42,214 nucleotides of DNA from the NCBI GenBank assembly GCA_947570625.1, contig CANOUP010000017.1:1-42214 (forward strand), in the 5' to 3' direction. Below, piece after piece: positions 1 through 42,214 of the stretch. Each line of letters begins with the position of its first letter. Within the stretch, counting starts at the first letter, position 1. Made by a program: the position numbers and the translations under genes. Under the pieces are notes generated by a model. That model was given only the letters and a program-made list of their open reading frames with translations, had not been told where the DNA came from and did not search any database. The stretch comes from an uncultured Clostridia bacterium (GTDB lineage: Bacteria > Bacillota > Clostridia > Christensenellales > Borkfalkiaceae).

Positions 1-2499
1 TCTCGTAATTTGCGTGATATATGCATAAAACCGCAAAAAGTTTTTAAGCGCAGAACGAAACTCGTCCTGCTTATCGGGAATAAGCTCGTTATATCCGTTT
101 ACGGCAGTTTTAACGCAAGCGGTAATTTTGCCCAAGTCCTTGTCGCTTTGCTTGCCCTTCTTACTATAAAACGTAACAAACTTTTCCACGTCATCGCCCG
201 ACCACAACGAAAAGCCCATAACTTTATCGAAATAGCTGTAAACCGTGTTTACGTCTAATGCACCGACAAGTTTCGTATCTTCGTAAAATGTTTGGAATGC
301 CTTTTCTATCACTTCGGGAGAGTTTACAAAATCGAGAACATATGTATCGACTTTGCCTTTGCAAGTTCTGTTAAGCCGCGAAAGCGTTTGCACAGCCTTA
401 ACGCCACGCAACGGTTTATCCACAAACATAGTATGAAGTTTCGGCTCGTCGAATCCCGTTTGATATTTGTCCGCAACTACAAGCACGTTATACGAATCGC
501 TTGCGAAATAATCGGGCAACTGCGATTCGCTTATCGTAAGCGCGTCGGTGGAATTTAGCTTGCTTTCGGTGTATTCCAGTTCCCCGTCCTTTACCTCGCC
601 CGAAAACGCAACGAGCGGCAACAAGTCGAAATAGCCTTTTTTCATGCAATACGCCTTAATCATTTGATAATACTTTACGGCGTGCGGACGGGACGAACAC
701 ACTACCATTGCTTTTGCCCGTCCGTCTATTTTGGAAAGCGTAACCTGACGGAATTGCTCGACAATTATCTCAACCTTTTGTTGCATCACGTGTTCGTGAT
801 TTTTTTGATACTTGCGAATCGCCGCCATAGCGGGCGTTTCTTCGTATTCGGGATTTTCCTTTATCTTCTTTGCGATTTCCCAAGTATTTTCTATCGTGCT
901 GTAATTTTGCAAAACGTCCAAAATAAACCCTTCGGAAATCGCTTGCCGCATGGAATAATTGTGGAACGCCGTAAAGGTCTTTCCGTCCGGTTGCGGCTCT
1001 CCGAATAGCTCCAATGTTTTGGGCTTTGGCGTAGCGGTAAACGCAAAGAACGACAAATTGTTGTGCTTGCCTTGCGTGAGCATTTCCAAAACAATATCGT
1101 CCGTTGCGTCAACCTCGTCTTCGGTAAGCTCGTTTATTTCGGCATATTCTTTAATTGCTTCGTCTGTATCGGCAAGCACGGCTTTGAGTTTCTTTGCACT
1201 GTTGCCGCTCTGCGAAGAATGTGCCTCGTCCACGATAATGGCAAAGTTTTTGCCGTGTTGCGCCCCGACTTCCTTATAAATAATTGGAAAGCGGTGCAAC
1301 GTGGTAATTATTATTTTCTTTCCGTCGTCTATCGCCGTTTTCAGCGCATCAGAATTGTCTTTATCCGTAACGGTTACAATTTGACCTTCTTTATGCTCGA
1401 AGCCCAAAACGGTACTTTGCAACTGCCGATTGAGTACGCGCCTATCGGTAACGACAAATACGGTAGAAAATATATCTTCTTCCAATGAGTTATGTAATGT
1501 TGCAAGACGATATGTAAGCCAAGCAATGCTGTTGGACTTGCCCGAACCCGCACTGTGCTGTATTAAATAATTCTTACCCGCGCCGCGTCCCTGCACATCT
1601 GCAACCAATTTTTCGACCACGTCGTATTGATGATAGCGCGGAAAAATTATCTTCGGTACGTCTTTATACGTAACGCGCTTGCCGTTCTCGATTTTCGTTT
1701 TATTTTCTATCTGAACGCTGATATACCGTTGCAACAACGCCATAAGCGCGTCTTTTTGCAATACGTTTTCCCAAAAGTACGCCGTTACGTAGTCATCCTC
1801 GTTTTCGGGCGCAGGGTTGCCTGCATCGCCTATATTGCCCGCACCGTTCGAACCTTGATTGAACGGCAAAAAGAACGTGTTTTCTTTATCGAGCTTTGTC
1901 GTCATCCAAACTTCGTATAAATCGGCGGCGAAATAGACGAGTATACGGCGATTGAAATTAAACAGCAACTCTTTGGGGTCGCGGTCGTGCATATATTGCA
2001 CCTTCGCATTTTCCACACATTGCCCTTTGAGCTGGTTTTTGAGTTCAATAGCAACAATGGGAATACCGTTGAGCGACAGTACCATATCTACCGAATTATG
2101 ATTCTGCGTATTGTAATAAAACTGCCGCGTACACGTTAAAATGTTGCTCTCGTATTTTTGCACCAACTCGGGGTTAAGATTTGAAGCGGGCGCAAAATAG
2201 CAAACCTTAAGCTCGATCCCCCTATCCTTAAATCCGTTTCGCAAAACGTGAATCAAGCCCTTTGCCTGCACTTCCTCATCGAAGCGTTTATATAACTGCT
2301 TGTCCGCTTCCACACCGTAAATTTTGCAAAACCTATCCCACGTTTTGGGCTGCGTGTTTATAATAAAGTTTTTTAACAGTAATAAATCTATGGCTTTGTT
2401 TTTGTCGTAATTCGACATACTGCCCTTGATATATCCGCCCTCTTCGCTCAAAAGATAGGTTTCGATATCCTGTTCAAACCGTTTTTCCGATGTGTCCAT
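1..2499 (-). CDS. hsdR: Type I restriction enzyme R subunit, C-terminus cut by window edge
   Basis: Motor and nuclease subunit of a type I restriction-modification complex: it translocates DNA using ATP and cleaves unmethylated DNA far from the site. The frame is open from the ATG at 2499 to base 1 (833 codons; family members are usually about 1000 residues, so only the C-terminal part is missing). Seen: PD-(D/E)xK nuclease residues D138 and E152-L-K154; Walker A GSGKS at 318-322; DEAH box 424-427; motif III FTATP 487-491; motif VI QTLSRLNR 704-711. The start lies 3 nt after the hsdS stop, with GAGGA inside the hsdS end as ribosome-binding site. I translated the whole span and found no frameshift. 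Last visible gene of the defence operon; function is well supported by motifs. Confidence 0.95.
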   Translation of the reverse strand, partial: MDTSEKRFEQDIETYLLSEEGGYIKGSMSNYDKNKAIDLLLLKNFIINTQPKTWDRFCKIYGVEADKQLYKRFDEEVQAKGLIHVLRNGFKDRGIELKVCYFAPASNLNPELVQKYESNILTCTRQFYYNTQNHNSVDMVLSLNGIPIVAIELKNQLKGQCVENAKVQYMHDRDPKELLFNFNRRILVYFAADLYEVWMTTKLDKENTFFLPFNQGSNGAGNIGDAGNPAPENEDDYVTAYFWENVLQKDALMALLQRYISVQIENKTKIENGKRVTYKDVPKIIFPRYHQYDVVEKLVADVQGRGAGKNYLIQHSAGSGKSNSIAWLTYRLATLHNSLEEDIFSTVFVVTDRRVLNRQLQSTVLGFEHKEGQIVTVTDKDNSDALKTAIDDGKKIIITTLHRFPIIYKEVGAQHGKNFAIIVDEAHSSQSGNSAKKLKAVLADTDEAIKEYAEINELTEDEVDATDDIVLEMLTQGKHNNLSFFAFTATPKPKTLELFGEPQPDGKTFTAFHNYSMRQAISEGFILDVLQNYSTIENTWEIAKKIKENPEYEETPAMAAIRKYQKNHEHVMQQKVEIIVEQFRQVTLSKIDGRAKAMVVCSSRPHAVKYYQMIKAYCMKKGYFDLLPLVAFSGEVKDGELEYTESKLNSTDALTISESQLPDYFASDSYNVLVVADKYQTGFDEPKLHTMFVDKPLRGVKAVQTLSRLNRTCKGKVDTYVLDFVNSPEVIEKAFQTFYEDTKLVGALDVNTVYSYFDKVMGFSLWSGDDVEKFVTFYSKKGKQSDKDLGKITACVKTAVNGYNELIPDKQDEFRSALKNFLRFYAYITQITR

Positions 2500-2502
2500 A
2501 GT

Positions 2503-3777
2503 TTAGTCCTCATTTAGTGAAAAATTATTTAGTTCTTTTGCCACCATTTCATCTATACAATGTATTTGGGGAATCGATTTATTCAATAAAATTATTGTTC
2601 CTTGCCTAAATATAGGTTGTTCTATTTTATTAGAAATGACTTTGTTCATCTTCAATGGAATTTTATAATAATTTCCTAATAAATCCCGTATTATCAATGA
2701 AACGCTATCTATTTCGGTTTTAGTATGTAATAATTGTTGCTCACAAGAAATCACAAATCCACCATTGCGATCTACATAAATTTTATTTTCAGCCAACATA
2801 TAAGTATCCACGGCTATAATATATTTATCATAATCATATGGTAAAATGCAAGAACGCCCGTATTCTTCATTTAACCTTGAAAAAATCAAATCATTTGGAT
2901 AAACATACTTACATTGCAGTTTTACAAAAGTTTCTTCCGAAATGAAGCCGCTCCCCTGCCTCTTAAATATGCCGTCACCAACATTCCCCGTAGTAAGATA
3001 TCTAATACCTTCGTCTTGTATATAAGGGCTTTCAATCCAATCTCCGTCAATAAACGCATTTTCTTGCGTTTCATCTGCAAGCGTTTTTATTTTACTAACA
3101 CTCCAACTTTCTGGAATTTCACCTATCCATTCCACGCCGCTGTCTTTCATAGACACAGATTTATCAAGCCCTTTTGTAACCGCTTCGGTAATTACCGATT
3201 GCTTATAGGCTTTTAATTCCTCTATCGTCGCTTGTTCGTGAGCTATAAGATTATCAATTCCGCATACTTTCTTTTGTACAAACCTTACAATTTCCTCTTG
3301 TTGTTGCGTATTCGGTAAAGGTAAAACTATACTTTTCATTTCTTGCCAACGAGTAGTCCACAAGTCGGCGACAATGCCGTGTCCCCAACGATAGAATTCT
3401 TCGGCAAAGCCGTAATTTTTCATCAAAAGATTTGTATATTCGGGTAGAATTACATCTGTATTTTCAGTATATAAAACCGTATTGATTAAAGATACCGAGC
3501 CGTCTAAATCGGAAACTCCACAGGATTGTTTTCTATCCGAACGCGAATTTATTACAAAATCATTAACTTTAACCATTTTACGGTTGTCGTTCGCATCGGT
3601 TTTGGCAATGTTTTCCATTTGCGGCACAATTCCGTTTCGCGTTACGGAAAGCGGCGGATAATCCGTATCGTTTACTTTCTCATTACGGCATCTGAAAATA
3701 GAACCTATTTTAATAAACTCCCAATCTTCGGGCGTTTCGCCTATCCATTCAATTCCGCTATCTTTCATTTGTTTCAT
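2503..3777 (-). CDS. hsdS: Type I restriction-modification specificity subunit S
   Basis: DNA-recognition subunit that sets the target sequence for methylation by HsdM and cleavage by HsdR. Two half-repeats are visible: each begins with a version of MKDSGxEWIGExPExW (residues about 4-19 and 210-226) and is followed by a target-recognition domain. The first half ends in the conserved coiled-coil helix (LPxPNTQQQEEIV..., about 157-205). The second half has a TRD-like stretch (about 227-330) but no second copy of that conserved helix; the protein ends in an unrelated stretch. At 424 residues the length is normal. It sits 10 nt after the DUF2971 gene and 3 nt before hsdR. Base composition is AT-richer than in the core genes to the right, as is common for exchanged specificity genes. 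Confidence 0.92.
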   Translation of the reverse strand: MKQMKDSGIEWIGETPEDWEFIKIGSIFRCRNEKVNDTDYPPLSVTRNGIVPQMENIAKTDANDNRKMVKVNDFVINSRSDRKQSCGVSDLDGSVSLINTVLYTENTDVILPEYTNLLMKNYGFAEEFYRWGHGIVADLWTTRWQEMKSIVLPLPNTQQQEEIVRFVQKKVCGIDNLIAHEQATIEELKAYKQSVITEAVTKGLDKSVSMKDSGVEWIGEIPESWSVSKIKTLADETQENAFIDGDWIESPYIQDEGIRYLTTGNVGDGIFKRQGSGFISEETFVKLQCKYVYPNDLIFSRLNEEYGRSCILPYDYDKYIIAVDTYMLAENKIYVDRNGGFVISCEQQLLHTKTEIDSVSLIIRDLLGNYYKIPLKMNKVISNKIEQPIFRQGTIILLNKSIPQIHCIDEMVAKELNNFSLNED

Positions 3778-3787
3778 TTTTCTATCC

Positions 3788-4633
3788 TTAAAATCTCAAT
3801 GGAATATTTGAAGTGTTAATCTTACAATTTAATCCATATTTTTTACACAGCATTTTTACAGCTTCAATTGCGCTCGAATCTTTTATCATTGGAGAAAGCG
3901 TAATTTCTTTCATTGCTTTTTCAACTTCAATGGGGATTTCGAGATAAGGAGCACATAGACCACTTGCGTTACGAAATTTTATAAAATTCTGTTCCCCAAT
4001 AAGCAACATATCATACTCATTTTCAGAAAACTCAATTGTACATCTTACTTCATTTTCCGGTTTGAAAGCAGGGTGTTTAAATTGAAATCTAAAAATACGC
4101 AACTCAGATAATAAGAACATTTTAAGAAAAATCATCTCTTTCGTATTTTTCCATTTTTCGTAATACTTGTCAAAGGTAGTTTTAAGAATTTCTTTTTGTA
4201 TACCTTCATTATATACTACTCCCCAAATACTAACTCTTGGATCAAATATAGTAAAATATTTATAAAGCGCATTTCTTAAATCTGATATCTTAAATGCTAA
4301 ATTATATCCTGCTTTATCATTGCTTTTTGTATAATTTTGCCATAACGGCAAGCTATCGTGATCCCTTGAAAAACTACAAATAAAGCATTTACTCTTTATC
4401 TTATCATGTAATGAATCCAACACAAAAGAAACATATTCTTTCTCGTACGGTTGTTCCATAAGCACTTCTTTTGCTTTTTCAACAATATGTATTCCTTCAC
4501 TTTCATCATTCAAAACAGAGCATTCAGTAAACCACAAACTTTTAGATTTAATAATGCCTAAAAGACCATCAACAGAAGTATAGTGATATACTAAATCATT
4601 TTCATCAATATAAAAGCCTGCTTTTTCGCTCAT
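3788..4633 (-). CDS. DUF2971 family protein inside the type I RM operon
   Basis: 281-residue soluble protein resembling the DUF2971 family. Seen: an N-terminal YHYTSVDGLLGII stretch (about 15-27), SLWFTECSVLND at 32-43, and a middle CFICSFSRDHDSLPLW block. The family is of unknown function. The H-Y-T opening and the LW..S...ND pattern recall ADP-ribosyltransferase-like folds such as DarT, but that is inference. Its ATG overlaps the hsdM stop by four bases (ATGA), so it is translationally coupled to hsdM and separates hsdM from hsdS. It is one of the most AT-rich genes in the window, consistent with transfer. Whether it modulates restriction, is an independent effector, or is a passenger cannot be told from sequence. 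Confidence 0.8.
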   Translation of the reverse strand: MSEKAGFYIDENDLVYHYTSVDGLLGIIKSKSLWFTECSVLNDESEGIHIVEKAKEVLMEQPYEKEYVSFVLDSLHDKIKSKCFICSFSRDHDSLPLWQNYTKSNDKAGYNLAFKISDLRNALYKYFTIFDPRVSIWGVVYNEGIQKEILKTTFDKYYEKWKNTKEMIFLKMFLLSELRIFRFQFKHPAFKPENEVRCTIEFSENEYDMLLIGEQNFIKFRNASGLCAPYLEIPIEVEKAMKEITLSPMIKDSSAIEAVKMLCKKYGLNCKINTSNIPLRF

Positions 4634-6396
4634 TCTCCAAACAGCTCCTTCATTAGTTTTTCTTCTTCCTTGTTCATTTCCACCAAGTGCGCGAAAATGT
4701 CGTCGCTTTTGCGCGGCGGGACGTATTTATAAAAATGGCGGGTAAACGGAATTTCGTAGCCGATTTTTGTTTTCTTTTCGTCTATGTAGGCGTCGGGTGC
4801 ATACGGCAAAACGTTCTTATGCATATATTCGGTAAATTCTGTTCCCCAAGGAATAATTTCGGTATCGCGCTTATTTGTATCGGATTGTGGTTTACCTTTT
4901 TTCAAAATCGGCGCGCCGTTCTCGTCGCATAAAGGGCGTTCTACTGTAACCTTGCTGTACTTAAACGTAAACCTATCAAAGTCTTTGCGTTCCACAGTCT
5001 TGCCATTATTCTCAAAGACGCCTTGCTCTGCCGCAAGATAGGCTTTTATTATCAAATCGATACATTCTTTTGTGAACTCGTTACGCTTATTTCCGAGCGA
5101 TTTACGGCGTTTTTCAAAGCACTTGCTTGCGTCGATTAGTTTTACGATATTAGGGTACTTTTCGGGTTTGCTCTTACTTACTACCCAAATATACGTTGCA
5201 ATGCCCGTATTGTAAAACATATCGTTGGGCAGTTGTATTATCGCTTCCAACCAATCGTTTTCGAGCAAATAGCCGCGGATATTACTTTGTCCGCTTCCAG
5301 CGTCGCCACTAAACAACGGCGAACCGTTTTGTATGATAGCCATTCTTCCCGTATCTTTTAATTTTGCTATACCGTTGAGCATAAAGAGTTGTTGCCCATC
5401 GGAAACGGGCGGAAGTCCCACACCGAATCTTCCCGCGTCGCCCTTTTTGTACTCGGCTTCTACATACGGTTGCTCTTTCTTCCACTCTATACCGAACGGC
5501 GGATTAGATATAATATAGTCGAACTGATACCCCTCGAACGCATCGTGCGAAAGAGTGTTGCCGTGCTTCATATTGTCGGCGTCGCCGCCCTTAATCAGCA
5601 TATCCGCTTTGGCTATGGCGTAAGTTTCTTCGTTCAGCTCCTGCCCGAAACATTTAATGCTTGCATCGGGGTCTATCGCCGTAAGCCGCTCAGTCATACA
5701 GCCGAGCATTTGGCTCGTCCCCATTGCCATATCGTATATGGTGGTGGAAATGCCTTCACGATTCATTTTGTCCGCATCTTCGCCCACCAAAATATCGGTC
5801 ATCAAATAGATAATATCGCGGGCGGTAAAGTGTGCTCCGGCTTGCTCGTCATAACTCTCGGAAAACTTGCGCACAAGCTCCTCGAAGATATAACCCATAT
5901 CCGCGCTTGTAACGATATCGGGATTCAAGTTTGCCTTCGCCGTGCAAAACTCGGTAATAACGGAATACAGAATATCGTTCTCTTCCATTTTCTTTACTTG
6001 CACGTCAAACTCGAACTTTTGGATAATGTCTATCACATTATCCGAAAATCCTTGCAAGTACGCGCGGAAGTTGTCCCCTATATTGTCAGGGTCGGACTTT
6101 AATTTTTCAAGCGTAAATCTGCTTGTATTATAAAACAACCTTTTTGACGCGCGTTTCAAAAATCCGTCTTTGACCTGTATTCCCCTTGCGTTAAGCTCAT
6201 CGTTTTTATCCCATACCGCTTGCCGCGTTTCTTGTAAAGAATCCGAAAAGCGTTTTATCACGCACATAGGAAGAATGACTTTTCCGTACTCGTGCGGCTT
6301 GTACACACCCACGAGCTTATCGGCAATAGCCCAAATAAGGTTTGCCTTTTCTTGCACATTTATCGTCGTTTGTTTTTCTCTCAAATCGGCTGTCAT
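4630..6396 (-). CDS. hsdM: Type I restriction-modification N6-adenine methyltransferase subunit M
   Basis: Methylates adenine at the site chosen by HsdS, using S-adenosylmethionine. Domains: helical HsdM N-terminal domain (about 15-150) and N6-methyltransferase core. Catalytic motif IV NPPF is at 298-301. SAM motif I reads YDMAMGTSQML (221-231), not the commoner DPACGTGGML; from memory a subfamily of clostridial and Bacteroidetes HsdM shares this variant, so I do not treat it as inactivation. The AGAHFTARDI block (186-194) is the usual conserved HsdM region. Length 588 is slightly long but normal. GGGAG precedes the ATG by about 7 nt; the gene follows the HTH gene by 18 nt and overlaps the DUF2971 gene by 4 nt. 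Confidence 0.95.
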   Translation of the reverse strand: MTADLREKQTTINVQEKANLIWAIADKLVGVYKPHEYGKVILPMCVIKRFSDSLQETRQAVWDKNDELNARGIQVKDGFLKRASKRLFYNTSRFTLEKLKSDPDNIGDNFRAYLQGFSDNVIDIIQKFEFDVQVKKMEENDILYSVITEFCTAKANLNPDIVTSADMGYIFEELVRKFSESYDEQAGAHFTARDIIYLMTDILVGEDADKMNREGISTTIYDMAMGTSQMLGCMTERLTAIDPDASIKCFGQELNEETYAIAKADMLIKGGDADNMKHGNTLSHDAFEGYQFDYIISNPPFGIEWKKEQPYVEAEYKKGDAGRFGVGLPPVSDGQQLFMLNGIAKLKDTGRMAIIQNGSPLFSGDAGSGQSNIRGYLLENDWLEAIIQLPNDMFYNTGIATYIWVVSKSKPEKYPNIVKLIDASKCFEKRRKSLGNKRNEFTKECIDLIIKAYLAAEQGVFENNGKTVERKDFDRFTFKYSKVTVERPLCDENGAPILKKGKPQSDTNKRDTEIIPWGTEFTEYMHKNVLPYAPDAYIDEKKTKIGYEIPFTRHFYKYVPPRKSDDIFAHLVEMNKEEEKLMKELFGE

Positions 6397-6414
6397 AAGT
6401 TTCTCCCAAACCGT

Positions 6415-6627
6415 TCAGTCTTTCTTTTCTATAATAACTTCCATAATATCGGAAATATCGCATTGTAACACGTTACAAATTTTAAGCAAAATTTCCGTAT
6501 TGACGTTTTCGTTTCTTCCGAGTTTTGCAAGCGCCGTTGTAGTAATCCCCGTTGCAATGCGCAAATCTTTCTTCTTCATATCTTTATCAATAAGTAACTT
6601 CCATAGCTTTTTATAACTGACTGCCAT
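6415..6627 (-). CDS. Small XRE/Cro-type HTH protein
   Basis: 70-residue helix-turn-helix protein of the Cro/C1 type: KKKDLRIATGITTTALAKLGR forms the DNA-binding helices (about residues 19-39), followed by a short C-terminal segment ending IIEKKD. I chose the ATG at 6627 because GAGAGGT lies about 8 nt upstream; a TTG 18 nt further upstream overlaps that site. It lies between the TIR gene (21 nt) and hsdM (18 nt) on the same strand. By analogy with controller proteins of restriction systems it may regulate this operon, possibly through the palindrome at 7663-7683; that is inference. A similar small HTH gene often precedes mobile or defence genes. Confidence 0.85.
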   Translation of the reverse strand: MAVSYKKLWKLLIDKDMKKKDLRIATGITTTALAKLGRNENVNTEILLKICNVLQCDISDIMEVIIEKKD

Positions 6628-6648
6628 ATAATTTACCTCTCTCAAAAA

Positions 6649-7170
6649 TTAATTGTCGTAATATTTTCCTGCCCGCAGTTTCATAACGGGATTTTTATGC
6701 TTGACTTGAATCCTGCTATTGTCTCTATTTTCTATTGCCAAATCAATAGCTTGTTCGATTCTATCTCCGATTGAAGCGTATTGCTCCAAAACTATGTAGT
6801 CAAAATTTTCTTGTAGCTTTGTAGGAAAAGTATCCAAATCTATATCGTTTTTATTGTCGCATCTATTTTCAAGCATAACAGCCACGATGCCTTTCCTATT
6901 TTCTACACCGCCCTTTAATGCCGTATGTATTTCACAATCAACGTGCGGTCTTGAATAAGTTTCTTTGCCTACGATACAAAGCAAAACATCACAGCCTTTC
7001 ATTTTGGAGCATATATGGTCGGCTATATGCTGATGATTCCATCCGTTAAAAGTTTCATTTTCATCCACACAAAAATACCGATACCCGTATTCATTTAATA
7101 TCTCAATGATTGCATCCTTGTATTTTTTATCTGCCCTATGATAACTAATAAAAATCTTTGGTTTACACAT
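6649..7170 (-). CDS. TIR-like (DUF1863/ThsB-like) protein
   Basis: 173-residue protein with a TIR-like fold of the DUF1863 (MTH538) type: first strand KIFISYHRADKKY (5-17), CDVLLCIVGKETYSRPHVDCEI (60-81) and a following strand IVAVMLEN. E80 in the VDCEI segment is in the place of the catalytic glutamate of NAD-processing TIR domains, and the R-x-H-V-D-C-E-I pattern resembles the Thoeris sensor ThsB. No fused effector domain is present, so the protein would make or sense a signal for a partner; the preceding membrane protein (12 nt upstream) is the natural candidate. GGAGAG precedes the ATG. Family assignment is by pattern recall; the signalling role is inference. Confidence 0.85.
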   Translation of the reverse strand: MCKPKIFISYHRADKKYKDAIIEILNEYGYRYFCVDENETFNGWNHQHIADHICSKMKGCDVLLCIVGKETYSRPHVDCEIHTALKGGVENRKGIVAVMLENRCDNKNDIDLDTFPTKLQENFDYIVLEQYASIGDRIEQAIDLAIENRDNSRIQVKHKNPVMKLRAGKYYDN

Positions 7171-7182
7171 TTTCTTGCTCTC

Positions 7183-7593
7183 CTATAAAAAATAAGTCAA
7201 CAACACTATTCCGGTTGATATTAGTGCCAGCGGAATATAAAACAATATTTCTGTTTTAGATGTCGCACAACTTATCCAAGTATTTTGATACGACTTAAAT
7301 TCAGGCGACTTTGTATTCATATCAAAATCTATTTGTTCTTCCGTTAAAACCCTTACTTTGTTATATAGCGCTCTATATAATCGTTCTTGTAGAAGGTAAT
7401 AAGAATCCAATCCCCAAAATATGAGAATCGGCGCGTAAGCTATCAAACAAAAGAGCTTGTCCGCATCCCGACTTGCCAAAGCAAAGATGCCGGCAACTAA
7501 TGTAACCGCCCAGCCTTTCAAGGAAAATGAATTTTTCGCCATTCGGTTTATAATCCCTTGAATCATCTCCAAATGCGTAACTTTATTATTCAT
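7183..7593 (-). CDS. Small three-helix membrane protein paired with the TIR gene
   Basis: 136-residue protein, unrecognised by name. An amphipathic N-terminal part (HLEMIQGIINRMAKNSF, 7-23) is followed by membrane helices at about 25-42 and 46-66, a charged loop carrying QERLYRALYNKVR, and a third helix at about 115-135. I recall similar unannotated proteins in other bacteria with the same EMIQ..INRMA.NSF.LKGW and FWGLD.YYL.QERL.R blocks. First gene of the defence operon, 12 nt before the TIR gene, with GGGAG and a strong promoter upstream. A pore-forming or membrane-disrupting effector triggered by the TIR product would fit the Thoeris logic, but no sensor domain such as macro or SLOG is present. 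Confidence 0.8.
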   Translation of the reverse strand: MNNKVTHLEMIQGIINRMAKNSFSLKGWAVTLVAGIFALASRDADKLFCLIAYAPILIFWGLDSYYLLQERLYRALYNKVRVLTEEQIDFDMNTKSPEFKSYQNTWISCATSKTEILFYIPLALISTGIVLLTYFL

Positions 7594-7630
7594 AACTTAC
7601 ACTCCCTAAATAACCAATCTTTTTTTCTTT

Positions 7631-7659
7631 ATTATAGCACAAATTTTTTAATTTTTCAA
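7631..7659 (-). promoter_or_regulatory. Promoter of the defence operon
   Basis: On the minus strand TTGAAA (7659-7654), a 17-nt spacer and TATAAT (7636-7631) form a near-consensus vegetative promoter about 38 nt upstream of the membrane-protein ATG at 7593. Confidence 0.8.
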
Positions 7660-7662
7660 CTA

Positions 7663-7683
7663 AAAATCTAAGTTTTAGATTTT
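7663..7683. promoter_or_regulatory. 21-bp perfect palindrome next to the -35 element
   Basis: Arms AAAATCTAA and TTAGATTTT (9 bp each, no mismatch) are separated by GTT. The palindrome ends 4 bp upstream of the -35 of the defence promoter. It is AT-rich and lacks a following T-run on the minus strand, so an operator is likelier than a terminator. The HTH protein encoded at 6415-6627 is a possible ligand (inference). Confidence 0.6.
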
Positions 7684-7690
7684 AGCTTAT

Positions 7691-7718
7691 AAAAAGAAAA
7701 TCGGCTTTTACAAGCCGA
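7691..7718 (-). terminator. Rho-independent terminator of rlmD
   Basis: Downstream of rlmD on the minus strand, TCGGCTT and AAGCCGA form a 7-bp stem (7718-7701) followed by TTTTCTTTTT. It separates the trpS-rlmD operon from the defence operon. Confidence 0.8.
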
Positions 7719-7723
7719 CTTCA

Positions 7724-9397
7724 TTATATAATTTCAAAATACTTTAATGTTTCTTTTATAGCTTCCACCATTTTCGGTGTGGGATGCGGACGAGGGTGTT
7801 TTAATTCTTCGACGGCGTTGGGCGCGTCGTACATAGGCAAGCCTAATTCACGTTTGACTTCGGCGATATATGCCGTGTGGACTTTGAAGCCGTAAGTTTG
7901 CTCGATATAGTCTTGTATCTTCTTATACGTTACTTTATCTTTCGATTTGCGTTCTCCGGCGCGCTCTTTGATTTTCTTTAACGAAAACTGTCCCTCGTTC
8001 TCTCCGAATTCCACATCGATGTTGATATGACTGTCGGGAATTTTTTTGGAAAGAACGACGAGCGTCTCCGCCCACTTTGTCTGCGGGAACATATCGAACG
8101 GCGTGACGCTTTCAACAGAGTATACGCCCCCGCCTTCGCCCTTTACAAGCGCGCCGTCCTCTTCTTTGAGCGTTCCGCAGAGCAAGCCCATATCGCGCGC
8201 AAGCGTTGCGGGATTGCACGAAACGAGGATTACTTTGTCCGCGCCCGAACGCGAAACCGCGCGCAGTACGCTCCTCTCCATTCCCTTCCTCGGCGGGTCG
8301 CAGACTATAATGCGCCGTCTGCCCTCCGTTGCTTCGAGCGCCTTGTCTACCTCGTTTTCGGCCGCACCGCAGATATTGAACATTTTCCCCGTCAGTCCGT
8401 TAACGGTTTTAAGCACGTCGGCACAGCGCGAGGCTTCTTCCACGATTTCTATTCCGTACGCAAGCCCGCACTTTTTTGCAAGCATAGCGGTAAGCATTCC
8501 CCCTCCGCTGTACAAATCGATTACAGCCGAGCCCTCCTCCGCTTCCGCAAGCACCGCGGAATAGAGCTTTTCCCTGATTTCGTCGTTTACCTGTACGAAC
8601 GTGTTCGCGCCCGCCCTGTACTTTATACCCATATCCTCGGCTTCGAAAAAGCCTTTGCCCCTGCATATGTGCCATTCATTGCCGAAAATCACGTTCGTAT
8701 CGGTAGGGTTGACGTTTAAAAGCAAAGTAAAATCAGCGAACTTTTTCTCTAATATCACGCCCAGCTTTTCAAGACTTATTCTCTCTTTCGCGACGAGCGC
8801 GAATATGTACTTTTTACCCAGTTCGCGCACGACTATGTGTCGGATAACGCCCTTTTTACAGTATTTCGAAAACTCTTTGACCGCGCTTATTACGTCCCTG
8901 CACGCCTCCGACTGGATAGCGCATTCCGATACGGGCACTATCCTGTGACTGCGCCTTGCATAGAAGCCGACAACCGTGTTTCCCTCATCGTCAACACCCA
9001 CGGGCAGGCTGAGTTTGTTTCTGTACGCATACCTGTTTGAACAGGGAACGGCGGGATTGACCTCGGTATATATACCGCCTATTTTCGAAAGAACGTTTTT
9101 AACCGAGCTCTGTTTGAATTTAAGCTGTTCGTCATAGCTCATATGCTGTAAATCGCATCCTCCGCACCTGCCGAACACCGGACAAACGGGATTGACCCGC
9201 GCATATGACGGGGTTAATACCTCTATAAGCTTGCCGTAAGCGATTGCGCCCTTAACTTTGAGAACCTTGAACCGCACCTTTTCCCCGACAAGACAAAAAG
9301 GCACAAACACCGTTGCGCCCTCTGCTTTTATTATTCCCTCGCCGTCGGTTGCGTAACCTTCGACGACTCCTTCGTATTCTTCGTTTTTATCAATCAT
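7724..9397 (-). CDS. rlmD: 23S rRNA (uracil-C5)-methyltransferase, RlmD/RumA type
   Basis: Methylates C5 of a uracil in 23S rRNA (U1939 in E. coli numbering for RlmD). Domains: N-terminal TRAM-like barrel (about 1-55), iron-sulfur region CPVFGRCGGC with a later cysteine, SAM-binding VIDLYSGGGML, DPPRKGM, and catalytic VSCNPATLARD. The C-terminal 100 residues after the methyltransferase (from about SHINIDVEF) form an extension I recall in clostridial homologues, containing KVHTAYIAEVKRELGLPMYDAP. The ATG at 9397 overlaps the upstream TGA by one base and is preferred to an in-frame TTG at 9415. Last gene of the trpS operon. The paralogue (RlmD or another RumA-like enzyme) is not certain. Confidence 0.9.
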   Translation of the reverse strand: MIDKNEEYEGVVEGYATDGEGIIKAEGATVFVPFCLVGEKVRFKVLKVKGAIAYGKLIEVLTPSYARVNPVCPVFGRCGGCDLQHMSYDEQLKFKQSSVKNVLSKIGGIYTEVNPAVPCSNRYAYRNKLSLPVGVDDEGNTVVGFYARRSHRIVPVSECAIQSEACRDVISAVKEFSKYCKKGVIRHIVVRELGKKYIFALVAKERISLEKLGVILEKKFADFTLLLNVNPTDTNVIFGNEWHICRGKGFFEAEDMGIKYRAGANTFVQVNDEIREKLYSAVLAEAEEGSAVIDLYSGGGMLTAMLAKKCGLAYGIEIVEEASRCADVLKTVNGLTGKMFNICGAAENEVDKALEATEGRRRIIVCDPPRKGMERSVLRAVSRSGADKVILVSCNPATLARDMGLLCGTLKEEDGALVKGEGGGVYSVESVTPFDMFPQTKWAETLVVLSKKIPDSHINIDVEFGENEGQFSLKKIKERAGERKSKDKVTYKKIQDYIEQTYGFKVHTAYIAEVKRELGLPMYDAPNAVEELKHPRPHPTPKMVEAIKETLKYFEII

Positions 9398-9792
9398 CAC
9401 GAACACCCGTCGCAAACAGCTTCACAGCAACCCGTACCGCACGCCTCGCATCCGCATAAACAGCACGCTTCCGCAAATCCGTCCGTTGAACCCATTTGCT
9501 TTTTCTTAACTTTGGTCTGCTTATATTCCGCGGTCTTTCTGAATTCGTTCAGGTCGTCGAGCGCCTGCGCGTATTCGGCGTTGGACGGGTCGAGTTTAAC
9601 CGCCTGTTTAAAACACCTGCGCGCTTCGGAGTACCAGCATTTGCACATAAATATACGGCCCAGCAGATACCGCGCTTCCGCGTTTTGGGTATCCGTTCTG
9701 TCGATTATTTCCCGCGCCTTGTCAAGCTTGCCGTTTTCGATATACTCCCGCGCGCGTGCAAGGTCATCCGCCGTAAAATCATTTTCGGACAT
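9397..9792 (-). CDS. TPR protein with a cysteine-rich C-terminal tail
   Basis: 131 residues. Residues about 5-85 form two tetratricopeptide-like helical pairs (ARAREYIENGKLDKAREII and AEARYLLGRIFMCKCWYSEA, ending AVKLDPSNAEYAQALDDL). A lysine-rich linker leads to a tail with nine cysteines in the last 23 residues (CCLCGCEAC...CC...C..C). AAGGAA precedes the ATG; the gene starts 2 nt after the membrane-protein gene and abuts rlmD. It looks like a paralogue of the J-domain/TPR protein at 10359-10976. The tail could bind metal, be disulfide-linked or anchor to membrane; function is unknown. Confidence 0.75.
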   Translation of the reverse strand: MSENDFTADDLARAREYIENGKLDKAREIIDRTDTQNAEARYLLGRIFMCKCWYSEARRCFKQAVKLDPSNAEYAQALDDLNEFRKTAEYKQTKVKKKQMGSTDGFAEACCLCGCEACGTGCCEAVCDGCS

Positions 9793-9794
9793 AA

Positions 9795-10352
9795 CTATTT
9801 CCTTATACGGCAGACAAGCGCGTCAATCGCCGTCTGCGTCTTGAATATGAGATAGTCGTAGGGAAAGAAAATCACCGTTCCGCCCACAAAGATAAACCAG
9901 TAAATATAAGTATTGATAAAAGTGAAGAAAGCGTTATCCGCGTTCGCCCCGCCAAGCACGCTGTCGAATATGAGTATATACGCGACCCACAGCGTGAAGT
10001 CGAACCATACGGTTTTAACGGCAAGCGCAATCCACCTGTTAATTTTGAATTTGACCTGCAAACAGTTTATGAGCGGGTGAAGCCCGAAAAACATTATGAA
10101 GGGCACTAAATCCCAGAACCGCGCCGCGGCGCCCATTACTATCGCCAGCACGACCGTACCCGCGTAAGCAAGGAAACCGCCCCTTATAAACTGCTTTGAC
10201 AGCGGTACCATAAGCGCGGTTATTCCGAACAGATAGCCCGAAGCAAGAAGCACGTTGCTCCAAAACCCGAGCATTAAAAAGATTACGGCAACCGCGCAGG
10301 ATATTGCGGACAGCGCCAGTTCGAACGACCGCGAGTATTTACGTTTACCCAT
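9795..10352 (-). CDS. Multi-helix membrane protein of unknown function
   Basis: 185 residues with about five to six hydrophobic segments: near 12-33, 37-55, 60-78, 83-98, 108-128 and 145-165. Charged termini (MGKRKYSRSF at the start, CRIRK at the end). I do not recognise the family; the arrangement resembles small integral-membrane proteins with an ECF S-component-like helix count, but no substrate motif is visible. It lies between two cysteine-tailed TPR proteins in a gap-free operon (6 nt after one, 2 nt before the other), so it may be their membrane partner. Confidence 0.7.
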   Translation of the reverse strand: MGKRKYSRSFELALSAISCAVAVIFLMLGFWSNVLLASGYLFGITALMVPLSKQFIRGGFLAYAGTVVLAIVMGAAARFWDLVPFIMFFGLHPLINCLQVKFKINRWIALAVKTVWFDFTLWVAYILIFDSVLGGANADNAFFTFINTYIYWFIFVGGTVIFFPYDYLIFKTQTAIDALVCRIRK

Positions 10353-10358
10353 CGTCCT

Positions 10359-10976
10359 TTAACGGCAGCAGGCGCTGCACAGGCAGTTGATGCAGAGATT
10401 GAGGTAACAGCACTCGATACAGTTGGCGCAGAAATTTCCGCCCATCTGGTTGTCGCCTCCCGAGTTCATCGTCTGACCTTCGTAAACGGTCTGGTTGGCG
10501 CCGTTGGCGTTCTGCGCGTCGTAGTTAAGCTTGTCGTTAAGCTTTTTATACGCTTCCTTGTACTTGTCGTTATCGGGTTCGAGCTGGATAGCAATTTCAA
10601 GCTGTTTCTTGCTTTCGTTAATCCAGTTTTTGCGGTAGAAAACGACGCTCTGCAAATAGTGCCATCTTCCCCCGCGCTCGTTAAACCCGTCGAGGACGCG
10701 CTGCGCTTCCGTCGTGTCGCCCGCTTTTATAAGCTCTTCGACCCTGGAAAAGGAATCCTCTCCGCCGTCGGCCGCCGCGCTTTCGTTCAGCTCGTTCATA
10801 AGTTCGCCGTAAGCAGTTTCGATACGCGTGAGCATAACCGCCGCGTTGTTGCCGACGTCGCCGTCCATAAAGCGTTCTTCGAGGTATTTTTCCCTCAGTC
10901 TTTCGTACGCTTCGTTTATATCCTCTTTGGTTGCCCCCTCGGAAAGTCCGAATATTTCGAGATTTCTTTTATTCAT
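10359..10976 (-). CDS. Degenerate J-domain / TPR protein with a cysteine-string tail
   Basis: 205 residues. N-terminal J-domain-like helices (NLEIFGLSEGATKEDINEAYERLREKY, 4-30) lack the HPD tripeptide that normally stimulates Hsp70; the corresponding loop reads ERFMDGDVG. Residues about 75-150 form TPR-like helices (AGDTTEAQRVLDGF, HYLQSVVFYRKNWINESKKQ, AIQLEPDNDKYKEAYKKL). After an Asn/Gly-rich linker the protein ends with eight cysteines in 23 residues (CANCIECC...CINCLCSACC). The domain order resembles eukaryotic cysteine-string proteins, probably by convergence. It follows the DUF5685 gene with no gap. Hsp70 partnership is doubtful without HPD. Confidence 0.8.
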   Translation of the reverse strand: MNKRNLEIFGLSEGATKEDINEAYERLREKYLEERFMDGDVGNNAAVMLTRIETAYGELMNELNESAAADGGEDSFSRVEELIKAGDTTEAQRVLDGFNERGGRWHYLQSVVFYRKNWINESKKQLEIAIQLEPDNDKYKEAYKKLNDKLNYDAQNANGANQTVYEGQTMNSGGDNQMGGNFCANCIECCYLNLCINCLCSACCR

Positions 10977-11843
10977 TTATATCTCCTTCTTATTTTTACA
11001 ATTACATTTACAGCTGATAAGCGCCCGTGTTTTGAGCGGTATACCGCGAAGTATTATATTGTCCGTCAAATCGTGATTGAACGCAAATTCTATTTTGGAA
11101 AGTCTTACGCGCATATCCGCGAAAAGCGAATCGAACAGAAAATTAATCTCGTCCCTGTTCTTTTCGACGGCTTCGCACTTGTCTGCACAGCCGAACGCTT
11201 TATACAAAACGTTGTACCTGCCCTTTTTGACGTCCTTTTCATAGTCGTCGAGCGCGTCGGCAAGATACACCCACTTGCCCAAGTCGTAGAAAAGCCCTTC
11301 CGTCTGCGGAGTGGAATACTCCTTTAACACGTAAACGGAAAGCTGTTTCATCATCTCCGCCGTGGGCTCGCACGCCATATCTATCACCGAACAGCCCTCC
11401 TTTTCGAGAAGGCTCTGTTTTTCAATCTGTTCGCGGATAATTTCTGCCACCCGCGGGTGCTTTTTCGCCGTGCGCTTTACGCCCTTTTTGTACAGATGGC
11501 GAAGTATCGCCTTCCTGTCGCCGTCCTGCTTATCGTCGCACAGTTTATAATATGCGAGTACGGTGTTGATACAGCCCAGCAAAACCGTGGTATCGTCCGT
11601 TTTCGCTATGGGTCTGCGCTTTATGAAGTGAAGCCCGCACCGCGCTTTTTTTATTTCTACATCCTCGCGCCGTATGTTGTGCACAATCGCCGACATAAAA
11701 GCCATATCGAACGTAAGCGCCGTGCGCGCCCTCTGCCCGCATCCCTTTCCTATGCTTTTGCAGAGCCCGCAGTACAGCGCCTTGTATAACTTTTCGTCCT
11801 TGATGAAAAGATAGGGCGAATCGGGCTGAATATATCCGAACAT
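10977..11843 (-). CDS. DUF5685 family protein
   Basis: 288-residue, mainly helical protein matching DUF5685 as I know it. Seen: MFGYIQPDSPYLFIKDEKLYKA start, YCGLCKSIGKGCG (24-36), CGLHFIKRRPI (about 68-78), and YLADALDDYEKDVKKGRYN (about 190-210), an acidic patch reminiscent of metal or diphosphate binding. The C-terminus ends CKCNCKNKKEI. Function is unknown. The gene begins 5 nt after the trpS stop and directly abuts the J-domain/TPR gene, so all six genes trpS to rlmD should be co-transcribed. Conserved cysteines in this and two neighbours suggest a shared metal- or thiol-related task (inference). Confidence 0.8.
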   Translation of the reverse strand: MFGYIQPDSPYLFIKDEKLYKALYCGLCKSIGKGCGQRARTALTFDMAFMSAIVHNIRREDVEIKKARCGLHFIKRRPIAKTDDTTVLLGCINTVLAYYKLCDDKQDGDRKAILRHLYKKGVKRTAKKHPRVAEIIREQIEKQSLLEKEGCSVIDMACEPTAEMMKQLSVYVLKEYSTPQTEGLFYDLGKWVYLADALDDYEKDVKKGRYNVLYKAFGCADKCEAVEKNRDEINFLFDSLFADMRVRLSKIEFAFNHDLTDNIILRGIPLKTRALISCKCNCKNKKEI

Positions 11844-11848
11844 TACCG

Positions 11849-12844
11849 TTAAAAACCTATTTTTCTGTAAACTTTTGAAAGCGTCTTGTTTGCTGTGCGC
11901 TCCGCGCGTTCCGCGCCCGATTTCAGCACGCCCTCCAAGTACGTTTTGTCCGCCGAAATTTTAGCCTGTTCTGCCTGCAAGGGGATAAGCTTATCCGCGA
12001 CCGCTTCGCCGACGGCAAGCTTGAACTCGCCGTAGCCGACGCCCGCAAACTGCTTTTCGGCTTCTTCCACGGTCTTGCCCGCGAACACCGAATAGATTGT
12101 GAGAAGATTGCTGACGCCCGGTTTATTTTCGGGGTCGTACCTTACCTCCGCGTCGCTGTCCGTCACCGCGCGCCTGAACTTGCGCAGAATTTCGTCCTTG
12201 CCGTCGCTTAAAAAAATCGAACCGTTGACGTTCTCCGCGGACTTAGACATCTTTTTCGAAGGGTCGGAAAGGTCGCAAATCTTCGCTCCCGTCTTCATAT
12301 AAACGCCATTAGGCACAGTAAACGTGGGCGAATATGCATTGTTGAAACGCATTGCAATATCGCGCGCTATTTCAAGGTGCTGGGTCTGGTCCTTGCCGAT
12401 AGGCACGACTTCCGGCTGAAACAAGAGTATGTCCGCAGCCATAAGGACGGGATAATCCATAAGACCCATATTTATATTATCGGCGTGTTTTCGGCTCTTA
12501 TCCTTAAACTGCGTCATTCTTTCCATTTCGCCGACGTAAGTGAAAGTATTCAAAACCCAGCACAGCTGTGCATGGGCGGGGACGTGCGACTGAACGTACA
12601 GCGTGCATTTATCCGCGTCTATACCGCAGGCAAGCAAAAGAGAAACAAGCGAAAGCGTCCTCTGCCTTAATTCGGCGGGGTTCTGCCTGACGGTTATGGC
12701 GTGCATATTTGCGACTGCGTAAAAACAGTTGTACTTATCTTGCAGGTCAACCCAGTTTTTTATAGCGCCTATATAATTGCCGATAGTCAGATTGTTCGTC
12801 GGTTGAACGGCTGAGTACAGGTTACTTTTAACTGCGTTTTCCAT
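11849..12844 (-). CDS. trpS: Tryptophanyl-tRNA synthetase
   Basis: Class I aminoacyl-tRNA synthetase that charges tRNA-Trp in the cytoplasm. Signature 1 appears as PTNNLTIGNYIGAI (about 15-28), the KMSKS loop as KKMSKS (about 200-205), and the tryptophan pocket region as GLMDYPVLMAADILLF. Length 331 is typical of bacterial TrpRS. AGGAGG lies about 12 nt upstream of the ATG. A TTGCAT-17-TATTAT promoter precedes it; no T-box leader is seen. First gene of a six-gene leftward operon. Confidence 0.96.
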   Translation of the reverse strand: MENAVKSNLYSAVQPTNNLTIGNYIGAIKNWVDLQDKYNCFYAVANMHAITVRQNPAELRQRTLSLVSLLLACGIDADKCTLYVQSHVPAHAQLCWVLNTFTYVGEMERMTQFKDKSRKHADNINMGLMDYPVLMAADILLFQPEVVPIGKDQTQHLEIARDIAMRFNNAYSPTFTVPNGVYMKTGAKICDLSDPSKKMSKSAENVNGSIFLSDGKDEILRKFRRAVTDSDAEVRYDPENKPGVSNLLTIYSVFAGKTVEEAEKQFAGVGYGEFKLAVGEAVADKLIPLQAEQAKISADKTYLEGVLKSGAERAERTANKTLSKVYRKIGF

Positions 12845-12867
12845 AATTTACATATTCCTCCTAATCA

Positions 12868-12896
12868 ATAATAACACACAAACGTACAAAATGCAA
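12868..12896 (-). promoter_or_regulatory. Promoter of the trpS operon
   Basis: Minus strand TTGCAT (12896-12891), 17-nt spacer, TATTAT (12873-12868), followed by AGGAGG and the trpS ATG at 12844. The short leader leaves no room for a T-box. Confidence 0.65.
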
Positions 12897-12967
12897 AGAA
12901 AATTTTGCCGATAAAAGTATAATCACCAAACTTAACTTTATTAATCACTGCAATTACACAAAAAACT

Positions 12968-12996
12968 GTTGAAATTTATCCGCATTGATGTTATAC
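12968..12996 (+). promoter_or_regulatory. Promoter of the candidate small RNA
   Basis: TTGAAA (12968-12973), exactly 17 nt, TATACT (12991-12996). Start of transcription is expected near 13002-13004, at the first base of the long inverted repeat. It is divergent from the trpS promoter. Confidence 0.75.
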
Positions 12997-13001
12997 TTAA
13001 A

Positions 13002-13171
13002 ATACCACACAGAACTGAATAAACAACAATAAATCGGGCACTATACCTAAGGCATAGTGTATCTCTTTAATGTGCTCTTTTTTTGTTGTTAATAGGTACT
13101 CGGTTTTGTGTGGTAACAAATCGGAGATACTCATGCGGGTGTGTTTCCGGTTTGGAAACACACTTTATTTT
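13002..13171 (+). ncRNA. Candidate structured small RNA, about 170 nt (6S-like fold possible)
   Basis: Follows a near-consensus promoter and ends in a perfect intrinsic terminator, with no convincing ORF or ribosome-binding site. Its ends pair: TACCACACA (13002-13010) with TGTGTGGTA (13107-13115), continued by GAACTG with CGGTTT and AACAACAA with TTGTTGTT, giving a long interrupted rod. The apical part can form either GGGCAC/GTGCTC (13036-13041 with 13072-13077) or CACTAT/ATAGTG (13039-13044 with 13054-13059); these two are mutually exclusive. A rod with internal loops under a strong promoter resembles 6S RNA, but I cannot identify the family. SRP RNA, RNase P and tmRNA signatures are absent. 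Confidence 0.6.
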
Positions 13172-13173
13172 TT
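13139..13173 (+). terminator. Terminator of the candidate small RNA
   Basis: GTGTGTTTCC, loop GGTTT, GGAAACACAC (10-bp perfect stem, 13139-13163) followed by TTTATTTTTTT. Confidence 0.85.
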
Positions 13174-13203
13174 TACGGAGGTAGACTCTCGTACGCCGGC
13201 GGT

Positions 13204-13482
13204 ATGCAGATAGTCGAATTCGGACTTTACGACGGATATGAACTGTTCACGTTTTCCGAGCAGACAAACGAATACACCGCTACTGTTACTATAAAAGACT
13301 ACCAAGAGAACGATATGATTTGCAACGTTTCTTTAAAGTTCGAAAACGGCAAGCTTGTTAAATTTGCGTTTGACAATTATTACGAATATACTTACGTACA
13401 CACCTACGACTATCAGGCAAAGGTAACTATTCCGCAGTTCCTCCTGGATTTGGAAGTGGGACAAACGCCTGCAAACAAGTAA
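13204..13482 (+). CDS. Hypothetical protein, probably the remnant of a larger gene
   Basis: 92 residues from the ATG at 13204, rich in Tyr, Phe and Thr with alternating beta-strand character (TATVTIKDY, CNVSLKFENGKLVKFAFD, YQAKVTIPQF). It resembles the C-terminal part of an exported or lipoprotein beta-sheet domain but lacks a signal peptide. The open frame extends upstream to a GTG at 13141, which lies inside the small-RNA terminator, and to a stop at 13114. GGAGGT at 13178-13183 is about 20 nt from the ATG, too far to be ideal. It may be a 5'-truncated pseudogene; the coding frame itself looks genuine. Confidence 0.45.
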   Translation: MQIVEFGLYDGYELFTFSEQTNEYTATVTIKDYQENDMICNVSLKFENGKLVKFAFDNYYEYTYVHTYDYQAKVTIPQFLLDLEVGQTPANK

Positions 13483-13486
13483 ACGG

Positions 13487-13520
13487 TAAGGGGCGCAGAC
13501 CGAAAGGTCTGCGCCCCTTA
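13487..13520 (+). terminator. Strong hairpin terminator, convergent genes
   Basis: TAAGGGGCGCAGACC, GAAA loop, and the perfect complement form a 15-bp stem followed by TATTTTATTT on the plus strand. It lies between the hypothetical ORF and thrC, which converge here, and may stop transcripts from both sides. Confidence 0.85.
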
Positions 13521-13524
13521 TATT

Positions 13525-15006
13525 TTATTTGATAAATTCGAGTACTTCGTCGAAGAGTTTCTTTTTGTCGACGCTCTTCGTGAATATCACGGGCTTGTCC
13601 CTCAGCTCTTTCAGGCACTTGGGAACAGCCATTGCGGTAGCCGCGTGCAACCTTTTTATGCCCTTGAAGCTGTCCTTAACGTCGTTGCCCGTCACCGCGT
13701 ACAGCACGTCCTGCGGGAACTTGTAGGGGTTGGCGGTTGCGACGATTACCGTCTTTGTTTCGTCCTTTTTATTCTTATCGTACCAGTCCTGAACCACTTT
13801 CATGGCACAGCCCGTATGCGTATCCATAGTATAGCCCGTGTCGACGAACACGTCGTACATGGCCTCTACGCACTCCTCCTCGTTTGCAAAACCGCCGTCG
13901 AACGTTTCGGCTATTTTTGCTTTCTCATCGGGGGTCACGCTGTAAACGCCCGTCTTTTTAAGCTCTTCCATGCGCCCCGCGGTAAGCTTTTTGTCCCTGC
14001 CCGAAACTTCGAACAGAAGCCTTTCGAGGTTGGAAGAAACGAGAATATCCATCGACGGAGAAGTCGTCTTTATAAATTCACGGCGTATATCGTACACCCC
14101 GCTTTGGAGGAAGTCGCATATTACTTTGTTGGAGTTGGAAGCGCAATGCAGGCGCCTAATCGGCAGACCCATTCTCTTTGCGTAGTAACCCGCAAGCACG
14201 TTGCCGAAGTTGCCCGTCGGCACGGCGAAATCGACGGGTTCGCCCTTTTCTATCTGCCCGCCCGACAGCAAATCGAGATAGGCGGAAAAATAGTAAGCTA
14301 TCTGCGGGGCAAGCCTTCCGAAATTAATCGAGTTTGCCGAAGAAAGCACTACTCCCTTTTCGGCGAGCACGGAATTGCACTTTTCGCTTGCGAAAATTTC
14401 TTTTACCGCCGTCTGGCAGTCGTCGAAATTGCCCTTTACCGCGACGACGTTCACGTTTTTGCCTTCCTGCGTGCTCATTTGCAGTTTCTGCATTTTGGAA
14501 ACGCCGTCGGCGGGATAGAATACCATTACTTTAACGCCTTCCGCGTCCTTGAACCCTTCCAGCGCGGATTTGCCGGTATCGCCCGAAGTTGCGACAAGCA
14601 CGAGTATTTCTTCCTTTATCCCGCATATATCGCAACCTTTCCTCAAAAGATAGGGCAAAAGCGTAAGCGCCATATCCTTGAAAGCGCACGTGGGGCCGTG
14701 GAAAAGTTCAAGCATATACACGCCTTCGTCAAGCATGACGAGGGGCGCGGGGTCGGGGCCTTCGAACTTTGCATACGCCTTTTCGCAGGCGGACAAAAGC
14801 TCCTTGCCGTCGTATTCGTCAAGGTATTTCGAAAGTATTTTCGCGGCGCGCTCGGGATAGCTCATTTCAAGCATATCCTCCATTTCCGCTTCCGTTATCT
14901 GCGGAAATTTTTCGGGAACGTACAGTCCGCCGTTTTCGGAAAGACCTTTAACGACAGCCCTTGCGCCCGTTACTTTTTCTCCCCCTCTCGTGCTGATAAA
15001 CTTCAT
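13525..15006 (-). CDS. thrC: Threonine synthase
   Basis: PLP enzyme converting O-phosphohomoserine to threonine, the last step of threonine synthesis. The start MKFISTRGGEKVTGARAVVKGL matches the N-terminus of the family. The PLP lysine is in GPTCAFKDMAL (about 104-114); phosphate-binding and serine/threonine-dehydratase-fold blocks VLVATSGDTGKSAL and VPTGNFGN are present. Length 493 fits the longer ThrC class. GGAG precedes the ATG. It follows the P-loop gene by 66 nt, with a terminator hairpin between, so it may have its own promoter. Confidence 0.96.
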   Translation of the reverse strand: MKFISTRGGEKVTGARAVVKGLSENGGLYVPEKFPQITEAEMEDMLEMSYPERAAKILSKYLDEYDGKELLSACEKAYAKFEGPDPAPLVMLDEGVYMLELFHGPTCAFKDMALTLLPYLLRKGCDICGIKEEILVLVATSGDTGKSALEGFKDAEGVKVMVFYPADGVSKMQKLQMSTQEGKNVNVVAVKGNFDDCQTAVKEIFASEKCNSVLAEKGVVLSSANSINFGRLAPQIAYYFSAYLDLLSGGQIEKGEPVDFAVPTGNFGNVLAGYYAKRMGLPIRRLHCASNSNKVICDFLQSGVYDIRREFIKTTSPSMDILVSSNLERLLFEVSGRDKKLTAGRMEELKKTGVYSVTPDEKAKIAETFDGGFANEEECVEAMYDVFVDTGYTMDTHTGCAMKVVQDWYDKNKKDETKTVIVATANPYKFPQDVLYAVTGNDVKDSFKGIKRLHAATAMAVPKCLKELRDKPVIFTKSVDKKKLFDEVLEFIK

Positions 15007-15025
15007 ATTAAACTCCGATAAAATA

Positions 15026-15054
15026 AGGTTAAAAGGCGGCGCAGTGCGCCGCCT
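15026..15054 (-). terminator. Terminator after the small P-loop gene
   Basis: Minus strand AGGCGGCGCA / TGCGCCGCCT stem (15054-15034) followed by TTTTAACC; lies just upstream of thrC. Confidence 0.7.
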
Positions 15055-15072
15055 GAAAATTACTGATAATTT

Positions 15073-15480
15073 TTACGCGTACTTTGCAACGAAATCGGGC
15101 ATTTCCTCTTTGGTGCAACTGCAAGTTATTGTTATTGTAATGCCGTTTTCGCCCGAGATTTTGTCAAGCATATAAAATATGCCCGCAAGGTCGGCAAGCT
15201 CTTTGCCCGCTATGCGCGCGATACCGTCTATGTAGATATGCTCGTTGTCGCCGTTGCACGCCGCAACGCCCTTTACAAATCCGCAAAGCGCGTCCTCGCC
15301 CGCGATATCCCAGTCGTTTACGTCAATGAACCGTACTGCGCGGTTAAGGTCGTACATATATCTCTTGGTATTTGTTATAAATACGCTTAAACCCTTGGCG
15401 GTCTGCGCCTCGGCGTTAGCAGAATCGATAAGTTTTTTGGTTTTTCCTGTTCCTTTGGGTCCGTAAATTAATTTAATCAT
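15073..15480 (-). CDS. Small P-loop NTPase-like protein, unknown role
   Basis: 135 residues with a Walker A loop GPKGTGKT (7-14) and a later strand IYIDG (about 82-86) in the place of a Walker B. The remainder (TNTKRYMYDLNRAVRFIDVNDWDI, ITITITCSCTKEEMP) matches a conserved short clostridial family sometimes misnamed twitching motility protein PilT; it is far too small to be PilT. Soluble, no membrane segment. Own promoter (TTGAAA-17-TAGAAT) and GGAGG site; followed by a hairpin terminator, so probably monocistronic. Function unknown. Confidence 0.75.
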   Translation of the reverse strand: MIKLIYGPKGTGKTKKLIDSANAEAQTAKGLSVFITNTKRYMYDLNRAVRFIDVNDWDIAGEDALCGFVKGVAACNGDNEHIYIDGIARIAGKELADLAGIFYMLDKISGENGITITITCSCTKEEMPDFVAKYA

Positions 15481-15513
15481 TGAAAACCTCCGTTTAATGG
15501 TTTTGTTTAGTAT

Positions 15514-15542
15514 ATTCTATCAAGAAAAACAAATAATTTCAA
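15514..15542 (-). promoter_or_regulatory. Promoter of the small P-loop gene
   Basis: Minus strand TTGAAA (15542-15537), 17 nt, TAGAAT (15519-15514), then ACGGAGG and the ATG at 15480. Confidence 0.65.
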
Positions 15543-15567
15543 TACTTTTCACGAAATTTTTTTATAA

Positions 15568-16770
15568 TTATTCGCATTCTTTTGCAAACTCTGCGATTTT
15601 GTCAAGACCTTCGCACATATCTTTTTCCGAAAGCGCGTAAGAAAGACGCACCGCGTCGTCGTCGCCGAAGCATACCCCGGGGGTAAGCGCGACTTTCTTG
15701 TGGGTCAATAAGAGGTCTGCCACGTCCATGCTTCCGCGTATGCGCTTGCCCTCGTAATACTTACCGTACAGGTTGTCGCACAGAAGCATTACGTAGAACG
15801 CGCCGTCGGGCTTGACGTAATCCAGCCCCAGCGCCTTCATCGCGTCGAGTTTTTCAATCATTATTTCACGGCGTTTGCCGAACGCTTTGACCATATCGCG
15901 CACGGGCTTTTCGTCGCCCGTGATAGCCGTTATCGACGCGTACTGCGTCATTGTGTTTACGTTGGAAGTCGAGTGACTCTGAAACGAAGCTATGGCTTTT
16001 GCAATGTGCTCGGGCGCGGCCAGATAGCCTAAACGCCAGCCCGTCATCGCGTACGATTTGGAAACGCCGTTAATTACAATCGTCTGCTCCTTCATCGCGG
16101 GCGAACAGCAGGCAATGGAAAAGTGCGTTTCTCCGCCGTATATCAGTTTTTCGTAAATTTCGTCCGAGAGCACGACAAGGTTGTACTTTTCGCAGACCTC
16201 GGCGATTTTGCGTATTTCGTCCTCGGTATACACCGCGCCGGTGGGGTTGCACGGGCTGTTGAAAATAAGCATTTTGGTCTTGGAGGTAATCATATTTTCA
16301 ATCTGCCCCGCGGTGACCTTATAGCCGTGGCGGGCCTTTGCCATAACGTATACGGGCACGCCTCCGCAGCTTTTTACCACTTCGGGATATGTCAGCCAGT
16401 AGGGCTTGGGAATAAGCACCTCGTCGCCCGGGTTGATTGTGGCAAAAATCGCGTTGAATATGGAGTGCTTGGCTCCGTTTGAAATGATAATCTGCGAAGG
16501 GTCGTATTCGAGGTTGTTGTCTGTTTTAAGTTTTTTGACTATGGCTTTTTTAAGCTTGGGCAGACCCGAAGCCGCGACGTACTTTGTATACCCCGCGTCG
16601 AGCGCGTCTTTCGCCGACTGTATTATATGCGCGGGGGTATTGAAGTCGGGCTCGCCGACGCCGAAATTTATCACCCTTTCGCCCGAAGCTTTAAGCTCGT
16701 TGGCTTTTGCGGAAATTGCAAGCGTCATACTGGGCGCGATAGCCGAAATTCTGTCCGAAACGTTAATCAT
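15568..16770 (-). CDS. Class I/II aminotransferase, aspartate aminotransferase type
   Basis: PLP-dependent transaminase of the AspC/PatA-like 1-gamma group, most likely transferring amino groups between aspartate and 2-oxoglutarate. Seen: VINFGVGEPDFNTP near residue 35, NSPCNPTGAVY, the PLP-phosphate and lysine block VINGVSKSYAMTGWRLGYLA (about 230-249), and C-terminal RLSYA, whose arginine binds the substrate carboxylate. Length 400 is standard. GAGG precedes the ATG and a TTGCAA-18-TATAAT promoter lies upstream. Substrate could also be an aromatic amino acid or alanine; sequence alone does not settle this. Confidence 0.93.
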   Translation of the reverse strand: MINVSDRISAIAPSMTLAISAKANELKASGERVINFGVGEPDFNTPAHIIQSAKDALDAGYTKYVAASGLPKLKKAIVKKLKTDNNLEYDPSQIIISNGAKHSIFNAIFATINPGDEVLIPKPYWLTYPEVVKSCGGVPVYVMAKARHGYKVTAGQIENMITSKTKMLIFNSPCNPTGAVYTEDEIRKIAEVCEKYNLVVLSDEIYEKLIYGGETHFSIACCSPAMKEQTIVINGVSKSYAMTGWRLGYLAAPEHIAKAIASFQSHSTSNVNTMTQYASITAITGDEKPVRDMVKAFGKRREIMIEKLDAMKALGLDYVKPDGAFYVMLLCDNLYGKYYEGKRIRGSMDVADLLLTHKKVALTPGVCFGDDDAVRLSYALSEKDMCEGLDKIAEFAKECE

Positions 16771-16798
16771 AATTTATCCTCACTTTGTTTACGCTTTG

Positions 16799-16828
16799 AT
16801 TATACACCAAACCCGCCCGCCTTTGCAA
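16799..16828 (-). promoter_or_regulatory. Promoter of the aminotransferase gene
   Basis: Minus strand TTGCAA (16828-16823), 18-nt spacer, TATAAT (16804-16799), about 28 nt before the ATG. Confidence 0.65.
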
Positions 16829-16845
16829 TTGTTTAAAGGTAAGTT

Positions 16846-17199
16846 TTACAGCGATAGTTTACTGTAAATGTCCTCGCAGACATTTTTAAATCTTTCGTTA
16901 ATATCCCTGTTGCCGTAACGAAGCACAGTAATCCCCAAAGATTTTAAATAACAATCCCTCACCGCGTCCGCATTTGCGTTTTGCTCTTCGTAATGCTGCG
17001 AACCGTCCAATTCGATAACGGTTTTTAAGGTGGCGCAATAGAAATCGACAATATAATTGCCGATAATTTTTTGACGGTAAAACTGTACGGGCAGATTTTT
17101 AAGAAATTCGTACCACAGCTTACGCTCTTCCTTCGTCATATTTTTGCGAAGCTCCTGCGAATAGCTTTTCAGCTTTGCATTGCGTTTATCAGATTTCAT
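16846..17199 (-). CDS. DUF559 endonuclease-fold protein
   Basis: 117 residues matching DUF559 (Vsr/PD-(D/E)xK-like). Characteristic blocks: LRKNMTKEERKLWYEFLK, VQFYRQKIIGNYIVDFYC (about 35-52), VIELDGSQH (about 59-67) and ITVLRYGNRDI. D48 (VDFYC) and E61 with D63 (IELDG) are the candidate metal ligands. The family is common in Firmicutes and Bacteroidetes; physiological role is unclear. It lies directly beside the palindromic repeats at 17215-17411, a neighbourhood I associate with this family. No close ribosome-binding site beyond AAGGATAAT is seen. Confidence 0.85.
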   Translation of the reverse strand: MKSDKRNAKLKSYSQELRKNMTKEERKLWYEFLKNLPVQFYRQKIIGNYIVDFYCATLKTVIELDGSQHYEEQNANADAVRDCYLKSLGITVLRYGNRDINERFKNVCEDIYSKLSL

Positions 17200-17214
17200 A
17201 ATTATCCTTATTAT

Positions 17215-17275
17215 GGCTTCCCCTTGCGTTAAAGGGGAAGCTGTCGCCGTCTCGGACGGCGACTGATGAGGTTCG
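17215..17275 (+). repeat. Palindromic repeat copy A
   Basis: CTTCCCCTT...AAGGGGAAG hairpin, then a second hairpin GTCGCCGTC/GACGGCGAC, then TGATGAGGTTCG. Same architecture as copies B and C with a variable second stem. Confidence 0.8.
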
Positions 17276-17286
17276 TCCTTATTGCA

Positions 17287-17339
17287 GGCTTCCCCTTAAT
17301 GTAAGGGGAAGCTCCCGCGCCAGCGGGTGATGAGGTTCG
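17287..17339 (+). repeat. Palindromic repeat copy B (direct)
   Basis: GGCTTCCCCTT...AAGGGGAAGCT hairpin, a shorter second hairpin CCCGC/GCGGG, then the same TGATGAGGTTCG tail as copy A. Confidence 0.8.
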
Positions 17340-17355
17340 ATTTTCCAAAATTATC

Positions 17356-17411
17356 CCTCATCCGTCTTTGCCTTACGGCAAAGACACCTTCCCCCTTTCA
17401 AGGGGGAAGGC
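17356..17411 (-). repeat. Palindromic repeat copy C (inverted)
   Basis: Reverse orientation: CCTCATCCG, hairpin GTCTTTGCC/GGCAAAGAC, then CCTTCCCCC/GGGGGAAGG. The first stem and the tail match copies A and B; the second stem differs in sequence but not in pairing. Confidence 0.8.
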
Positions 17412-17423
17412 TATAATGCTGTT

Positions 17424-17621
17424 TTAATCCTCTAAACCCAGTAAATAATCAGACGTTACACCAAAAAATTGACATAATGCCTTTATAATTTCAATATTAG
17501 GTTGCAACGCTTCCCGCTCATATTTGCCTATTGTGCTCGCTGTTGTCGATATCATCTTCGCAAGTTCGGATTGGGTTAAACCCTTTGCCTGTCTTAATTC
17601 TTTTATTCTTTTTCCGTACAT
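17424..17621 (-). CDS. XRE-family transcriptional regulator
   Basis: 65-residue Cro/C1-type HTH protein: GKRIKELRQAKGLTQSELAKMI (3-24) and STTASTIGKYEREALQPN (about 25-42) form the DNA-binding domain, ending with the usual FFGVTSDYLLGLED. I place the start at the ATG at 17621, not at the in-frame ATG at 17648, because a TATAAT at 17633-17628 ends just 6 nt before 17621, giving a leaderless transcript; no ribosome-binding site precedes either codon. The upstream palindromes are its likely operators. Divergent from the small Cys protein at 17691. Confidence 0.88.
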   Translation of the reverse strand: MYGKRIKELRQAKGLTQSELAKMISTTASTIGKYEREALQPNIEIIKALCQFFGVTSDYLLGLED

Positions 17622-17627
17622 AATAAA

Positions 17628-17684
17628 ATTATAGTCCAAAACGGACATTTTTTCTTGACATAGTCCATTTTGGACTGTTATAAT
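17628..17684. promoter_or_regulatory. Divergent promoters with two matching operators
   Basis: Plus strand: TTGACA (17655-17660), 18-nt spacer, TATAAT (17679-17684). Minus strand: TATAAT (17633-17628) with a weak -35. Two 15-bp sites match 13 of 15 when oriented alike: AGTCCATTTTGGACT (17662-17676, within the plus spacer) and TGTCCGTTTTGGACT (minus strand, 17647-17633, abutting the minus -10). Centres are 29 bp apart. Repression of both genes by the XRE protein is inferred. Confidence 0.75.
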
Positions 17685-17690
17685 ATAAAT

Positions 17691-17966
17691 ATGAAAACTA
17701 CTAACACCGAAAAAACTTGTTTAAACTGCGATAATTTCAAACAACATTATTTAATGGGCGAAAGGGATATGTTTATCACGGATTGGGGGCATTGCAAGAA
17801 TTACCAAACGCGGAATAAACTGATTAAAACGGACGAGGAACCTTGCGGCTGCGAATTTTGGAGACCCGCGCAAAAATACACAAGCGACAACGAAAGAATA
17901 CTTTCCGCACTGAATGCGGTGAAAAGAAAGCTGTATGTAATCGAGCGGCTACTTAAAGATTTATAA
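17691..17966 (+). CDS. Small cysteine-containing protein, unknown function
   Basis: 91 residues from the ATG at 17691. Cysteines are arranged CLNC (about 10-13), HC (about 35), and CGC (about 52-54), followed by EFW, a pattern of a small zinc-binding fold seen in unannotated Firmicutes proteins; the last 30 residues form a helix. A TTG 21 nt upstream overlaps the -10 box and is unlikely as a start. TATAAT ends 6 nt before the ATG and no ribosome-binding site exists, so translation is probably leaderless. Controlled by the divergent XRE regulator (inference). Confidence 0.7.
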   Translation: MKTTNTEKTCLNCDNFKQHYLMGERDMFITDWGHCKNYQTRNKLIKTDEEPCGCEFWRPAQKYTSDNERILSALNAVKRKLYVIERLLKDL

Positions 17967-17969
17967 ATT

Positions 17970-18000
17970 ATAAGCCCCGCGCAGTTTGCGCGGGGCTTAT
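17970..18000. terminator. Bidirectional hairpin between convergent genes
   Basis: ATAAGCCCCGCGCA / TGCGCGGGGCTTAT, a 14-bp perfect stem with a 3-nt loop, between the small Cys gene (plus) and the feo operon end (minus). Confidence 0.8.
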
Positions 18001-18030
18001 AAAACATATTAAATTCGGAGTCCGTGTATT

Positions 18031-18189
18031 CTATTTTTTGCCGTCTTTGCCTTTACTGCACATAGTGCAGCCTTCGCACCCGCAACCGCATCCGCCTTTA
18101 TGCTTTATTTTGCGGTAGATTATACCGCCGACGGAAGCCAGCACGCAGACGCACACTATTACTATAACCGCTATATCAACGCCGTTCAT
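18031..18189 (-). CDS. FeoB-associated cysteine-rich membrane peptide
   Basis: 52 residues: one N-terminal membrane helix (about 5-24, IAVIVIVCVCVLASVGGII), then basic residues and a cysteine cluster CGCGCEGCTMC (34-44). This is the usual architecture of the FeoB-associated Cys-rich peptide that accompanies feoB in Firmicutes. The ATG is 1 nt after the feoB stop, so the two are co-translated. A role in ferrous iron handling at the membrane is inferred from location and composition. Confidence 0.85.
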   Translation of the reverse strand: MNGVDIAVIVIVCVCVLASVGGIIYRKIKHKGGCGCGCEGCTMCSKGKDGKK

Positions 18190-18190
18190 A

Positions 18191-20494
18191 TCAGTTTTTC
18201 CTTTTTTTAAATATATTTATTTTGTTTAGCCTGCCTTTATTCCGCAGAATTATCAAAACAGCCGTAACCGCCGCCAACGCAAGCCATATAAACAGCGTCC
18301 ACCACCACGAACCTACGGTGTAAATCATAGCCGAAACTACGTAACTTGTTGCAAGCCAGAAAAGAAGCGTCCATTTGAATTTGCCTTTGGGCAGTTCCGC
18401 CCTTGCCGTTGCGCACGCCGCAAAGCAGGGGACAGTCGTCATATTGAACGCAATAAACGCTATTAAAGAGGCGATAAACATCCCCTGCGAAATTCCCGTG
18501 TCGCCGATTATTACGTTAATAAGCCCCGTCAGCTCTTCGACGCCTTCTTCCGTTCCCGCGCCCGCATACGCGCCTATGCAAAGCGCAAGCGTTGTGAACG
18601 TTGCAATAACGTTTTCTTTGGCTATCAGTCCCGTTATCACCGCAACCGCGAACACCCAGCCGAACCGACCGAGTTGCGAGCCGAAGCCGAGCGGCGTGAA
18701 CAACGGCTGTAAAAACATACCTATCTGCGCGAGAACGGATTCGTTCATCCGTTCGTCGGGAAGATACTGCCAGCCTGCGGTAAGGTGCGAGAACAGCCAT
18801 ATAATTATAGTGGAAGCAAAAATTATCGTAAACGCTTTTTTGACGAAGTGTTTGGTTTTGTCCCACAGATGAAGCATAAGGTTTTTGAACCCCGGCAAAT
18901 GGTATGCGGGGAGTTCCATTATAAACGGAGGGGTTTCGCCTTTCAAGGTGGTGTTGCGCATCAACAGCACGCACGCAATCGCCGTGCACACGCCCAGCAC
19001 GTACATACCGAAAGTTATTACGTCCGCGTTGCCTATTCCGAAAGCCGTAACTATTCCGCCCGCAACCGCGGTAAGTATGGGAAGCTTAGCCCCGCACGAG
19101 AAGAAGGGAATTACCCTTATCGTCGCCGTCCTCTCCTTTTCGTCGGCTAACGTTCTCGTATTGATAGTTGCGGGAAGCGAACAGCCGAAGCCCATAATCA
19201 TAGGCATAAACGCCCTGCCCGAAAGCCCGAAACGGCGGAAAATTCTGTCGAGCACGAACGCGATTCGCGCCATGTAGCCCGTGTCTTCGAGTATGGAGAA
19301 GAATAAAAACAGCGTAAGAATCTGCGGAAGGAAGCCGAGCACGGCAAAAATTCCGCCCAGTATACCGTCGCCGACCAGCCCGATTGCCCAGTCAGCCGAA
19401 CCGCCGTTGCCCATTAAGGTAACTATGCCGTCCGAAATATGGTCTAAGAATAAGTTGAGTAAATTAGTCAGCATTACGCCCGGCGAATAGACCGCGCCGT
19501 CGTAGAAAATTGCAAGTATCTCCACGCCGAAATTGTTGGGTCCTTCCTCTTCGGTCGCAAGCCCCAAATCGACGAGCGAGGGCATCCAGCCCGTATCCTC
19601 GGTGAAACCGTTGAGAAACAGCAGGTTTTCCGAGAATGTTAAGTGGAATACGAAGAATAGAACAACTATGAATATGGGAATAGCCCACACCCTGTGGGTG
19701 AGCACCCTGTCGATTTTGTCCGACTTGGTAAGCACTCCCTTTTCCGCCTTTCTGATTTTCGCGCAGGAAAGTTTTTCGGATATGTATTTGTATCTTTCGT
19801 CGGCTATCACCGCTTCGAGGTCCTCGCCGAAGGACGCTTTTTCGAGAATTTCTTTCGCGCCCTTGCGCGCAAGCTCGATTTCGTCGTTTTCCAAAAGCTT
19901 AACCGCGTGAAAAAGGGGCGAAGCAATTTCTTCCGCACTATAATACGCGCACGCGCTTTCTATCTGCTTTTGAAGCGCGCCCTGCAAAACGGTTTTGCCC
20001 TTTCTCTTTTCCGACATGGAAGCGGCCCTTTCCATAAGCTGTTTTATACCCTTTTTCTTCAACGCGGAAATTTCCGTCACGGGCACGCCGAGCGCTTCTT
20101 CAAGCGCTTCCGCGTCAATCTTGTCGCCCGCCTTTTCCACCTCGTCCATCATATTCAATGCGATTATGACGGGAACGTCCGTTTCGAGAAGCTGGGTGGT
20201 TAAATACAGATTGCGTTCCAGATTAGTCGCGTCGACGATATTTATTATTCCGTCGGGGCGCTCGTCTAAAATAAAGTTGCGCGAAATTACCTCTTCGGGC
20301 GTGTAGGGGGAAAGCGAATATATGCCGGGTAAATCGACGATTTTAACGTTTTCCGCCCCTCCTTTGTATACGCCTTCGCGCTTGTCTACGGTTACACCGG
20401 GCCAGTTGCCTACGTGCGCCGTCGCGCCCGTAAGCGCGTTGAAAAGCGTAGTTTTACCGCAGTTAGGATTGCCCGCCAAAGCATAAGTTTTCAT
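18191..20494 (-). CDS. feoB: Ferrous iron transporter FeoB
   Basis: Membrane Fe2+ importer with a GTPase domain. N-terminal G domain: G1 GNPNCGKTT (8-16), G3 DLPGIY (about 55-60), G4 NMMD; then a helical GDI-like part and a polytopic membrane region with the Gate motifs (GFGCSLPA and PFFSCGAKLP). Length 767 is typical. The ATG at 20494 is preceded by GGAGG and overlaps the stop of the second feoA (ATGA); an in-frame GTG at 20512 overlaps the binding site and is rejected. Co-transcribed with two feoA genes and the Cys-rich peptide; a DtxR-type repressor at 23149 may control it. Confidence 0.97.
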   Translation of the reverse strand: MKTYALAGNPNCGKTTLFNALTGATAHVGNWPGVTVDKREGVYKGGAENVKIVDLPGIYSLSPYTPEEVISRNFILDERPDGIINIVDATNLERNLYLTTQLLETDVPVIIALNMMDEVEKAGDKIDAEALEEALGVPVTEISALKKKGIKQLMERAASMSEKRKGKTVLQGALQKQIESACAYYSAEEIASPLFHAVKLLENDEIELARKGAKEILEKASFGEDLEAVIADERYKYISEKLSCAKIRKAEKGVLTKSDKIDRVLTHRVWAIPIFIVVLFFVFHLTFSENLLFLNGFTEDTGWMPSLVDLGLATEEEGPNNFGVEILAIFYDGAVYSPGVMLTNLLNLFLDHISDGIVTLMGNGGSADWAIGLVGDGILGGIFAVLGFLPQILTLFLFFSILEDTGYMARIAFVLDRIFRRFGLSGRAFMPMIMGFGCSLPATINTRTLADEKERTATIRVIPFFSCGAKLPILTAVAGGIVTAFGIGNADVITFGMYVLGVCTAIACVLLMRNTTLKGETPPFIMELPAYHLPGFKNLMLHLWDKTKHFVKKAFTIIFASTIIIWLFSHLTAGWQYLPDERMNESVLAQIGMFLQPLFTPLGFGSQLGRFGWVFAVAVITGLIAKENVIATFTTLALCIGAYAGAGTEEGVEELTGLINVIIGDTGISQGMFIASLIAFIAFNMTTVPCFAACATARAELPKGKFKWTLLFWLATSYVVSAMIYTVGSWWWTLFIWLALAAVTAVLIILRNKGRLNKINIFKKRKN

Positions 20495-20718
20495 AATTCT
20501 GCCTCCACACACGCGGCTTCGCTCTTTCTCAGCGTTAGCTCGTATCCGCGCAACGTCACTTCGATAGGGTCGCCGAGAGGCGCCTTTTTGCGCATAGTTA
20601 CCTGCGCGCCGGGCGTTACGCCCATATCGAATAATCTGCGACGTATCTTGCCCTCTCCCGAAACCTTAGTTATTTTACCGCTTTCTCCCACGGCAAATTC
20701 ACTCAAAAGTTTTGTCAT
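20491..20718 (-). CDS. feoA: FeoA-domain protein (second copy)
   Basis: 75-residue SH3-like FeoA protein that supports FeoB. Core RRRLFDMGVTPGAQVTMRKKAPLGDPIEVTLRGYELTLRK is characteristic. I chose the ATG at 20718, preceded by TAGGAGAT; the frame runs upstream to 20787 but without a better site. Its stop overlaps the feoB start. This copy is the more canonical of the two. Confidence 0.9.
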   Translation of the reverse strand: MTKLLSEFAVGESGKITKVSGEGKIRRRLFDMGVTPGAQVTMRKKAPLGDPIEVTLRGYELTLRKSEAACVEAEL

Positions 20719-20740
20719 AATATCTCCTATATAATAAATT

Positions 20741-20780
20741 AACCGCGGTTTATTTTTCAAACCGAAAAATAAAGGCGGTT
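20741..20780 (-). promoter_or_regulatory. Intercistronic stem-loop between the two feoA genes
   Basis: AACCGC/GCGGTT (20741-20746 with 20775-20780) enclose a perfect 9-bp stem TTTATTTTT/AAAAATAAA (20749-20757 with 20765-20773). No T-run follows on the minus strand, so an mRNA stability or translation-control hairpin fits better than a terminator. Confidence 0.45.
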
Positions 20781-20993
20781 TTAACACGCCAGTATTTTGC
20801 CCGCAAGGCTTTTATCGAGGCACAGCCTGCCTTCCTTTACGACGACTATGACGTTGCCCCCGCTTGACGATAAAAGCGTTATTTTGCTTCCTTCGGAAAT
20901 GCCGAGTTCCCGCAAATGTTTTTTTATTTTTTCATCCGCGCCGATTTTCCTGACCGTAAGTTCGCGTCCCGCAGGCGCAATGCAGATAGGCAT
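20781..20993 (-). CDS. feoA: FeoA-domain protein (first copy)
   Basis: 70 residues: MPICIAPAGRELTVRKIGADEKIKKHLRELGISEGSKI followed by a short beta-barrel (GNVIVVVKEGRLCLDKSLAGKI), the FeoA fold. First gene of the feo operon. The ATG at 20993 has GGAGG 5 nt upstream; the in-frame TTG at 21005 overlaps that site. Two tandem feoA genes before feoB are common in Clostridia; division of labour between them is unknown. Confidence 0.88.
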   Translation of the reverse strand: MPICIAPAGRELTVRKIGADEKIKKHLRELGISEGSKITLLSSSGGNVIVVVKEGRLCLDKSLAGKILAC

Positions 20994-21035
20994 AATTACC
21001 TCCAAAAAACTTAACCTTGATTAATTTTCCTGTTT

Positions 21036-21064
21036 ATTATAATACCCGCATTTTTATTTGTCAA
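21036..21064 (-). promoter_or_regulatory. Promoter of the feo operon
   Basis: Minus strand consensus TTGACA (21064-21059), 17 nt, TATAAT (21041-21036), followed by a 42-nt leader to the ATG at 20993. Confidence 0.85.
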
Positions 21065-21069
21065 CAAAA

Positions 21070-21088
21070 AAATAACCATAGTTTATTT
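21070..21088. promoter_or_regulatory. Near-palindrome upstream of the feo -35 element
   Basis: AAATAACCATAGTTTATTT: six matching outer base pairs with one inner mismatch, ending 5 bp upstream of the -35. A site for the DtxR-type repressor is possible but unproven; it does not match a consensus I can quote with confidence. Confidence 0.35.
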
Positions 21089-21106
21089 TTTTTGTTAAAA
21101 AAATTT

Positions 21107-21790
21107 TTATAACAATTCCGCACGGGAATGCACTGCACCGATAAGCGTAAGAACGGATATTACCGCTATAAGAGCCCATATAGCGAAAGAACTTAAAGCG
21201 CATACCGTAAACATATTTCCCGATATTCCGCCGTTGAACGTCATAATTAACGTGTACTGCAATGATAAAACCGAAACAAGCGCGTCTACAAAATTTATAT
21301 TCCGCAATATCTTTACACTTAAATGAGTTGACTTTCGCGTTTTTATAAAATTAATTGTCGCGGTAACGATTTTGTACACCGTGTAAGCGGCCATCATAAT
21401 TGCGGGTATTTCGGAATAATTAACGTCTTTCTGCTGTAAAACCATCATTGAAACAGGCGCAACCAGCGCAAGGTCGATTACAAACAGCATTATGCTTTGC
21501 ATAAAAAACAGTTTCTTTCTTCCGCTTTCTATCTGTTCATTGTTATATCCCGCTTTATTGAATCTTAATTCGGACAATATAACAAACAGTCTTATACAAA
21601 GCAACAAAGCGTAATAAACGGAGAGCCCCAAGTTATAAGGCGATTTGTATACTACGGCAAGAAACACGTTGTAAGCCGTAAACGCAACGGTAACGAAAAA
21701 GGAAAGAGCCGAAAACACGAACGTGCGGAAAGTATAATCGCTTTTCATTCGCTTTATAAATTTGTTTTCTTCTCTTTCCTTATCTTTCAT
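21107..21790 (-). CDS. Membrane protein of unknown function
   Basis: 227 residues. A charged N-terminus (MKDKEREENKFIKRMKSDY) is followed by six hydrophobic segments near 22-42, 52-70, 95-115, 125-145, 165-182 and 192-215. I do not recognise the family. It lies 52 nt after the membrane protein at 21843 on the same strand, with only a weak GGCGG site, so it may depend on that gene's transcript. No catalytic motif is visible. It may be a sensor-like or transporter-accessory protein; unknown. Confidence 0.65.
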   Translation of the reverse strand: MKDKEREENKFIKRMKSDYTFRTFVFSALSFFVTVAFTAYNVFLAVVYKSPYNLGLSVYYALLLCIRLFVILSELRFNKAGYNNEQIESGRKKLFFMQSIMLFVIDLALVAPVSMMVLQQKDVNYSEIPAIMMAAYTVYKIVTATINFIKTRKSTHLSVKILRNINFVDALVSVLSLQYTLIMTFNGGISGNMFTVCALSSFAIWALIAVISVLTLIGAVHSRAELL

Positions 21791-21842
21791 AGCCGTTACC
21801 GCCTGTTTAACGATTAATAGTTTGTTTTTGCCTTTGCGCTTT

Positions 21843-22379
21843 TCAGATTAAATCGGCGTTCAAAAGCCCGTTGCCTTTTTCGAGTATGTTGGCAAGCTTT
21901 TCTTCGTTGCCGTCAATTATGGGCAACAGCGTTTTTGTTTTCTTTTCGGCAAGCTTCTTATAGATAAAATAATTTATGCAACACAGCGCAATGCCCGCAA
22001 CTCCGAGAACGATTCCGCCCGCAAAAGCGGGGACATTGTTTTCCGTAAGCATACACAGGCACATCCCTCCGCCAAGTATCAGAGTAGCTATACAGCCGAA
22101 AATGTATGCGAATATGCTTGCGCCCGCCGTTTTTGCGCGGTGCAGCCCGTTGATTGTATCGAACACGTCTTCCGCCTGTCTTTCGAGTTTGTTCAGTTCC
22201 TGCTTATGTTTTTGTTTTCTGTCGCGTTTAAGCGAGAGCGTAACGCCGTCAACAAGGGCGGGCGACGTAGAAGTTACTTCCCAGCCGAACGCTTCGTACA
22301 TATCCATAGCCTTGCTTTGGTCCTTTGCCTTAACCGTCTTCGTCCTGTATTCATAGGACACAAAATCTTTTTCCTGCAT
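21843..22379 (-). CDS. Two-helix membrane protein, TetR-divergent
   Basis: 178 residues: a soluble N-terminal domain (about 1-50, YEYRTKTVKAKDQSKAMDMYEAFGWEV) resembling small substrate-binding beta-alpha folds, a charged coiled region (RDRKQKHKQELNKLERQAEDVFD, about 52-75), two membrane helices near 87-108 and 115-140, and a soluble tail. Family not recognised. GGAGG lies 7 nt before the ATG. Its promoter (TTGATT-17-TATGAT) overlaps the operator shared with the divergent TetR gene, so TetR control is likely. Confidence 0.7.
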   Translation of the reverse strand: MQEKDFVSYEYRTKTVKAKDQSKAMDMYEAFGWEVTSTSPALVDGVTLSLKRDRKQKHKQELNKLERQAEDVFDTINGLHRAKTAGASIFAYIFGCIATLILGGGMCLCMLTENNVPAFAGGIVLGVAGIALCCINYFIYKKLAEKKTKTLLPIIDGNEEKLANILEKGNGLLNADLI

Positions 22380-22438
22380 TTTTATGCCTCCGTAATTTTA
22401 ATGCCGTTTTACGCTCAATCAGCCGACGCGCGTTTCGG

Positions 22439-22491
22439 TTGACTTTCCCGTAAGACAAGTGTATCATATAAGATACGGCGGAAAAAATCAA
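22439..22491. promoter_or_regulatory. Overlapping divergent promoters with a TetR-type operator
   Basis: Palindrome GTATCATATAAGATAC (22461-22476, one central mismatch pair). Plus promoter TTGACT (22439-22444)-17-TATCAT (22462-22467) drives the TetR gene; minus promoter TTGATT (22491-22486)-17-TATGAT (22468-22463) drives the membrane protein gene. Both -10 boxes lie inside the palindrome, so one bound repressor would shut both. Confidence 0.75.
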
Positions 22492-22565
22492 CCGCCAGAA
22501 AAGGCAATAAGACATTCTGCCCGAATGTGTTAACGCAAATGAAACAGAAAAGGAGATTTTGTATC

Positions 22566-23087
22566 GTGGAAATAGCGCCCGAAGAATACACAAAACACTA
22601 TATCGTTCAAGCTCTCTTCAAATTAATGGCGTCTTACGTTTACGAAAAAATAAGCGTAACGGATATTGCCGAAAAGGCGGGCGTCGGCAGGGCGACGTTT
22701 TACCGCTATTTCAAACGCAAGGAAGATATTATAATCTACTATTTCGAGCATCACACCAAGGAGTTTGAATTTTCCCAGCGCTTTTATCCGAGATGTAAAA
22801 GCGATTATATCAAAATCGTTACAAACGTACTTGCAATGTTCAAAGAAAATAAAGAACCTTTAAGTCTGCTTAGAAAGGCCCGTTTGGAGTATATATATCT
22901 GGATTATCTTAATAAAAGTTTTAAGACGAAATTCGAGAACGACGTTGAAGATGCAAGTTTGTACCAGCCTTATTTGTATTCGGGAATGCTTTTCAACATT
23001 TCGATGGCGTGGCTCGACGACGACTGCAACGAAGATATTAATTCTCTTGCCGAAATGATTGTAGACGCCATATATTTTGAAAAATAA
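22566..23087 (+). CDS. TetR/AcrR family transcriptional regulator
   Basis: 173 residues from a GTG at 22566, chosen because AAAAGGAG ends 10 nt upstream; in-frame starts at 22527 and 22539 overlap or precede that site. The N-terminal HTH is typical: KISVTDIAEKAGVGRATFYRYFKRKEDII (about 27-55). The C-terminal ligand domain is helical and not assignable to a known ligand. It is divergent from a membrane protein gene and shares an operator with it, suggesting autoregulation plus control of that operon. The regulated signal is unknown. Confidence 0.9.
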   Translation: MEIAPEEYTKHYIVQALFKLMASYVYEKISVTDIAEKAGVGRATFYRYFKRKEDIIIYYFEHHTKEFEFSQRFYPRCKSDYIKIVTNVLAMFKENKEPLSLLRKARLEYIYLDYLNKSFKTKFENDVEDASLYQPYLYSGMLFNISMAWLDDDCNEDINSLAEMIVDAIYFEK

Positions 23088-23119
23088 ATGTCCGCCCCCG
23101 TAAACCGGGGGCGGACATT
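23087..23119. terminator. Bidirectional terminator between tetR-like and dtxR-like genes
   Basis: AATGTCCGCCCCCG / CGGGGGCGGACATT, a 14-bp perfect stem with loop TAAAC; T-rich DNA follows on both strands. Confidence 0.85.
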
Positions 23120-23148
23120 ATTAAATATGACGTTATACAAAAAATATA

Positions 23149-23511
23149 TTATTTGTTTTTTACCGCCGATTTAATGGCTTCGTAAGTTGCGAGCGAAAGG
23201 ACGTGCTCCATTTCGCAGGCATCCGCCTCCGCGTCAAGCTCGTTCACGCCAAGACTTAAAAGGAAGGTTTTAAGCGTACAGTGCCTGTCGTAAATGTTTT
23301 CGGCGTACCCGTACCCCTTGCCCGTAAGGTAGATATGAAGCCCTTCGCACTCGACGTATCCGTCCGATTGAAGAATTTTTACCGCTTTCTGAACAGCGGG
23401 CTGGGAAACGCCCAGCCTGCGCGCAACGTCCACCCTGTGCACGTACTCGCTTTCGCGCGATAAAAGAAGTATCGCTTCGAGATAATCTTCCGTTGATTTG
23501 CTGTTTTTCAT
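23149..23511 (-). CDS. DtxR/MntR family metal-dependent regulator
   Basis: 120 residues: winged HTH (VDVARRLGVSQPAVQKAVKILQSDGYV, 27-53) and a short dimerisation/metal domain; no C-terminal SH3 domain, as in MntR. By alignment with MntR the metal ligands are D9, E12, H77, C99, E102 and H103. Cysteine at 99, where MntR has glutamate, is the DtxR/IdeR type and favours iron over manganese. No feo genes are adjacent, but the feo operon lies 2.2 kb away, so iron-dependent repression of feo is a reasonable inference. It follows prfA by 18 nt on the same strand. Confidence 0.88.
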   Translation of the reverse strand: MKNSKSTEDYLEAILLLSRESEYVHRVDVARRLGVSQPAVQKAVKILQSDGYVECEGLHIYLTGKGYGYAENIYDRHCTLKTFLLSLGVNELDAEADACEMEHVLSLATYEAIKSAVKNK

Positions 23512-23529
23512 AAAAAATTCCGTATATGT

Positions 23530-24612
23530 TTATTCTTCTTCGCCTGCGAGCTGAGCTTCGCGCTCGGCAACGGAAAGCGCTTCAATCATAGTACCTATAT
23601 CGCCCATAATGAAGGAGTCGAGCGAGTACAGCGAAAGACCTATCCTGTGGTCGGTAACGCGGCCCTGCGGGAAGTTGTATGTGCGGATACGTTCGCTCCG
23701 GTCGCCTCTGCCGACAAGGCTCTTGCGGTGCTCGTCGTACGCCGTACGGTTTAGTTCGCTGTAATAATCGTACAGCCTCGACCGCAGTACTTTGAAGGCC
23801 TTGTCCTTGTTTTTAAGCTGGCTTCTCTCGTCCTGACAGGTGACTACTATGCCCGTCGGGAAGTGGGTTATGCGGATTGCCGTTTCGGTTTTGTTTACCT
23901 TCTGTCCGCCCGCGCCCGACGAACGGTACACGTCCACGCGGATATCCTCGTCCTTGATTTCGACGTCGACGTCGTCGGCTTCGGGAAGAACGGCGACCGT
24001 GACGGTGGACGTATGCACCCTGCCTTGCGATTCCGTTTCGGGAACGCGTTGCACGCGGTGCACCCCGCTTTCGAATTTAAGCTGTTTGTACGCGCCCTTG
24101 CCGTTTACGTTGAAAACCGCCTCTTTTATTCCGCCGAGCTCGGTTTCGCTTATATCGACTATTTCCGTTTTAAGACGGTGACGTTCGCAGTAGTTTAAAT
24201 ACATTCTGTACAGCTCGTAAGCGAAAAGCGAGGCTTCCTCCCCGCCCGCGCCCCCGCGGATTTCCACGATACAGTTTCTGTCGTCGTTTTTGTCCTTGGG
24301 CAGAAGCAGTATTTTAAGCTCGTCCTTGACGGCTTCGAGCTTTTGCCCGCACTCCGCGATTTCTGTTTCCAGCAGTTCCTTCATTTCGGGGTCGGTTTCG
24401 CCGACGATTGCTTCCTTGGCGGATTCCAGTTGCGACAGAGTTTTTACGTACTCCGCGTATTTGAGCGAGGGCTCGGCTATTTCAGCCTGGTCCTTGGCGG
24501 TTTTTGTCCATTCCGCCGTATCGGAAATTACTGCGGGGTCGGCAAGTTTATCCGACAGCTCGCAGTAACGTTTGTAAATATCTTCGAGTTTTATTAAAAA
24601 TTTGTCTTTCAT
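23530..24612 (-). CDS. prfA: Peptide chain release factor 1
   Basis: Recognises UAA and UAG stop codons and triggers peptidyl-tRNA hydrolysis. Seen: the acidic GGAGGEEASLFA block, RVPETESQGRVHTS typical of RF1 (RF2 differs here), the catalytic GGQ in SGAGGQKVNKTE, and RTYNFPQGRVTDHR. Length 360 is standard and there is no programmed frameshift. Its GGQ glutamine is the substrate of PrmC, encoded immediately upstream (7-nt gap) as part of the DUF1385 fusion. Confidence 0.97.
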   Translation of the reverse strand: MKDKFLIKLEDIYKRYCELSDKLADPAVISDTAEWTKTAKDQAEIAEPSLKYAEYVKTLSQLESAKEAIVGETDPEMKELLETEIAECGQKLEAVKDELKILLLPKDKNDDRNCIVEIRGGAGGEEASLFAYELYRMYLNYCERHRLKTEIVDISETELGGIKEAVFNVNGKGAYKQLKFESGVHRVQRVPETESQGRVHTSTVTVAVLPEADDVDVEIKDEDIRVDVYRSSGAGGQKVNKTETAIRITHFPTGIVVTCQDERSQLKNKDKAFKVLRSRLYDYYSELNRTAYDEHRKSLVGRGDRSERIRTYNFPQGRVTDHRIGLSLYSLDSFIMGDIGTMIEALSVAEREAQLAGEEE

Positions 24613-24619
24613 AAGCGAA

Positions 24620-26455
24620 TCAGAACGCTATCTTCAAAAACCTTTCTACGCCGTACAAATCTTTTATTACCATTGCGTAATCGCGTTTATCGAAAAGTTT
24701 GAGTATTTCTTCGGTCTGCCCCTCTCCGCACTCCAAAAGGAGCACGCCGTCGCGGGCAAGGTACCTTCTTATAGTCTTTGCAATGCGCCTGTAAAATTCA
24801 AGTCCGTCCTCTCCGCCGTCAAGCGCGATTCTCGGCTCGTACTCCCGCACTTCCTTCTGCAAGCCCGCAATATCCGCCGTCTTTATATACGGAGGGTTGC
24901 AAATTATCAGGTTGAACCTTCCGCGCACGTTCGTGAAGAGGTCGCTTTGCACAAACTCCACGTTTACGCCGTTTAGCTGGGCGTTCTCCTTCGCAAGCAT
25001 AATCGCCGCGTCGGAAAGATCGGAAGCGGTGACCGAAACACGGCGTCCAGCGCACTTTTTGGCAACGGATACCGCTATACAGCCCGAACCCGTACACAAA
25101 TCGAGGACCTTAAACCCGTCCTCTATCGACTTGACCGCGACGTCCGCAAGCGTTTCCGTTTCGGGGCGGGGGATAAGGGCGCGTTCGTCCACCTTTATTT
25201 TACAGCCGTAAAATTCGGTGTCGCCTATGATATACCAAAGCGGTCTGCCCGTCAGCCTCTTTTCGACTATTTCGCTTATCTTTTTGCTTTCGGAAGAAAC
25301 AATCATACGCTCGGAGGTAAGTTCGCTCCTCTTTATGTCGAGGGCGAGCGAATAAATCCACTCCGCGTCGCTTTCGTCTATGCCTTTCGCCGAAAATTTC
25401 TTTTTTGTGGAAGCCAGCATTTTGGAGAGGATACCGCCCGTAACGAATTCGGTTTCCGGCACGTTCTCGTCCGCGTCCATTTCCAGCACTTTATTGAAAG
25501 CCGATATGGCGACTTCTATCATTTCGAGGTCGGGTTCGCGCGTGGTAAGCGTTTTCTGTATAAGCTTGCCGGGCGCCTTGAAAAAGTTTACGAATTTATT
25601 ATCGAATTTTGCAAGGAATCTTAGAATTTCGTACGAAACGCCCGCAATGACGGGCAGAAGCACGATTTCTATCGCAAGGTTCATTAAAAAGCGCAATATC
25701 TTGTTTTCGATGAAAAACGCATAGGTATAGAAAGCCCAGGTCGCAACCGAAATGAGCACTATATTAATGAACAGCACGATAAACAGGAAACTCGTTCCGC
25801 ACCTGTCGTGAATGCGCGAGCACTCCTGCACCTTTTCGGGCGTGAGTTCGACGCCGTGCTCGTAAGCGTTTATCGTTTTATGTTCCGCGCCGTGGTACAT
25901 ATAAAGACGCCTTATGTCTTTTAGAAGCAGTATCAGGGCGAGATAGGCTATAAATATAACCAGCTTTATAACGCCGAGAAGCACGTAATATGACCAATGC
26001 GTTTCGTTTATAACGGGTGCAAAATTGTTTAAAAGCCCCACAAGAAAACGGGGAAGAAAAATGAAAATACCTATGGCGAGCACTATTCCGAGGATTGCGG
26101 AAATGACGGAAATTACGTCCATCAGATTGACTTTGAGTTTTTCCGCAAGCCATTTTTGTATTCTGCCCGCGCCCTCTTCGTCGTCGCCGTAAACGGCCGC
26201 CGAACGCAGTAAAGTCTTTGTTCCGCGGATAAGCGACGAAACGAGGTTGACCGTTCCGCGCACGAAGGGAATTTTCGACGCGCGCTTGGCGTGGACGCTT
26301 CTGTTCAACCGCTTCGATTCTATCTGAATTTCGCCGTCGGGGTCGCGCACGGCAGTCGCCGCACACGTCTTGCCCATCATCATAACGCCTTCGAGAACAG
26401 CCTGCCCGCCGATGTATGTGCAGTTTTTCTTTTTATTTTTCTTTGACATATTCAC
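24620..26455 (-). CDS. prmC: Fusion of DUF1385 membrane protein and PrmC methyltransferase
   Basis: 611 residues in one open frame. Residues about 1-320 match DUF1385 (YqhQ-like): TYIGGQAVLEGVMMMGK, membrane helices near 117-140, 155-180 and 215-265, and the YHGAEHKTINAYEHG block. After a linker, residues about 330-611 match PrmC: GRPLWYIIGDTEFYG, LIPRPETETL, SAM motif VLDLCTGSGCIA and catalytic NPPY (in LIICNPPYIKT). PrmC methylates the GGQ glutamine of release factors. Separate adjacent genes are usual in Clostridia (rpmE, DUF1385, prmC, prfA); here two are joined. The start is the ATG at 26455 or 26449; the fusion is seen, its consequence (membrane-tethered PrmC) is inferred. Confidence 0.93.
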   Translation of the reverse strand: MNMSKKNKKKNCTYIGGQAVLEGVMMMGKTCAATAVRDPDGEIQIESKRLNRSVHAKRASKIPFVRGTVNLVSSLIRGTKTLLRSAAVYGDDEEGAGRIQKWLAEKLKVNLMDVISVISAILGIVLAIGIFIFLPRFLVGLLNNFAPVINETHWSYYVLLGVIKLVIFIAYLALILLLKDIRRLYMYHGAEHKTINAYEHGVELTPEKVQECSRIHDRCGTSFLFIVLFINIVLISVATWAFYTYAFFIENKILRFLMNLAIEIVLLPVIAGVSYEILRFLAKFDNKFVNFFKAPGKLIQKTLTTREPDLEMIEVAISAFNKVLEMDADENVPETEFVTGGILSKMLASTKKKFSAKGIDESDAEWIYSLALDIKRSELTSERMIVSSESKKISEIVEKRLTGRPLWYIIGDTEFYGCKIKVDERALIPRPETETLADVAVKSIEDGFKVLDLCTGSGCIAVSVAKKCAGRRVSVTASDLSDAAIMLAKENAQLNGVNVEFVQSDLFTNVRGRFNLIICNPPYIKTADIAGLQKEVREYEPRIALDGGEDGLEFYRRIAKTIRRYLARDGVLLLECGEGQTEEILKLFDKRDYAMVIKDLYGVERFLKIAF

Positions 26456-26531
26456 AACTCTTTATTATACGTTATTATACGCATTTATGATTGCGGGGCG
26501 CGATTAAGCGCAAGGTACAATAATAAATATA

Positions 26532-26551
26532 GCTCCAATCTGAGTTGGAGC
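26532..26551 (-). terminator. Hairpin downstream of rpmE
   Basis: Minus strand GCTCCAA / TTGGAGC stem with loop CTCAGA, followed by TATATTTATTATT. Its T-tract is weak, so it may attenuate, not block, read-through into the DUF1385-prmC gene. Confidence 0.55.
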
Positions 26552-26557
26552 CACATT

Positions 26558-26761
26558 TTAGATGTTGTATCTTTTCTTAAACTTGTCTACACGGCCGCCT
26601 GTATCAACAAGCTTCTGCTTACCGGTAAAGAAAGGATGACACTGATTACAGATGTCCACCTTCAAAGTTTCCGTTTTTTTGGTAGTGCCGGTCTTGAACG
26701 TAGCTCCGCATGCGCATACAACCGTCACTTCGTGATAATCGGGATGTATTTCGGGCTTCAT
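26558..26761 (-). CDS. rpmE: 50S ribosomal protein L31, zinc-binding form
   Basis: 67 residues. Cysteines CAC (16-18) and CNQC (37-40) are the zinc ligands of the C+ form, so this is the zinc-replete L31, not the YtiA-like paralogue. [24 protein letters not shown] is the conserved C-terminus. AGCGAGGTG precedes the ATG; TTGACT-17-TATAAT promoter upstream. Confidence 0.97.
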
Positions 26762-26799
26762 AATTTTTCACCTCGCTTAATTTCTTCTGATGCTTATTT

Positions 26800-26828
26800 A
26801 TTATATACAATATAAAATTCTAAGTCAA
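26800..26828 (-). promoter_or_regulatory. Promoter of rpmE
   Basis: Minus strand TTGACT (26828-26823), 17 nt, TATAAT (26805-26800), about 39 nt before the ATG. Confidence 0.75.
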
Positions 26829-26866
26829 TTGATTTTATCCCGACATTTGCAAAAAATTTAACTTAC

Positions 26867-26932
26867 TTCTTTCTTTGCAAAAAGCACGGCGTGTACTGCA
26901 CCTTGGACTATCTTACGGGTCGCGAAAAATAA
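26867..26932 (+). pseudogene. Possible remnant of an XRE-regulator C-terminus
   Basis: In frame to a TAA at 26930-26932 the plus strand reads HGVYCTLDYLTGREK, close to the FGVSLDYLLGREK ending of many Cro/C1-type regulators. No HTH helices precede it. A chance match is possible. Confidence 0.25.
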
Positions 26933-26958
26933 GCCGAATAAATTTTACCTGTTTTTAG

Positions 26959-26987
26959 TTGCCAAACCGTGCTTTTTAGCGTATAAT
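26959..26987 (+). promoter_or_regulatory. Promoter of the dehydrogenase/cls operon
   Basis: TTGCCA (26959-26964), 17 nt, TATAAT (26982-26987). The ATG lies 9 nt after the -10 box, so the mRNA would be nearly leaderless. Confidence 0.7.
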
Positions 26988-26996
26988 GTGTTAAGT

Positions 26997-28019
26997 ATGG
27001 ATAACTGGGTACTCAAAGGCGTGCGTAACCTTGCAAACGAGCCGTTGGAAACCGTAGAAATTTCCCCCACTCAGGTCAAGGTTAAAGTTACGCATCTTCT
27101 CATTTCCAATTTCGACGCGCTTCTCTTCAACGGAGACGTTGCGGCGCAATACCCCAAGACAATCGGCAGATTCGCCGTCGGACTGATTACGGAAGTCGGC
27201 GAAAAATGTTACGGAGTCAAGAAGGGCGAGAGAGTATATCTCGAATCGGCAAAATCCTGCGGTGTTTGTCTGAACTGCAAGAGCGGTAAACGCGACCTTT
27301 GCAACGATATTCAGATTGCCGGCAGGGACTTTGACGGTTTTATGCGTGACTTTGTCGTCTGTGAATACACGGAGGTTTCTCCTCTGCCCGATTCGGTCGA
27401 CAATATGCAGGCGCTCTGCATAGAAATGGTAGGAATTGCCGAAAATATCTATGATAAACTTAATCTGTCCGCGGGTCAGAAAGTTGCCGTCGTAGGGCTT
27501 GACAGCCTCGGTAATATAATCGCGCAGGTTTTACAGTATCATAAGGTCATTCCCATCGTTATAGACAATGCGCCCGAAAACCTTGAAAGGGCTAAAAAAT
27601 GCGGAATTTACTACGCATTCCCCGCCGACGACGACATCGTCGAAAACGTTATGGACGCGACGAGCGGGGACTTGTGCGACGCGGCAATCTATTCCGCAAG
27701 CTCGCGCCTGCCTATCTCCCTGCCTTCACGGCTGGTCGGCAAGAATAAGTCGCTTGTTTTAAGCGGTTTCACCTCGCTTCACAGCACGGTCGAACTGCGC
27801 GACGTGCTCGAAAAAGACCTTACGGTATTCGGCGTGACGAGCGCGGCCAATTATACCGACTCGGTAATAAATATGCTCTTGCACAAGGCGATAAACGTAG
27901 ACTGTTTCGAAAAGGAAGTTATCAACCAGTTCGACCCTATCGCAGTGCTTACCGAAAGATGCAATAACATCGCAAGCGCAAACAGGGGCAAGCTGACCGT
28001 ACTTAAAATGATTTTCTGA
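26997..28019 (+). CDS. Zinc-type alcohol dehydrogenase-like MDR protein
   Basis: 340 residues of the medium-chain dehydrogenase/reductase superfamily. The structural zinc lobe is intact: C88, C91, C94 and C102 (CGVCLNCKSGKRDLC). The catalytic zinc ligands are not: the usual GHE segment reads GRF (57-59) and the usual GxCGTD segment reads ISNFDALLF (about 36-44). The NAD(P)-binding glycine motif is present as VGLDSLGN. It therefore probably works without catalytic zinc or has lost activity. ATG at 26997 follows the TATAAT by 9 nt; no ribosome-binding site. Followed by cls 24 nt later on the same strand. Confidence 0.85.
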   Translation: MDNWVLKGVRNLANEPLETVEISPTQVKVKVTHLLISNFDALLFNGDVAAQYPKTIGRFAVGLITEVGEKCYGVKKGERVYLESAKSCGVCLNCKSGKRDLCNDIQIAGRDFDGFMRDFVVCEYTEVSPLPDSVDNMQALCIEMVGIAENIYDKLNLSAGQKVAVVGLDSLGNIIAQVLQYHKVIPIVIDNAPENLERAKKCGIYYAFPADDDIVENVMDATSGDLCDAAIYSASSRLPISLPSRLVGKNKSLVLSGFTSLHSTVELRDVLEKDLTVFGVTSAANYTDSVINMLLHKAINVDCFEKEVINQFDPIAVLTERCNNIASANRGKLTVLKMIF

Positions 28020-28043
28020 CGCGCGGAATACGGGATTTTCCCT

Positions 28044-29462
28044 ATGCGCAATTTAACGAAAATACTTTTTTCTCTCAATTTTCTGTATATATTGATAATT
28101 GCGGCTGAAACGGTCGCAATTATTTTTTTGTGTATCTATATTCCCGCGTTTATGTCGGTGGCGGGCGCGTTCGCCGTCATATGGCTGGTTACTCTCACCG
28201 CCTGCATTTCAGTGGCAAAACGCGGTACTTCCAACGAAGTCAACTTTGCGCTCGTCCTTATGATTACCGCCCTGCCCGTCGTCGGCGCTATAATATATGC
28301 GGTGTTCTCGCGGAAGCGCAAGGAGCGCGGAACGCTTACCGTAGAAAACGCAGACCCCCGCTCGCCAATGGAAACGGCATGTCTTTATTACTGCGGTATC
28401 GGCGGGGCGGACTACGACGGCGCCGTCTACTTCAAAAGCGGTGAGGAATATATCACCCGTCTTTTAAAGGAAATCGAGAAAGCGGAAAAATACGTGTATC
28501 TCGAATACTTCATTATTTGCAGGGGGCAGATATTTTCACGCCTTCTTTCCGCGCTTAAAACCGCCGTAAGCAGGGGCGCGGAAGTGCGCATTATTGCCGA
28601 CGGCGTGGGCTGTGCGTTCAAGACGGGCAGGCGCGAGATAAAAAGACTTAAATCGGCAGGCGCGAAAATTAAAATTTTCCACAGGCTCGTCCCCCTTCTT
28701 TCCTCCCGCCTTAACCTGCGCGATCACAGAAAAATAGCCGTCATCGACGGCAAGTCCGCGTTTACGGGCGGCATCAACATAGCCGACGAATACGCCAACA
28801 TACAAAGCCCCTACGGATACTGGAAGGACACGGGCGTCGCCGTTTTCGGACCCGCTTCGAAAGTGTTCGAGGGTATGTTCCTGTCGCTGTGGGACGGAAG
28901 CTGTGCAATCGAAATTCAGGACGGCGGAAAGGGGCGGTGTCTGCCCTACTACGACAGCCCGTACGCCCGCGCGGGGTTCTGCGAAAGCGCGTACCTGAAA
29001 GCAATTTCTTCCGCGGAGGAAAGAATACACATTTTTACCCCCTACTTCTGCGCGACTGAAAAACTTGCCTGCGCGCTGGAATTTGCGGCGAGGCGCGGAG
29101 TGGACGTGCGCATTATAGTTCCGCACGTGCCCGACAAGAAATATGCTTTCGAACTGACGAAAACTTCCGCCCTGCCGCTCTCCGCCGCGGGCGTAAAGTT
29201 TTACGAGTACACGCCCGGGTTTATGCACGCAAAGAGTATGGTTTGCGACGACTGCGTGTTTATAGGAAGCTACAACTTCGACTTCCGCTCTATGCGGTTG
29301 AACTACGAGTGCGGAATAATGTTCGAAGGCGAAATATGCGAACAGGCGGAAAGGGATTTCTGGGAGTGCCTGCGCCTGTCCTCGCCCCTGACCGAGAATA
29401 AAATAAGACCGCCCCGCGCGTTTTTGAGGTTTATATTAAAACTTTTCGCACCGCTCGTTTAA
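28044..29462 (+). CDS. cls: Cardiolipin synthase (phospholipase D family)
   Basis: 472 residues. Two N-terminal membrane helices (about 10-30 and 38-58, plus a third near 70-85), then two phospholipase D domains with HKD motifs: HRKIAVIDG (about 229-237, with GGIN following) and HAKSMVCDD (about 394-402, with GSYNFD following). It condenses two phosphatidylglycerol molecules into cardiolipin at the membrane. No clear ribosome-binding site is seen before the ATG; translation may be coupled to the upstream dehydrogenase gene. Length is normal for bacterial Cls. Confidence 0.95.
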   Translation: MRNLTKILFSLNFLYILIIAAETVAIIFLCIYIPAFMSVAGAFAVIWLVTLTACISVAKRGTSNEVNFALVLMITALPVVGAIIYAVFSRKRKERGTLTVENADPRSPMETACLYYCGIGGADYDGAVYFKSGEEYITRLLKEIEKAEKYVYLEYFIICRGQIFSRLLSALKTAVSRGAEVRIIADGVGCAFKTGRREIKRLKSAGAKIKIFHRLVPLLSSRLNLRDHRKIAVIDGKSAFTGGINIADEYANIQSPYGYWKDTGVAVFGPASKVFEGMFLSLWDGSCAIEIQDGGKGRCLPYYDSPYARAGFCESAYLKAISSAEERIHIFTPYFCATEKLACALEFAARRGVDVRIIVPHVPDKKYAFELTKTSALPLSAAGVKFYEYTPGFMHAKSMVCDDCVFIGSYNFDFRSMRLNYECGIMFEGEICEQAERDFWECLRLSSPLTENKIRPPRAFLRFILKLFAPLV

Positions 29463-29490
29463 CCAAATTTTCAGCCTGCATTTTTAAATC

Positions 29491-29519
29491 TTGACAAAGT
29501 GTTTATATATAAGTATAAT
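29491..29519 (+). promoter_or_regulatory. Promoter of the phosphodiesterase gene
   Basis: TTGACA (29491-29496), 17 nt, TATAAT (29514-29519), about 29 nt before the ATG at 29549. Confidence 0.85.
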
Positions 29520-29548
29520 GATACTATAAACAGTTAAAGAGGTTGATT

Positions 29549-30154
29549 ATGAAACTTTTAATTGCTTCGGATATACACGGTTCGGCTAAATACTGCCGTA
29601 TGCTTGCGGAAGCTTTCGCGCGCGAGGGCGCGGACAAGCTTGTGCTTTTGGGCGATATTCTCTATCACGGGCCCAGAAACGACCTGCCCGAAGAATATGC
29701 GCCGAAGGAAGTTATCTCTATTCTTTCGGAACTTGCGGACAAAATTATCTGCGTGCGCGGTAACTGCGAAGCGGAAATAGACACAGAAGTTCTGCCTTTC
29801 TCCGTATGCGAAAACGCTTACCTTTTCATAGACGGAATAAACATCGCTCTTGCCCACGGACACAAGGCTCCGCCCGCGCTCGGCAAAGGCGACGTATATA
29901 TTACGGGGCATACCCACGTTCCCCTGAAAAGCGAAGAGGAATACATTCATCTCAACCCCGGCTCGGTTTCACTGCCCAAAGAGGACAGCGCGCATTCTTA
30001 CATACTCTACGATACGCGCAAATTTATTTTTAAAAACCTCGAAGGCGAGCAGTACGACTGCCTGACGGCGCCCGGTTCGGCAATACCCGTCAGCGCGCCC
30101 GTTATAAGAAGAAATCCCGTCCTGCACCGCAAGGTCGTAAGACGGTACAGATAA
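29549..30154 (+). CDS. yfcE: YfcE-like metallophosphoesterase
   Basis: 201-residue calcineurin-like phosphodiesterase. Metal-binding motifs in order: SDIHG (7-11), GDILYHGPRND (about 35-45), GNCEAE (about 72-77), HGH (about 106-108) and GHTHVP (about 122-127), followed by NPGSVSLPK, all as in YfcE. Predicted to hydrolyse phosphodiesters; physiological substrate unknown. ATG at 29549 preceded by AAAGAGG; a TTG at 29543 is less likely. Closed by a strong terminator, so monocistronic. Confidence 0.92.
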   Translation: MKLLIASDIHGSAKYCRMLAEAFAREGADKLVLLGDILYHGPRNDLPEEYAPKEVISILSELADKIICVRGNCEAEIDTEVLPFSVCENAYLFIDGINIALAHGHKAPPALGKGDVYITGHTHVPLKSEEEYIHLNPGSVSLPKEDSAHSYILYDTRKFIFKNLEGEQYDCLTAPGSAIPVSAPVIRRNPVLHRKVVRRYR

Positions 30155-30163
30155 CTATAAAGA

Positions 30164-30196
30164 AAAAACCCGCGGGTAAATTACCCGCGGGTTTTT
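30164..30196. terminator. Bidirectional terminator between convergent genes
   Basis: AAAAACCCGCGGGT / ACCCGCGGGTTTTT stem, followed by CTTTT on the plus strand. Confidence 0.9.
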
Positions 30197-30204
30197 CTTT
30201 TAAC

Positions 30205-30429
30205 TTAAATGTTAAGCAAACGAAGGATATGTTTGGAAACTAACATAAGGATGAGGTCGATAAGCCAGATAAGGTTCCAACCCAATACCAAACGTAAGAT
30301 GCCCGCTACGATTTTGCCTTCGGAAATTCTGGTTACAACACCGCAAATCAAAGCAGTGATGGGAATAATCGCCAGAATAACGCTGACTATATAGCTAAGT
30401 CCAAAATAATCGCTTTTTTTAGTCGCCAT
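30205..30429 (-). CDS. Small two-helix membrane protein
   Basis: 74 residues: helices at about 12-33 (YIVSVILAIIPITALICGVV) and 47-66 (LVLGWNLIWLIDLILMLVS), with RISEGK between and KHILRLLNI at the end. The GWN.IW..D.I pattern and size recall Pmp3-like hydrophobic peptides, but I would not assign that family. GGAG lies 8 nt before the ATG and a TTGACA-16-TATAAT promoter upstream makes it an independent, probably well expressed gene. Confidence 0.75.
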   Translation of the reverse strand: MATKKSDYFGLSYIVSVILAIIPITALICGVVTRISEGKIVAGILRLVLGWNLIWLIDLILMLVSKHILRLLNI

Positions 30430-30462
30430 TTTTTCTATCTCCTTGTTTTTATTTATAAATAT

Positions 30463-30490
30463 ATTATATCACAAACATTTCGTATGTCAA
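30463..30490 (-). promoter_or_regulatory. Promoter of the small membrane protein gene
   Basis: Minus strand TTGACA (30490-30485), 16 nt, TATAAT (30468-30463). Confidence 0.75.
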
Positions 30491-30543
30491 GTTGATTTTT
30501 CTTTTTTATATGATATTCGGGAACGGGACGAAATATGCCCGTA

Positions 30544-30573
30544 AAAAACCGCCTGCCGTCCGGCAGGCGGTTT
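30544..30573 (-). terminator. Terminator of the spc-alpha operon
   Basis: Minus strand AAACCGCCTGCCG / CGGCAGGCGGTTT (13-bp stem, 2-nt apex, 30573-30546) followed by TTTAC; 9 nt after the rplQ stop. Confidence 0.9.
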
Positions 30574-30581
30574 AATTTTAA

Positions 30582-31088
30582 TTATACAAGCTCTATTATA
30601 GCTTCTTCCGCGCAGTCGCCGCGACGCGAACCGAGCAGATAAATGCGGGTGTAACCGCCGCCCTGACCGAGTTCTTCCGCACGCTGTGCGTATTTGGGAG
30701 CAATTTCATTGAAAAGCTTTTCCATAAGGGGATGCTGGATATCCGCAGTCCTCTTCTTGAAGTCGGACTTCTTTTCGCTGAAACCCTTGACTTCCTGCAA
30801 ATCTCTGAGCTTACCCATAAGCGCACGGCGCACCGCAAGCTTTTTGGGGCTGTCCTTTATGGATTTGCTGGTAACTTCCTTACCTTTTTTATCGGTAGTA
30901 ACAACGGAGGTTTCAACGTTGTCGTCGTAAACCTTCATTGCTTTGGTTATAATCTTTTCAACATAGGGTTGAAGTTCCTTCGCTCTTGCCGCAGTGGTGG
31001 TAATTTTTCCGTACCACAGCAGTTCCGAAGCCTGGTTGCGAAGTATCGCTTTTCTTTGCTCTGCCGTTCTTCCTAATTTACCGGGCAT
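30582..31088 (-). CDS. rplQ: 50S ribosomal protein L17 with internal insertion
   Basis: 168 residues; L17 in most Firmicutes is about 112-130. The N-terminus (MPGKLGRTAEQRKAILRNQASELL) and C-terminus (APKYAQR...GGGYTRIYLLGSRRGDCAEEAIIELV) are standard. Between them residues about 55-110 contain a charged extra segment (VVTTDKKGKEVTSKSIKDSPKKL..., VKGFSEKKSDFKKRTADIQ). Last gene of the alpha operon, 4 nt after rpoA. Confidence 0.95.
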   Translation of the reverse strand: MPGKLGRTAEQRKAILRNQASELLWYGKITTTAARAKELQPYVEKIITKAMKVYDDNVETSVVTTDKKGKEVTSKSIKDSPKKLAVRRALMGKLRDLQEVKGFSEKKSDFKKRTADIQHPLMEKLFNEIAPKYAQRAEELGQGGGYTRIYLLGSRRGDCAEEAIIELV

Positions 31089-31092
31089 AATG

Positions 31093-32046
31093 TTAATCCT
31101 CCTTGTTCGAAAGTTGTAAGCCGTAAGACTGTAACTTCAAGATAACCTCGTCCAAAGACTTCCTGCCGAGGTTTCTGACCTTTAACATTTCGTCTTCCGT
31201 TTTTCTCGTTAAATCCTCTACGGTGTGTATGTTCGCCCGCTTTAAGCAGTTGTAGGAACGGACGGACAAGTCCATTTCCTCGATTGCCATGGCGAGTATT
31301 TTCTGCTGTTTGTCGTCTTCGTTCTTGACGAGTATATCCATTTCCTTAATGCTTTCCGAAAGGTCTACGAACAGCGAAATATGGTCCTGCATTATTTTAG
31401 CCGCAAGCGAAACTATTTCTTTCGCGCTGAACGCGCCGTTCGTCCATACTTCCAAAGTAAGCTTGTCATAGTCGGTATTCTGACCTACGCGGGTGTTTTC
31501 AACCGAGTAGTTGACCTTTTTGACGGGCGTGTAAATGGAATCGATGGGAATATAATCGATTAGCTCGGTTCTCGTATGGTCCGCACCCTTATAGCCTCTT
31601 CCGCGGCCGATGGTGATTTCCATATCGATTTTGCCGCCTTCATCTATCGTGCAGATGTGCTGATTGCCGTTTATTATTTCGATTTCGGCGTCCTCGGAAA
31701 TGTCGCTTGCCTTTACTTCGCAAGGACCGACTTTGTAGAGATGCAAAACCTTTACGTAGTCTTTATCCGTAACCTTGGTCTTTATTGCAAGCGTCTTTAA
31801 GTTGAGGATAATTTCCGTTACGTCCTCTTTTACGCCTGCGACAGCCGAAAACTCGTGTTTGACGGTTCCGTCAAGAAATCTTATGCCCTGCGCCGCCGCA
31901 CCGGGAAGTGCGGATAACAGTATTCTTCTAAGGCAGTTGCCTATTGTAAGACCGAAGCCCTTTTCAAGCGGTTCGACAACGACCTTTGCATAAGACTGGT
32001 CGTCGCTTTCCTCGACTTCGATTTTGGGCATATCCATTTCGATCAT
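31093..32046 (-). CDS. rpoA: RNA polymerase alpha subunit
   Basis: 317 residues. N-terminal assembly domain with [25 protein letters not shown] (about 25-50), flexible linker near 230, and C-terminal domain with [34 protein letters not shown] that contacts UP elements and activators. AGGAGG precedes the ATG. Normal length and position between rpsD and rplQ. Confidence 0.98.
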
Positions 32047-32071
32047 TATGCTACCTCCTGATTATTCTTAA

Positions 32072-32695
32072 TTACTTGGAGTACAATTCGACAATCATGT
32101 GTTCGGAAATCTGGCTGTCGATATCATCTCTTGCGGGAAGCGAAAGAATTTTGCCCTCTAATTTTTCGGGGTTGAATTCAAGCCATTTAGGCATAACCGC
32201 AGGTTTGCCCGCCTTTATCGCTTCGAAATACTTATTTGAGGTTTTGCTTTCTTTAACGGTAACTACGTCGCCGACCTTGATGATATAGGAAGGGATATTT
32301 ACCTTTTTTCCGTTTACGAGGAAGTGTCCGTGGTTAACAAGCTGTCTTGCCTGCGAACGGCTTGCGCCGATGCCCATACGGAATATAACGTTGTCCAGCC
32401 TGCGCTCCAACAGCGACAGCATGTTTTCACCCGTTATGCCCTTTGCTCTTTCGGCTTTGGAATAGTAAGCGCGGAACTGACCTTCCTGAACGCCGTAAAT
32501 ACGCTTAACCTTCTGCTTTTCGCGAAGCTGCTTGCCGTATTCGGATACCTTTTTCCTGCCTGCGCCGTGCGCGCCGGGAGGGGTAGGTCTTTTCTCGAAC
32601 GGACATTTGCCCGTATAACATTTATCGCCCTTTAAAAACAGCTTTCCGCCCTCTCTTCTGCAAAGACGGCATTTTGCTTCTCTGTAAGTTGCCAT
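32072..32695 (-). CDS. rpsD: 30S ribosomal protein S4, zinc-binding form
   Basis: 207 residues. Cysteines C9, C12, C26 and C31 form the zinc finger of the C+ variant. The S4 RNA-binding domain ([39 protein letters not shown]) is complete. Position between rpsK and rpoA is canonical. S4 commonly represses its own operon in bacteria; no leader structure is visible here. Confidence 0.98.
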
Positions 32696-32713
32696 ATTAC
32701 TTTACTACCTCCA

Positions 32714-33118
32714 TTATACTCTACGACGCTTAGGCGGTCTGCATCCGTTGTGGGGAATGGGCGATACGTCGGAAATAAGCGAAATTTCCACGTCGCACGC
32801 TCCGATTGCCCTTATTGCCGACTCTCTGCCGGCGCCGGGGCCCTTTACGTAAACTTCTACACTGCGGAGTCCGTGTTCCTTTGCCGCCTTTACGGCGGTT
32901 TCGGTCGCCATCTGGGCCGCGTAAGGCGTGCCCTTTCTCGAACCCTTGAAATTAAGACTGCCCGCGCTCGACCAGGAAATTACGTTGCCCTGAACGTCGG
33001 TCACTGTTACGAGCGTGTTATTGAAAGTGGACTGGATATGAACCTGTCCCCTGTCTACCTTTTTAAGCTCTCTGCGCTTTCTCGAAACGGTCTGCTTCTT
33101 GTTATTATTCGATGCCAT
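32714..33118 (-). CDS. rpsK: 30S ribosomal protein S11
   Basis: 134 residues with [24 protein letters not shown] and the C-terminal [18 protein letters not shown] that carries the isoaspartate-prone Asn-Gly. Sits in the platform of the 30S subunit. AGGAGG upstream, 11 nt after rpsM. Confidence 0.98.
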
Positions 33119-33129
33119 ACCTTACCTCC

Positions 33130-33504
33130 TTACTTCGCGCCCTTCTTCTTGGCTACCGTACGGCGGGGACCTTTTCTCGTCCTCGCGTTGGTTTTGGTGG
33201 ACTGTCCGCGGACGGGCAGACCCTTTCTGTGACGGATACCGCGATAGCATCCTATCTCCATAAGTCTTTTGATGTTAAGCGAAACTTCGCTTCTGAGTTC
33301 GCCCTCGACCCTGTAATTGTGGTCGATATATTCTCTCAGTTTGGAAACGGTCTGTTCGTCGAGGTCTTTGACTCTCGTGTCGGGGTCAATACCCGTCGCT
33401 TCAAGTATCTTCTGCGACGTTTTAAGACCGATACCGTAAATGTAGGTGAGTCCTATCTCAATCCTCTTTTCTCTGGGTAAATCTACACCGGCAATACGTG
33501 CCAT
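33130..33504 (-). CDS. rpsM: 30S ribosomal protein S13
   Basis: 124 residues: [26 protein letters not shown] start, [22 protein letters not shown] and a basic tail ending KKKGAK. Contacts the tRNA and the subunit bridge. Preceded, across a 260-nt spacer, by rpmJ. Confidence 0.98.
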
Positions 33505-33764
33505 ACGATTTAATTCCTCCGTTAAAATTTTAAAGTGTATTTTTGTATGTTAACCGCTCGGCGCCTTCGCCCGAAAATTCGGAATGAGGCGAAAAACGCA
33601 GACGGAATTGTTTTCTGCATTGAAAACGAAATTAGCCCTCCTGTATAAAGAGGGATAAAAACCGCGGAAACAAAGGCGCAGTAAGGCGCACGCGCGACCC
33701 GAACGCGCAACTAAAAGCACGCGCAGACGCCGACGGCGCAAAACGTACGCTTATCCGCGTATTT
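33505..33764 (-). other. 260-nt spacer between rpmJ and rpsM with hairpins
   Basis: No supportable ORF; short frames of about 60 codons are Arg/Ala-rich artefacts of GC-rich DNA. Two hairpins stand out: CCGAA/TTCGG nested in CGCC/GGCG around 33562-33592, and CCCTC/GAGGG around 33634-33652. GGAGG for rpsM lies at its left end. Gaps elsewhere in this operon are at most about 80 nt, other than the rpsQ-rplN spacer. Confidence 0.5.
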
Positions 33765-33881
33765 TCAGCCTTGACGCTGTTTGTGGCTCTTGTTTTTGGA
33801 ACAGATAATCATTACTTTTCCGTTTCTTTTGATAACTTTGCACTTGTCGCACATAGGTTTTACAGAAGGTCTGACTTTCAT
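33765..33881 (-). CDS. rpmJ: 50S ribosomal protein L36, zinc-binding form
   Basis: 38 residues: [19 protein letters not shown] start, cysteines C11, C14 and C27 and H33 as zinc ligands, ending HKQRQG. One residue longer than the usual 37 through an extra residue in the CSKNKSH loop. AGAGGA site before the ATG. Confidence 0.96.
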
Positions 33882-33960
33882 TTTTGAAATCCTCTCAATT
33901 TTTTATATTAAACGGTAAAAATGCGGAAATACCACGATTGCTCGTTATATATACGCGTTT

Positions 33961-34182
33961 TTAATTCTTACTGCGCCAGACGATACGACCCTTGGTCAAA
34001 TCATACGGGCTCATTTCAAGCTTAACGTTGTCGCCTTCTATAATCCTGATATAGTTCATGCGAAGCTTACCCGAAATATATGCGGTGATGACGTAGCCGT
34101 TTGACAGCTTGACTTTGAAGTTTGCGTTAGGCAGGCATTCTATAACTTTGCCTTCCGCTTCTATAACGTCGTTTTTTGACAT
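33961..34182 (-). CDS. infA: Translation initiation factor IF-1
   Basis: 73-residue S1/OB-fold protein: [29 protein letters not shown], then HxxG-equivalent [18 protein letters not shown] and [18 protein letters not shown]. Acts at the A site during initiation. 12 nt after the KOW gene. Confidence 0.98.
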
Positions 34183-34194
34183 AAAACTCCTGAT

Positions 34195-34503
34195 TTATTT
34201 GGAAACTTGCGCTTCCGTCTGTTCAGACGGCGGATTGTTGTAAGTTTTCAGCGCGGAATATATTTCCGAGTCGAACACCTGCCTTCCGTCTGCGAACTTT
34301 GACGCGATTGACTCCGCCTTTTCGGGCAGAAGCCTTAAATGTTTTAAGTTCTTTTTCTTGGGCGAAGCCAGCTTTTTGAAGTTGCCGTCGACAACCCCGA
34401 CCGTTCCGTCCCCGAAAATTAATCTTATAATGTAATATCTGTCCTTATCTCTGCCCTGAGTGCTTCGGCAAATTCCGCCTATGACAGGTATTTTATTTTT
34501 CAT
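34195..34503 (-). CDS. KOW-domain RNA-binding protein
   Basis: 102 residues with an N-terminal KOW/L14e-like domain: IPVIGGICRSTQGRDKDRYYIIRLI (5-29), VGVVDGNFKKLASPKKKNLKHLRLLP (about 36-61). This protein is a standard but uncharacterised neighbour of map and infA in Firmicutes. A ribosome-related role follows from fold and location; nothing direct is known. Confidence 0.88.
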   Translation of the reverse strand: MKNKIPVIGGICRSTQGRDKDRYYIIRLIFGDGTVGVVDGNFKKLASPKKKNLKHLRLLPEKAESIASKFADGRQVFDSEIYSALKTYNNPPSEQTEAQVSK

Positions 34504-34556
34504 ATAATCCTCTTCCGCCGTTTCCGCACAACCGGAAAACGGTGAGATTGATACGG

Positions 34557-35303
34557 TTATAAAGTCAATATTTCCACTCCGTCCTCTTTTATGAGAACGG
34601 TGTTTTCGTAATGCGCCGAAGGTTTTCCGTCCGCCGTGGTCACTGTCCAGCCGTCGCCGCGGTTGAACACAACCTTGTGCGTTCCCATATTAATCATGGG
34701 CTCTATACAAATGGTCATACCCGCTTTAAGACGCATACCCGTGCCCTTTTTCCCGTAGTTGGGAACGGACGGGTCCTCGTGCATTTCCCTGCCTATCCCG
34801 TGGCCGGTAAGCGCCCTTACCACCCCGTAGCCGTTGGCTTCAGCATGGGTCTGGACACTGTATCCTATATCGTAGAGCGGAACGCCCGCTTTAAGACCTT
34901 CGATTGCCTTGAAAAAGCATTCTTCGGTAACTTTTACAAGCCGTTTCCTGTCCTCGGGAACATTGCCTATTAAAAAGGTTCTGCACGCGTCGCCGTGATA
35001 CCCGTTCTTTTCAGCCGTTATATCCACGCTGACTATGTCGCCGTCGAGAATAATTCTGTCGGACGGGATACCGTGCACGACGACTTCGTTTACGGAAACG
35101 CACGAGCTTGCCGGATAGCCCTCGTAGCCGAGTTCGGAAGGATACGCTCCGCAGGAGGTGATATACCTGTAAACGAGTTCGTCCACATCCTTAGTGGTCA
35201 TACCCGCACGGATATTCCTGCCCACGAATTCAAGCGTTTCTTTGACTATACGGCAACTCTCGCGCATATATTCGATTTGTTTTTCGTCTTTGACTGTAAT
35301 CAT
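34557..35303 (-). CDS. map: Methionine aminopeptidase, type I
   Basis: 248 residues. Removes the N-terminal methionine from nascent proteins. Metal ligands can be located: D in VSVDITAEKNGYHGDACRTF (two aspartates), H in GHGIGREMHEDP, E in CIEPMI and E in HYENTVL. Start overlaps the adk stop (ATGA). Type Ia: no N-terminal zinc or SH3 extension. Confidence 0.97.
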   Translation of the reverse strand: MITVKDEKQIEYMRESCRIVKETLEFVGRNIRAGMTTKDVDELVYRYITSCGAYPSELGYEGYPASSCVSVNEVVVHGIPSDRIILDGDIVSVDITAEKNGYHGDACRTFLIGNVPEDRKRLVKVTEECFFKAIEGLKAGVPLYDIGYSVQTHAEANGYGVVRALTGHGIGREMHEDPSVPNYGKKGTGMRLKAGMTICIEPMINMGTHKVVFNRGDGWTVTTADGKPSAHYENTVLIKEDGVEILTL

Positions 35304-35923
35304 TTATCGAGAACTTCGCAGACTGCTTCAAATACTTCGTCGGGAGTTTTCGTTCCGCATACCACCGTAACCAGTTTGCCGCGTGCTTTGTAGTAATCGA
35401 TGAGCGGAGCCGTATTCTCGTCGTAAGTATCCAGCCTTGCCTTTACCGTTTCGGGATTGTCGTCTGCGCGGGCGTAAAGTTCTTTACCGCACTTTGCGCA
35501 CACCGTCGAGCCGTTAAGCGTCGAAACGTGGTAACTTTCCCCGCACGAACATACGCGTCTGCCGCATATTCTTTCCATAATAAGCGAAGGGTCCACTTCG
35601 AGATTAAGGCACAAATCTATGTCCGCGAACTTGGAAAGTTCTTCCGCCTGGTAAAGACTGCGGGGGAAACCGTCGAGCAGATAGCCCTTCTTAACGTCGT
35701 CCCAGCCGAGCCTGTCTTTGACTATGTCGCAGGTTACGGAGTCGGGAACAAGCTTGCCCGCATCGATGTACGACTTTGCGAGCTTGCCGATTTCCGTCCC
35801 GCCCTTGATGTTGGCGCGGAAAATATCGCCCGTGGAAATGTGAACGATGCCGTATTTGGAAGCTATCCTCGTCGCCTGCGTGCCCTTGCCTGCGCCGGGC
35901 GCGCCGAGTAAAATAATTTTCAT
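35300..35923 (-). CDS. adk: Adenylate kinase with zinc LID domain
   Basis: 207 residues. Interconverts 2 ADP with ATP and AMP. P-loop GAPGAGKGT (7-15), AMP site STGDIFR, DGFPRS and the LID with four cysteines (CSC...CAKC, about 123-145) that bind zinc as in Gram-positive Adk. Between secY (26 nt) and map (overlap). Confidence 0.98.
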   Translation of the reverse strand: MKIILLGAPGAGKGTQATRIASKYGIVHISTGDIFRANIKGGTEIGKLAKSYIDAGKLVPDSVTCDIVKDRLGWDDVKKGYLLDGFPRSLYQAEELSKFADIDLCLNLEVDPSLIMERICGRRVCSCGESYHVSTLNGSTVCAKCGKELYARADDNPETVKARLDTYDENTAPLIDYYKARGKLVTVVCGTKTPDEVFEAVCEVLDK

Positions 35924-35949
35924 TATCTTTCCTTATTGACGTATTGTTA

Positions 35950-37323
35950 TTATTTTAAGAAGCCTTTGTAATTCTTCATCATAAGCTGCGATTCGAGCTG
36001 TTTGTCGAGTTCGAGCGCAACCGAAACTACGATTAGAATACCGGTCGTCGAGAATACCGACAGAAGCGCCGTATCCGTGGCGCCGAGGAGGCTGACCGCT
36101 ATAAGCGATAATACAGACGGTATAAGCGCAACCAGCGACAGATAGATGGCCCCGAAAAGCGTTATTCTGTTGGAAATTTTCTTTAAATAGTCCGCAGTGG
36201 GTCTGCCGGGACGAATACCCTGGATAAATCCGCCGTTCTGCTGGATTGTCTTGGAAACGTCTTCGGGATTGAACTGCATCGACTGATAGAAGAACGCGAA
36301 CGCGAAGATAAGCACGCAGAGCGTTACGGTGTATATAAGCTGTCCGTACCAGTACTGCGACGAACCCGAGAACCAGTCGGTGATTCCCTGCGCCGCGCCC
36401 GAATCGGGCCAGAAAAGGCTTATAATCATCTGGGGGAAGGAAATGAGGGCAAACGCGAATATGAGGGGCATAACGCCTGCGCCCGATATTTTCATCGGGA
36501 TATTCGACGACTGTCCGCCGTACATTCTCCTGCCCTTAACCTGTTTTGCGTACTGGACGGGAATTCTTCTCTCCGACAGGTCTACCGCAACGATTGCGGT
36601 AAATTCGAGGATTGTAAGAATTGCAAAGCCCAGAAGCTCCCACAGTACCGCAGGATTGGCTTTATCTACGCCCAGACCGACCGCCTGACCGAATTTCGCA
36701 ACAATCGTAAGTCCCGCAGTGGAAATGATACCTATGAAGATTATCAAAGATATACCGTTGGAAATACCGTACTCGGTAATTCTTTCGCCTATCCACATAA
36801 CGAGCATCGAACCTGCGGTATATACGACCGTCAGGAAAATTCCGATAATCCAGTTTGCGCCCGCTTCGCTCGCGCCGAGGGCTTCGAACAGTCCCGTCTT
36901 GAAGGAACCGCTCTGTACGCCGAAGTTGACGACGATGCCGACAGCCTGCGCAACAGCGAGAACTATAGTCACGTAGCGGGTTATCTGCGCGATTTTCTTT
37001 CTGCCCTCTTCGCCCTGTTTGGAAAGGCGTTCGAGCGCGGGAATACCGACAGTGAGAAGCTGTAAGATAATCGACGCGTTGATATAAGGGCTTATTCCGA
37101 GTGCGAACAGGGTCGCGTTTGCGAGCGAACCGCCCGTTATGTCGGAAAGTATTTCAAGGAAGGAATAGTTTCCGCTTGTGATGTAATCGCTGAATGTGGA
37201 AACGGTTATGCCGGGTACGGGAATATAGCACCCGAGCCTGAATATAAGAAGAAGCAGAAGGGTAATCCAAATCTTCTTTCTTATCTCCTTCACCTTAAAA
37301 CAATTTTTTATTGTTTCAAACAT
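35950..37323 (-). CDS. secY: Protein translocase subunit SecY
   Basis: 457 residues with ten predicted membrane helices. Recognisable blocks: the start MFETIKNCFKVKEIRKKIW, YIPVPGI, the plug-region GISPYINASIILQLL, and RRIPVQYAKQVKGRRMYGGQSSNIPMKISGAGVMPLIFA near the SecA/ribosome-binding loop. Forms the protein-conducting channel with SecE and SecG. Preceded by rplO after 71 nt. Confidence 0.98.
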   Translation of the reverse strand: MFETIKNCFKVKEIRKKIWITLLLLLIFRLGCYIPVPGITVSTFSDYITSGNYSFLEILSDITGGSLANATLFALGISPYINASIILQLLTVGIPALERLSKQGEEGRKKIAQITRYVTIVLAVAQAVGIVVNFGVQSGSFKTGLFEALGASEAGANWIIGIFLTVVYTAGSMLVMWIGERITEYGISNGISLIIFIGIISTAGLTIVAKFGQAVGLGVDKANPAVLWELLGFAILTILEFTAIVAVDLSERRIPVQYAKQVKGRRMYGGQSSNIPMKISGAGVMPLIFAFALISFPQMIISLFWPDSGAAQGITDWFSGSSQYWYGQLIYTVTLCVLIFAFAFFYQSMQFNPEDVSKTIQQNGGFIQGIRPGRPTADYLKKISNRITLFGAIYLSLVALIPSVLSLIAVSLLGATDTALLSVFSTTGILIVVSVALELDKQLESQLMMKNYKGFLK

Positions 37324-37394
37324 TTTTGACCTCTTTTAAAGCTAAGGTTTAGAACCGCCGAAATAAAGCGGATTTCAACGCGGACGCGCGGAAA

Positions 37395-37844
37395 TTACTC
37401 GATAATTTCAGCAGTACCGCCTGCTTTTTCGATTGCCGTTTTAGCCGTTTCGGAGAACTTGACGGCCTTTACGGTAAGCGCGGTTTTAAGTTCGCCCGAA
37501 CCGAGCACTTTGAGCCCCGCGGAATTTTTAACTTCCTTTGCAAGGCTGTTTTCGGCAACGTAACCGAAGTCGACTACCGTGCCTGCGGGAAGCTTATCGA
37601 GCTGGCTGATATTTATAATCGTATAATGCTTAGCCCACTTGTTGTGGAATCCGCGCTTGGGTACGCGTCTTGCGATAGGCATCTGACCGCCTTCGAAGCC
37701 GGGACGTACGCCGCCGCCCGAACGCGCCCACTGACCTTTATGTCCTTTACACGACGTCTTGCCGTGACCCGAACCTATACCTCTGCCTAATCTCTTTACA
37801 CGGGAGGTTGAGCCCTCTGCGGGCGATAAAGTATCTATTCTCAT
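37395..37844 (-). CDS. rplO: 50S ribosomal protein L15
   Basis: 149 residues: LSPAEGSTSRVKRLGRGIGSGHGKTSCKGHKGQ N-terminal Gly/Arg/Lys-rich extension and C-terminal domain (VLGSGELKTALTVKAVKFSETAKTAIEKAGG). ATG 6 nt after the rpmD stop; GGAG in the end of rpmD. Confidence 0.98.
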   Translation of the reverse strand: MRIDTLSPAEGSTSRVKRLGRGIGSGHGKTSCKGHKGQWARSGGGVRPGFEGGQMPIARRVPKRGFHNKWAKHYTIINISQLDKLPAGTVVDFGYVAENSLAKEVKNSAGLKVLGSGELKTALTVKAVKFSETAKTAIEKAGGTAEIIE

Positions 37845-37850
37845 AATTAC

Positions 37851-38030
37851 TTACTCTCCTACCTGTTCTGTTTTGAGGAGGTATCCTACCTTCTTAATCT
37901 GTCCCAGCACGGCGGGGGTTTCTTCAAAGGTTTTCGTACTTCCTATTTTTTTAAGTCCCAACGCGGTGACGGTTGCTTTAACCGTCTTTGTTTCGTTGGA
38001 AACGCTCTTTATCAAAGTTACCTTTATCAT
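37851..38030 (-). CDS. rpmD: 50S ribosomal protein L30
   Basis: 59 residues: MIKVTLIKSVSNETKTVKATVTALGLKKIG start and VLGQIKKVGYLLKTEQ end, as in bacterial L30 (conserved LGLxKxxS and GxIxKVxYLL patterns). GGAGG before the ATG; 11 nt after rpsE. Confidence 0.97.
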   Translation of the reverse strand: MIKVTLIKSVSNETKTVKATVTALGLKKIGSTKTFEETPAVLGQIKKVGYLLKTEQVGE

Positions 38031-38041
38031 AACTACCTCCG

Positions 38042-38572
38042 TTAAATCGACAACTCTTCAATGTCTACGCCGCGCGCTTTTGCAACGTCTTCGGGGGACA
38101 TAAGGTCAAACAATCCGCAGATTGCCGCCTTTACGCAGTTGATGGGGTTGGACGTTCCGTGCGACTTGGTTCTTACGTCCTTAACGCCCGCCGCTTCCAT
38201 AACGGCACGGACGGGACCGCCCGCGATAACGCCGGTACCTTCCGCCGCCGGCATCATAAGTACGGAGCCTCTGCCGAATATACCCGTTACGGTATGGGGA
38301 ATGGAAGTGCCTTTCAAGCTTACTTTGCGCATGCTCTTTTTTGCCTGCGCCGTAGCTTTTTCGATTGCTTCGGGGACTTCTTTGCTCTTGCCCATTCCGT
38401 AGCCTACCGAACCGTTTCCGTCGCCTACGACAACGAGAGCGGCAAAACGCATATTCCTACCGCCCTTTACGGTCTTGGTTACTCTGTTAACCTGAATGAG
38501 CTTTTTGATTAAGCCGTCGTCTTCCTGCCTTCTTACGTTTCTTCTTGCAGGTCTTTCTTTCTTTTCTTCCAT
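38042..38572 (-). CDS. rpsE: 30S ribosomal protein S5
   Basis: 176 residues. Double-stranded RNA-binding-like N-terminal domain with [43 protein letters not shown] and C-terminal domain with [28 protein letters not shown]. Short charged N-terminal extension. Contributes to decoding accuracy. Confidence 0.98.
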
Positions 38573-38582
38573 TTTCAGCTCC

Positions 38583-38969
38583 TTAGAAATTCAGTCCGGC
38601 TTCTCTTGCGCCGTCTGCAACAGCCTGTACGCGTCCCGTATAGAGATATCCGCCCCTGTCGAACACCGCCGATTTAATGCCCTTTGCAAGAGCCTTTTCT
38701 CCGGCCTTTTTGCCGACTGCTTTCGCGGCTTCCGTCTTGGTCATATCTTTTATCTGCGCCTTTACTTCCTTTTCCATTGTGGAAGCGGAGCAGACGGTTA
38801 CGCCCTTTTCGTCGTCGATAAGCTGTACGTAGATGTGGTTAAGACTTCTGTAAACGCTGATACGCGGAGTTTCAGCCGTACCCGAAACCTTCCTGACGCC
38901 GTTTACCTTTTTTCTTACTCTGGCGTGACGGCGCTGTCTTTCCTTGTTTTTATCAATTTTATTAATCAT
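38583..38969 (-). CDS. rplR: 50S ribosomal protein L18
   Basis: 128 residues, slightly longer than usual at the N-terminus. Conserved [11 protein letters not shown]-type start, [30 protein letters not shown], and the end [27 protein letters not shown]. Binds 5S rRNA. Confidence 0.98.
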
Positions 38970-39030
38970 AATTATACCTCAAGCAATTAACCGCATATGC
39001 GGTATATCCTTCGCGTATTCAATACGGAAA

Positions 39031-39579
39031 TTATTTCTTGCCCTTGCCTCCCGTCTTACCTTCCTTGCGCTCGATTACTTCGTCGCTGTAAGCGATGCCG
39101 TAGCCGTGGTAAGGTTCGGGAACTCTGAGTTTACGGATATTAGCGGCGGTCTGACCGACCAGCGTTTTGTCAATGCCCGATACCACAATCTCGGTGACCG
39201 AGGGACATTCGAGCTTAACGCCTGCGGGTTCGGCAAAGTCTACGGGGTGCGAGAAGCCGATGTTCAAAACGACTTTGTTGCCCTGCTTTGCAACCTTCCA
39301 GCCGACGCCGTTTACCTTTAACGTCTTTTTATAACCTTCCGTCACGCCGACAACCATGTTGTGCAGAAGCGCGCGGTAAAGTCCGTGTTTCGCATTCGTA
39401 TCGGAAGCCTTTCCCGTAGTAACTACGTGAGCGACGCCCGCTTCAATCTTGACGTCGATTTCGCCTACTACCTTCTGAGTAAGCGTACCCTTCGCGCCCT
39501 TGACCGTCAGAAGTCCGTTTTCGAACGTAACGGTAACACCTGCGGGAATTGTTACGGGTAATTTACCTATTCTTGACAT
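39031..39579 (-). CDS. rplF: 50S ribosomal protein L6
   Basis: 182 residues: MSRIGKLPVTIPAGV start, two homologous alpha/beta domains, and the signature PEPYHGYGIAYSDEVIERKEGKTGGKGK near the end (usually PEPYKGKGI). Located between rpsH and rplR as expected. Confidence 0.98.
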   Translation of the reverse strand: MSRIGKLPVTIPAGVTVTFENGLLTVKGAKGTLTQKVVGEIDVKIEAGVAHVVTTGKASDTNAKHGLYRALLHNMVVGVTEGYKKTLKVNGVGWKVAKQGNKVVLNIGFSHPVDFAEPAGVKLECPSVTEIVVSGIDKTLVGQTAANIRKLRVPEPYHGYGIAYSDEVIERKEGKTGGKGKK

Positions 39580-39594
39580 ACTTAAATTACCTCC

Positions 39595-39987
39595 TTACCA
39601 GATATAGCAAAGCACTTCGCCGCCTACGTTAGCCGCCTTTGCCTGCTTATCCGTCATTATTCCTTTATTAGTGGAAAGAACGGCGATTCCCAGTCCGTTT
39701 AATACCTTGGGCATACTTTCTACAGCCGTGTAGCTGCGAAGTCCGGGTTTGGAAACTCTTTTAAGTCCGTTGATGACCGAACGTCCTTTTCCTACGTATT
39801 TGAGGGTGAGAACAAGCTTACCGTTATAACCGTCTTCAACAAGCTTAACGTCGGAAACGTATCCTTCTTTAAGCATTATATCGGCGATAGCTTTCTTCAT
39901 ATTTGATGAAGGAATCTCAACCGTGTCTTTATTAACCATAATCGCGTTTCTTACGCGAGTGAGCATATCTGCAATAGGATCTGTCAT
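39595..39987 (-). CDS. rpsH: 30S ribosomal protein S8
   Basis: 130 residues: MTDPIADMLTRVRNA start and C-terminal STNKGIMTDKQAKAANVGGEVLCYIW. In bacteria S8 binds 16S rRNA and can repress the spc operon by binding near rplE; no matching leader was looked for here in detail. Confidence 0.98.
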   Translation of the reverse strand: MTDPIADMLTRVRNAIMVNKDTVEIPSSNMKKAIADIMLKEGYVSDVKLVEDGYNGKLVLTLKYVGKGRSVINGLKRVSKPGLRSYTAVESMPKVLNGLGIAVLSTNKGIMTDKQAKAANVGGEVLCYIW

Positions 39988-40005
39988 AACTTTAATACCT
40001 CTCTC

Positions 40006-40191
40006 TTACCAACTCGATTTTCTGACGCCGGGAATTTGTCCCTTGTAAGCAAGGTTTCTGAAACAGATACGGCAAACTCCGTACTTTCTGAGAACCGCGT
40101 GGGGTCTTCCGCAGATGGAACATCTCGTGTATGCTCTCGTGGAGTATTTAGCAGGCTTCTGCTGTTTATTTATCATTGCTTTCTTTGCCAT
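40006..40191 (-). CDS. rpsZ: 30S ribosomal protein S14, zinc-binding type Z
   Basis: 61 residues with CSIC and CRIC pairs (in RCSICGRPH and GVCRICFRN), the zinc-binding C+ form. Ends GVRKSSW. Position between rplE and rpsH. Confidence 0.98.
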
Positions 40192-40203
40192 ATATCTTTC
40201 TCC

Positions 40204-40758
40204 TTACTTCTTGAAGGGCATACCCATAGCCCTTAAAAGCTCTCTGGCTTCTTCATCCGTCTTAGCGGTGGTAACGAAGCAGATATCCATACCTCTTATC
40301 TTCTCAACCTGGTCGTACTGGATTTCGGGGAAGATAAGCTGTTCCTTAACGCCCATACAGTAGTTGCCCTTGCCGTCGAAGCTGTTTGCGGGCACACCGC
40401 GGAAGTCGCGGACTCTGGGAAGCGCAATCGATACGAATTTATCGTAGAAATCGTACATCATTTTACCGCGGAGCGTAACTTTAAGACCTATCGTCATTCC
40501 TTCGCGCACTTTGAAGTTTGCGACGGACTTTTTCGCCTTGCACGTTACGGGAAGCTGACCCGTGATCTGTTTAAGCTCGTTCTGCGCCATCTGTATGGAT
40601 TTTGCGTTGTCCTTTATATCGCCGAGTCCCGTGCTTATTACTATTTTAACAAGCTTGGGAACCTGCATCGGGTTTTTGTAAGCGAATTTCTTGGTGAGTG
40701 CGGGAACAACTTCTTTTTCGTAATTTTCAACAACTCTCGTCTTATATTCCTTAGCCAT
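40204..40758 (-). CDS. rplE: 50S ribosomal protein L5
   Basis: 184 residues: [46 protein letters not shown] and [34 protein letters not shown]. Binds 5S rRNA. Slightly extended N-terminus ([19 protein letters not shown]) is normal. Confidence 0.98.
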
Positions 40759-40769
40759 GCCGTTCCTCC

Positions 40770-41195
40770 TTACTCTGCCTTATCGGGGGACGCCGTTTCC
40801 GCGTCTTCCTTCTTTGCGCGCTTTCTTACGCGCTTTTTGGGAGCTTCTTCCTTCTTTGCGCTCTTGCCCGCTTTTCCCGTGTAAGCCTTGTCAAGCACCG
40901 CTCCGCATTTACCGCATACTCTGTGCTTTTCCTTGCCTTCCGTATTGTACTTCACGCGAACCGCCTTCGAGCACGAAGGGCACACGACCATTACGTTGGA
41001 AGCGTCCATGGGCGCTTCTATTTCCGCTATCTTGGAAACTTCGTTCGCCTTTCTCGCCTTCTGCGATTTCTTGTGAATGTTGATACCTTCAACCGTTACC
41101 GTTCCGTTCTTGGGAGACGTTGCAATTACCTTGCCCTGCTTGCCCGCATACTTACCGGTGATAACCAAAACATTATCATTCAATTTTACGTTCAT
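40770..41195 (-). CDS. rplX: 50S ribosomal protein L24 with long charged tail
   Basis: 141 residues; L24 is usually near 103. KOW domain [37 protein letters not shown] and the L24-specific [22 protein letters not shown] cysteine pairs (zinc-binding form) are intact. From about 103 on the tail is Lys/Arg/Glu/Ala-rich ([21 protein letters not shown]), an extension seen in some clostridial L24 proteins. Confidence 0.97.
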
Positions 41196-41208
41196 AGCTA
41201 ATCTCCTA

Positions 41209-41577
41209 TTAAAGAACTTCGGGTGCGAGAGAGATTATTTTCATATAGTTCTTCTCTCTGAGTTCTCTTGCTATCGGTCCGAAGATACGCGTTCCGCGCG
41301 GCTCCTGGTTGTTTCCGATTATTACTGCGGCGTTGTCATCGAATCTGATGAACGTGCCGTCGTCGCGTCTGATGCCTTTTGAAGTGCGTACGATTACCGC
41401 TTTGACTACTTCGCCCTTTTTGACGGCGCCGCCGGGGTTTGCCGTCTTGACGGAGCATACGATAACGTCGCCGATGTTCGCGGTCTTTCTGAACGAACCG
41501 CCGAGCACCTTAATACACATAAGCTCTTTCGCGCCGCTGTTGTCCGCGGCTTTGAGCCTTGTCTGAGGTTGTATCAT
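41209..41577 (-). CDS. rplN: 50S ribosomal protein L14
   Basis: 122 residues: [27 protein letters not shown] start and [28 protein letters not shown] end, the L14 signatures. GGAGAG precedes the ATG. Separated from rpsQ by a 253-nt structured spacer. Confidence 0.98.
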
Positions 41578-41830
41578 AAAAACTCTCCTATTTTTGAACT
41601 TACAACTTTTTTATTTTTCGCAGAGGATTGCGCCGCGCCCACATAAGCGGGGTGAGTATCCCGCTCTCCATTGAGTGCCGGAAACACAATCATGCTGTGC
41701 TGTTTTTCCATAAACTTCGGAGATACGAGCAGAACGAGGCGCGCGAGGAAAACCCGAAGGAGTTTACATTGACGTAAATGACTGAGGGTTGCCGCAGCGC
41801 AACAACGTTATGCGACATATATACGAAGTT
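41578..41830 (-). other. 253-nt structured spacer between rpsQ and rplN
   Basis: No supportable ORF. Hairpins seen: AACCC (41751-41755) with GGGTT (41786-41790), enclosing AGT/ACT and TTTAC/GTAAA around 41763-41778; AGCGGG (41646-41651) with CCCGCT (41660-41665); CACA/TGTG near 41686-41700. The block with GAGGCGCGCGAGGAAAACCC and a downstream ATGACTGAGGGTT resembles a repeated element I associate with other clostridial genomes, but only one copy is in the window. No terminator T-run on the minus strand. Confidence 0.55.
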
Positions 41831-42088
41831 TTACTTAGCTTTTTCGATAATTTCCGCCACGCGCCAGTTCTTATCCTTCGACAATTTGCGCGTTTCGACT
41901 ATTCTTACCGTATCGCCTTCGCCGCACTCGTTCTTTTCGTCGTGCGCCTTGAAGCGGGTGGTTCTTGTAATCGTCTTTTTATAGAGAGGGTGTTTACGGT
42001 TTTCTCTGACCGCGACTACGACCGTCTTGTCCATTTTGTCCGAAACTACGATTCCCACTCTCTCTTTACGGAGATTTCTTTCTTCCAT
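41831..42088 (-). CDS. rpsQ: 30S ribosomal protein S17
   Basis: 85 residues: [47 protein letters not shown], then [24 protein letters not shown], the S17 OB fold. GGAGAA before the ATG; 10 nt after rpmC. Confidence 0.98.
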
Positions 42089-42098
42089 TTTGTTCTCC

Positions 42099-42214
42099 TT
42101 ATGCCTTCAACTGTCTTGCACGGATAACCGTGTTTACGCGGGCGATATCCTTTTTGACGAGGTTTATCGACAGGGGGTTTTCAAGCTGACCGCTTGCATG
42201 ACGGAAACGAAGAT
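42099..42214 (-). CDS. rpmC: 50S ribosomal protein L29, N-terminus cut by window edge
   Basis: The last 37 codons are visible: [37 protein letters not shown] in part, matching the L29 pattern LRFQxAxGQLENxxRIxxVRKDIARxxTVxxER. The stop is at 42101-42099. Next gene upstream of rpsQ in the canonical S10 operon order. Confidence 0.95.

Follow-up and report, generated by a model that had tools for sequence, protein, structure and literature searches.

A TIR and three-helix membrane protein gene pair ahead of a type I restriction-modification operon looks like a copy of a widespread antiviral unit

The window, the whole 42,214-nucleotide stretch of DNA analysed here, comes from an uncultured Clostridia bacterium and ends, on its left side, within a row of minus-strand genes. 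At the head of this row lies a gene for a 136-aa three-helix membrane protein (7183-7593), a predicted effector belonging to the PADLOC family PDC-M50A, in which we take PDC to stand for phage defence candidate. It is followed after 12 nt by a gene for a 173-aa TIR protein (6649-7170), a divergent ThsB-like protein with a candidate catalytic residue, Glu80. By reading of the sequence, ribosome-binding-site-like stretches (AGGGAG and AGGAG) precede the start codons of the pair, one before each ATG. A first-pass annotation had reported this pair at the same position and spacing and had placed it at the head of a type I restriction-modification (RM) operon, and HsdM, HsdS and a contig-cut HsdR are indeed encoded downstream on the same strand. 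Absent from that description was a gene between the TIR gene and hsdM, which encodes a Cro/C1-type regulator (HTH_26, 4.4e-18; minus strand, 6415-6627 from a probable ATG at 6627, the mechanical ORF start being a TTG at 6645) and which also matches NCBIfam VanU, below the VanU cut-off. The minus strand then encodes the type I methyltransferase HsdM (4630-6396; N6_Mtase 1.2e-54, HsdM_N 6.6e-25, MTase_I 4e-222), a DUF2971 protein between hsdM and hsdS (3788-4633; DUF2971 1.4e-8, and PADLOC candidate PDC-S31 1.8e-7), the specificity subunit HsdS (2503-3777; Specificity_I 4.8e-79) and HsdR (1-2499; an open frame with 833 aa present; REase_I 8.8e-38, HSDR_N 6.8e-12, T1R_D3-like 7.1e-11). From the regulator to hsdR, the genes are separated by at most 21 nt or overlap by 4 nt. 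The type I set of hsdM, hsdS and hsdR is thus present in full, apart from the part of hsdR that lies beyond the contig end.

Upstream of the pair lies a uracil-methyltransferase-like gene (7724-9415; tRNA_U5-meth_tr, 8.1e-11), and a terminator-like hairpin at its 3' side (7697-7722, minus strand) separates it from the pair. Between the hairpin and the membrane protein gene is a promoter-like sequence, TTGAAA-17-TATAAT with an extended TG before the second hexamer (7631-7659, minus strand), a consensus match only. The pair had been described as lying under one strong promoter; the site exists, but the 42-kb window contains nine sites that match at 11 or more of the 12 positions, so that it is a good site and not a rare one. 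The single minus-strand terminator-like site between the membrane protein gene and hsdM lies inside the membrane protein gene itself, which makes co-transcription with the RM genes plausible; judging from this arrangement, the pair and the RM operon are probably transcribed together.

An AlphaFold2 model of the 136-aa protein, built with 54 sequences (mean pLDDT 91.6), bears out the three-helix architecture, with long helices at residues 3-43, 46-81 and 113-135. The match to PDC-M50A (1.1e-49) joins residues 1-131 of 136 to profile positions 1-130 of 134, and the protein matched no other PADLOC profile. The earlier observation that it has no visible sensor domain holds as well: Pfam gave no domain above cut-off, with a sub-threshold hit to DUF2270 (E 0.018) and no macro, SLOG or SIR2 domain, and a PDB search recovered no relative of the family by sequence at E<=1. 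In an alignment of 102 members, conservation is 1.00 (rounded) at W28, D63 and E70 and 0.95-0.97 at R17, K26, R74 and Y77. Averaged by region, with borders that we set ourselves, entropy amounts to 1.37-1.44 bits in residues 1-26, helix 1 and helix 2, and to 2.79 in the outer loop, 2.23 in the stretch 68-115 and 2.59 in helix 3. We infer from the conservation that these residues form a functional site at the cytoplasmic face of the membrane, for signal or for assembly; from the charge pattern, the N-terminus and the stretch 68-115 are predicted to be cytoplasmic.

Several small membrane protein families were considered as relatives, and no relation to SLATT, 8xMP, DUF2270 or DUF3278 was established by sequence, the hmmscan matches to the last three being weak and scattered. 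Pfam 8xMP (PF24838) weakly matched six of 54 members in hmmscan (best 0.0074); the profile comparison with hhalign was not significant (probability 0.3%, E 0.24), in this case against an 8xMP sample of only four sequences. For DUF3278, hhalign was likewise not significant against a three-sequence sample that lay below the DUF3278 cut-off and resembled unrelated membrane proteins. DUF2270 was found in none of 149 genomes, and its only hits in the membrane family were scattered weak hmmscan matches. The 8xMP proteins are nevertheless similar in being small membrane proteins, and one of them (L093, 1417-2312; L and G numbers are our handles for loci and genomes) is encoded 14 nt ahead of a gene scoring above the ThsB_TIR cut-off, a pairing of TIR and membrane protein in another family.

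The 173-aa protein scores above the curated Pfam cut-offs of both TIR_2 (2.5e-13) and ThsB_TIR (1.7e-11; 44.8 bits against a cut-off of 21.2), in keeping with its designation as a ThsB-like TIR. Among PADLOC profiles, ThsB1 (4.8e-9) fits it slightly better than PDC-M50B (1.2e-8). The residue proposed as catalytic, E80, is present; it is invariant in alignment A6, which comprises 39 ThsB-like TIRs chosen from the loci described below, and at least 90% conserved among a wider set of 87 neighbour TIR ORFs. The AlphaFold2 model of the protein is of moderate confidence (mean pLDDT 74.9, with residues 102-109 and 116-128 under 50) and places E80 in a helix (77-85) that follows a strand (62-67). In TIR domains the catalytic glutamate usually sits in the helix that follows the third strand. 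As judged by alignment and secondary structure only, the predicted fold does not appear to lack an NAD site, a failing that the first-pass annotation would have counted against its reading, and E80 is the candidate catalytic glutamate of this predicted site. A PDB search with the window TIR alone returned nothing at E<=0.01; the A6 profile of 39 TIRs matches 9b7d, named ThsB1 (3.3e-52), and 6lhy, named as a DUF1863 protein (3.4e-52), which we take to be ThsB. The C-terminal tail of the window TIR (6649-6711; ..NP.M.L....Y.DN) is common, among the aligned TIRs, only to those of L030 (1114-1635) and L013 (1914-2432), which likewise adjoin the membrane gene. The available text of PMC11204291 indicates that the active-site neighbour of the glutamate (Phe or Tyr) bears on the identity of the signal.

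The adjacency of the two genes is conserved across genomes, plasmids and viruses. A scan of genome contigs from 84,980 species recovered at least 528 relatives of the membrane protein, the best of which were kept as 79 distinct loci. By iterated TIR profiles, a same-strand TIR ORF lies no more than 300 bp away in 62 of these 79 best loci. Four of the remaining 17 have a TIR-like partner according to Pfam (ThsB_TIR, barely over its cut-off, in L061; TIR_2 in L085; DUF4062 in L076 and L083), two end within 150 bp downstream of the membrane gene (L029 and L041), and 11 have no adjacent TIR or TIR-like gene (L020, L022, L037, L038, L039, L040, L043, L045, L048, L051 and L069). In L022 a TIR is encoded two genes upstream of the membrane gene; in L020 a 638-aa protein that is TIR-like by eye gave no Pfam or PADLOC match. 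A scan of a viral collection with the single membrane protein found no relative, and a scan with alignment A3 found 17 loci, each with an adjacent TIR. Matches were also present in 138 plasmid and three phage records, and in nine of the ten records examined (nine plasmid, one phage) a TIR or ThsB-like neighbour is annotated, once at a distance of 332 bp. A tblastn search of the phage collection with three family members returned three Vibrio records only. Small Vibrio phages (14.4 kb, annotated as Vinavirales) carry a TIR and membrane protein pair beside an integrase-like gene (L011, 1347-2635), and a pair from an E. coli plasmid (L009, 2992-4269) recurs with little change, and on plasmids in every case, in 10 of 5426 complete E. 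coli genomes. An adjacent TIR is present at 73 loci of the first sets, where the median nearest gap is 8 nt and 18 pairs overlap, the number of overlaps being inflated by mechanical ORF starts.

The genome, viral, plasmid and phage sets favour members close to the query, and a sample from the phylum is less biased in this respect. A profile search of 398 genomes of the same phylum found the membrane gene at 13 places in 12 genomes, 11 of them strong. A TIR is present at six strong places (the window, L105, L111 with a 76-aa piece only, L112, L113 and L116) and absent within about 1.5 kb at the other five (L106-L110). Closer to the window, the membrane gene is found in none of the 36 other genomes of the genus and in two of 24 of the order, both with TIR ORFs. 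Viewed from the other side, ThsB_TIR occurs in the phylum at 38 places in 27 of 299 genomes, and the membrane gene accompanies it in three of 30 loci examined, one of which is the window; a fourth ThsB_TIR place (G160:C1:82549) adjoins a membrane gene by its coordinates. The tie is therefore lopsided, 62 of 79 genome loci against three of 30: the membrane protein is mostly tied to TIR, and TIR has many other partners. The first-pass annotation had named rare adjacency of homologues to TIR genes as the observation that would overturn it, and adjacency is not rare in the genome (62/79), viral (17/17) or phylum (6/11) sets. The association of the pair and its family membership are well supported. 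Exclusive coupling is ruled out by the five phylum places and 11 genome loci that have no adjacent TIR or TIR-like gene.

The TIR partners of the membrane family are diverse. TIR profiles picked 87 neighbour ORFs, among which Pfam ThsB_TIR matches 67 and TIR_2 matches 30 at E<=0.001, and PADLOC ThsB profiles reach 4.9e-180. Short ThsB-like, long N-extended and fused TIRs alternate beside the family, as do DUF4062 proteins; DUF4062 is a TIR-like domain reported to hydrolyse NAD in the available text of PMC13174449. In L061 (3367-6402) the membrane gene is preceded by a gene for an 874-aa protein with matches to a TIR domain and a beta-propeller, a possible sensor fusion. With labels that are coarse (set by profile and length) and a tree on which many forks are weak, as it retains 143 columns only, the partner label of the 102 membrane proteins changes at least 35 times; the mean for shuffled labels is 44 and the lowest possible count 4. 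It follows that TIR partners swap often, though not at random. Well-supported branches alone force at least six changes for ThsB-like, seven for long and four for fused TIRs. At 13 of 79 loci there is a TIR on each side of the membrane gene, and two or more TIR-profile ORFs, on whichever strand, lie within 3 kb at 26 of 79, a count in which split ORFs appear twice. The label changes and the two-sided loci indicate that one membrane family is served by exchangeable TIRs, like ThsA with several ThsB proteins. No single ORF matched both the membrane and the TIR profiles among the ORFs examined.

The members that have no TIR neighbour show other associations. In the wider regions of the five TIR-less strong phylum places (L147-L151), the membrane gene of L147 (9287-9709) lies directly between the HmaC (PADLOC, 6.6e-73) and HmaB (7.6e-120) genes, with HmaA (1.1e-164) further along. 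L148 (membrane gene 9577-10008) has HmaC (1.8e-75), HmaB (3.5e-117) and HmaA (7.3e-167), with a HEC-01A-like ATPase gene and a small gene also inserted, and in L150 (8147-8569) HmaC (1.2e-75) adjoins on one side, the other side being cut off by the contig end. Near the L149 member is a gene for a type III restriction-like protein (ResIII, 7.3e-10); the wider region of L151 contained no Hma or ResIII-type neighbour. Two TIR-less members from the genome set lie ahead of MTase_I and Specificity_I genes (L037) and beside a gene for a protein with an SspA/DndA-like domain (L048). The five TIR-less phylum rows form one clade (support 100/93), in which the W28/D63/E70 motif is also present, and TIR-less rows overall are dispersed over the tree (20 rows, 15 changes). 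Because five of 11 strong phylum places are TIR-less, three of them with HmaC beside or near, a neighbouring encoded TIR is not always needed.

The pair had also been described as combined with restriction-modification. An RM operon is present here, but the combination is a local arrangement: in a phmmer search of 91 other loci, whose flanks ranged from under 1 kb to 6 kb, window HsdM found a single relative (L047), and HsdS, HsdR and the DUF2971 protein found no match. This count is a lower bound, since the search missed the divergent MTase_I and Specificity_I genes of L037 and many flanks are short. RM as a general component of the unit was thus rejected. Relatives of the operon itself are instructive in their gene content. 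Window HsdM is 78% identical to that of G044, 62% to G041, 46% to G042 and 43% to G001, all in operons with hsdS and hsdR. In the position that the TIR pair occupies in the window, upstream of hsdM, G044 carries DUF4062 (2.9e-28) and bSEFIR (1.8e-74) genes, and it has a 354-aa gene between hsdS and hsdR. In G041 a KAP NTPase gene, PADLOC PDC-S20 (2e-41), lies between hsdM and hsdS and a 108-aa gene precedes hsdR; in G001 the corresponding two positions hold a 452-aa gene, NTPase-like by eye, and a 322-aa gene, and the operon of G042 has no extra genes. Across these relatives, upstream and inter-subunit genes vary (L180 with DUF4062 and bSEFIR, L181 with PDC-S20, and L184) or are lacking (L183), as if the type I RM operon were a docking scaffold for defence genes. 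GC content is 0.445 in hsdM and 0.441 in hsdR, 0.354 in hsdS, 0.36 in the membrane gene, 0.35 in the TIR gene, 0.34 in the HTH gene and 0.30 in the DUF2971 gene (0.296, the lowest of the operon), and the pair looks like cargo added to the RM scaffold. A regulator 85% identical to the HTH protein of the window heads another gene row (L182, 2185-9706) with a TIR-profile 833-aa protein and an HsdM match. A uracil-methyltransferase-like gene precedes the RM operon in G041 (L181, 11962-13347) as it does in the window (7724-9415), and the 3' end of this gene may be an insertion site; no attachment repeat of it was found elsewhere in the window, the other end of the island lying beyond the contig.

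By analogy, we consider it reasonably probable that the pair is a two-gene TIR and membrane-protein anti-phage unit, PDC-M50, that works like Thoeris. The TIR protein would be inactive until it met a phage product and, once triggered, would produce a signal of the ADP-ribose type at its predicted NAD site (Glu80). The 136-aa protein would be an inner-membrane protein whose N-terminal helix and helix-2 extension lie in the cytoplasm, and its conserved hairpin at the membrane face (R17, K26, W28, D63, E70 and R74) would read the signal. It would then break the membrane barrier, through a pore or by depolarisation, and the infected cell would stop before phage release. The island would in this way combine a DNA-cutting layer, the type I RM system, with an abortive layer, the pair. 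Consistent with a Thoeris-like unit are the matches to PDC-M50A and PDC-M50B, the adjacency of TIR at genome and viral loci with its short median gap, the ThsB-like character of the neighbour TIRs (ThsB_TIR in 67 of 87, and the A6 profile match to 9b7d), the exchange of TIRs around one membrane family (at least 35 changes; two-sided at 13/79) and the concentration of conservation in the N-terminal stretch, helix 1 and helix 2. TIR-coupled membrane effectors are, moreover, known from the TM-macro ThsA (PMC11204291) and a P2-like phage locus (PMC9122126), as far as the available text of these sources goes. Against this reading stand the loci that have no TIR (5/11 and 11/79), the failure of the window TIR alone to match the PDB at E<=0.01 together with its moderate model (pLDDT 74.9), and the fact that most ThsB_TIR places of the phylum have no membrane neighbour, three of 30 loci examined having one. 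The membrane protein also has no recognisable nucleotide-binding domain, so that signal reading would be a guess.

The lack of a signal-binding domain and the tight coupling of the genes, with a median gap of 8 nt, would also suit a membrane protein that serves as a tether or brake, from which phage disturbance of the membrane frees or assembles a TIR that itself depletes NAD. The fused TIR-propeller protein and other large TIR partners could be effectors themselves, and the reportedly NAD-hydrolysing DUF4062 (PMC13174449, in its available text) pairs with the family in L076 and L083. However, W28, D63 and E70 are kept in the TIR-less clade too and are therefore not merely a TIR docking surface, and very different TIR classes swap beside the membrane protein; such a tether appears unlikely. 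The TIR-less members themselves, beside Hma genes in L147, L148 and L150, near ResIII in L149, ahead of MTase_I and Specificity_I in L037 and beside the SspA/DndA-like gene in L048, would instead fit a generic membrane effector of several defence operons (TIR, Hma and DNA modification) for which TIR is one trigger, and the gathering of the five phylum rows in one clade (100/93) while other TIR-less rows are scattered points the same way. TIR-less members are nevertheless a minority in every set (5/11, 11/79 and 0/17) and some of the scattered cases may be decayed pairs, which leaves a generic effector of this kind distinctly unlikely. That the genes, devoid of anti-phage signalling, form a toxin-antitoxin-like pair or simply regulate the RM operon is suggested by their small two-gene size, their place ahead of the RM genes and the HTH gene between pair and hsdM. 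We regard this as highly improbable, given that 90 of the 91 other loci have no HsdM relative within the flanks examined, that the TIR glutamate is conserved, that 26 of 79 loci have at least two TIR-profile ORFs within 3 kb and that plasmids and viruses carry the pair.

A broader form of the Thoeris-like reading is tentative and, in our estimate, rather unlikely: PDC-M50A would be a minimal shared membrane effector whose sensor lies in its own cytoplasmic helix hairpin and which reads the products of many TIR and TIR-like proteins and, in the TIR-less clade, a signal from Hma or DNA-modification operons. If this were true, PDC-M50A would be a plug-in death module across bacteria, archaea and viruses. 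If the Thoeris-like reading is right, the protein would rank among the simplest of immune effectors, having three helices in a short chain, lacking a dedicated sensor domain and pairing with exchangeable TIR sensors in bacteria, archaea and viruses. A constant membrane partner with swapped TIRs makes the identity of the signal common to these TIRs directly testable, and the Hma-side TIR-less members predict that there is either another trigger or a new source of the signal. With relatives that carry other defence-type cargo (DUF4062 and bSEFIR, PDC-S20), the RM operon adds another example of defence operons that have defence genes embedded in them.

The pair was proposed to be an uncharacterised membrane effector with its TIR, and this is accurate in part. 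We recognised no study of the pair among the matches listed in the literature searched, which covered few subscription papers and preprints, and the term PDC-M50 was not found there; but the pair is already listed, with no functional description, as candidate PDC-M50 (A, membrane; B, TIR) in PADLOC-DB 2.0.0 (2023). The window resembles PDC-M50 in that its membrane protein matches PDC-M50A (1.1e-49) and its TIR, adjacent at 12 nt, matches PDC-M50B (1.2e-8), and differs in the weakness of the latter match, over which the ThsB1 profile scores slightly better. The pair thus looks like a copy of a widespread antiviral unit that is catalogued as a candidate and apparently uncharacterised, with a mechanism that can be proposed by analogy. 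A type VI Thoeris that signals by 2'cADPR is mentioned in the available text of PMC13232231, citing a 2025 preprint (10.64898/2025.12.03.692087), and that preprint may already define the effector of the window.

Other pairings of TIR with membrane proteins have been described. Phage TIR genes beside two-transmembrane (2TM) SLATT proteins, sometimes with an HTH gene, were predicted in 2022 to encode membrane effectors of ADP-ribose signals (PMC9503650, in its available text). The window is similar in that a TIR adjoins a small membrane protein and an HTH gene may be present, and differs in that its protein has three long helices in the AlphaFold2 model and matches no SLATT model at E<=1; nor was SLATT among the 25 listed of the 34 Pfam families matched by 54 members. 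A locus of the P2-like phage AC1, which protects E. coli from phage according to the available text of PMC9122126, similarly joins a TIR with transmembrane proteins, but in three genes.

A further comparison is with Thoeris, in which ThsB acts with a SIR2-SLOG ThsA (type I) or a TM-macro ThsA (type II). As in both types, a ThsB-like TIR adjoins an effector candidate in the window. As in Thoeris, too, there may be one or several TIRs per partner, several ThsB proteins per ThsA being a known pattern in the available text of PMC11204291. The type II system is alike in that its effector is a membrane protein, the TM-macro ThsA, which is characterised in the accessible parts of PMC11204291, PMC12847820 and PMC12948488. 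Unlike either ThsA, the partner in the window has no SIR2, SLOG, macro or recognisable signal-binding domain. The pair shares with Thoeris the ThsB-type TIR, and in place of a ThsA effector with SIR2-SLOG or TM-macro domains it has a short three-helix membrane protein.
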